Under the pieces are notes generated by a model that saw only the letters and a program-made list of their open reading frames with translations, made no database searches and was not told the DNA's origin. Positions 1 through 34,327 of a stretch of DNA of 34,327 nucleotides are shown piece after piece; the stretch's first letter is position 1; every line of letters begins with the position of its first letter. Where the stretch lies: the NCBI GenBank assembly GCA_947626635.1, contig CANQSY010000010.1:1-34327 (forward strand), in the 5' to 3' direction. A program made the position numbers and the translations under genes. The DNA comes from an uncultured Akkermansia sp. GTDB taxonomy: Bacteria > Verrucomicrobiota > Verrucomicrobiia > Verrucomicrobiales > Akkermansiaceae.

Positions 1-9
1 CTCTATTTT

Positions 10-74
10 TGAGGTAACCGATCGTAACTCATTGTACCATTCCTTCTTTTCGGCGTCCTGAATTATGAGGTAAC
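10..74. repeat. 9-bp direct repeat upstream of aquaporin
   Basis: The 9-mer TGAGGTAAC occurs at 10-18 and again at 66-74, 56 bp apart, upstream of the aquaporin promoter. It could be a pair of regulator sites or chance. No gene is evident in the first 104 bases. Confidence 0.25.
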
Positions 75-104
75 GCGTTCTTAACACGGCGGCGAGTCGC
101 AAAC

Positions 105-133
105 TTGACAAGCAAAGCCTCATCGAGTAGAGT
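105..133 (+). promoter_or_regulatory. sigma70-type promoter of aquaporin gene
   Basis: A perfect -35 TTGACA (105-110) is followed after 17 bp by TAGAGT (128-133). Transcription would start near 140 and give a leader of about 40 nt, longer than for most genes in this window. There is no Shine-Dalgarno motif before the ATG at 180. Confidence 0.6.
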
Positions 134-179
134 AGGATGAGCGGGGCGCGAGTGCGCTCTGAACAACGAAATTAAAACT

Positions 180-875
180 ATGAATAGTCTGAGAAAATAT
201 ATAGCGGAATTCATCGGCACCTTCGTGCTGGTGCTCTTTGCCTGCGGAACGGCTGCAATGACCCACTGCTCCATGAGCAATATCGGGTCCTACATCGCTA
301 CCGCTCTGTCCTTTGGACTAGTCATCGTCGCGATGGCTTATTCAATCGGCAATGTGTCCGGATGCCACGTCAACCCTGCCGTATCAATCGGTATGTTGGT
401 AAGTCGCCGGATGAGTATCAAGGACTTCATCGGTTATGTGGTGTTCCAGTGTCTGGGAGCCCTTGCCGGAGCTGAAGTCCTGAAGTGTCTGGCGGAGCCG
501 GGCAGTGCTTTGGGCGCGAATGCTCTCTATCAGGGTTGCGTGCCGTGCTCCCTGCTGGTGGAGTGCATTTTGACCTTTGTGTTTGTGCTGGCGGTTTTGG
601 GGGTGACGAGCAAACAGAACTATGGGAGCGTGGCAGGCATCGTGATCGGTCTGTCTCTCACACTGGTCCACCTTCTGGGCATTCCCTTCACGGGAACGTC
701 GGTGAACCCGGCTCGTAGCCTTGGGCCGGCGTTGCTGGTAGGGGGAGATGCTTTGAGCAGTGTGTGGGTATTCATCGTAGCGCCCCTTGTGGGCGGTTTA
801 CTGGCAGCGGGTGTGTATGCTCTGATAGCCGGTTGCTGCTGCTGCAAAAAGGGAGAGGAAGGCTCGGCAGAGTAA
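180..875 (+). CDS. aqpZ: Aquaporin (MIP family, AqpZ-like)
   Basis: Inner-membrane channel of the major intrinsic protein family, 231 aa, the usual size for bacterial AqpZ. Both signature NPA loops are present, in the HVNPAVS context near residue 63 and the SVNPARS context near residue 177. The second is followed by R, the selectivity-filter arginine. Six hydrophobic membrane segments are visible and the N-terminus IAEFIGTF is typical of the family. The NPA spacing and small residues favour a water channel over a glycerol facilitator, but this is inference. The C-terminus carries an unusual CCCC run followed by a charged tail. The gene is monocistronic, with its own promoter at 105-133 and terminator at 921-957. 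Confidence 0.93.
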   Translation: MNSLRKYIAEFIGTFVLVLFACGTAAMTHCSMSNIGSYIATALSFGLVIVAMAYSIGNVSGCHVNPAVSIGMLVSRRMSIKDFIGYVVFQCLGALAGAEVLKCLAEPGSALGANALYQGCVPCSLLVECILTFVFVLAVLGVTSKQNYGSVAGIVIGLSLTLVHLLGIPFTGTSVNPARSLGPALLVGGDALSSVWVFIVAPLVGGLLAAGVYALIAGCCCCKKGEEGSAE

Positions 876-920
876 TTTTCCTTTCTCGCCTCCATAAGCC
901 TGAAAAAAGATAACTCAGAC

Positions 921-957
921 AGAGTCTGCCACGGATATTCCGCGGCAGGCTCTTTTT
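921..957 (+). terminator. Rho-independent terminator of aquaporin gene
   Basis: A hairpin arm at 921-934 pairs with 940-953 around a 5-nt ATATT loop. The stem holds CTGCC/GGCAG, CGG/CCG and AGAG/CTCT blocks with one mismatch and one G-U pair, and a T run to 957 follows. It ends two bases before the next promoter. Confidence 0.8.
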
Positions 958-959
958 AC

Positions 960-988
960 TTGCGCCGTACCGGGTTAGAAGGTATAAT
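960..988 (+). promoter_or_regulatory. Promoter of the seven-gene efflux/Sel1 unit, leaderless layout
   Basis: TTGCGC (960-965), a 17-bp spacer, then a perfect TATAAT (983-988). Seven bases separate the -10 from the ATG at 996, so the predicted +1 falls on or beside the start codon. Confidence 0.65.
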
Positions 989-995
989 GAGAGCC

Positions 996-1568
996 ATGGA
1001 GTGGAACGACCAATTCATGCAGATTTTCACCGCTGCGGTGTACCGTTTCCACGAACAGCGACAAGGAAGCGCCGAGCAGTTTTTCCTTCCCGGCGAGCAG
1101 GCTTTTCTGTCGACTTTTGGGTACACAAACCAGGAAATGTATGATTATGTGGAGGATTACGCGACTCTCGGCGACCCCACGCCTTCGACGATTCTGCTGA
1201 TCGCCGCCGCGCGCAGGGCATTTTTCCTGACAAATCAGCGGGGAATCATGGGAGGAGCCGTGCTGCTCAAGGAGACAGACATTCCGCGGGAGAGCGATGA
1301 ATTTCAAGACATAGCGTATTTACCACGAATCATACGCAAGGCGGAGGCGAAGTTGCACGGCACGCTGCCGCGTAGCCTCATGTTCTACTGTGCGAAGGAT
1401 CGTGCATTTTTGCGGGCTCATGGTGAAATACCTCCGGCGGATTTTCTTTATGCCGTTTGGACGGCGCATGGCGATCGGCAAAAGGTCGTTTCCTACGTGC
1501 TGCGGATGATGAAGGAGGTAGCGACGGCTAGTGGTCAACCCTCGATGAATGAAGAACTTAAGGCATGA
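996..1568 (+). CDS. DUF5069-like protein
   Basis: Protein of about 190 aa, unknown function, no signal peptide or membrane segment, so probably cytosolic. The C-terminal half (LPRIIRKAEAKLHGTL, then FYCAKDRAFL and DFLYAVW) resembles DUF5069 proteins of Verrucomicrobia and Planctomycetes; this is a remembered resemblance, not a search result. The N-terminal part (GYTNQEMYDYVEDYA) seems characteristic of the Akkermansia-type members. I chose the ATG at 996 because it sits 7 nt after a perfect TATAAT. Longer starts (TTG 960, ATG 987) lie inside the promoter. It is the first gene of the unit running to 12968 and overlaps the next gene by 4 nt. Confidence 0.6.
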   Translation: MEWNDQFMQIFTAAVYRFHEQRQGSAEQFFLPGEQAFLSTFGYTNQEMYDYVEDYATLGDPTPSTILLIAAARRAFFLTNQRGIMGGAVLLKETDIPRESDEFQDIAYLPRIIRKAEAKLHGTLPRSLMFYCAKDRAFLRAHGEIPPADFLYAVWTAHGDRQKVVSYVLRMMKEVATASGQPSMNEELKA

Positions 1569-2077
1569 ATGATTCGGCAGCCAAACAAGTAAACGGGGGG
1601 GGGAAAATCTCGGAAAGCGATGAGGAGAACACATCAGCTTTCGAAGTTCTGGATGCACAACGCAAGGCGCTGGAGGAGATGTCCGATGCCCTCGTGGCAA
1701 AACTGTTTGTCATGGTGAAGGAGCAGGATGAGCGTGCGAGAGAATTTGCTGAGCGCACCCATTCACTCTCCTCTCTGCCGCAGGAAATTCGCGAACAAGG
1801 GGGAAAAGTTGTCGTTGCCGCGCCGACCGACGTGAAGAAAATTGACGGCGGGGAAAAGGTACGGACAGCTGAGGTAAAGGCGGCCCGAAAGGTACAAGTG
1901 CCGCTCCCGGTGACTCGACGTTTTGAGACTCCACCTGATGAGGTAGCCTATCATCCTGTCCGCCAGGAGCCGAGTACCGAAAGGACTCAGGAAAAAAACA
2001 GCAATGAAATTACCTCCGGCAAATTGCTTGTGTTCCTCTGCATCCTCTTCGTTATCATCCTTCGAGCCTGTACCTAG
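1565..2077 (+). CDS. Tail-anchored coiled-coil protein, unknown function
   Basis: Protein of 170 aa that I do not recognise. The N-terminus is polar, with Gly11-13 encoded by a G9 tract. Residues about 25-65 form a charged, helix-prone stretch likely to be a coiled coil. The middle is rich in Lys, Val and Pro and looks disordered. The last 20 residues hold a single hydrophobic segment (LLVFLCILFVIIL), so the protein is predicted to be tail-anchored in the inner membrane with its bulk in the cytoplasm. The ATG overlaps the upstream stop (ATGA), implying translational coupling, and the adaptor gene starts 11 nt downstream. Co-location with the pump suggests an accessory role. Function is unknown. 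Confidence 0.7.
   Translation: MNDSAAKQVNGGGKISESDEENTSAFEVLDAQRKALEEMSDALVAKLFVMVKEQDERAREFAERTHSLSSLPQEIREQGGKVVVAAPTDVKKIDGGEKVRTAEVKAARKVQVPLPVTRRFETPPDEVAYHPVRQEPSTERTQEKNSNEITSGKLLVFLCILFVIILRACT
1595..1603 (+). repeat. G9 homopolymer inside CDS
   Basis: Nine consecutive G bases encode Gly11-Gly13 of the next listed gene, about 30 nt after its start. Such tracts are prone to slippage and also to sequencing error. Confidence 0.85.
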
Positions 2078-2088
2078 CAGAATTTGCC

Positions 2089-5000
2089 ATGAAAGAACAA
2101 GTAATACAACGACACAGAAACAGCGGACAACGGATCATTGGCGCGCTCGTATGTGTGCTGGCGCTCGCGGCGTCAAGCTGCAAAGAGGGAACCAAGGAAG
2201 CCGTGAAATCCGACCCGCCTCAGGTTCGTACCTTTCACATGTTGCAGCAAACCGTCACAGACAAGGGTGAATGGTTTGGCTACTTGCGCGGGAAAAAAGA
2301 CACGGATATTCATCCGCACGTCACGGGCTTTCTCCTCTCGCAGGAGGCTCCCAATGGCAGTTCGGTGAAGGAGGGGGATATCCTCTTCCGCATCGACCCC
2401 TCCGTTTTTGAGGCCGAACTCGCCGTTGCGCAAGCCAATCTTCAGGCCGCTCAGGCCAATGTGACTTCTGCTCAGGCTGCATGCGAGCAGACACAGATGG
2501 ACGTGGACCGCTATACCCAGCTTGTAAACAATGGCGCTGTTTCCGAAAAAGAGCTCACGGATGCGCAGCAGCGCCTGCGCGCAGCCAGAGCTGCCGTGGA
2601 TGCCGCTCACGCCGCCGCTGAGCAGAATGCAGCTGCCGTTCAGAAGGCCCAAATCAATTTGGACTACACCATTATTCGAGCCCCCTACGATGGTATCATG
2701 AGCACGGCGGAGGTATCGCAGGGAGACCTTGTGAGTCCTGCCACCAAGCTCGCTAATATCACATCCGTTGACCCAATTCGCTTTGATTTTTCCATCAACA
2801 GCGACAATATGATTGATGCCTTCCGAAAGTACGGCGATATTACCGTTCGGGAGAAGACGCAACTACCGCCGCCTCCTCCGGTAGACATTGTGCTGGAGGA
2901 TGGCAGCACCTTCCCGCAGAAGGGGAAACTGACGGCGATGGAGAGCAAGGTGAGTGAATCAGGGCTGATCAACGTGACCGGGGAGGTGTCCAACCCGGAA
3001 CACGTGTTGCGCGGCGGTATGCCGGTACGTTTGCGTATTCCTCTTTTACAGAAGGAAGCGCTGCTCGTGCCGAAACAATCTATCCGCAGTGTGCTCAGGA
3101 ATGACTTTATCATTGTCGTGGATCCGAAGAATGAACCGCACATGGTGCCCGTGGTGAACGAGGGTCTGTACAGCATACCCGTGCGTGAGGAGGACGGTTA
3201 CACATCCACACAGGAAATGGTTGCTGTCACCGGCCTACATGGCAATCTTGCGCAGATTGTTAAGCAGTTCGGTTACGAGAAACCCTCAGATGCTCTCGTG
3301 GTGGCCGACGAGCAGAATTCTGTCTTCGCTGCCAATATATCCTCCGCCAACAGTCGCATCAAAGACGGCGACCCAACCCCCCGCGGCACGATTGATCCCC
3401 AACCTTTCTCCTACAAGCCACAGATGCTCCCGGCTGTCGCCGCCGCTGCATCCGGACAGGAGCAACCGGCCGAAAACCCGAATGCCAAGGCCAGCATGCC
3501 TCCCATGCCTGTGAAGGTGCGACCTTTGTTGCGGCAGGATGTGGATGTGCCGGACGAGTGGTTCGGTACACTGCGCGGCGTGGAGGAGACCGATATACGG
3601 CCACAGGTGAGCGGTTTTGTCCTCAAACAGCACTTTCGTGATGGAGCTATCGTGAAAAAGGGAGATGTGCTTTTTACCATTGACCCATCGCTCTTCCAGG
3701 CAGAAGTGACCGAGGCTCAAGCAAATCTCCTGATGGCCAAGGCTTCCGTTGAGCAAGCTCAAGCCCAGCTGGACCGTGCCCGCCAAGATTACGAGCGATA
3801 TGCCAAGCTCAATGCCGGTACTCCGGGAGCTATTTCCGATAAGACGCTCACCGATGCCAGCAGCGCCATTAAAACCCAGGAAGCTGCCTTGTTGAAGGCT
3901 CAAGCGAGCGTCGCGCAAATGGAAGCGGCCCTCCGCCTGGCCCAAATCAATTTAGACTACACCGTCATCCGCGCCCCATTTGATGGTCGCGTCGGCATCC
4001 ACAAGCCATCCGTAGGCGCACTTGTGTCGCCATCCGATCCTGAGCCGCTTGTCACCCTCTCCTCCGTGAATCCGATGCGGGTCGATTTCCAGGTGAGTGG
4101 AAAAGGGGCTTTGCAGGGAATCACGGCGTACGAGGCGAAGGGGAATCGACAGGGCGGGGATTCGATGCCCGGGTTCAATGTCATTCTTGAAGACGACAGC
4201 GTGTATCCGGAGCAAGGACACGTCGTCTCCGCTGATAATTCAGTGAATCGCACGACAGGCACCCTCAAGGTCGTCGGGTATGTCGAAAACTCGGACGGAG
4301 GCTTGCGCAGCGGAATGCCTGTGCGTGTGAGGGCCGGACTGAATTCCCGGAAGGGGGCCTACCTCGTGCCGGCACGGGCGCCGATGAATGCGAAAGGGCG
4401 AGACATTCTCGTGTTGGTTCGTCCCGACGGTGCGCCGCAGATGCTGCCCATTGAACGAGGGGCTCTGGTCAACCTCTCGATTGCGGATGAGGAAGGAAAG
4501 CCCGGCGTCCTCCAACCCATGCAGATCGTGGATGTCGACCGTGGGATTGTGACAGCGATGATTCTCGCGAAGAGCAAGGCTCCCAGCTTGGAAGCTGTCG
4601 TACTGGAGGGATCGCAGGTGAAAGATTGGAAGGAGTTGCTGTTGAAGAAATCCGGGGCGAAAGATGCTCGGGAACTGCTTGTCAAGATGAATGGGGGAAA
4701 GAACCTGCCGGATGATATGCCGCAGAAAGCGGGCGTTGAGGATTGGGACGCGCTGTTGTTGCGTCAAAGCGGCGCCACGGATTACCGAGGTCTCGTCCTC
4801 AAGCAGGCAGGAGCCGGAGATGAGCTGGATCTCATTGCGAGCAGGCAGGGGTACGCCTCCGTGATGGAGATGACGCTCAAAGGGCTAGGCTTTGATGATA
4901 TGGCGAACGTACCGGTTGTGGTGGAAGGCTCGTTGATGGCAGCTCAGGTCTACGCCGCCAACGAAAAGGTCGGCGCGCATGTAAACAAACTCAAACCGAC

Positions 5001-5130
5001 GCCCTATCACTACCGAACGACTCGGACCGTGGTGGAATCAGTGACGGCTGACGGCAACGGAGGCAGCTCCTCCCCCAACCTGCCGGTCGATCAACACGGC
5101 GCATCGCCCCAACCCTCTGCAAACAACTAA
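2089..5130 (+). CDS. Fused double RND periplasmic adaptor (two AcrA/MexA units in one chain)
   Basis: A 1013-aa lipoprotein-like adaptor, more than twice the normal 370-400 aa. A hydrophobic N-terminus ends in LAASSC, so Cys31 is the probable lipidation site. Copy 1 spans about residues 45-370 and copy 2 about 477-805 plus a C-terminal return strand. Each copy has a lipoyl half (DIHPHVTGF and DIRPQVSGF), an Ala/Gln-rich helical hairpin, the second lipoyl half (both share AQINLDYT then IRAP and DG), and a beta-barrel part (GGMPVR and SGMPVR). A Pro-rich linker joins them near residues 420-475. Copy 2 also has a helical repeat insert near residues 805-940. The pump gene follows 27 nt later. The normal role is to link an RND pump to an outer-membrane channel. 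The start has no SD. Confidence 0.9.
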   Translation: MKEQVIQRHRNSGQRIIGALVCVLALAASSCKEGTKEAVKSDPPQVRTFHMLQQTVTDKGEWFGYLRGKKDTDIHPHVTGFLLSQEAPNGSSVKEGDILFRIDPSVFEAELAVAQANLQAAQANVTSAQAACEQTQMDVDRYTQLVNNGAVSEKELTDAQQRLRAARAAVDAAHAAAEQNAAAVQKAQINLDYTIIRAPYDGIMSTAEVSQGDLVSPATKLANITSVDPIRFDFSINSDNMIDAFRKYGDITVREKTQLPPPPPVDIVLEDGSTFPQKGKLTAMESKVSESGLINVTGEVSNPEHVLRGGMPVRLRIPLLQKEALLVPKQSIRSVLRNDFIIVVDPKNEPHMVPVVNEGLYSIPVREEDGYTSTQEMVAVTGLHGNLAQIVKQFGYEKPSDALVVADEQNSVFAANISSANSRIKDGDPTPRGTIDPQPFSYKPQMLPAVAAAASGQEQPAENPNAKASMPPMPVKVRPLLRQDVDVPDEWFGTLRGVEETDIRPQVSGFVLKQHFRDGAIVKKGDVLFTIDPSLFQAEVTEAQANLLMAKASVEQAQAQLDRARQDYERYAKLNAGTPGAISDKTLTDASSAIKTQEAALLKAQASVAQMEAALRLAQINLDYTVIRAPFDGRVGIHKPSVGALVSPSDPEPLVTLSSVNPMRVDFQVSGKGALQGITAYEAKGNRQGGDSMPGFNVILEDDSVYPEQGHVVSADNSVNRTTGTLKVVGYVENSDGGLRSGMPVRVRAGLNSRKGAYLVPARAPMNAKGRDILVLVRPDGAPQMLPIERGALVNLSIADEEGKPGVLQPMQIVDVDRGIVTAMILAKSKAPSLEAVVLEGSQVKDWKELLLKKSGAKDARELLVKMNGGKNLPDDMPQKAGVEDWDALLLRQSGATDYRGLVLKQAGAGDELDLIASRQGYASVMEMTLKGLGFDDMANVPVVVEGSLMAAQVYAANEKVGAHVNKLKPTPYHYRTTRTVVESVTADGNGGSSSPNLPVDQHGASPQPSANN

Positions 5131-5157
5131 CTTCAGACTTCCAGCTTATTTCCAGTT

Positions 5158-8100
5158 ATGTCTCCATTCTTTATCAAACATCCCATTATTGCTGCGGTCA
5201 TAGCGATCGTTACGACCCTGCTTGGAATCATCAGCATGGTCGGCTTGCCCATCTCGCAGTACCCGGATATCGCCCCGGTCACGATCAATTTGAGTGCGAC
5301 TTACCCGGGCGCGAATGCGCAGGAGGTAGCCGATTCCGTCGCGACTCCCATCGAACTGCAGCTCTCCGGTATCGAGGGAATGGACTACATGAATTCCACT
5401 TCCTCCAACAACGGCACATGCAGCATCAATGTCGTCTTTGAACCGGGCACAGACGCCAATACGGACCAGCAGCTCACGTACATGAGATACAGTCAGGCTA
5501 CCTCACAGCTGCCTGCCACTGTCGCCCAGATGGGGGTCACCATCAAGCAGTCCTCGGGCCTGCCGCTTATCATGTACGCTATCGACTCGCCGCAGGGCTT
5601 CTTTAACCCCATCGACCTGACGGGATACGCCTACATCAACATGGTGGATCCCATCAAACGCATAAAGGGCGTCGGCGATGTGATGGTGTTCGGCGGTCGT
5701 TACGCTGTGCGTATCTGGCTGGATAGTGAAAAAATGGCTCAGAAGGGCATTTCGGTGCAAGAGGTGTACAATGCCGTCAATTCTCAGAACACGATTAATC
5801 CCGGCGGCGCGGTGGGTGCGGAGCCCATGCCGGACGGGCAGGAGTTTACCTATACCATCCGCAACAAGGGGCGCATGGAGTCCGTTGAAGAGTTTGAGGA
5901 TATTATCGTGCATCAGGAGGGCACGCAAGCGGTGCACCTGCGCGATATCGCACGCATTGAACTCGGATCACAAAGTTACTCTCTAGCCGGGCGCGTGAAC
6001 AGTCAACCCGCCACGGCTATCGCCATCTACCAATCGGCGGACGCGAACGCATTGGAAACAGCCGAGCGCCTGCGTAAGTTATTTGCTGAGAAGGAGAAAG
6101 TGATGCCGGAGGGGATGCGAGGGTTTGTCGCGTTGGATACGACGACCCCGGTGACAGATTCGATCAACGAGATCATTCACACCCTCTTTGAGGCTCTTGT
6201 TCTGGTAGCCATTGTGGTGTTTATTTTCCTGCAGGGGTGGCGTGCAACATTGATTCCGCTCATAGCCGTGCCTGTTTCACTGGTGACGACCTTCTGCTTT
6301 TTCCCCATCCTCGGTTTTTCTCTCAACACGATCTGCTTGCTGGGCATGGTGCTAGCCATAGGTCTCGTTGTTGATGACGCCATTGTCGTTGTGGAAGCCG
6401 TGGAGGCGCACATGGAGAGAGGAATGAGTGCGAGACAGGCCACTTTTGCGGCTATGAAGGAGGTGAGTGGACCTGTGGTGGCCATCGCGCTTGTGCTGGC
6501 AGCCGTTTTCCTGCCTTCGGTCCTGCTTCCGGGCATCACGGGCACGCTTTTTCAGCAGTTCGCCGTGACAATCGCCGTGTCCATGTTGATATCAGCCTTC
6601 AACGCGTTGACCTTGTCGCCTGCGCTATCAGCGTTGCTGCTCAAGCCTAAATCAGAAGAAAGATCTCTTCTCACACCGCTCTACAATCTCTTCAACACAG
6701 GATACGAAAAATTATCCGCAGCTTTCTCACGAGTTTGCGGATGGATGTGTCGACACCTCATTATTTCCATTCCCCTCCTTGCGGCGCTCGCCGTGTGTAT
6801 TTGGCCCGTTTCCCGACAGGTTCCCGGCGGGTTCCTGCCGGATGAGGACCAGGGATTCCTTCTCTGCGGCGTTATCATGAAGCCCGGTGTCTCGCTCCAG
6901 CGTTTGACTGAGCAAACCGTTGCCGTCGAGAACGCTCTGTCCAGCGACCCCGCCACGGAAAACGTTATTTCCATCATCGGCATGAACATCATCATCAATG
7001 TGCAGACGACAAACGCGATGACGTATTTCGTCAAACTGAAAGACTTTGACAAGCGCCCGACGATGGAGAACGGCAAAAAGCCTACCGCTCTGGATATCCA
7101 GCGTCGCCTCACTACGGCTCTCATGACATGCGGCGCAGATGGCATTACCTTCGTCACCAGTCCGCCGGCTATCCCCGGTGTAGGTACAGGCAACGGCATT
7201 TCCGTCGTTTTGGAAGATATGGAAGGACAGGGGGTGCAGGCTCTCTATGAGCAGGCTCAACGTTATGAGGAAGCCCTGCGCAAGTACCCCGCTATTGCTG
7301 CGGCGTCGGACATGATGCTCCCTCAAGTGCCGCAAAAGAGCATTGCCATCGATAAAGACAAGTGCCTCGCACAGGGAGTGGATTACTCGGCGGCGAACGC
7401 ACTGCTGCAGTGCTTCAACGGTTCTCAGTTTGTGAACTACTTCACCAAATTTGGACAGCAGTGGCAGGTTTATCTTCAGGCAGCCGGAGCCAGTCGAGTG
7501 AACACGGACCAAATCGCCAACTTCTACGTGCGTAACAGCGCCGGCGAGTCGGTACCCCTCAGTACACTCGTCACGATTAAGGATATAGCCGATACGGAAT
7601 TCGTCTTCCACATGAATAATTACAACGCAGCGCGTATCAACGTGACTCCTGCTGCGGGGTACTCCACTGCGCAGGCGATGGCGGCTGTGGAAGCCTGCTT
7701 CAACGATACGATGGATACGACGAAATTCGCCATCGACTATATTGATATGAGCTTCCAGGAGAAGAAGGTGCAGGAAGGGCTGGGACTGGGATCCATCTTT
7801 GCGTTATCGGCTCTCTTTGCCTTCCTCATTATGGCGGCTTTGTATGAAAAATGGACATTGCCTCTGGCCATCTTCTTATCCGTGCCTGTGGCAGTATTGG
7901 GAGCATTTTTCGGATTGTGGATGTACAAGGTGGAGCTCAATCTTTACGCACAGATCGGGTTGGTGATGCTAGTGGGGCTAGCAGCCAAGAATGCCATCCT
8001 CATTGTGGAATACGCCGTGCTGCAGATGGAGCGAGGGCTCACATTGCTGGATGCTGCGGTGACGGCGGCACGACTGCGGTTGAGACCTATCCTGATGACA

Positions 8101-8346
8101 TCATTTGCATTTATCCTGGGTTGTGTGCCGCTGCTGGTGGCTGAAGGTGCGGGAGCTTTGGCTCGTAACGCCATTGGGGTTGTGGTCGTGATTGGTATGA
8201 CGATAGCGACGGGGCTGGGCGTATTCTTCATTCCTTGCTCCTTCGTATTTATTATGCGACTCTTCCGCAGCAGGGTGGAGAAACCTCAACGCGGAGAGGA
8301 TCCGGATGAAGTTTACGCGTATTCCCAGTTGGAAAAAGAGGCTTAA
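5158..8346 (+). CDS. RND multidrug efflux transporter (HAE-1 family, AcrB/MexB-like)
   Basis: Inner-membrane proton-driven pump subunit of 1062 aa, full length for the HAE-1 family (AcrB is about 1049). The N-terminus MSPFFIKHPIIAAVIAIV is the classical first membrane helix. The proton-relay aspartates appear as GLVVDDAIVVVE (Asp406, Asp407) in TM4, and the relay lysine as GLAAKNAILIVE (Lys944) in TM10. Large periplasmic loops follow TM1 and TM7 as expected. It lies directly downstream of the doubled adaptor, so the two should form a complex, but no TolC-type channel gene is in the window. The substrate cannot be read from the sequence; drugs, bile acids or detergents are typical of the family. 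Confidence 0.95.
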   Translation: MSPFFIKHPIIAAVIAIVTTLLGIISMVGLPISQYPDIAPVTINLSATYPGANAQEVADSVATPIELQLSGIEGMDYMNSTSSNNGTCSINVVFEPGTDANTDQQLTYMRYSQATSQLPATVAQMGVTIKQSSGLPLIMYAIDSPQGFFNPIDLTGYAYINMVDPIKRIKGVGDVMVFGGRYAVRIWLDSEKMAQKGISVQEVYNAVNSQNTINPGGAVGAEPMPDGQEFTYTIRNKGRMESVEEFEDIIVHQEGTQAVHLRDIARIELGSQSYSLAGRVNSQPATAIAIYQSADANALETAERLRKLFAEKEKVMPEGMRGFVALDTTTPVTDSINEIIHTLFEALVLVAIVVFIFLQGWRATLIPLIAVPVSLVTTFCFFPILGFSLNTICLLGMVLAIGLVVDDAIVVVEAVEAHMERGMSARQATFAAMKEVSGPVVAIALVLAAVFLPSVLLPGITGTLFQQFAVTIAVSMLISAFNALTLSPALSALLLKPKSEERSLLTPLYNLFNTGYEKLSAAFSRVCGWMCRHLIISIPLLAALAVCIWPVSRQVPGGFLPDEDQGFLLCGVIMKPGVSLQRLTEQTVAVENALSSDPATENVISIIGMNIIINVQTTNAMTYFVKLKDFDKRPTMENGKKPTALDIQRRLTTALMTCGADGITFVTSPPAIPGVGTGNGISVVLEDMEGQGVQALYEQAQRYEEALRKYPAIAAASDMMLPQVPQKSIAIDKDKCLAQGVDYSAANALLQCFNGSQFVNYFTKFGQQWQVYLQAAGASRVNTDQIANFYVRNSAGESVPLSTLVTIKDIADTEFVFHMNNYNAARINVTPAAGYSTAQAMAAVEACFNDTMDTTKFAIDYIDMSFQEKKVQEGLGLGSIFALSALFAFLIMAALYEKWTLPLAIFLSVPVAVLGAFFGLWMYKVELNLYAQIGLVMLVGLAAKNAILIVEYAVLQMERGLTLLDAAVTAARLRLRPILMTSFAFILGCVPLLVAEGAGALARNAIGVVVVIGMTIATGLGVFFIPCSFVFIMRLFRSRVEKPQRGEDPDEVYAYSQLEKEA

Positions 8347-8365
8347 CTTCTTGCTCCTTGATCCC

Positions 8366-10255
8366 ATGACCAAGCAGACGTCCAAGAGAGATGATGCGAG
8401 GCGGCACGTCGGGAAACTTCCCTTGGTGCTCGGCTCCTCGGCGTTTCTTCTCGTCCTCGGCGGCGTCGCGGTATACCTCTCCTGCGGCGCTCCCTCCCTC
8501 GAAAAATGGGAGCATCTCGTGCAGGACGGGGAAAAAGAGCGAGCAGAGGCAATGCTCCGGGAATTGGCGGAGCAGGGAGATGCTCGAGCGCAGACCGAAC
8601 TCGGTCGGCATTACGCAGAAGGCAGGGGTGAACCGAAAGATGGGGAGAAGGCCGCGAAACTCTTCCTCAAGGCTGCGCAGTATGGATATGCTCCTGCGCA
8701 GCTTGCTCTTGCGAAATGTTACGAAAACGGTGAAGGCGTGCTTCCCGGTAACCGAGAATCGGCCAAGTGGTATCGAATAGCCGCTGAGTCCGGAGATCCC
8801 ACGGCTATGGCGAACCTTAGTCGTTTTTACCGGCTTGGTCGAGGGTTGGAGGCAAATCCTGCGGAGGCTTTTCGCTACGCGAAGATGTCAGCTGATGCCG
8901 GCAATGCCGAGGGCTGTCGCCAGTTGGGTCTTTGCTACGCAGAGGGTGTGGGAACGGAAAGGAACGCGCAGGAAGCTCTGCGGCTTTTCAGCGTTGCCGC
9001 TGCCAGCGGTGATCCCGTCGCTCAGAATACCTATGGTTGGCATTTATGTTGCGGCCAGCTCGGTGCGCGCGATGACGACCAGGCCATGCGATTTTTTGAG
9101 CTTGCGGCCGAGCAAGGCTTCACCACCGCCATGTTGAATCTCGGTTGGATGTACGAATTGGGGCGAGGTGTTGAGCAAGACCAGGAAAAAGCCTTGCAGC
9201 TCTACCGCCAAGCAGCGGATCTCGGTAACCCCATAGGGCAAAACAATGTCGGGCTATGCTACAAGTGCGGCAGGGGCGTGGAGAAGAACTTAGAGGAGGC
9301 TTTTCGCTATTTCCGGCTGTCCGCGGACCAAGGATGCTTGAGCGGTTTATATAATCTGGGAATCTCCTACCTGTCCGGACAAGGAGTGAGTTGTGATACC
9401 GCAGAGGGAATCTCACTCATTCGCCAAGCTGCCGAGCAGGGTTACGCCAATGCGTTGAATTTTCTCGCCATTTGTTTTGAAGAGGGCATAGGGGTTGAAA
9501 AGGATCCGAACCTTGCTGTCAAGTATTACAGACGGGCCATAGAGGCCGGTCATCTTGACGCCGCTCTCCAGATGGCCGCGCGCTACAAAAATGGAAGGGG
9601 AGTTGAAAAAAATCCGGAAGAAGCAGCCCGTATGATACGGGATTTCGCCGAACGTGGATTCGAACGCGCTCAATTTACCCTCGGTATCTATTACAGCGAT
9701 GGTATCGGCGTCAAAAAGGATCCGGAGCAAGCGGTCCACTGGTTCGCATTGGCGGCAGAAAATAATCATCTGGCCGCAGTCAACCGTCTTGCAGATGCTT
9801 ACCGGAGCGGCGAAGGAGTGCAGCAGGACGATGTACAGGCCGCTCGTCTCTACCGAAAAGCCGCCGAGGAAGGCGATGCGTATGCGCAGTACCGTTTTGC
9901 GGTATGCTGCCGTGACGGCAAAGGTGTGCCGCAGGATCAGCAAGAAGCCCTCAAATGGTATCGTAGGGCTGCCATTCAGGAGCATGCTGAAGCCCAACTC
10001 AGTTACGGCAGATGCCTTGAGCGGGGTGAGGGAATGGAACCCAATCCCAAGCAGGCCTTGATCTGGTACCGTCGCGCCGCCTGCAATGGTAACTCTGAAG
10101 CAAAAGACGAGGTGAAGCGATTGCGTGAGAGCCTCATCAAGCAGGGGGTCGATCTTGATGAGGAAGAAGAGGAGGAGAGGAAGGAAGCCGTCGAGGACGA
10201 AGAAGGGAAAGCTCAGGAGGACGATGACAAAAGTCATGAAGAGAATCTCTCATAA
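8366..10255 (+). CDS. Membrane-anchored Sel1-repeat protein A with acidic tail
   Basis: About 629 aa. A single hydrophobic segment (about residues 18-40) is followed by roughly 15 Sel1-like repeats of 36 residues (pattern A..YR.AA..G...AQ..LG..Y..G.GV..D) and an acidic tail rich in Glu/Asp. Sel1 repeats are TPR-like helical pairs that act as protein-binding scaffolds. With an N-terminal anchor and no other membrane segment, the repeats are probably periplasmic. LSC near residue 40 might instead be a weak lipobox. I chose ATG 8366 over the 8306 ATG, which would overlap the pump gene, because 8366 aligns with the start of the downstream paralogue. The gap to the pump is 19 nt and to protein B 5 nt. 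The partner is unknown. Confidence 0.88.
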   Translation: MTKQTSKRDDARRHVGKLPLVLGSSAFLLVLGGVAVYLSCGAPSLEKWEHLVQDGEKERAEAMLRELAEQGDARAQTELGRHYAEGRGEPKDGEKAAKLFLKAAQYGYAPAQLALAKCYENGEGVLPGNRESAKWYRIAAESGDPTAMANLSRFYRLGRGLEANPAEAFRYAKMSADAGNAEGCRQLGLCYAEGVGTERNAQEALRLFSVAAASGDPVAQNTYGWHLCCGQLGARDDDQAMRFFELAAEQGFTTAMLNLGWMYELGRGVEQDQEKALQLYRQAADLGNPIGQNNVGLCYKCGRGVEKNLEEAFRYFRLSADQGCLSGLYNLGISYLSGQGVSCDTAEGISLIRQAAEQGYANALNFLAICFEEGIGVEKDPNLAVKYYRRAIEAGHLDAALQMAARYKNGRGVEKNPEEAARMIRDFAERGFERAQFTLGIYYSDGIGVKKDPEQAVHWFALAAENNHLAAVNRLADAYRSGEGVQQDDVQAARLYRKAAEEGDAYAQYRFAVCCRDGKGVPQDQQEALKWYRRAAIQEHAEAQLSYGRCLERGEGMEPNPKQALIWYRRAACNGNSEAKDEVKRLRESLIKQGVDLDEEEEEERKEAVEDEEGKAQEDDDKSHEENLS

Positions 10256-10260
10256 ATACC

Positions 10261-12159
10261 ATGGACAGCACGAAAGAACAAACAGCGACGCATGAGCCAT
10301 CTCACATGTCCCGCAAGAGAAGGCTCCTTCTCATCGTTTCTCTCTCAGCGGTTTTTCTCGTACTTGCGGGCGGGGGAGTACTCGCTTACGATTATCTGAC
10401 GCGACCCTCATTTGAGAAGAGAGAGAAACTCCTCCGGGAAGGGAAATATGAAGAAGCACAACAGATGTTGGTTGAACTGGCGGAGCGCGGCGATGCCCGT
10501 GCCCAGACTGAGCTGGCATGCCAATACCGTGACGGAAAGGTTGTGCCCAAGGATGAAGAGAAAGCGGCGCGACTTTTCCTCAGCGCTGCGCAGAATCATT
10601 ACATTCCTGCTCAGGTTGAGCTCGCTCGGTGCTACGAGGACGGCAAGGGAGTGCTGCCTGACAATCGGGTGGCGGCTCGTTGGTATCGGCAGGCTGCTGA
10701 CGCGGGCGATCCTGAAGCCAAGGCCAATCTCAGTCGTTTTTACCGATTCGGACGGGGGCTTGATGAAAATCCGGCGGAGGCTTTCCGTCTCGCAAAAGAG
10801 TCGGCGGATGCCGGTCATTCGACCGGTCTGCGTCAGCTTGCCTACTGCTACGAGCGAGGAACAGGAACGGAGAAGAACCCTGAGCTGGCGCTGGATCTGC
10901 TCCGCCGCTCAGCTGAAATGGGTGACAACATCTCACAGAATTCCTACGGCTGGTACCTCACCAACGGTATTCTCGGTGAGCGCGATGATGAGTCGGCCCG
11001 GCACTACTTTGAACTCGCTGCGCAGCAAGGAAATGCCACCGCTTTGGTGAACTTGGCGTGGATGTACGCTCGAGGACGAGGTGTTGACGTGGATGAGGAT
11101 AAGGCGCTGAGCTACTACAAACAAGCCGCCGATCTCGGCGAGCTTAGGGGAATGAGTAACGTCGGCATATGCTACAAAGAGGGCAGGGGCGTAGCGAAAA
11201 ACATGGAGGAGGCCGTACGCTGGTTCCGTATGGCTGCTGATCGGGGGGACGATTTCGGTCTGCTTCTGCTCGGTAAATGTTATCTATTCGGTGAGGGTTT
11301 GGAAATGGATCAAATCGAAGGCGTTGCCCTCATTCGCCGAGCTGCCGAGATGGGGTATCTCCCGGCGACGTATGAACTTGCTCTCTGCTATAAGTATGGT
11401 AGGGGAGTGCGCAGAGATGTTGACAAGGCGATGGATCTGCTGCGTGAGGCGATGGAGAAGGGAGATGAGAAGTCGACGATGCACCTGGCTCGCATGTACA
11501 GGCATGGTGATGGCGTCAAAAAGGATCCGGTTGAATATGCACGGATATTGAGTCGTGCTGCCAATGCAGGAAACGCAGCGGCGCAATTCCTCATGGGGGT
11601 TTGTTACTCTCATGGCGAGGGAGTTGAGAAAAATAACGAAGAAGCGGTGAAGTGGTACCGTCGGGCGGCTGACCAAGGTTACAACTATGCGATCAACAAC
11701 CTCGCTGTTGCCTACCAGCTCGGTGAGGGCGTTGAGCGCGACGAGCAGGAGGCCGCCAACCTGTACCGAATTTCCGCGGAACGGGACAACGATGCGGCCC
11801 AATTAAACTTAGCGATGTGCTATGAGAGAGGGAGTGGGGTGAAGAAAGATATTGTCGAGGCAGCCAAATGGTATCGAAAGGCTGCCATTCAGGGCAACAC
11901 CAAGGCCCAATTCTACTACGGCCTGTGCAACGAATTCGGCAGGGGCGTGGATCAAAACCTCGATGAAGCGCTCTCCTGGTACCGCCGAGCTGCAGCAAAA
12001 GACTATGCCGCAGCTCAAACCCAAGCGCGTAACCTCGAAAAACGTATCAAATTGATCAGGGCAATTGAATCCGGAGCCGACAATGTTGAAGATGAGGATG
12101 ATGGCGAGGACGAGGGAGATGACGACGACGAGGATGAGGATGATGAAGAGGGAGAATGA
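10261..12159 (+). CDS. Membrane-anchored Sel1-repeat protein B with acidic tail (paralogue of A)
   Basis: A 632-aa protein that is collinear with its upstream neighbour: a short polar N-terminus, one membrane segment (about residues 22-44, LLLIVSLSAVFLVLAGGG), about 15 Sel1 repeats, then a tail of almost pure Asp/Glu. Blocks match protein A position for position, for example AERGDARAQTEL against AEQGDARAQTEL and LSRFYRFGRGL against LSRFYRLGRGL. A tandem gene duplication followed by divergence explains the pair. The start is 5 nt after gene A and the stop overlaps the next start (ATGA). The acidic tail could bind cations or a basic partner; this is inference. No enzymatic motif is visible. Confidence 0.9.
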   Translation: MDSTKEQTATHEPSHMSRKRRLLLIVSLSAVFLVLAGGGVLAYDYLTRPSFEKREKLLREGKYEEAQQMLVELAERGDARAQTELACQYRDGKVVPKDEEKAARLFLSAAQNHYIPAQVELARCYEDGKGVLPDNRVAARWYRQAADAGDPEAKANLSRFYRFGRGLDENPAEAFRLAKESADAGHSTGLRQLAYCYERGTGTEKNPELALDLLRRSAEMGDNISQNSYGWYLTNGILGERDDESARHYFELAAQQGNATALVNLAWMYARGRGVDVDEDKALSYYKQAADLGELRGMSNVGICYKEGRGVAKNMEEAVRWFRMAADRGDDFGLLLLGKCYLFGEGLEMDQIEGVALIRRAAEMGYLPATYELALCYKYGRGVRRDVDKAMDLLREAMEKGDEKSTMHLARMYRHGDGVKKDPVEYARILSRAANAGNAAAQFLMGVCYSHGEGVEKNNEEAVKWYRRAADQGYNYAINNLAVAYQLGEGVERDEQEAANLYRISAERDNDAAQLNLAMCYERGSGVKKDIVEAAKWYRKAAIQGNTKAQFYYGLCNEFGRGVDQNLDEALSWYRRAAAKDYAAAQTQARNLEKRIKLIRAIESGADNVEDEDDGEDEGDDDDEDEDDEEGE

Positions 12160-12968
12160 TTAGGATGCGCGGCTTCATCAGACAGAAGATTTCACGCTGG
12201 GGGACTGTGCTGGGTGCATGGCTCATACTCATGGGTGGTCTTGCTTGTGCAGCCGACTTCAATGCCTGCATTCTGAAGGCTTGCTCCGATATGCCGCGCG
12301 GTGGAGGATATGCGGCTGATCGTGCAGCGGAAGTGAGATTGGCTCGTTCGGGAGTCATCCCGGATCGAAACGGATGCTCTCTTCAAGGGTGTCCCTCTGC
12401 TGCTTCGCCTACTTTTTGTTCTGCGGCGTGTTACCTTGTTCTTTTGCGCGCTCTTCAGTATTGGGAAAGGCAAGAAGAGAGGAAGGTTTTCTCTGCGGAG
12501 GTATGGCAGGCTTTGCGTGTGGACGAGAGGCACCCGGATGGTTATTTGAGTTGGGGACGTTTCAATGCCAATGGTCCCGGATGCGCTAAGTGGGTACATG
12601 ACTTGGGCGCAGGCATCTCCTTCACTTCACCCGCTTTAGCGAAACCCGGAGATTTTCTCAAGATCTTTTTCTCCTCTGCTGCGGGGGCTACCGAACGTGG
12701 GCACTTCGTTGTCTTCCTCGGCATCCAGCAGATAAACAGTACGCCTTTCATCGTTTATTGGTCGGCCAACCGTCGGACGTCCGGATATGGAGTTGTAAGA
12801 ATTGCCCTGAATGACAAACGGATCCGTTTCTTGCTTTTTACCCGCATCACTCGTCCGGAGAACATAGCGCGAGCCCCGCAGTTGCCGCTGACGGATCCCT
12901 GGCTTGCTTCCATGCTCTCGCGCACATACAGTTTCCGCGAGATGATTCAAGGATGCGGGCTGCGCTGA
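12156..12968 (+). CDS. Exported NlpC/P60- or CHAP-like cysteine hydrolase candidate
   Basis: A 270-aa protein with a probable N-terminal signal (GTVLGAWLILMGGLACAADF). The mature part has a Cys-rich stretch (FCSAACYLVLL), then an AKPGDFLKIFF block and GHFVVFLGI. This order of Cys-helix, PGD turn and His strand resembles NlpC/P60 and CHAP cell-wall hydrolases, in which Cys and His are catalytic. I infer peptidoglycan hydrolase or amidase-like activity but the match is weak and no family is certain. The ATG overlaps the stop of Sel1 protein B by 4 nt; a second ATG lies at 12165. It is the last gene of the unit that starts at 960. Convergent rsmI ends 113 nt away, and no clear terminator lies between them. 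Confidence 0.6.
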   Translation: MIRMRGFIRQKISRWGTVLGAWLILMGGLACAADFNACILKACSDMPRGGGYAADRAAEVRLARSGVIPDRNGCSLQGCPSAASPTFCSAACYLVLLRALQYWERQEERKVFSAEVWQALRVDERHPDGYLSWGRFNANGPGCAKWVHDLGAGISFTSPALAKPGDFLKIFFSSAAGATERGHFVVFLGIQQINSTPFIVYWSANRRTSGYGVVRIALNDKRIRFLLFTRITRPENIARAPQLPLTDPWLASMLSRTYSFREMIQGCGLR

Positions 12969-13081
12969 ACGGTCCTTCTCGGGCCGGTCTATATGTTTTC
13001 TCTCGTCCCGATTTTCGGGCCAATGGCGGCTGAAGGGTTGCTCGGGATAGATGAGCAATGAGAGGGGAAATATATCGGGGG

Positions 13082-13774
13082 CTAGGAATTCCGAGGAGCG
13101 TTCGTGCCGGCGACGAGAAGGACGATTTCACCCTTGGGAGGATGGGAGGAGAAATGCGCAAGCAGGTCCGGAGCAGACCCGCGGTGGTACGTTTCGTGAA
13201 GTTTGGTGAGTTCACGCGCAACGCAGAGAGGCGCGGAAGGATCGAGGGAGGCGATCGTTTTGAGAGAGGAGAGGATGCGAAAGGGTGATTCGTAAAAGAT
13301 TGAGGTATAGTTTGCGGCTAAAGCTTGAGCAAGTACCTGGGTGCGTTTGCCGGATTTGACGGGAAGAAAGCCGCCGAAAAAGAAGGAGTCGCTGGGAAGA
13401 CCGGAGCCGACAAGGGCAGTGATGAGGGCGGAGGGGCCGGGCAGGACCGTGTAGGCTATATCGCGCTTCTGGAGCTCTCGGATAAGTCGGTAGCCCGGAT
13501 CACTTACACCGGGCATGCCGGCATCCGATACCACGGCAAAGCGTTCACCTGCAAGCGCTCGGTCGGCAACTTCGGGGGCGCGCTCGCGTTCGTTGTGTTC
13601 GTGCAGACTGAGCAAGGGTTTGCGGATGCCATAGTGCGCAAGTAACATCCCCGTGTTGCGCGTGTCCTCGCAGCAGATGCAATCAACATCCTGCAAAATT
13701 TCCAGCGCACGTCGCGTGATGTCTTCCCTGTTGCCGATGGGTAGACCGACGAATGTGACCGGGTACACAATCAT
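13082..13774 (-). CDS. rsmI: 16S rRNA (cytidine-1402-2'-O)-methyltransferase RsmI
   Basis: SAM-dependent methyltransferase that modifies C1402 in the ribosomal decoding centre. At 230 aa it is about 50 residues shorter than E. coli RsmI and lacks the C-terminal extension, but the catalytic fold looks complete. Visible family motifs are LPIGNREDITRRAL, CEDTRNTG, LLSLHEHNE, VVSDAGMPGVSDPGYRL, VLPGPSAL, SGLPSDSF, GGFLPVKSGKR, IFYESPFR and RELTKLHE. The DAG.P..SDPG block has Met where Thr is usual. It is the third gene of a bamD-like/lptE/rsmI operon and overlaps lptE by 4 nt. Confidence 0.95.
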   Translation of the reverse strand: MIVYPVTFVGLPIGNREDITRRALEILQDVDCICCEDTRNTGMLLAHYGIRKPLLSLHEHNERERAPEVADRALAGERFAVVSDAGMPGVSDPGYRLIRELQKRDIAYTVLPGPSALITALVGSGLPSDSFFFGGFLPVKSGKRTQVLAQALAANYTSIFYESPFRILSSLKTIASLDPSAPLCVARELTKLHETYHRGSAPDLLAHFSSHPPKGEIVLLVAGTNAPRNS

Positions 13775-14283
13775 GGAATTGTCAGGTCAAGGACAATTTT
13801 TTCAGCGGCGAGACGAGTAGCGTAGGAGAGGGCGCTATCGCGCGCAGTTTGGACGTTGCCTTCATCGTTGAAGAAGCTTCCTTGGGCGGAGACTAACCCG
13901 GAACGCAGCACCTTGCCGCTCGCATTTTCTGTAACAGTATAGCGCACGGTAACGGTCAACCCGATTTCTGAACTCACATAGGTGTTTTGCGAGTCGGTTC
14001 GCAGCGAGGCCGCGGACACGGATTCGACGACGCCGGTGATGACGAGATCGGCATCATCAGGAGAGGTCAAGCGAAAGCCTCCGTCGCGCTGCAAATTGTC
14101 ACCCAGTGCGGTTGTCAGCTGCATGGAGACGTTCGAGTAGAGGGTTTGGTTTTGGAACATATCGACGCAGATGGTATCCATCTTGTCGAGAGCGCGGTTG
14201 CGAACACCGCCAAGGTGGTAACCGCAGGAGGAGGTAAGAAGAACGCCGCAGACGACGAGAAGTTTAGAGAAGAAAGCTATCAC
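13771..14283 (-). CDS. lptE: LptE-like LPS-assembly lipoprotein
   Basis: A 170-aa lipoprotein. The signal ends in LLTSSC, making Cys20 the lipidated residue, followed by GYHLGG, the hallmark start of mature LptE. The rest (IRVDMFQNQT-like strand, LTTALGDNLQRDGGFRL, then a VTVRYTV strand region and a C-terminal helix) fits the LptE fold, which plugs the LptD barrel that delivers LPS to the outer surface. The gene overlaps both neighbours by 4 nt (ATGA), so all three genes are probably translationally coupled. Its presence supports a Gram-negative cell with an LPS export system. Confidence 0.85.
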   Translation of the reverse strand: MIAFFSKLLVVCGVLLTSSCGYHLGGVRNRALDKMDTICVDMFQNQTLYSNVSMQLTTALGDNLQRDGGFRLTSPDDADLVITGVVESVSAASLRTDSQNTYVSSEIGLTVTVRYTVTENASGKVLRSGLVSAQGSFFNDEGNVQTARDSALSYATRLAAEKIVLDLTIP

Positions 14284-15245
14284 GGCTGAGAGCTGGACTG
14301 AGTTGGGGCGGCAGCGCGAAGCTGGGCGAGAAGGCGCTGAGCTTCTTCTGCCGCCTGAGGATTGAGAGAGGCTTGGCGGATAACGTCTTCAAAACAGAAG
14401 ATAGCTGCCGCGTATTCACGCGCGCGCTGCATGTAGTATTTCCCGACCTCGAGTTCTTGCTGCACCAGAAGGCGTTGCATTTCTGCGGCTCCTTCTCGCG
14501 CTTCATTGACTCCTGCTTTGTCCGGGAAAAGCAGGGTATACTCCTCGTAGGCTTCGCGGGCGCGGTCAAGATTAACGAGATTACGGTCTCCGCGTGTGTG
14601 ACTGGAGGCGAGCAGACGAGCCAGCATCATTTGTGCACCGGGCGCATAGTGACTATCCGGGTAGTTATCTACGAGACGTTTGTACACAGCAGCCGCCTCC
14701 TCAAAACGCCTTTGCTTGACAAGGTAATCTGCCAGAATGCTGGAGGCCGTGGCGGACATATCGGCATAAGGTGCATTTTTCGTGATGGTTTCAAGCCACT
14801 CGATCACCTTGTCGCTTTCCATGGGCACATCCCAGAGCCAGAGCACACGCCCCTTCAGTTTTCCGTTTGCAGCAGCAGTAGCGATGGCGAGTTGTCGGTT
14901 AAGCGCTTGCTCGTAGAGCTCACTACCCTGGTAACGTTCTACGACCTTACCGTACTGACGGAAGGCTTCGCGTGGGTCGTTGCGGCGTTCCTCAACCTCG
15001 CCGAGCAAAATGCGGGCTCGTGGTGCAATAGGGGAAAGTGAGTGATACTCCGCCACTTCACGCAGCAAACTCTTCGCCGCCGAAAGTTTATTTTTCGCCA
15101 TTAGGGCTTGCGCTCTTTCCACCAGCTCATCAGCACGGGGATCCGTTGCGGTCACCGATCCTGCCGGCAGGGGACCCTCCACCTGATCGCACATCGGTAG
15201 CGCAAGTACACCTATGGTTGCTACTATAATCAGAGTCTTCCTCAT
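14280..15245 (-). CDS. BamD-like TPR lipoprotein
   Basis: About 321 aa from the ATG at 15245. The signal peptide is short (RKTLIIVATIGVLALPMC) and Cys19 is the probable lipid site, although the -1 Met makes a poor lipobox. The mature part is made of TPR pairs (LSAAKSLLREVAEYH, EEAAAVYKRLVDNYPDSHYA, YAAAIFCFEDVIRQ), as in BamD (YfiO), the BAM-complex lipoprotein for outer-membrane protein insertion. YbgF/CpoB-like proteins are an alternative. I prefer 15245 to ATG 15257 because the latter lies inside the -10 box. The operon with lptE fits an outer-membrane biogenesis role. Confidence 0.75.
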   Translation of the reverse strand: MRKTLIIVATIGVLALPMCDQVEGPLPAGSVTATDPRADELVERAQALMAKNKLSAAKSLLREVAEYHSLSPIAPRARILLGEVEERRNDPREAFRQYGKVVERYQGSELYEQALNRQLAIATAAANGKLKGRVLWLWDVPMESDKVIEWLETITKNAPYADMSATASSILADYLVKQRRFEEAAAVYKRLVDNYPDSHYAPGAQMMLARLLASSHTRGDRNLVNLDRAREAYEEYTLLFPDKAGVNEAREGAAEMQRLLVQQELEVGKYYMQRAREYAAAIFCFEDVIRQASLNPQAAEEAQRLLAQLRAAAPTQSSSQP

Positions 15246-15252
15246 TGCACCG

Positions 15253-15281
15253 AGCATACCACATTCCCTCTCTCATGGCAA
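15253..15281 (-). promoter_or_regulatory. Promoter of bamD-lptE-rsmI operon, leaderless layout
   Basis: On the minus strand, TTGCCA (15281-15276), a 17-bp spacer, TATGCT (15258-15253), then 7 nt to the ATG at 15245. The predicted +1 coincides with or adjoins the start codon. Confidence 0.65.
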
Positions 15282-15517
15282 GCACAAGCGTGACGGCTGT
15301 CAGTATACCTATGAGAGTCCGACCTTCGTGAAGATGTCCGCCATGCGTGATTTTTTTCACCATGCCTTGCTCTTCCACAAGCGATCAATACGGAAGCATG
15401 TAACGGGACGGGAGAATGCAAGATGAGCGATTTGATGCGGCTGCACGACGTCGTTGCATACGAAATATTCAATTGCTAGGTACATATGTTTCCCCTGTCC
15501 CTCCGGGCTCAGTACTG

Positions 15518-15552
15518 AAAAAAAAGACCGCCGCGATACGAGCGCGACGGTC
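15518..15552 (-). terminator. Rho-independent terminator of mdh
   Basis: On the minus strand a 10-bp stem (15552-15543 with 15535-15526, one G-U pair) with a 7-nt loop is followed by eight T bases (15525-15518). It lies 35 bp past the mdh stop. The rest of 15282-15517 shows no convincing gene. Confidence 0.92.
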
Positions 15553-15587
15553 GATGAGAGACACAAAAACAGGTTGGAAGACTTTGC

Positions 15588-16568
15588 TCAGCCGAGTACT
15601 GCGGCGCGTTCCTCAAGAAGCTCGTTGCAGCTGGCTGTGATCTTTTCGCGAGAGAAGTCATCCAAAGGTAAGCCTTCAACGATGCTGTGTGAGCCATCGG
15701 CATTGGTACGTGTGGGGCGCGAGCAAATGATGTCCGCCGGAAGTCCGTACTGCGAACCATCAGAATAGCTCGCCACCGAGAACCAATCGCCCTCCGGGGT
15801 GGGAGTAACGAGGTTCTTGACGGTCATGAGGGCCGCATTGGCTGCAGAGGCGGCGGAGGATGCTCCTCTCGCCTGGATAATGGCGGCGCCGCGCTGTTGC
15901 ACGGTTTTGATGAATTCTCCTTTCAGCCAGTCGATGTCCGAGATAACTTCGGTGACGGGTTTACCGTTGATCTTGGCGTTCGTGAAGTCCGGATATTGAG
16001 TGGAGGAGTGATTGCCCCAGATTGTCATGTTGGTTACGGCGGAGACGGGGACGCCGGCTTTTGCGGCAAGCTGACTCTTCGCGCGGAATTCATCGAGCAT
16101 TGTCATGGCAAAGAAGTTCTCCTTCGGCAAACCGGTGGCATTGTGCAGGGCGATGAGGCAGTTTGTATTGCAGGGATTGCCCACGACGAAGACTTTGCAG
16201 TCAGGCGCGGCATTTTCCGCAATAGCCTTGCCTTGACCGATGAAGACCTTGCCATTGATGCTCAGAAGGTCCTTTCTCTCCATGCCGGCCTTACGGGGTA
16301 CGGAACCCACGAGCATGCACCAGTTGGCATCCTTGAAAGCCACGGCAGGATCATCCGTTGCGACGATTTCTTTAACGAGGGGGAATGCGCAGTCATCCAG
16401 CTCCATCACAACGCCGTGTAGCTTGTCCAGACACGGAGTGATCTCAAGCAATTTGAGCACGATCGGTTGATCTGCACCCAGCATTTCTCCCGCGGCAATG
16501 CGGAAAAGCAGGGAGTAGGCGATATTGCCGGCAGCGCCGGTCACAGTCACTGTTACAGGGGTCTTCAT
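15588..16568 (-). CDS. mdh: Malate dehydrogenase
   Basis: NAD-dependent interconversion of malate and oxaloacetate in the TCA cycle or its reductive branch; cytosolic. About 326 aa. Motifs: [17 protein letters not shown] (nucleotide-binding loop), the substrate loop [16 protein letters not shown] (substrate arginines), VVGNPCNTN, and the catalytic His in [12 protein letters not shown]. This is the longer MDH type, close to cytosolic eukaryotic and Verrucomicrobia/Actinobacteria enzymes rather than the LDH-like type. I chose the ATG at 16568 because it starts at the conserved [11 protein letters not shown] and lies 9 nt after a good -10; an upstream ATG at 16637 would place the promoter inside the gene. 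The gene is monocistronic with its own terminator. Confidence 0.95.
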
Positions 16569-16577
16569 ATCGCCCCT

Positions 16578-16606
16578 ATTATGCTCCCGACGAGCTTCCG
16601 GGTCAA
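16578..16606 (-). promoter_or_regulatory. Promoter of mdh, ultra-short leader
   Basis: On the minus strand, TTGACC (16606-16601), a 17-bp spacer, CATAAT (16583-16578), then 9 nt to the ATG. The expected leader is about 2-3 nt. Confidence 0.65.
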
Positions 16607-16656
16607 TGCTAATGTACGAACATCGAACTTTTTTCACCTACTAGCGCATTTTGCGG

Positions 16657-16685
16657 TTGACGGACAGCTCTCTTCCCGCTATACT
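16657..16685 (+). promoter_or_regulatory. Promoter of tRNA-Ser
   Basis: TTGACG (16657-16662), a 17-bp spacer, TATACT (16680-16685). The predicted start near 16692 is about 7 nt before the mature tRNA 5' end. Of the promoters seen here it is among the closest to consensus. Confidence 0.8.
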
Positions 16686-16698
16686 CCTCCCACAATTT

Positions 16699-16789
16699 GG
16701 AGCGGTGGCTGAGAGGCTGAAAGCAACCGTTTGCTAAATGGTCGTACGGGCATTAACCCGTACCGGGGGTTCGAATCCCCCCCGCTCCG
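16699..16789 (+). tRNA. tRNA-Ser (anticodon GCT)
   Basis: The acceptor stem GGAGCGG (16699-16705) pairs with CCGCTCC (16782-16788), and the discriminator is G at 16789. The anticodon stem ACCGT/ATGGT encloses loop TTGCTAA, giving anticodon GCT at 16733-16735, which reads AGC and AGU. A long variable arm with a 7-bp GTACGGG/CCCGTAC stem marks a class II serine tRNA. The T stem GGGGG/CCCCC encloses TTCGAAT. The 3' CCA is not encoded. Confidence 0.97.
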
Positions 16790-16812
16790 GTACTACATTT
16801 GGGGTTCACAAT

Positions 16813-17841
16813 ATGGCAGTACGTGTCAAAATGCTCTTGCCGGGGATGACTCCTTCTGCGCCATGGGGCGGGATGGTGTTTCAAATTGGCAGTGAGTTTG
16901 AGAGGGAGGATGTGCACTTTATCATCAATGCGGAATGTCAGGATTACGACTGGCTGGTGATGTATGACGACATGACGCGGAGTAATGTAGGGACTGTACG
17001 GAGAGAGAGGGAGCCTCTGGCATGTCCGCCGGAGCAGACAATTCTTGTGACGGCTGAACCACCGAACATCAAGATATACCCGAAATCGTTTACTCGGCAA
17101 TTTGGTTACGTGCTGACTACGCATGATTCTCTTTATCTGCCGCACCGAAACTATCGCCTTGGTCGCGGCTGTCTGCAATGGTTTGTTGACTATACGCCGG
17201 AGCAAGTGTACGGTCTCCCTGAATGGCCCAAAAGCAAGTTGATCTCCACCGTGTGTTCCTCCAAGCAGATGAAGCATACGCGGCATTTTGATCGCTTCCG
17301 TCTCACTCGCTATGTGGCTGATCATCTCCCCGACCTTGATTGGTATGGTCATGGGGTTAAATGGATTGACTCCAAGCAAACGGCGCTCAACGATTACAAG
17401 TACCACATCGCCGTGGAGAATTACATCCACGCGCATCACTGGTCCGACAAGTTGTCCGATCCTCTGCTGGCGCTTTGTCTCACCTTTTACGCCGGGGATC
17501 CCGTATTGGATGAGATTCTGCCGCCGGAGTGCGTTGTGCCGATTCCCGTTGATGATCCAGCTGCTGCGTTGGAGATCATCAACAAAACAATTCGTGATCG
17601 AGAGTACGAGAAGAGGCTACCCGCTTTGCGGGAGGCCCGTCGACTCATTGTCAACCGCTACAATCTCTTTGATCAGGTGGTTCAGCTCATCCATGAACAC
17701 GTGCAAAATCAACCGGTTTCGCCGCCTCGGGAAAAGCCCTATGTGATTTGCGGACGCCATCGAGTGCGACGCAATCCTTTGAATGCCCTGTCTGAATTGG
17801 TGCAACTCGTACATTTTCGTGTACTGCAGAAAGTACGGTGA
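16813..17841 (+). CDS. GT10 family fucosyltransferase-like glycosyltransferase
   Basis: About 342 aa, no signal peptide or membrane helix. The C-terminal donor-binding half matches the alpha-1,3/4-fucosyltransferase (GT10) pattern: a SSKQMKHTRHFDRFRLTRY block, DWYGHGV, then YKYHIAVENY and a DKLSDPLLALCLTFYAG stretch, corresponding to the Y-K-F..FEN..TEK..D.L..G..P.YYG motif. It would transfer fucose from GDP-fucose onto a surface glycan. The C-terminus is basic and helical, as in peripherally membrane-bound bacterial FucTs. ATG 16813 is chosen because the open frame upstream runs into the tRNA. No promoter or SD lies in the 23 nt after the tRNA, so co-transcription with it is likely. It converges on the glycosylase gene with a 2-nt gap. 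Confidence 0.8.
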   Translation: MAVRVKMLLPGMTPSAPWGGMVFQIGSEFEREDVHFIINAECQDYDWLVMYDDMTRSNVGTVRREREPLACPPEQTILVTAEPPNIKIYPKSFTRQFGYVLTTHDSLYLPHRNYRLGRGCLQWFVDYTPEQVYGLPEWPKSKLISTVCSSKQMKHTRHFDRFRLTRYVADHLPDLDWYGHGVKWIDSKQTALNDYKYHIAVENYIHAHHWSDKLSDPLLALCLTFYAGDPVLDEILPPECVVPIPVDDPAAALEIINKTIRDREYEKRLPALREARRLIVNRYNLFDQVVQLIHEHVQNQPVSPPREKPYVICGRHRVRRNPLNALSELVQLVHFRVLQKVR

Positions 17842-17843
17842 TT

Positions 17844-18599
17844 TCAGGCGTTGGGCGGCAGGGGAAGGTGAGCTTGTGAAAGCAGGGAGAGAATTTGTTC
17901 GCGCGGTTTGGCAGGCCAGCATTTGTTGGAAACGGGGCTGGCCGGACTGGGATGGAGGATGGAGCCGATGGTAAAGGAACGTTCCGGTATCTCTGCGGCG
18001 GCTGCTTGCATCTGCTGCAGGGCGTAGGCGCCTACTCCGATAAGCAGGGAAGGTTGGAGGATTCGTATGAGTCGTACAAGATGACGGCGACACGCGGCAT
18101 CAATTTGCGCCGCTTGCGCGCGCGGCAGTTGCGTGGGCGGCAGATTAGCGCCGCTTTCGCTCATCCAGATCAGCGGACAATAATTCGCCACGTAAGCCTG
18201 AGAAAAAAAACTTTCCGCCGATCCGTAAAGTTCCTCGAAGAGACCCCAGAGACGTCGTCCGCTTACCTCCGAGCGGGGGCAGGAAAAGCCTTGCACGGGG
18301 CGCTTGGGGTGGGTAGATGGTGGTTGTGCGATGGCCGCCGTGATGCCCATCCATAGAGTGACGGCGGGGATTTCGCCGAAGGGAACGCCGGTTTGCGCCA
18401 TGCCGAAGGGACCGGGATTCATGCCGAGGTAGAGCGTCTGTTTGGGAGTGGTGGCGAAGCGGCGGATGTAGGCTTCATGACCGGCGCGAGCGTAGTTGAG
18501 GGGGTTGTAGGTGAAGGCTACAGGAGGGGCAAAGGTGAGGCGGTCCATCTCATCACTCAGTTCCACCGCGGCAGCGAGTACTTCATCGGCGCATGACAT
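17844..18599 (-). CDS. SMUG1-type uracil-DNA glycosylase
   Basis: Base-excision repair enzyme of about 251 aa that removes uracil and oxidised pyrimidines from DNA. Diagnostic SMUG1 motifs are YNPLNYARAGHEAYIRRF, the water-activating loop LGMNPGPFGMAQTGVPFGE, SGRRLW, ANYCPLIWM and the DNA-intercalating loop HPSPASP followed by NKCW. SMUG1 is mainly known from animals with scattered bacterial homologues, so its presence is somewhat notable. Its start is 83 bp from the divergent parA start, with -10 only 6 nt from the ATG. Confidence 0.9.
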   Translation of the reverse strand: MSCADEVLAAAVELSDEMDRLTFAPPVAFTYNPLNYARAGHEAYIRRFATTPKQTLYLGMNPGPFGMAQTGVPFGEIPAVTLWMGITAAIAQPPSTHPKRPVQGFSCPRSEVSGRRLWGLFEELYGSAESFFSQAYVANYCPLIWMSESGANLPPTQLPRAQAAQIDAACRRHLVRLIRILQPSLLIGVGAYALQQMQAAAAEIPERSFTIGSILHPSPASPVSNKCWPAKPREQILSLLSQAHLPLPPNA

Positions 18600-18605
18600 G
18601 CCGCC

Positions 18606-18635
18606 ACTCTACCACAACGCCGTGGGAATTGCCAA
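18606..18635 (-). promoter_or_regulatory. Promoter of SMUG1-like gene, leaderless layout
   Basis: On the minus strand, TTGGCA (18635-18630), an 18-bp spacer, TAGAGT (18611-18606), then 6 nt to the ATG at 18599. Confidence 0.5.
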
Positions 18636-18646
18636 CAAAATATCGC

Positions 18647-18675
18647 TTGAATTGGCGCGGCCCTTTTTGTAGAAT
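18647..18675 (+). promoter_or_regulatory. Promoter of parA-comF, leaderless layout
   Basis: TTGAAT (18647-18652), a 17-bp spacer, TAGAAT (18670-18675), then 7 nt to a GTG start at 18683. Its -35 is 11 bp from the -35 of the divergent promoter. Confidence 0.65.
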
Positions 18676-18682
18676 AGACGGC

Positions 18683-19447
18683 GTGAAGGTCATTGCTATT
18701 GCCAATCAAAAAGGAGGGGTCGGCAAAACCTCGACCGCCGTCAATCTTGCGGCCGCTCTTGCTGCGCGCGGAAAGGAGATATTGCTTATTGACGTGGATT
18801 CGCAGGCGAATGCGACTTCCGCACTGGGTATTGCCGTCGCCGGCGAGCACAGCCTCTATCAGGTGCTCATTGGCAACAAGAGCCTCGATCAGGTCATGTT
18901 TTCCACAGGACGCAAGCACCTCGCCATCGTCCCTGCTCACATGGATCTTTCCGGCGTCGAGGTAGAGCTCACTCGCGATGGTGCGCACACCGCCTGTATG
19001 CAGCATGCGCTTGCCGGTTTGCGCGAGGCGAATCAATTTGACTACGTCATCATGGATACGCCGCCGTCCCTGGGGGTATTGATGACAGCTTCGCTCTGTG
19101 CATGCGACGAGGTGCTCACCCCGATGCAGTGTGAGTTTCTGAGCCTTGAGGGCCTCTCAAAAATTCTATATGTCATTGCACAAATCCGCGAGAGTGGAGT
19201 GAATCCCGCTATCGTCCATGAAGGCATCATCATGACCATGTACAACAACACCAATTTGGCGAATATGGTTATTGAACAGGTGCAGGAAAACTTGCCGGAT
19301 CAACTGTATGAAACCGTTATTCCTCGCTCCGTTCGCGTAGCGGAGGCACCCAGCTTTGGTAAGACCGTTTTGGAGCATGACCCGGACGGTGCGGCGGCAT
19401 GGGCCTACAAGAATGCGGCCAAGGAATTCCTGCGTCGTCACCGCTGA
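18683..19447 (+). CDS. parA: ParA/Soj family chromosome-partitioning ATPase
   Basis: About 254 aa. The deviant Walker A KGGVGKTS at residues 10-17, Walker A' LLIDVDSQAN and Walker B DYVIMDTPPSLG define a ParA/Soj ATPase, which dimerises on ATP and moves DNA by nucleoid binding. The C-terminal IPRSVRVAEAPSFGK signature is typical of chromosomal Soj. I chose GTG 18683 because the protein then begins with VKVIAIANQKGG, as in the family, and the promoter lies just upstream; ATG 18593 would add about 30 foreign residues. There is no parB next to it. The stop TGA overlaps the comF ATG by one base. Confidence 0.92.
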   Translation: MKVIAIANQKGGVGKTSTAVNLAAALAARGKEILLIDVDSQANATSALGIAVAGEHSLYQVLIGNKSLDQVMFSTGRKHLAIVPAHMDLSGVEVELTRDGAHTACMQHALAGLREANQFDYVIMDTPPSLGVLMTASLCACDEVLTPMQCEFLSLEGLSKILYVIAQIRESGVNPAIVHEGIIMTMYNNTNLANMVIEQVQENLPDQLYETVIPRSVRVAEAPSFGKTVLEHDPDGAAAWAYKNAAKEFLRRHR

Positions 19448-20199
19448 TGCTGAGCTGGATTTACCCTCATTACTGCGAGCTTTGTCATCGCGCGAGCGAG
19501 GAGGATCTTTGTGAGGACTGTTTGAGTCGGCTCCCACGAGTGCCGTTGCCCATTTGCCTGTACTGTGGTGCTCCTGTAGCGGGGGAGCAGGAGGACTCCT
19601 TTCGTTGCATCGAGTGTTCCGGTCGTGCACGTAGTTTTGATCTCGCGCGCTCTGCCTGCGCCCTCAGTAAGAGCACACTTTTTCTCATTCATCAGCTCAA
19701 GTACCACCGCTGCAACTACCTTGCTCCGGCACTGTCGCGTCTCATCGATGAAATTTGGTCGGAGACTCCCCCACTGGCCGGTGTGCATGATACGGAGGAT
19801 TGGGGGGTCGTACCCGTTCCCATGGGCGCGAAACATCTTTTTTCACGAGGCTTTAACCAGGCTGAGGAGCTGGCGTTCGGGTTCGCCAAACGCCGCGGCA
19901 TTCGCCTCTATTTTCCTCTTCTGCGGCTCCCCTCCGGAGAAGAAAGCCAGACCCGACTTTCCGCCGGCGAACGTTGGAAAAACGCCCTCCAATCATACGC
20001 CCTCAAACAGGCATACGCTCTCGGACGTCGCTCTCTCCCATCGCACATCGTCCTCATCGACGATGTTTATACAACGGGTGCGACGGTGCGGGCTTGCGCG
20101 CGTTGTCTGAAAAAAGCGCCCGGCGTTCGATATGTCGCTGTTCTCACTATTCTGCGGGCGGGTGTTCGTGCTTTAGAGTCGATGGACAGCGACATCTAG
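19447..20199 (+). CDS. comF: ComF family amidophosphoribosyltransferase-like protein
   Basis: About 250 aa from the ATG at 19447, which shares its A with the parA stop (TGATG). The N-terminus has four CxxC-like pairs (YCELCH, CEDC, CLYCG, CIEC), a zinc-ribbon as in ComF/GntX. The C-terminal phosphoribosyltransferase domain has VVPVPMGAKHLFSRGFNQAEELA, QTRLSAGERWKNAL and the PRPP loop VLIDDVYTTGAT. ComF proteins assist single-strand DNA uptake in natural transformation. No other competence genes are in view, so the role here is inferred. Its last 4 nt overlap the convergent recombinase gene. Confidence 0.9.
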   Translation: MLSWIYPHYCELCHRASEEDLCEDCLSRLPRVPLPICLYCGAPVAGEQEDSFRCIECSGRARSFDLARSACALSKSTLFLIHQLKYHRCNYLAPALSRLIDEIWSETPPLAGVHDTEDWGVVPVPMGAKHLFSRGFNQAEELAFGFAKRRGIRLYFPLLRLPSGEESQTRLSAGERWKNALQSYALKQAYALGRRSLPSHIVLIDDVYTTGATVRACARCLKKAPGVRYVAVLTILRAGVRALESMDSDI

Positions 20200-21119
20200 T
20201 GCATGTGACCGCGCGGGTGGAAGGAGCGGTGGATGCCAATGAGCCGCTTTTGCTCGACATGGGTGTAGATTTGCGTGGTGGAAAGATCGGCGTGCCCCAG
20301 CATATCCTGGATGACGCGAAGGTCGGCTCCGTTTTCAAGGAGGTGAGTGGCAAAGGAGTGTCGGAGAATGTGGGGGAAGACATTTTCCTCGATACCGGCC
20401 TGACGGGCACGCTCCTTGATAATTTGTCGGATTCGCTCGCGCGTGAGTTGTCCTCCGCGGTTGGAGAGAAAGAGGACTCGCGGCAGGGGTTTCCCGTCCT
20501 TGATCAGCATGTCTCTCGCCTTTTCTCGGTAGAATTGTAAGGCTCGCGCCGCCTCTCGTCCCAACGGAACATAACGCGTCTTGTCACCCTTGCCGGTAAT
20601 GCGTAGGAAACCGTCCTCCCAGTCCAATTGTTCCGGTCGGAGTTGGACGAGTTCGCTTACCCGTAACCCACTGCCGTAGAGCATTTCCAGGATAGCGCGG
20701 TCCCTCGCACCGAAGGGCAGGTCCTGCGGATCGATGTGCTCCAGGAGGCGACGCACCGCTGAATCGGTGAGAGTTTGCGGTATCTGCATACCGACGCGAC
20801 CGGCGCGGATGAGGGCTGCCGGATTGGCGGGGATGATATGCTGGGCAGCGAGGTAGCGGAAGTAAATGCGCAGATGCACCATCATGATACGCGCGGCAGA
20901 AGGTGCATGTCCTTCGGAGAGCAGGTCGTGGTGGTACGCCACGAGGTCGGCATCGCGGACATCATCCGGCTCTATCTTGCGCTCTTCCAGCCAGTGTCGG
21001 AAATGGGTGAGGCTCTGGCGAACAGAGAGACGGTAGTTGGTGCTTAAACCTCGCTCCGCCGCAAGGTAAAGCAGGAACTGCTCGATGCTGCCGCCTAGCT
21101 GGGAAAGAGAGAGGGACAT
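20196..21119 (-). CDS. xerD: Tyrosine recombinase XerC/XerD type
   Basis: A 307-aa site-specific recombinase that resolves chromosome dimers at dif. An N-terminal SAM-like domain (residues about 5-95) is followed by a catalytic domain with the full set: Arg in YGSGLRVSELVQL, Lys in TGKGDKTRYVPLG, HILRH, LGHADLSTTQIYTHV with the nucleophilic Tyr. The length and full motif set fit a housekeeping Xer rather than a phage integrase; XerC and XerD cannot be told apart with certainty. The start lies 7 nt downstream of the DUF486 gene, so the two are probably co-transcribed. Confidence 0.92.
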   Translation of the reverse strand: MSLSLSQLGGSIEQFLLYLAAERGLSTNYRLSVRQSLTHFRHWLEERKIEPDDVRDADLVAYHHDLLSEGHAPSAARIMMVHLRIYFRYLAAQHIIPANPAALIRAGRVGMQIPQTLTDSAVRRLLEHIDPQDLPFGARDRAILEMLYGSGLRVSELVQLRPEQLDWEDGFLRITGKGDKTRYVPLGREAARALQFYREKARDMLIKDGKPLPRVLFLSNRGGQLTRERIRQIIKERARQAGIEENVFPHILRHSFATHLLENGADLRVIQDMLGHADLSTTQIYTHVEQKRLIGIHRSFHPRGHMH

Positions 21120-21126
21120 ACGCGCA

Positions 21127-21495
21127 TCAGGACACCATCAGAGCCTCTCGATTTACAAAAAACACCGCCCCCAGCAAGCAGATAAAGGCCCACATGTAAT
21201 CCCATTTCCACTGCTCGCCCATGTAGAACAGCATGAAAGGCACAAAGACGCTCAGGGTGATGACCTCCTGCATGATTTTAAGCTGCGCGAGCGAAAGTCC
21301 GGCGGCTCGTCCCAAGTGGTTGGCCGGTATCATGAGGCAGTACTCAAAGAAGGCAATGCTCCAGCTGATAAGGATGAGCATCCAGAGACTTTTATCTTGG
21401 GTCTCACCCGGCTTACGCAGGAAGCCGTACCAGGCAAATGTCATGACGGTATTGCTCATAATGAGCAAGATGGCTGTCGCAATAATTTTCAACAT
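21127..21495 (-). CDS. DMT-family membrane protein (DUF486)
   Basis: A 122-aa small integral membrane protein with four hydrophobic helices. The motifs SNTVMTFAWYGFL, SWSIAFFEYCLMIPANHLG and KIMQEVITLSVFVPF are diagnostic of DUF486, a small member of the drug/metabolite transporter superfamily. The transported molecule is unknown. It has its own consensus-like promoter and is followed by the Xer recombinase gene 7 nt downstream. Confidence 0.88.
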   Translation of the reverse strand: MLKIIATAILLIMSNTVMTFAWYGFLRKPGETQDKSLWMLILISWSIAFFEYCLMIPANHLGRAAGLSLAQLKIMQEVITLSVFVPFMLFYMGEQWKWDYMWAFICLLGAVFFVNREALMVS

Positions 21496-21509
21496 AGAAG
21501 CGATGCCCC

Positions 21510-21538
21510 ATAGTAACGGATTTGACGAATTTTGTCAA
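21510..21538 (-). promoter_or_regulatory. Promoter of DUF486-xer operon
   Basis: On the minus strand a perfect TTGACA (21538-21533), a 17-bp spacer, TACTAT (21515-21510), then 14 nt to the ATG, giving a leader of about 8 nt. The -35 is part of an inverted repeat TTGAC-N7-GTCAA (21522-21538) that could also be an operator. Confidence 0.65.
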
Positions 21539-21620
21539 TGATGGCCCTGTCTTGAAATATCGGGATTGTTTTTGTCCCTCTCCGAAGTTTCCGTTGCGTG
21601 AGAGCAGGGAACGAGAGACG

Positions 21621-22718
21621 TTAGATCAGCTGCGTCGCTATCTCATCCGCCAGAAGAAAACCGCGTGGCGTGAGCCTGACCCGATCGGCCTCGATACAGC
21701 ATAGTCCTTCTTCCTCCAAGAGATGGAGGAGGCCATCCCTTTTTTGTCCGATAAGTGAGAGGGGAATTCCCTCATCTGTACGTAGCCCCAGACCGATCAA
21801 CTCGGTACGGCGTTGTTCAGGTGTGAGTTCTTCGGCAGAGCCGGGAGGAAGTTGACCTTGTGCGAGAGCTTGAATATAGAGCGAGGTGTCGTGTACGTTT
21901 TCGTAGCGGACGCCCCTGACAGTTCCGCAGGCGCCGGGACCCAAGCCTATGTAGTCCTCCCCGCGCCAGCAGGCAAGATTATGGAGCGAGCGGGCGTGCT
22001 CGTTCATTGCGTAATTGGAGATCTCATAGTGACGGTAGCCAGCGGAGGAGAGCAGGTCATGCGCCATGGTGTAGCTGCGCACTTCCTCATCTTCCGTGGG
22101 AGAGTGGGTGAAGGAGGAGGCAAAGGGGGTGCCCGGTTCGAGGGTGAGACTGTAGGTGGAGATATGCTCCGGGTGCAGCGCGACGGTTTGTTCCAGAGCG
22201 TGGCGCCACCCACTCAGGCTTAACCTCGGCAGGCAGAACATGAGGTCGATGTTCACCTGCATCCCGCCTTCCTCGCGCAGCATGGACACACTTTGTCCGA
22301 TGTCTGCCGGTTGGTGCTCGCGTCCGAGAATGCGCAGAACGAGAGGATCAAAACTCTGGGCACCCAATGAGACGCGCGTGATGCCCAAGGTACGCCACTG
22401 GCGCACCTTAGCTGCAGTGAAAGTGGCAGGGTTTGCCTCAAAGCTCCATTCTTCCAAATGCGAGAGGTCCAAATGGCGTCGCAGACCATCGACGAGGAGC
22501 CGGAGGTGAGTCGGCGAGAGCATACTCGGTGTACCGCCTCCGAAGTAGAGTGTCTGCGGCGCAGCTCCTTCCGGCAAGCGCAATTGGGCCTCGTTTGCCA
22601 CCGCCTCCACAAAAGCTCTTATATTCGTTGCTCCCGGCGTGTGCTTGTAAAAGGCGCAGTAGGGGCACACACGGTGGCAAAAGGGAATGTGAACATAGAT
22701 GTGTTCCGTTGCCGGCAT
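21621..22718 (-). CDS. hemW: HemW-type radical SAM protein (heme chaperone / former HemN)
   Basis: A 365-aa radical-SAM protein. The cluster-binding motif C-x3-C-x2-C is Cys14, Cys18 and Cys21 (IPFCHRVCPYCAF), followed by YFGGGTPSML, EANPATF, RVSLGAQSFDPLVL, NIDLMFCLP, YSLTLEPGTPF, YEISNYA and GLGPGACGTV, all HemW family blocks. HemW has the CxxxCxxC spacing but lacks the features of true coproporphyrinogen oxidase HemN, and is thought to insert heme into respiratory enzymes. The bd oxidase in this window is a plausible client (inference). It starts 39 nt after the hydrolase stop and is probably co-transcribed. Confidence 0.92.
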   Translation of the reverse strand: MPATEHIYVHIPFCHRVCPYCAFYKHTPGATNIRAFVEAVANEAQLRLPEGAAPQTLYFGGGTPSMLSPTHLRLLVDGLRRHLDLSHLEEWSFEANPATFTAAKVRQWRTLGITRVSLGAQSFDPLVLRILGREHQPADIGQSVSMLREEGGMQVNIDLMFCLPRLSLSGWRHALEQTVALHPEHISTYSLTLEPGTPFASSFTHSPTEDEEVRSYTMAHDLLSSAGYRHYEISNYAMNEHARSLHNLACWRGEDYIGLGPGACGTVRGVRYENVHDTSLYIQALAQGQLPPGSAEELTPEQRRTELIGLGLRTDEGIPLSLIGQKRDGLLHLLEEEGLCCIEADRVRLTPRGFLLADEIATQLI

Positions 22719-22752
22719 GGATAGGGCAGGTGGGGTGGCCGAAAGAGCGGCG

Positions 22753-22767
22753 CACCCTTAAAGGGTG
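22753..22767. repeat. 15-bp perfect palindrome over a stop codon
   Basis: CACCCTT-A-AAGGGTG overlaps the stop codon of the hydrolase gene (22758-22760), between it and hemW. No T run follows, so it is not a standard terminator. It could be an operator or an attenuating hairpin. Confidence 0.4.
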
Positions 22768-23525
22768 ATGATTTCGCCATCCTCAGGAACCGCCACATTC
22801 TTGAGATGGAGAGCACGAATATCGGCTCGAGTGACAGTGAGGTGGCTCACCGTATCCATGTGGCTGGCGATAATGAGGGCGTCGCCGGCGTATTCGGCAA
22901 TCGTTGTGACATCCTCCGTACCCATGATAAGCTTCTCCCCATTTGCCACGCTTGCAGCACAGGCGTTGACAACAATGACGGCGGGGTGATAGGTGTCCAG
23001 AGCTGCTTTCACCTCCGGGCACCAAATCGTATCGCCGGCGACATAGAGGGACTTCTCGTCCGGAGCCGTGAAGACGACTCCCATGGCATCGTAGGGCATA
23101 CCGATGCTTTGGCAGATGGGCCGGATCACTTCTCTGCGCCCATGTTGTCCGGTTGTCTTAAAAAGGACGGCGTCGTTGAAGGAGGTTCCCTTTTCGCTGA
23201 GAAGGCGTACATCCGTGAAGCCGAAACGGGCAACCGTGTCGCGGTCGGTTTCATTCTGCACGAAGAAGGGGATGTCCTTCCGGAGCATACCGAGGGCCAC
23301 CTCATCAATATGATCCGGATGCCAATGCGTCAGAATCACAGCGTTCACGTTGACGATTTCCTCCGCGCTGACAGGTAGCTCGCAGCGGGGTTGACGAACC
23401 TCAGGATGGACGGCCGAATCAAAGCCGGGCATGGAGCCTTTCGGCATGAGCCAAGGGTCGATGAGATACCGGACCCCACTGTAGGTGATAATCAGCGTGG
23501 CGTTTCTTATTTGATGAATGGTCAT
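22758..23525 (-). CDS. Metallo-beta-lactamase-fold hydrolase (UlaG-like)
   Basis: A 255-aa cytosolic protein. The zinc motif HWHPDH (His67, His69, Asp71, His72) follows a NAVILTH strand. TGQHGRR, YVAGDTIW and SHMDTVSH supply further likely ligands. The overall pattern, including ATLIITYSGVRYLIDPWL at the N-terminus, is that of the UlaG/YtnP-like L-ascorbate-6-phosphate lactonase group, but the true substrate is unknown. It lies just past the nagB terminator with a possible promoter of its own, and hemW follows. Confidence 0.85.
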   Translation of the reverse strand: MTIHQIRNATLIITYSGVRYLIDPWLMPKGSMPGFDSAVHPEVRQPRCELPVSAEEIVNVNAVILTHWHPDHIDEVALGMLRKDIPFFVQNETDRDTVARFGFTDVRLLSEKGTSFNDAVLFKTTGQHGRREVIRPICQSIGMPYDAMGVVFTAPDEKSLYVAGDTIWCPEVKAALDTYHPAVIVVNACAASVANGEKLIMGTEDVTTIAEYAGDALIIASHMDTVSHLTVTRADIRALHLKNVAVPEDGEIITL

Positions 23526-23539
23526 GGTGATGAGGTGTG

Positions 23540-23569
23540 AGATAAGGATAGCCTCCCTTTTTGTTGAAA
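23540..23569 (-). promoter_or_regulatory. Possible promoter of MBL-fold hydrolase gene
   Basis: On the minus strand TTCAAC (23569-23564), a spacer near 17-18 bp, and TTATCT (23545-23540), 14 nt before the ATG. Both boxes are weak and the -35 overlaps the U tract of the nagB terminator. Confidence 0.3.
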
Positions 23570-23603
23570 AACGGGGCGAGTGACCCGCTTGCCACTCGCC
23601 CCG
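23567..23603 (-). terminator. Rho-independent terminator of nagB
   Basis: On the minus strand a perfect 11-bp stem (23603-23593 with 23582-23572), a 10-nt loop and five T bases (23571-23567). It is the strongest hairpin in the window and begins 25 bp past the nagB stop. Confidence 0.95.
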
Positions 23604-23628
23604 CGAGAATGCTTTTCCTTTGTGAACC

Positions 23629-24372
23629 TTACAGCTCGGCAGCAGCCGCCTTGTCCAAGAAGAACTTCGCGTCCGGGTGCTTCTGCAGGAACGAGGCCGC
23701 TACGTCCGGCGTGACAGGTCCTTGGATGGCCTTCTTGACAATGGAGGCTTTCTTCTCACCCCATGCCATCAGGCGCACCTTCTTGGCGCCCATGATCGTC
23801 GCCACCCCCATCGTGATAGCGGTCTTGGGCACGTTGTCAAAGCCGCCGAAAGCAGGCGCGGCATCCGTTTTGGTGAGGTCGTCCAGCGTGACCTGACGGG
23901 TGATGGTCGTATCGTCGGATCCCGGTTCATTGAAGCCGATGTGCCCGGTACGACCAATGCCGAGAATTTGGAGGTCGAGTCCGCCGCAGGCCTTGATCTT
24001 AGCCTCGTAAGCGGCGCAGTGGGCAGGAATGTCCTCCGGCGCGAGCGTGCCGCAAGGCAGGTTGACGTTCTCCGGCTTGATGTCAATATGGTCAAAGAGG
24101 TTGTGGTGCATGAAATACCAGTAGGACTCCTTATGCTCGTGGGGAAGCCCTGTGTATTCATCCAGATTAAAAGTCGTCACGTTTGCAAAGGACAGACCCT
24201 CCTCCTTGTGCAAGCGGATCAGCTCTGCGTAGAAGGGGAGAGGGGTGGCGCCGGTCGCCAAGCCGAGCACAACGCCCTTGCCTTCTGCCTCGCGGCTACG
24301 GAGGAGATCAGCTACTTCCGCCGCAAGTTTTTTAGCGGCGTCCTGCGGAGTATCAAAAACTTCGTATGTCAT
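23629..24372 (-). CDS. nagB: Glucosamine-6-phosphate deaminase
   Basis: Converts glucosamine-6-phosphate to fructose-6-phosphate plus ammonia, feeding amino sugars into glycolysis. 247 aa, slightly shorter than E. coli NagB (266). Motifs: LGLATGATPLPFY (phosphate loop), TFNLDEYTGLP (catalytic Asp), ILGIGRTGHIGFNEPGSD (catalytic His and Glu) and TMGVATIMGAKKV. The missing C-terminal residues correspond to the allosteric lid region of the E. coli enzyme, so regulation by GlcNAc-6-P may be absent (inference). It fits use of mucin or peptidoglycan sugars. Monocistronic with a short-leader promoter and a strong terminator. Confidence 0.95.
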   Translation of the reverse strand: MTYEVFDTPQDAAKKLAAEVADLLRSREAEGKGVVLGLATGATPLPFYAELIRLHKEEGLSFANVTTFNLDEYTGLPHEHKESYWYFMHHNLFDHIDIKPENVNLPCGTLAPEDIPAHCAAYEAKIKACGGLDLQILGIGRTGHIGFNEPGSDDTTITRQVTLDDLTKTDAAPAFGGFDNVPKTAITMGVATIMGAKKVRLMAWGEKKASIVKKAIQGPVTPDVAASFLQKHPDAKFFLDKAAAAEL

Positions 24373-24381
24373 AACGGGGTT

Positions 24382-24409
24382 ATTCTATACTTTTGGCCTG
24401 TGAATTCAA
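24382..24409 (-). promoter_or_regulatory. Promoter of nagB, ultra-short leader
   Basis: On the minus strand TTGAAT (24409-24404), a 16-bp spacer, TAGAAT (24387-24382), then 9 nt to the ATG at 24372. Confidence 0.6.
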
Positions 24410-24687
24410 CATTAAAATCAGCGAATCCTTGCAAAAATGAACTCGTCTTTCATGGATGAGTGTCTATAGCTCCATGAGAATGAGAGGAGTAAGCATTGTT
24501 CGTCGTGCTGTGCCGAACATCGTTTTGCTCCTGCTTGACATCATACGCATCCAAGAGGAAAGCCACAATAATGCCCAGGGACACAGCATGATAGAATGCT
24601 AATCCTACGTCCGGCAGACTCCTTCGAAAAAGTCGACAGGAAAATAAAATTCGTGGTGGTGTGTGGGGAGGGAAAGAGAGGAACGCC
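24410..24687. other. Intergenic region without a convincing gene
   Basis: Between the nagB promoter and the TM2 stop. A minus-strand open frame contains a hydrophobic stretch (SLGIIVAFLLDAYDV) but has no start with supporting promoter or SD. I see no terminator hairpin or repeat here. Confidence 0.4.
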
Positions 24688-24918
24688 TCACCACTGGGAG
24701 ATTTCGCGACCTTGTGCGTCCTCGTAGGAGCCGATAATGATGCGGGCAATGTCGATGATCTGCCAGACAAGAAAACCTCCGCCGGTTATCAATTGAATGA
24801 TGCCGGAGATTATTTTGCCGGTATAGAAACGGTGCAGCCCTCCGAGTCCGACGACGAAGAGGAGACAGGCCAGGATCAGCGTGATAGTGCGTGAACGGGG
24901 TGAAATAGAGATGGACAT
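24688..24918 (-). CDS. TM2 domain protein
   Basis: A 76-aa small membrane protein with two hydrophobic helices. The first ends in GLGGLHRFYTGK and the second, starting GGGFLVWQIIDIARI, completes the TM2 pattern (two TM helices joined by a short loop with a G-x-H-x-F-Y-x-G motif). TM2 proteins are widespread and their bacterial role is unknown. A TATCAT box lies 6 nt before the ATG. Confidence 0.9.
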   Translation of the reverse strand: MSISISPRSRTITLILACLLFVVGLGGLHRFYTGKIISGIIQLITGGGFLVWQIIDIARIIIGSYEDAQGREISQW

Positions 24919-24924
24919 GGGAGC

Positions 24925-24930
24925 ATGATA
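24925..24930 (-). promoter_or_regulatory. Possible -10 box of TM2 gene
   Basis: TATCAT on the minus strand, 6 nt from the ATG at 24918, the spacing seen at other genes here. No good -35 is visible, so support is weak. The remaining 24931-25089 holds no feature that I can support. Confidence 0.35.
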
Positions 24931-25089
24931 CTTCCTTCTGTACTCAGCCGCGAGAAGATAGAATATATATTAGCGGGTGTTACGTGCGGAACCGTACGAG
25001 GAAAGGGGAAACAGACCTATCAAAGTTTTGGGACGTTTCGTTAAACTCCTGTCATTGCGCCGCCATTTTACCCCTTCCCATTGGGAGTA

Positions 25090-25782
25090 TCAGAGGTCGA
25101 TATCGATACCGAAGGTTTTACCGAGGTCGGCGGGGTCGAGAGGAACGCCGGTGTCGGCAGCAGGGGGAGCTATGAGCGCAGAGGGATCAAGCGAACGGAG
25201 GGTAAAGAGCAGGGAAGGTTCGCGGTCGATGAGCACGCCGGCGGCGTAGATGGCCGCGGCCGCGTGGGGACAGGGCTCCGTCCAATCCGGACAGGTGCAG
25301 CTCATGTGCCAATCCTCCGGGGAGGGGAGCAGTCCGTTATCCGGGTCGCAGAGGGTATGCAGCAAGTCATCGTTCGCTTTGCCTTCCAGCAGGGCCACCA
25401 GTGAACCCACGTTTCCGGCGCAGGCAGTGCGCAAAGCGAGTCGCTTTTCTTCATCCAGAGGCTCAAGCGAAAGCTCTACCTCATAAAGCTCCTCCGCAGA
25501 GACAAGTGCGCGGATGGAGCAGGGGGCTATCTGCAGGTCCAGGACACAGCCGTGGCGCAGCAGGGTGCGTCCGGGGGAGAGACAGAGACCGCCCGCTTCG
25601 CAGAGAGCGAGGTGGCGCATCCACGCGCTACCCCAAAAGTGCTCCGCCAGCTTGCGCGATGAGGCGATAACCGGGTGCAGGGAACGACCATCGGCCGCCA
25701 GCTCTGCGGCACGTGCAGAGGCAAGTCGGGCGAGGTCTGCTGCCCGAAGAGGGACCGGATCCTCGCCCGTGTAGCTGCACAT
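25090..25782 (-). CDS. SWIM zinc-finger protein
   Basis: A 230-aa cytosolic protein. The SWIM motif C-x-C-x(n)-C-x-H is present as SCTCPDWTEPCPHAAAAIYA, followed by the usual DREPSLLFTLR segment. An N-terminal region (SSRKLAEHFWGSAWMRHL) matches the family in which the SWIM protein is often encoded beside an SNF2-type helicase. No helicase gene is nearby here. The function is probably DNA or protein binding. It is the last gene of the metG-epimerase-SWIM operon, 14 nt after the epimerase stop. Confidence 0.88.
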   Translation of the reverse strand: MCSYTGEDPVPLRAADLARLASARAAELAADGRSLHPVIASSRKLAEHFWGSAWMRHLALCEAGGLCLSPGRTLLRHGCVLDLQIAPCSIRALVSAEELYEVELSLEPLDEEKRLALRTACAGNVGSLVALLEGKANDDLLHTLCDPDNGLLPSPEDWHMSCTCPDWTEPCPHAAAAIYAAGVLIDREPSLLFTLRSLDPSALIAPPAADTGVPLDPADLGKTFGIDIDL

Positions 25783-25796
25783 AGCAGAAAATGTCG

Positions 25797-26720
25797 TTAG
25801 TGGGTAACGGAGCGGAAATACTCCAAGGTTGTCTTGAGACCTTCTTCAAGCGTGTGCTTGGGCTTCCAGCCGGCTGCGAGCAATTTATCGGCGCAGGCAC
25901 GGGAGTGTTTCACATCCCCGGCACGTTCGGGAAGGTGGACGATTTTGCTCTTGGAGCCGGCTGCTGCCACGATGATTTCCGCGAGCTTGTTGATGGTGAT
26001 TTGACCGCCGTAGCCGACGTTGTTGACGCCGGTGACCTCGGGATGCTCCGCCACGTAGGTGAGCGCGCCCACAATGTCTTTTACGTAGATAAAATCGCGG
26101 GTCTGCTCGCCATCGCCGTAGATGGTGATGTCCTCGCCCTTGAGTGCTTTTTCCATGAAGATAGGAACGGCAGCGGCGTAAGCGCCCTTCGGATCCTGAC
26201 GCGGACCGAACACGTTGAAGAAGCGGCAGCAGCCTGTGTTGATTTTGCCCGTGGTGCGGAACATCTCCATGTAGTACTCGCCATCCAGTTTTGTGATGCC
26301 GTACGGGCTCTTCGGTTCCGGGTACATGGTCTCCACCTTCGGCACAACAGGATTATCCCCGTAAATAGCGGCGGAGGAAGCGAGTACGACCTTCTTGACA
26401 CCGGCGGCAGATGCCTCCTCCAGCACAGTGAGCAGACCGTTTACGTTCAGATCAATAGTCTCGCGAATCTTACTCATGCTCTCCGGCACGGAGACCAAGG
26501 CTGCCATGTGGAAGATATAGTCCACGCCCTGCACGGCTTTGCGTACAAGTTCGCGGTCGGTGATGCTCCCTTCTATGAAGGTCACGCGCAGACCGTCAAG
26601 GTTTTTCTTGTAACCCGTGCGCAGGTTGTCGAGGACGCGAATTTCCTCGGCTTTGTCTTGATAGTATTCTGCGATGTGAGAGCCGATGAAGCCGGCGCCG
26701 CCGGTAATAAGTACTTTCAT
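25797..26720 (-). CDS. NAD-dependent UDP-sugar epimerase (WbpP/Gne/GalE-like)
   Basis: A 307-aa short-chain dehydrogenase of the extended type. The N-terminal GGAGFIGSH is the NAD-binding glycine motif. SSAAIYGD and the catalytic YGITK (Tyr-xxx-Lys) follow, then FNVFGPRQDP, GDGEQTRDFIYVKDI and a typical C-terminal region. The pattern matches UDP-N-acetylglucosamine or UDP-glucose 4-epimerases. The precise substrate cannot be decided by eye. Products would be UDP-Gal or UDP-GalNAc for surface glycans. It follows metG after 28 nt. Confidence 0.88.
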   Translation of the reverse strand: MKVLITGGAGFIGSHIAEYYQDKAEEIRVLDNLRTGYKKNLDGLRVTFIEGSITDRELVRKAVQGVDYIFHMAALVSVPESMSKIRETIDLNVNGLLTVLEEASAAGVKKVVLASSAAIYGDNPVVPKVETMYPEPKSPYGITKLDGEYYMEMFRTTGKINTGCCRFFNVFGPRQDPKGAYAAAVPIFMEKALKGEDITIYGDGEQTRDFIYVKDIVGALTYVAEHPEVTGVNNVGYGGQITINKLAEIIVAAAGSKSKIVHLPERAGDVKHSRACADKLLAAGWKPKHTLEEGLKTTLEYFRSVTH

Positions 26721-26748
26721 GGTGGTGATTAGGTTTGGTATGAAAAGG

Positions 26749-28353
26749 TTATGCGTTGTTCTTGGCAGCCTTGGCAGCGGCTTTGGCGGCCATTTTTTCT
26801 TTTTCCTCCGGGGTAAGGATACGCGGGAACACGGGGCTGGGAGCCTGCACCTGATGACCTTCCTTCAGGATACCCCACGCAAGCGATTGCGGTGTGAGCC
26901 CGGCGACATCCACCTGCAATTGGCCGAGCAAGCGTCCCGAAGCCTCGGGCAGTACACAACCCAGCAGGAAGCCCACGTGGAGAACGCTCTCCAGCAGGTG
27001 GTAGAGTACGCGCTGCAACTCCTCCGCTTTCTGCGGATCTTTGGCGAGCGCCCATGGCTGCTTCTGTTCGATGTAGCCATTGCAGAGGGAGACGTGAGCA
27101 TGGAGCGCCCCGAGAGCATCGGACGTGTTGTAGGCATTCATTTGCTCGATGAAGGTTGCTTCGGCTTGAAGCAGACTTTGGCGCAGGGCGGCGGAAGGTT
27201 CGTCATCGCCCGAGGGTGTGTGCAGCGTGGCGTTGCAGTAGCGCATACACATGTTGAGCGACCGATTGGCAAGATTGCCGAGGTCATTTGCCAGCTCGGA
27301 GTTGTAAATCATGCGCAATCGCTCGGGATCATAATCGCTGTCGTAGCCGGTTTTTGTATCGCGCACCAGGTAGTAGCGCAGGGCTTCGGCGCCGAAGTGG
27401 TCGCAGAGTTCTTGCGGATCAACGATATTGCCCAAGGATTTGGACATCTTTTCCCCCTTGATGTTGAGCCAGCCGTGCACGAGTAATCGAGGCATTTCTT
27501 CGTCCGCAAATCCCATCGCGTGCAGCATACACAACCAGTAGATGCCGTGCGCCGGGATGAGAATATCCTTACCGATCACCTCACATGCGGCCGGCCACAG
27601 CCGTTTGAAGTCCGGTAGCGTCGCATCGCCCCCGCTCTCGTAACCGGCAAAAGATATATAGTTGATGAGGGCATCAAACCAGACATAGGTTACAAAATCG
27701 GGATCGAAGGGAAGAGGAATGCCCCAGGAAAGCCGATTTTTGGGTCGCGAGATACAGAGATCGTTCGTCGAACGCTCGATAGCCATGAGGAGATCCTGAC
27801 GACGAAATTCAGGGGTAACCACTTCGGGATGTGAGGTCACAAACTGTCGCAGCCACGGGATATGCGCGGTAAGGTTGAAGTACCAGTTTTCTTCCTCCAG
27901 CTCAATAACTTCACCCCATTCGGGACCAAACTGTCCATCCTGACCGCGTTCTTTGTCCGTGAGGAACTGTTCCTGCCGGACGGAATAAAAGCCCTTGTAC
28001 GATTTCTTGTACAAGCACCCTTTATCACGTAGGGCGGTCAGTATTTTCTGGACGCAGCGCTCGTGTCGTGGGTCGGACGTGGCGGCCCATCCATCGTAGG
28101 CAATACCAAGTCGCTTCCACAGTTCGACAAATTTCAGCGTTACCTCCTGGGCATACTGCAAAGGCCCAATCCCCGCAGCCTCCGCCTTCTGCTGCACCTT
28201 CTGTCCATGCTGGTCCACACCCGCGAGCAGATAGGTTTCCTCCCCGCACATCCTGTGCCATCTCGCCAGCACATCTGCCAATACCTTTTCGTACGCGTGC
28301 CCTATGTGCGGCGCTCCATTCGTGTAGTCGATGGCTGTCGTTATATAAAACAT
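26749..28353 (-). CDS. metG: Methionyl-tRNA synthetase
   Basis: Class I aminoacyl-tRNA synthetase charging tRNA-Met, 534 aa, the short form without the C-terminal dimerisation/tRNA-binding domain. Motifs: ITTAIDYTNGAPHIGHAYEK (HIGH box PHIGHA), WDQ-like tract VTYVWFDALINY, and the KMSKS loop GEKMSKSLGNI. The connective peptide has FYSVRQEQFLTD without the zinc-knuckle cysteines, so this is the zinc-free MetG2 type. The C-terminus ends in a Lys/Ala-rich tail that may bind RNA (inference). It is the first gene of a three-gene operon with a short-leader promoter. Confidence 0.96.
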   Translation of the reverse strand: MFYITTAIDYTNGAPHIGHAYEKVLADVLARWHRMCGEETYLLAGVDQHGQKVQQKAEAAGIGPLQYAQEVTLKFVELWKRLGIAYDGWAATSDPRHERCVQKILTALRDKGCLYKKSYKGFYSVRQEQFLTDKERGQDGQFGPEWGEVIELEEENWYFNLTAHIPWLRQFVTSHPEVVTPEFRRQDLLMAIERSTNDLCISRPKNRLSWGIPLPFDPDFVTYVWFDALINYISFAGYESGGDATLPDFKRLWPAACEVIGKDILIPAHGIYWLCMLHAMGFADEEMPRLLVHGWLNIKGEKMSKSLGNIVDPQELCDHFGAEALRYYLVRDTKTGYDSDYDPERLRMIYNSELANDLGNLANRSLNMCMRYCNATLHTPSGDDEPSAALRQSLLQAEATFIEQMNAYNTSDALGALHAHVSLCNGYIEQKQPWALAKDPQKAEELQRVLYHLLESVLHVGFLLGCVLPEASGRLLGQLQVDVAGLTPQSLAWGILKEGHQVQAPSPVFPRILTPEEKEKMAAKAAAKAAKNNA

Positions 28354-28362
28354 CTCGTGCGG

Positions 28363-28391
28363 ATTGTATCATGCTCACTTCCCGTGCGCAA
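28363..28391 (-). promoter_or_regulatory. Promoter of metG operon, ultra-short leader
   Basis: On the minus strand TTGCGC (28391-28386), a 17-bp spacer, TACAAT (28368-28363), then 9 nt to the ATG at 28353. Confidence 0.65.
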
Positions 28392-28680
28392 GCGGAAATA
28401 CTTGCTTGGTGATCTTTCGTTTTCAGACCCATACCGCCGACAAATGTCGCCATCATCGAGGAAGTTTGTCGTCTCTTCAAAACAGGGAAATGGGATAGAA
28501 CATATCCGACCATTCCTCTACCGGAAAGTAGCTTTTTCCGGCACGGCTTTCCGCGCCACCTCGCAAACATTCCGTCATGACCATCTTTCATAGCGTTTTT
28601 TGTGTCAGCAGGGGAAAGCTGTGTCCTCAGGAATAAATGTCGCACCGGTGGGCGTATTAGAATACAGTATTGATCAATGT
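28392..28680. other. Intergenic region metG/integrase
   Basis: No convincing gene. A perfect 7-bp hairpin CCGGAAA/TTTCCGG (28521-28541, 7-nt loop) is present without a following T run. There are no obvious attachment-site repeats around the integrase. A TTGATC (28670-28675) and TATGAT (28695-28700) pair is a weak promoter candidate with a long 19-bp spacer. Confidence 0.4.
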
Positions 28681-29691
28681 ATGAAAACAAATGATATGAT
28701 ACAGATACAGGAAAGCGGGGAACGAACAGAACAGGAAAAAGCTCTCATTACACTGGTTCGAGAAATGGGTGTCGACATGGGCGAGGCGGTACGATTCCTC
28801 CGCGTCGGGCAACGAGCAGGAGCAGGAAGTCTGACGAGGGCCGAGCATTACATCTCCCTCGGCAGGGAGGAGATGCGAAAGAGACATAAAACTGTTTCCT
28901 TCCACAAAGCCGTCGAAGTTGCGATTGAGGAGAGGAAGGAACGACGGAAGCGCACACAGAGAGACCTGACATACTTGTCGCATCGGCTGATGCGGTTATG
29001 TCCGGGCCTGTCCCGGCGTCGGATTCGGACAATCCTCGCCGAGGAGTGTGCCGAGTGGATCGAGCATGCCTTCAACACGCCGAGCCAACGTAAGAAAGCG
29101 AGGGCTGCTCTTTCCTGTATTTTCTCCAGCGCCGTGAGGCATGGATGGTGCACAGAAAATCCCATTCTTCACGTGATTGCCCCCAGCGTAAGGGAACGCC
29201 GCATTCGCATCCTTTCGGCCGAGGAGAGCCAGCGTCTCCTCAGCGCCGCGGAACAATACCGTGACGGAATCTGCTTGCCCGCCGTCGCCATCATGCTCTA
29301 CGCCGGAGTTAGACCGAATGAAGTCATGCGCCTCACGTGGGAGCACGTGTGTATACCTGAAGGAATCATCCGCATCCTCCCGCAGCACAGCAAAACCGGA
29401 GGGGCTCGTTACGTCACGATTTCTCCCCGCCTGGCACAGGTTCTTTCTCACGCCTATCAAGCCTGTCATCCGGCATCGACGATTTGTCCGCCTAATTGGA
29501 CGAGACATTGGACGGAGCTGCACCGTTTGGCAGGATGGGAGCCCCAGGAAGGTAATCCGTGGAGACCCGATGTGCTCCGCCACACCTTTGCGACGAATCA
29601 CCTCAAGGAACACCACGACTACACGGCCCTTCAATACGAGATGGGGCACAGAAATGCTGATCTCCTGCGCACCCGCTACGTAGCAATGTGA
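28681..29691 (+). CDS. Orphan tyrosine-type recombinase/integrase
   Basis: About 336 aa from ATG 28681; ATG 28696 is equally possible and there is no SD. An N-terminal region, a SAM-like core-binding domain (about residues 60-165) and a catalytic domain are seen. Catalytic elements: Arg in YAGVRPNEVMRL, Lys in SKTGGARYV, DVLRHTFAT, EMGHRNADLLRTRY with the C-terminal Tyr near the end. The usual His of the HxxR box is Asp here (DVLR). Members of this type are, from memory, numerous in Akkermansia genomes. No excisionase, cargo or att repeats are adjacent, so mobility is not shown. Confidence 0.85.
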   Translation: MKTNDMIQIQESGERTEQEKALITLVREMGVDMGEAVRFLRVGQRAGAGSLTRAEHYISLGREEMRKRHKTVSFHKAVEVAIEERKERRKRTQRDLTYLSHRLMRLCPGLSRRRIRTILAEECAEWIEHAFNTPSQRKKARAALSCIFSSAVRHGWCTENPILHVIAPSVRERRIRILSAEESQRLLSAAEQYRDGICLPAVAIMLYAGVRPNEVMRLTWEHVCIPEGIIRILPQHSKTGGARYVTISPRLAQVLSHAYQACHPASTICPPNWTRHWTELHRLAGWEPQEGNPWRPDVLRHTFATNHLKEHHDYTALQYEMGHRNADLLRTRYVAM

Positions 29692-29711
29692 GAGGGGACC
29701 GCGGTTTTTAC

Positions 29712-29740
29712 TTGATTCGCAGGTGAGAGAAAGGTAGAAT
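29712..29740 (+). promoter_or_regulatory. Promoter of DUF4492-cydAB operon, leaderless layout
   Basis: TTGATT (29712-29717), a 17-bp spacer, TAGAAT (29735-29740), then 8 nt to the ATG at 29749. The leader would be about 1-2 nt. Confidence 0.65.
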
Positions 29741-29748
29741 GCCACAGA

Positions 29749-29949
29749 ATGAAGATACGGGGCATTTATGAGTTTTACCGTGAGGGGTTTCGCAGGATGA
29801 CTCTGGGGAGGACGCTCTGGTTTGTTATCTTAGTGAAACTTGCGGTGATCTTCGTCGTGTTGCGTCTCTTCTTGTTTGCTCCCTATCTGCAAGGAACAGA
29901 CGAGCAGAAGAGCAGGTCTGTGACCGCGGAGCTCATTAATCGACATTAA
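29749..29949 (+). CDS. DUF4492 small membrane protein of cytochrome bd operon
   Basis: A 66-aa protein with a basic N-terminus (YEFYREGFRRMTLGRTLW) and one membrane helix (VILVKLAVIFVVLRLFLF). This matches DUF4492, a small protein found next to cydAB in Bacteroidetes. It ends 3 nt before cydA. Its place suggests a small accessory subunit of the bd oxidase, similar in principle to CydX/CydH but with an unrelated sequence; this is inference. Confidence 0.85.
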   Translation: MKIRGIYEFYREGFRRMTLGRTLWFVILVKLAVIFVVLRLFLFAPYLQGTDEQKSRSVTAELINRH

Positions 29950-29952
29950 CTT

Positions 29953-31479
29953 ATGGAACCCATCGACATCTCTCTCATTGACTGGTCGCGGGCACAATTT
30001 GCCCTCACGGCTATGTACCACTGGCTCTTTGTGCCGCTTACTTTAGGGCTCGGCCTCATTATGTGCATCATGGAGTCAATCTACGTACGTACCGGCAAAG
30101 AGCTTTGGAAATCGACAACTCGCTTTTGGATGAAACTCTTCGGAGTCAACTTCGCCATGGGGGTGGCTACCGGCATTATCCTTGAGTTTGAGTTCGGCAC
30201 GAATTGGAGCAATTACAGCTGGTTTGTCGGCGACATCTTTGGCGCGCCGCTCGCTGTGGAAGGTATCGTGGCTTTCTTTTTGGAGGCGACGTTTATCGCG
30301 CTGATGTTTTTCGGCTGGGAGAAGCTGGGGAAGGGGACGCATTTGCTCTCCACATGGATGACCGTGCTGGGCGCAACATTTTCCGCTTGGTGGATTTTAG
30401 TAGCGAATTCATGGATGCAGTACCCGGTAGGGATGGATTTCAACCCGGAAACGGCGCGCTGTGAAATGACGAGTTTTGCGGCAGTTGCTCTCTCTCCGGT
30501 GGCGGTGACGAAGTTCCTGCACACGGTAACGTCCTCGTGGGTGCTCGGCGCGGTATTTGTTGTGGGCGTGAGTGCGTGGTATTTGCTGCGGGGACGACAT
30601 ATGGAGTTTGCCCACCGGAGTATTCGTGTAGCTGCATTCTTCGGTCTGGCTGCCGCGTTGCTCACCGCCGCCACCGGTCACCAGAGTGGCGTGGATATCG
30701 CTCGCCACCAACCCATGAAGCTTGCCGCGGCGGAGGGGCTCTACGAAGGTGGGCAGGGGGTCGGTCTCATCGGCCTCGGCTTTCTTAAGCCCGGTATCAA
30801 TTGGGCCAACCCCGAGCAGGATCCCTTCCTCTGGAAGCTTGAGATCCCGTGCGGTCTCTCCATTCTCGCCACCAATACGATGGAGGGTTTTGTGCCCGGC
30901 ATCAAAAATATTCTCGAAGGCGGTTATGTGGGCGAAGATGGTTTGCCAGAGCTGTCCATCGAGAAAAAAATGGAGATGGGCGGCAGGGCAATCGAGGCTC
31001 TGGCTGCTGCGCAAGGGGGAAAAGACGCTTCTGCTGCTCATGCCCTGCGAGAGAATTTTACGTACTTCGGCTATGGCTACTTGAAAGAGCCCTCGGATCT
31101 CATTCCTCCGGTAGCGACCACCTTTTACTCGTTCCGTGTGATGGTGATTTTGGGCGGATACTTCATCGCTCTCTTTGCCGGGTTGCTCTTGGTAGGCAGA
31201 CGCTTGGACCGTTGGAAGCCGGTTTTGCTTGCCGTGCTGCTGAGCATACCTCTCGCGTACATTGCGAGTGAGGCGGGATGGCTCGTGGCGGAGGTAGGGC
31301 GCCAGCCGTGGGCCATTCAAAATCTTCTGCCAAACTGTGCGGCTGTTTCCAAGTTGCCTGTCGGTTCGGTCCAGACAACATTTTGGATTTTTGCCGTCCT
31401 GTTCACGACTCTTCTCGTTGCTGAGCTTTGTATCATGACCCGCGCGATCGCGGACGGACCTGAGAAAGAATGCGCCTGA
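29953..31479 (+). CDS. cydA: Cytochrome bd ubiquinol oxidase subunit I
   Basis: A 508-aa integral membrane subunit that oxidises quinol and reduces O2 to water with high affinity. Heme ligands by motif: His23 in AMYHWLF (heme b595), His190 in TKFLHTVTSSW (b558) and Met397 in SFRVMVILG (b558). The GWLVAEVGRQPW signature and the early Glu-rich EFEFGTNW segment are present. The Q-loop is of the short type (no long insertion of the E. coli L-subfamily is seen between about residues 250 and 385). It is followed by cydB after 22 nt. Neither start has an SD. Confidence 0.97.
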   Translation: MEPIDISLIDWSRAQFALTAMYHWLFVPLTLGLGLIMCIMESIYVRTGKELWKSTTRFWMKLFGVNFAMGVATGIILEFEFGTNWSNYSWFVGDIFGAPLAVEGIVAFFLEATFIALMFFGWEKLGKGTHLLSTWMTVLGATFSAWWILVANSWMQYPVGMDFNPETARCEMTSFAAVALSPVAVTKFLHTVTSSWVLGAVFVVGVSAWYLLRGRHMEFAHRSIRVAAFFGLAAALLTAATGHQSGVDIARHQPMKLAAAEGLYEGGQGVGLIGLGFLKPGINWANPEQDPFLWKLEIPCGLSILATNTMEGFVPGIKNILEGGYVGEDGLPELSIEKKMEMGGRAIEALAAAQGGKDASAAHALRENFTYFGYGYLKEPSDLIPPVATTFYSFRVMVILGGYFIALFAGLLLVGRRLDRWKPVLLAVLLSIPLAYIASEAGWLVAEVGRQPWAIQNLLPNCAAVSKLPVGSVQTTFWIFAVLFTTLLVAELCIMTRAIADGPEKECA

Positions 31480-31501
31480 TTTTTACCTCATTTTACGCTT
31501 T

Positions 31502-32638
31502 ATGGACTACACATTTTTTCAAGAGTACTGGTGGTTCCTGGTCTCCCTGCTGGGAGCCTTGTTCGTCTTTCTCATGTTTGTGCAGGGCGGTCAAACCTTG
31601 GTAGGCACGCTGGGACGCACGGAGCAGCAACGCCGCATGCTTCTGCTCGCCACCGGTCGCAAATGGGAAATCACCTTCACGACGCTTGTCACCTTCGGCG
31701 GTGCCTTTTTTGCCTCATTCCCTCTCTTCTACTCCACTAGTTTTGGTGGGGCGTACTGGGTGTGGATGTTGATACTTCTGTGCTTTGTGATTCAGGCCGT
31801 TTCCTACGAATTCCAGCTGAAACGTGCCAATCTGCTGGGCGTCGGTTGCTATCGCACGTTCCTCTTCCTCAACGGCTTGCTTGGTCCTCTGCTCGTCGGT
31901 ACAGCCGTCGGTACTCTCTTCTTCGGCGCGGAGTTTATCGTCGATAAACAAGCTATTGCGCTGCCGGGAGAGCCTCCGGTCATTTCCCGATGGGCGACGC
32001 CATGGCACGGGTTGGAGGCGGTGTTGGACATCCGCAATGTACTTCTCGGACTTGCCGTGCTCATGCTTGCTCGCTGTCTTGCCCATCTCTATTTCCTCAA
32101 CCGCATTGAGGATGATGAGGTGCGCGCTCGCAGTCTGCGCCTGTTACCTTGGGAAATCGCGCTCTTTCTCATCTTTTTCCTCAGTTTCCTCGGCGCTTGG
32201 TGTACGGCGGATGGCTTTGTCGTTGGACAAGGTGGCGCGGTCGAGATCAAATCGATGCGCCACCTGCACGATCTGTTGTCGATGCCACTGGCAATGGGAC
32301 TGCTGGTGGTCGGTGTGCTGCTTGTCCTCATCGGCTTGCTCACACCACTGGTCAAGCGAGACAACCGCAACGGTATATGGACCGCGGGCATTGGTTCCGT
32401 GCTTGCCGTATGGGCTCTTTTGCTCACAGCCGGCTGGAATGGCGGCATTTACTACCCCTCCTTGGCGGATCCCGACTCTTCACTTACTCTCGCCAACAGC
32501 TGCTCCAGTATGTACACACTGAAGGTCATGAGCTGTGTTTCTTTGCTTATCCCTTTCGTTCTCGCCTACATCGTCTGGGCATGGCACGCGCTGGAACGTA
32601 CTCCCATCCAACCGTCAGAGGCGGAAGACTCACACTGA
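31502..32638 (+). CDS. cydB: Cytochrome bd ubiquinol oxidase subunit II
   Basis: A 378-aa membrane subunit with about eight to nine helices that pairs with CydA. The N-terminus (YWWFLVSLLGALFVFLMFVQGGQTL) matches the family quinol-oxidase II start, where the third helix carries E/W residues. Other blocks are KWEITFTTLVTFGGAFFASFPLFYSTSFGGAYW, the conserved CydB segment that normally contains a G-N-E-V-W-like motif. Full length. It is the last gene of the unit; no clear terminator is visible after it, only an imperfect CTTTCAA/TTGAAAG hairpin at 32652-32686. Confidence 0.93.
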   Translation: MDYTFFQEYWWFLVSLLGALFVFLMFVQGGQTLVGTLGRTEQQRRMLLLATGRKWEITFTTLVTFGGAFFASFPLFYSTSFGGAYWVWMLILLCFVIQAVSYEFQLKRANLLGVGCYRTFLFLNGLLGPLLVGTAVGTLFFGAEFIVDKQAIALPGEPPVISRWATPWHGLEAVLDIRNVLLGLAVLMLARCLAHLYFLNRIEDDEVRARSLRLLPWEIALFLIFFLSFLGAWCTADGFVVGQGGAVEIKSMRHLHDLLSMPLAMGLLVVGVLLVLIGLLTPLVKRDNRNGIWTAGIGSVLAVWALLLTAGWNGGIYYPSLADPDSSLTLANSCSSMYTLKVMSCVSLLIPFVLAYIVWAWHALERTPIQPSEAEDSH

Positions 32639-32753
32639 TAGAAATGAGCTGCTTTCAATTTTTCCTATTTTGAGAGATTTTGAAAGTAGAAATTGACAAG
32701 GAGAATCGAAAAGACTACGTCAAAGAGCGGCATTTTATGATGAACGATACTGC

Positions 32754-32782
32754 TTGACAGGGCCACAGTGAGAAAGTATGGT
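32754..32782 (+). promoter_or_regulatory. Promoter of unknown membrane protein gene, leaderless layout
   Basis: A perfect TTGACA (32754-32759), a 17-bp spacer, TATGGT (32777-32782), then 6 nt to the ATG at 32789. Confidence 0.65.
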
Positions 32783-32788
32783 GCTACC

Positions 32789-33403
32789 ATGCATTTTGTT
32801 TGGAACTTCCTTCAACTGCTTGTTTTCCTTTCTCCGCTGATTGTTCTCGTGTGGGTGGTGTTGAGGAAAAGAAAGATGCTCTGGAACTTTGTCAAGGGAC
32901 ATCGATGGATAAGCGTCGCTCTTTTTCCCCTCATCGTTGCAGTTTTTGGAATTCTGCTGCTTTGTTGGACTGCCTTCTTTGCTATGTTCGGAAGCATTGG
33001 TATGAGCTTTTTGGCGCGTTACGTCCCGCATGCTCCTCCGTCGTGGACAGCGAATCATTTTGATGAGTGTTTTTCGATTCCTGACGGGGTGGAGGTGTTG
33101 GCAGGCGGGGATCCTGCACACCACCAATTCAACGAGCATGTCTGCGACTACGTGATTCACTTCACAGACCCGCAGAAAGCGGAGCAATTCCGCCGCCAAG
33201 TGAGCGAAGTCATGAACTGGAGTGAGTGGGATCACGGCCCGTTGAATCACTCCTACAGCGAGGATTTCGAGAACCATTTTACACTGTGGAGGAGCACGGA
33301 TTTCGTTTGGCGCCATGGCCGTACTCGACATCTTATGAAGATATGTGAGGGCAAGGACAATTATTTCTACATTTCCGATCTAATTCTCATTGACCCCAAT
33401 TGA
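32789..33403 (+). CDS. Unknown membrane protein with C-terminal soluble domain
   Basis: About 204 aa, not recognised. Two N-terminal hydrophobic helices (about residues 2-25 and 42-65) are followed by a soluble domain of about 130 residues rich in His, Trp and Asp (DPAHHQFNEHVCDYVIHF, WSEWDHGPLNHSYSEDFENHF, FVWRHGRTRHL). With two helices both ends would lie on the same side of the membrane. I choose ATG 32789 over GTG 32768 because the latter lies between the -35 and -10 boxes. The gene stands alone between cydB and a flavin reductase and its function is unknown. Confidence 0.75.
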   Translation: MHFVWNFLQLLVFLSPLIVLVWVVLRKRKMLWNFVKGHRWISVALFPLIVAVFGILLLCWTAFFAMFGSIGMSFLARYVPHAPPSWTANHFDECFSIPDGVEVLAGGDPAHHQFNEHVCDYVIHFTDPQKAEQFRRQVSEVMNWSEWDHGPLNHSYSEDFENHFTLWRSTDFVWRHGRTRHLMKICEGKDNYFYISDLILIDPN

Positions 33404-33480
33404 AAAAACGAAGAGAGGGTATGGCAGGATTTGCAGTGAAGGTAGGAGGGCCGAATTCACTTCCTTGTCGTGAAAAAAAC

Positions 33481-33508
33481 TTGCCCTCAAGTGAGTTGAG
33501 GGTATAGA
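33481..33508 (+). promoter_or_regulatory. Promoter with MerR/SoxR-like palindromic operator
   Basis: A 19-bp palindrome CCCTCAA-GTGAG-TTGAGGG (33484-33502) lies between and partly over a possible TTGCCC -35 (33481-33486) and TATAGA -10 (33503-33508). The half-sites CCTCAA/TTGAGG match the known SoxR/MerR-family box type. No regulator gene is in the window. MerR promoters normally have 19-20 bp spacers; here it reads as 16 bp (18 with TAGAAA), so the assignment is tentative. Confidence 0.5.
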
Positions 33509-33520
33509 AAGAGAGGAGTC

Positions 33521-33541
33521 ATGACAAAGAGGACGCTATGA
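33521..33541 (+). CDS. Six-codon leader mini-ORF
   Basis: ATG at 33521 after a purine-rich GAGAGGAG stretch encodes MTKRTL and ends in a TGA that overlaps the ATG of the next gene (ATGA, 33538-33541). It could couple translation of the flavin reductase gene. It may also be chance. Confidence 0.3.
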   Translation: MTKRTL

Positions 33542-34071
33542 AGATTATCGTATTAGAAGGGAGTCCCAACAAAAAGGGGTCATCCAATATGTTGGCGGAG
33601 CAGTTCGTCCGGGGAGCAACGGAGGCGGGACATAGCGTCCAGGTAATCAACGCTGCTCACGCCAATATTCACCCATGCACCGGCTGCATCCATTGCGGGT
33701 CTGAGGGGCCTTGCGTTCAGAAAGATGACGTAGTCGAAATCCGACAGGAAATACTGGATGCGGATATGATGGTGTTTGTGACGCCTCTCTACTATTACGG
33801 TATGAGTTCGCAGCTTAAAATGCTGATTGATCGTTTCTGTGCATTTAACAGCAGTATTCAAAGCAAACATATGAAGTCTGCGCTTTTGTCTGTGGCATGG
33901 AACGATGACACGTGGACCTTTGAGGCTCTGGAAGCGCACTATCACACCCTCGTGCGGTATCTGAACCTGAAAGATCAGGGTATGGTGCTGGGCAAGGGAT
34001 GTGGTACGCCCTCTATGACGCAGCATTCCCAATATCCACAAATGGCGTATGAACTCGGCAAAAAATTATAA
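33538..34071 (+). CDS. NAD(P)H-dependent FMN reductase / flavodoxin-fold oxidoreductase
   Basis: A 177-aa cytosolic flavoprotein. The N-terminus (IIVLEGSPNKKGSSNMLAEQF) is the FMN-phosphate loop of the NADPH-dependent FMN reductase family. HPCTGCIHCGSEGPCVQKDD is the Cys-rich segment typical of this iron-sulfur-flavoprotein-like subgroup. DADMMVFVTPLYYYGMSSQLKMLIDRF is the family flavin-binding block. It probably reduces quinones, flavins or electrophiles. An AGAGGA motif before its ATG is unusual in this window, and a MerR-type palindrome lies upstream. It is followed by an exported flavodoxin-like gene. Confidence 0.9.
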   Translation: MKIIVLEGSPNKKGSSNMLAEQFVRGATEAGHSVQVINAAHANIHPCTGCIHCGSEGPCVQKDDVVEIRQEILDADMMVFVTPLYYYGMSSQLKMLIDRFCAFNSSIQSKHMKSALLSVAWNDDTWTFEALEAHYHTLVRYLNLKDQGMVLGKGCGTPSMTQHSQYPQMAYELGKKL

Positions 34072-34120
34072 AACAAGAAGGATAACGAATCACAACAGCA
34101 AATAAAATAAGAGAGAAAGA

Positions 34121-34184
34121 GTCGGGGTCACACGAGGGGGTTGCCAGGAAGCGCCAAACCCAGGAAACGACTCAACGCCCCGGC
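34121..34184 (+). promoter_or_regulatory. Structured leader RNA candidate before flavodoxin-like gene
   Basis: Nested complementarity: GTCGGGGT (34121-34128) with GCCCCGGC (34177-34184, two G-U pairs), GAG (34134-34136) with CTC (34171-34173), and GGGTT (34138-34142) with AACCC (34157-34161). It lies 21 nt before the next start and has no T run. I cannot match it to a known riboswitch. Confidence 0.35.
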
Positions 34185-34205
34185 AAAAGAAAGAATAATC
34201 GCAAA

Positions 34206-34327
34206 ATGATCATGAAAAAACTACTCACCCTGATTATCGGACTTATGAGCGCATTGACAATGACCCAGGCAGAGACAACACCGAATAACCCGCTTGCCGG
34301 AAAGAAGGTGCTGATCGCGTATTACTC
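34206..34327 (+). CDS. Exported flavodoxin-like protein (partial, runs off the window)
   Basis: The first 40 codons are present. A Sec signal peptide (KKLLTLIIGLMSALTMTQA) with probable cleavage after TQA is followed by a short linker and KKVLIAYYS, the first strand of a flavodoxin fold leading to the FMN-phosphate loop. The start may be ATG 34206 or ATG 34212. Exported flavodoxins are known in gut Bacteroidetes and related bacteria. Pairing with the upstream flavin reductase suggests a small redox module. The 3' part lies beyond the window. Confidence 0.75.
   Translation, partial: MIMKKLLTLIIGLMSALTMTQAETTPNNPLAGKKVLIAYY

Follow-up and report, generated by a model that had tools for sequence, protein, structure and literature searches.

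A conserved RND pump with an asymmetric fused double adaptor and its changing gene neighbours in uncultured Akkermansia

Gene organization and transcription signals

The window analysed here is a stretch of 34,327 nucleotides, namely contig C10 of a 155-contig metagenome-bin assembly of an uncultured Akkermansia sp. with a genome of 2.16 Mb. Its close relatives are also uncultured Akkermansia bins, coming from samples labelled Lapin (rabbit) and, in one case, from roe deer rectum. Seven co-directional open reading frames, named g1 to g7 here, are present at positions 960–12968, as a preliminary description of the locus had proposed. They encode a DUF5069-like protein, a tail-anchored protein, a fused double periplasmic adaptor, a permease of the RND family, two Sel1-repeat proteins and an NlpC/P60-like protein.

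The transcription signals ahead of the first gene are well defined. The intrinsic terminator of an upstream aquaporin-like gene (about 915–960, plus strand) folds with −24.4 kcal/mol (z −6.7) and is followed by a T-run, and just 3' of it lies a conserved promoter (960–988, plus strand) with a CTTGC-type −35 element at about 960–966 and the TATAAT −10 element at 983–988 that had been noticed at the outset. The same layout is found in 18 orthologous upstream regions, in which CTTGC is followed, after about 17 nt, by TATAAT or TATACT and, 6–9 nt (mostly 7) further on, by an ATG. This promoter is absent from the output of a sigma-70 scan, its −35 element being too weak for the filter of the scan, and it was recognised by conservation instead. 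Translation of g1 had been assigned to a TTG at 960, which was not borne out. The start is placed at the ATG at 996, 7 nt behind the −10 element, because the ATG that follows the promoter opens the protein with MEWN or MEWD in every ortholog (MEWND in the window). So little space between promoter and start codon probably makes the g1 mRNA leaderless. The closeness of promoter and start is a deeply conserved arrangement in Akkermansia. Inside the unit, 14 terminator-like sites were counted against 10.5 expected from shuffled sequences, so that there is no excess, in agreement with the initial view that internal terminators are lacking.

The first two genes form a pair of their own. The g1 product (996–1568, plus strand) is a cytoplasmic protein of 190 aa for which the DUF5069 label holds as a weak resemblance (E 0.027 by itself, and weak matches in 9 of 12 orthologs, best E 0.0019), its 15 bits lying below the Pfam cut-off of 27. 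It occurs as a single copy across the order, with one match each in 38 of 39 genomes, and has no pump context in genomes without this pump. The g2 product (1565–2077, plus strand) has one C-terminal membrane helix by hydropathy, as expected of the tail-anchored protein it had been taken for, and its orthologs share the N-terminal motif QRxALEEMS...MVxEQExR. In most g2 proteins a conserved Cys, one residue short of the C-terminus, comes after the terminal membrane helix. The two genes stay paired even where g1 sits away from the pump, as is the case in three genomes (G001, G003 and G019).

The permease and its fused double adaptor

The identification of g4 (5158–8346, plus strand, 1062 aa) as an RND pump is well founded. 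It is an HAE-1 RND permease that matches ACR_tran (PF00873) with E=1e-277 and 924 bits, and it scores 966.6 bits against TIGR00915, for which the curated cut-off is 940. The proton relay of these permeases depends on two Asp in TM4, a Lys in TM10 and an Arg in TM11 (PMC8277102), and all of these residues are present in g4, within the motifs GLVVDDAIVVVE, GLAAKNAILIVE and RLRPILMTS that were picked out by visual inspection of its sequence. At first 18 relatives, and later more, allowed the order g1-g2-g3-g4, or g3-g4, to be read. Wherever both g3 and g4 are readable, namely in the window and in about 24 relatives, the two genes lie side by side. There is no gene for an outer-membrane channel in the operon, and the TolC-type genes of the genome are found only on contigs C45, C16 and C42; a channel supplied in trans is suggested by this lack of a channel gene. 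On C45 of the same genome, a related single-adaptor pump is accompanied by its own channel, and in a species with a closer single-adaptor pump the channel gene also lies downstream of that pump.

The adaptor gene g3 (2089–5130, plus strand, 1013 aa) holds two complete adaptor modules, as had been claimed, with TIGR01730 matched twice (345 bits over two stretches, cut-off 94.9). A lipoprotein-like N-terminus is followed by the N-half adaptor (about 40–430), a linker, the C-half adaptor (about 470–815) and a C-terminal insert (818–932). In 23 aligned genomes g3 is a single open frame of about 920–1013 aa, in which Cys31 of the lipoprotein-like start is invariant. The two halves are 39% identical to each other and match AcrA/MexA/MexC-type adaptors by sequence profile. 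An AlphaFold2 (AF2) model (mean pLDDT 80.8) predicts alpha-hairpins at residues 105–192 and 534–623 and beta domains in each half, and it matches AcrA, MexA and MacA in Foldseek; being a model of the single chain without permease or channel (pTM 0.64), it is uncertain in its linker and in the relative position of the two halves. The insert in the C half (window 4540–4884) is built of short helices and shows a W-LLL-SGA-like pattern that repeats. Opposite the double-adaptor gene, long open frames of 1018 and 1326 aa run at L037:6911-9967 (plus) and L050:2889-6869 (minus), which are probably a by-product of codon bias.

The origin of the fusion was approached with a maximum-likelihood tree of 79 adaptor modules, of which TriA and TriB are not part. 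All N halves of g3 form one clade (100/100) and all C halves another (100/99), and both group with single-module adaptors of Akkermansia (96/92), the single adaptors from the rest of the order falling outside. Since each half is a single clade and both are joined by the single adaptors of this genus, g3 most likely stems from one old duplication and fusion of adaptors of Akkermansia's own type, as far as the tree can tell. No g3-like fused adaptor was found outside the genus at E 1e-45 in 289 genomes, with two candidates scored per genome, and among the TIGR01730 matches listed for 59 genomes, the frames with two adaptor matches are confined to this genus.

The two halves differ at the hairpin tip, where adaptors dock to TolC through the RLS motif RxxxLxxxxxxS (PMC3391258). 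The N half carries it as R141, L145 and S152. An exact motif is found in 18 of 23 N halves, the remaining five having an insertion or deletion, in 27 of 29 single adaptors, and in 2 of 23 C halves; because the sequences are related, these counts characterise a single lineage and cannot be taken as independent observations. At the tip of the C half there are two extra residues ahead of the Ser position, and both Leu and Ser are variable. Judged from the alignment, the C half of g3 has lost the RLS tip motif, and it could bind TolC via its longer tip (PGAxS).

A second fused double adaptor (L077, 719 aa; L106 in G020), again with two TIGR01730 matches, is encoded at G000:C73:3472-5628 on the minus strand and adjoins another HAE-1 RND permease. 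Adaptors of this type are fused in long open frames in 20 of 24 relatives of the same genus. The exceptions are three larger-genome species (G004, G015 and G017), in which one module of about 380 aa stands alone, and G013, with one adaptor match in a frame of 537 aa. The RLS motif is present in all four L077-type halves examined. In the tree these halves lie far from those of g3, a distance that makes an independent origin of the two fusions likely, though the branches are long.

Sel1 pair and NlpC/P60-like protein

Downstream of the permease, g5 (8366–10255, plus strand, 14 repeats) and g6 (10261–12159, plus strand) are the two membrane-anchored Sel1 paralogues that had been described, with 13–14 repeats and one N-terminal membrane helix each. 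The g6 gene is a tandem duplicate of g5, 53% identical to it, and the start of g5 is most likely at 8366 rather than 8306. The pair is absent from between g4 and g7 in all seven relatives with a readable g4-g7 junction, even beside an RND protein 94% identical to g4. From this comparison of gene order, the pair is seen as a recent insertion private to this genome or species. An ORF of 70–75 aa between g4 and g7 at L118 and L119 was considered as a Sel1 remnant and discarded, its similarity to Sel1 having an E of 0.16 or worse.

The last gene, g7 (12156–12968, plus strand), encodes an exported protein without a curated family in Pfam or NCBIfam. The residues Cys88 and His183 do not vary among 20 sequences; the NlpC/P60 Pfam model matches none of the 20 family members, and no sequence relative was found in the PDB. 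Its AF2 model (mean pLDDT 88.6) gave no significant match in Foldseek alone (best E 0.04). In VIA-align, the best match was the N-acetylmuramoyl-L-alanine amidase 4q68 (Z 10.7, 3.4 Å, 159 residues), after which numerous NlpC/P60 and CHAP chains followed. These alignments together with the two invariant residues support the NlpC/P60-like assignment of the preliminary description, and the model points to a papain-like NlpC/P60 fold with candidate catalytic Cys and His.

The gene lies directly 3' of g4 in G020, G016 (where the frame is broken), G008, G014, G043 and two further bins; in the remaining genomes, which are the majority, its homologs are away from the pump. The link of g7 with the pump is thus a feature of one Akkermansia subclade. 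Elsewhere, a g7 homolog adjoins a 1237-aa protein that contains a caspase (Peptidase_C14) domain (L105:6776-11428, G016:C9), and in G004 the neighbour is a 1083-aa protein without a Pfam match.

Proposed mechanism and alternatives

We think that g3 and g4 quite probably constitute a TriABC-like tripartite efflux pump, made of an HAE-1 RND permease and a fused asymmetric double adaptor, with the channel provided in trans; the efflux function is what we infer for the pair. The g4 protein would act as the proton-driven permease trimer, and three g3 chains may fill all six adaptor positions around it. The N half would use its intact RLS tip to dock to a TolC-type channel, and the C half, with its altered tip, might mainly touch or activate the permease or fill the second channel groove, like the TriA/TriB pair. 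One of the TolC/NodT proteins encoded elsewhere would serve as the channel. As for the other genes, g1-g2 would be an older neighbouring pair that uses the same promoter as the pump, g7 would have joined it in one subclade, and the Sel1 pair would have been inserted in this species only.

Some RND pumps serve physiological export. Instead of drugs, the pump of g3 and g4 might export an envelope component, namely a lipid, a glycan or a piece of peptidoglycan, and in the subclade that has g7 beside the pump, g7 might trim wall material that has been exported or released. The stable position of g7 beside g4 in that subclade fits with this idea, and so do its best structural matches, which are peptidoglycan amidases and NlpC/P60 peptidases. 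However, g4 groups with the drug-type HAE-1 permeases, no biosynthetic genes are linked to the pump, and g7 is elsewhere in most genomes, so that we consider such a role unlikely.

Much less can be said for the seven genes as one envelope complex, with the Sel1 proteins as a scaffold of the pump and g7 as a remodeller of the surrounding wall. The tight spacing and overlaps of the genes, the N-terminal membrane or signal segments on the Sel1 proteins and g7, and the NlpC/P60-like fold of a protein that stays behind the pump in a subclade would all agree with it. Against it, the Sel1 pair is missing at the same place in the seven relatives mentioned above, the genome has numerous other Sel1 candidates (38 at first look), g7 homologs are mostly away from the pump and g1-g2 are separable from it. 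As a general system the complex is largely refuted, and even for this species we regard it as very unlikely. The synteny in relatives rules out a conserved seven-gene system, and because the Sel1 pair is absent there, and g7 and g1-g2 can be separated, the unit is a composite. What stands of the preliminary description are the seven ORFs, the promoter, the domains, the conserved doubled-adaptor RND pump and the fold of g7; its larger proposal of a new export and wall-remodelling machine of seven genes fails, the Sel1 genes and, outside one subclade, g7 being apart from the pump. Least probable of all is that the Sel1 pair came between g4 and g7 by an assembly error of the metagenome bin, which would suit a 155-contig assembly and an arrangement seen in no other genome examined, but would hardly leave a 4-nt overlap of g6 and g7, short gaps elsewhere, intact frames and a GC of g5-g6 (0.55–0.56) like that of the neighbours, in a genome where Sel1 genes are abundant.

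In our opinion, the pump of g3 and g4 belongs to an ordinary family and is unusual in its adaptor, which is fused, asymmetric and conserved; the additional genes are neighbours of the pump. More tentatively, with the odds in our judgement somewhat against it, covalently paired adaptors may have evolved twice independently in Akkermansia, one of the pairs with divided labour, which would amount to a naturally occurring pump with an obligate 3:3:3 composition and six adaptor domains. Whether adaptors work as dimers whose members have unequal jobs is a long-running question in the research on RND pumps, and an adaptor pair in one chain with unlike tips makes both the stoichiometry and the division of labour directly testable. 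In addition, two pumps of a medically interesting gut genus are hereby marked as unusual.

Comparison with known systems

The closest parallel is TriABC-OpmH of Pseudomonas aeruginosa, which, like g3-g4, pairs a single HAE-1-type RND permease with adaptors of two kinds and has its channel encoded elsewhere. TriA and TriB are 36% identical and both are required (PMC4338810), and their roles are non-equivalent (PMC13328181); the notion that RND pumps normally work with a single adaptor was thus too strong (PMC4338810, PMC13328181). The identity between the halves of g3 (39%) is comparable to that of TriA and TriB. These two are separate genes, whereas in g3 a single polypeptide carries both adaptors; its origin is separate as far as the tests within Akkermansia reach, and its C half is without the canonical RLS tip, unlike in TriABC-OpmH. 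In sequence, g3 matches weakly (E 4e-11) 6vej, a solved two-adaptor chain resembling TriAB.

DSY0927 of Desulfitobacterium hafniense is, like g3, a naturally fused chain of two adaptor modules that differ from each other (PMC4338810, PMC4446572). This protein is part of an ABC-type transporter in a Gram-positive bacterium and its N half has no coiled coil, whereas g3 has hairpins in both halves, an RND permease as partner and a Gram-negative host. No description of a natural fused adaptor of a Gram-negative RND pump was found in the limited open-access literature consulted, and g3-g4 is apparently a variant of a known pump that has not yet been described.

AcrAB-TolC and MexAB-OprM share with g3-g4 the adaptor fold of each half and the permease family, and a trimer of adaptor dimers is expected in all of them. 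They use one type of adaptor from a single-module gene, and the tandem-fused AcrA, which is functional (PMC4446572), is engineered and not natural. Within Akkermansia itself, the L077 adaptor resembles g3 in having two modules in one chain and an HAE-1 RND permease as neighbour. It occurs in most of the genomes that have g3, and differs from g3 in being shorter, distant in the tree and equipped with RLS in both halves.
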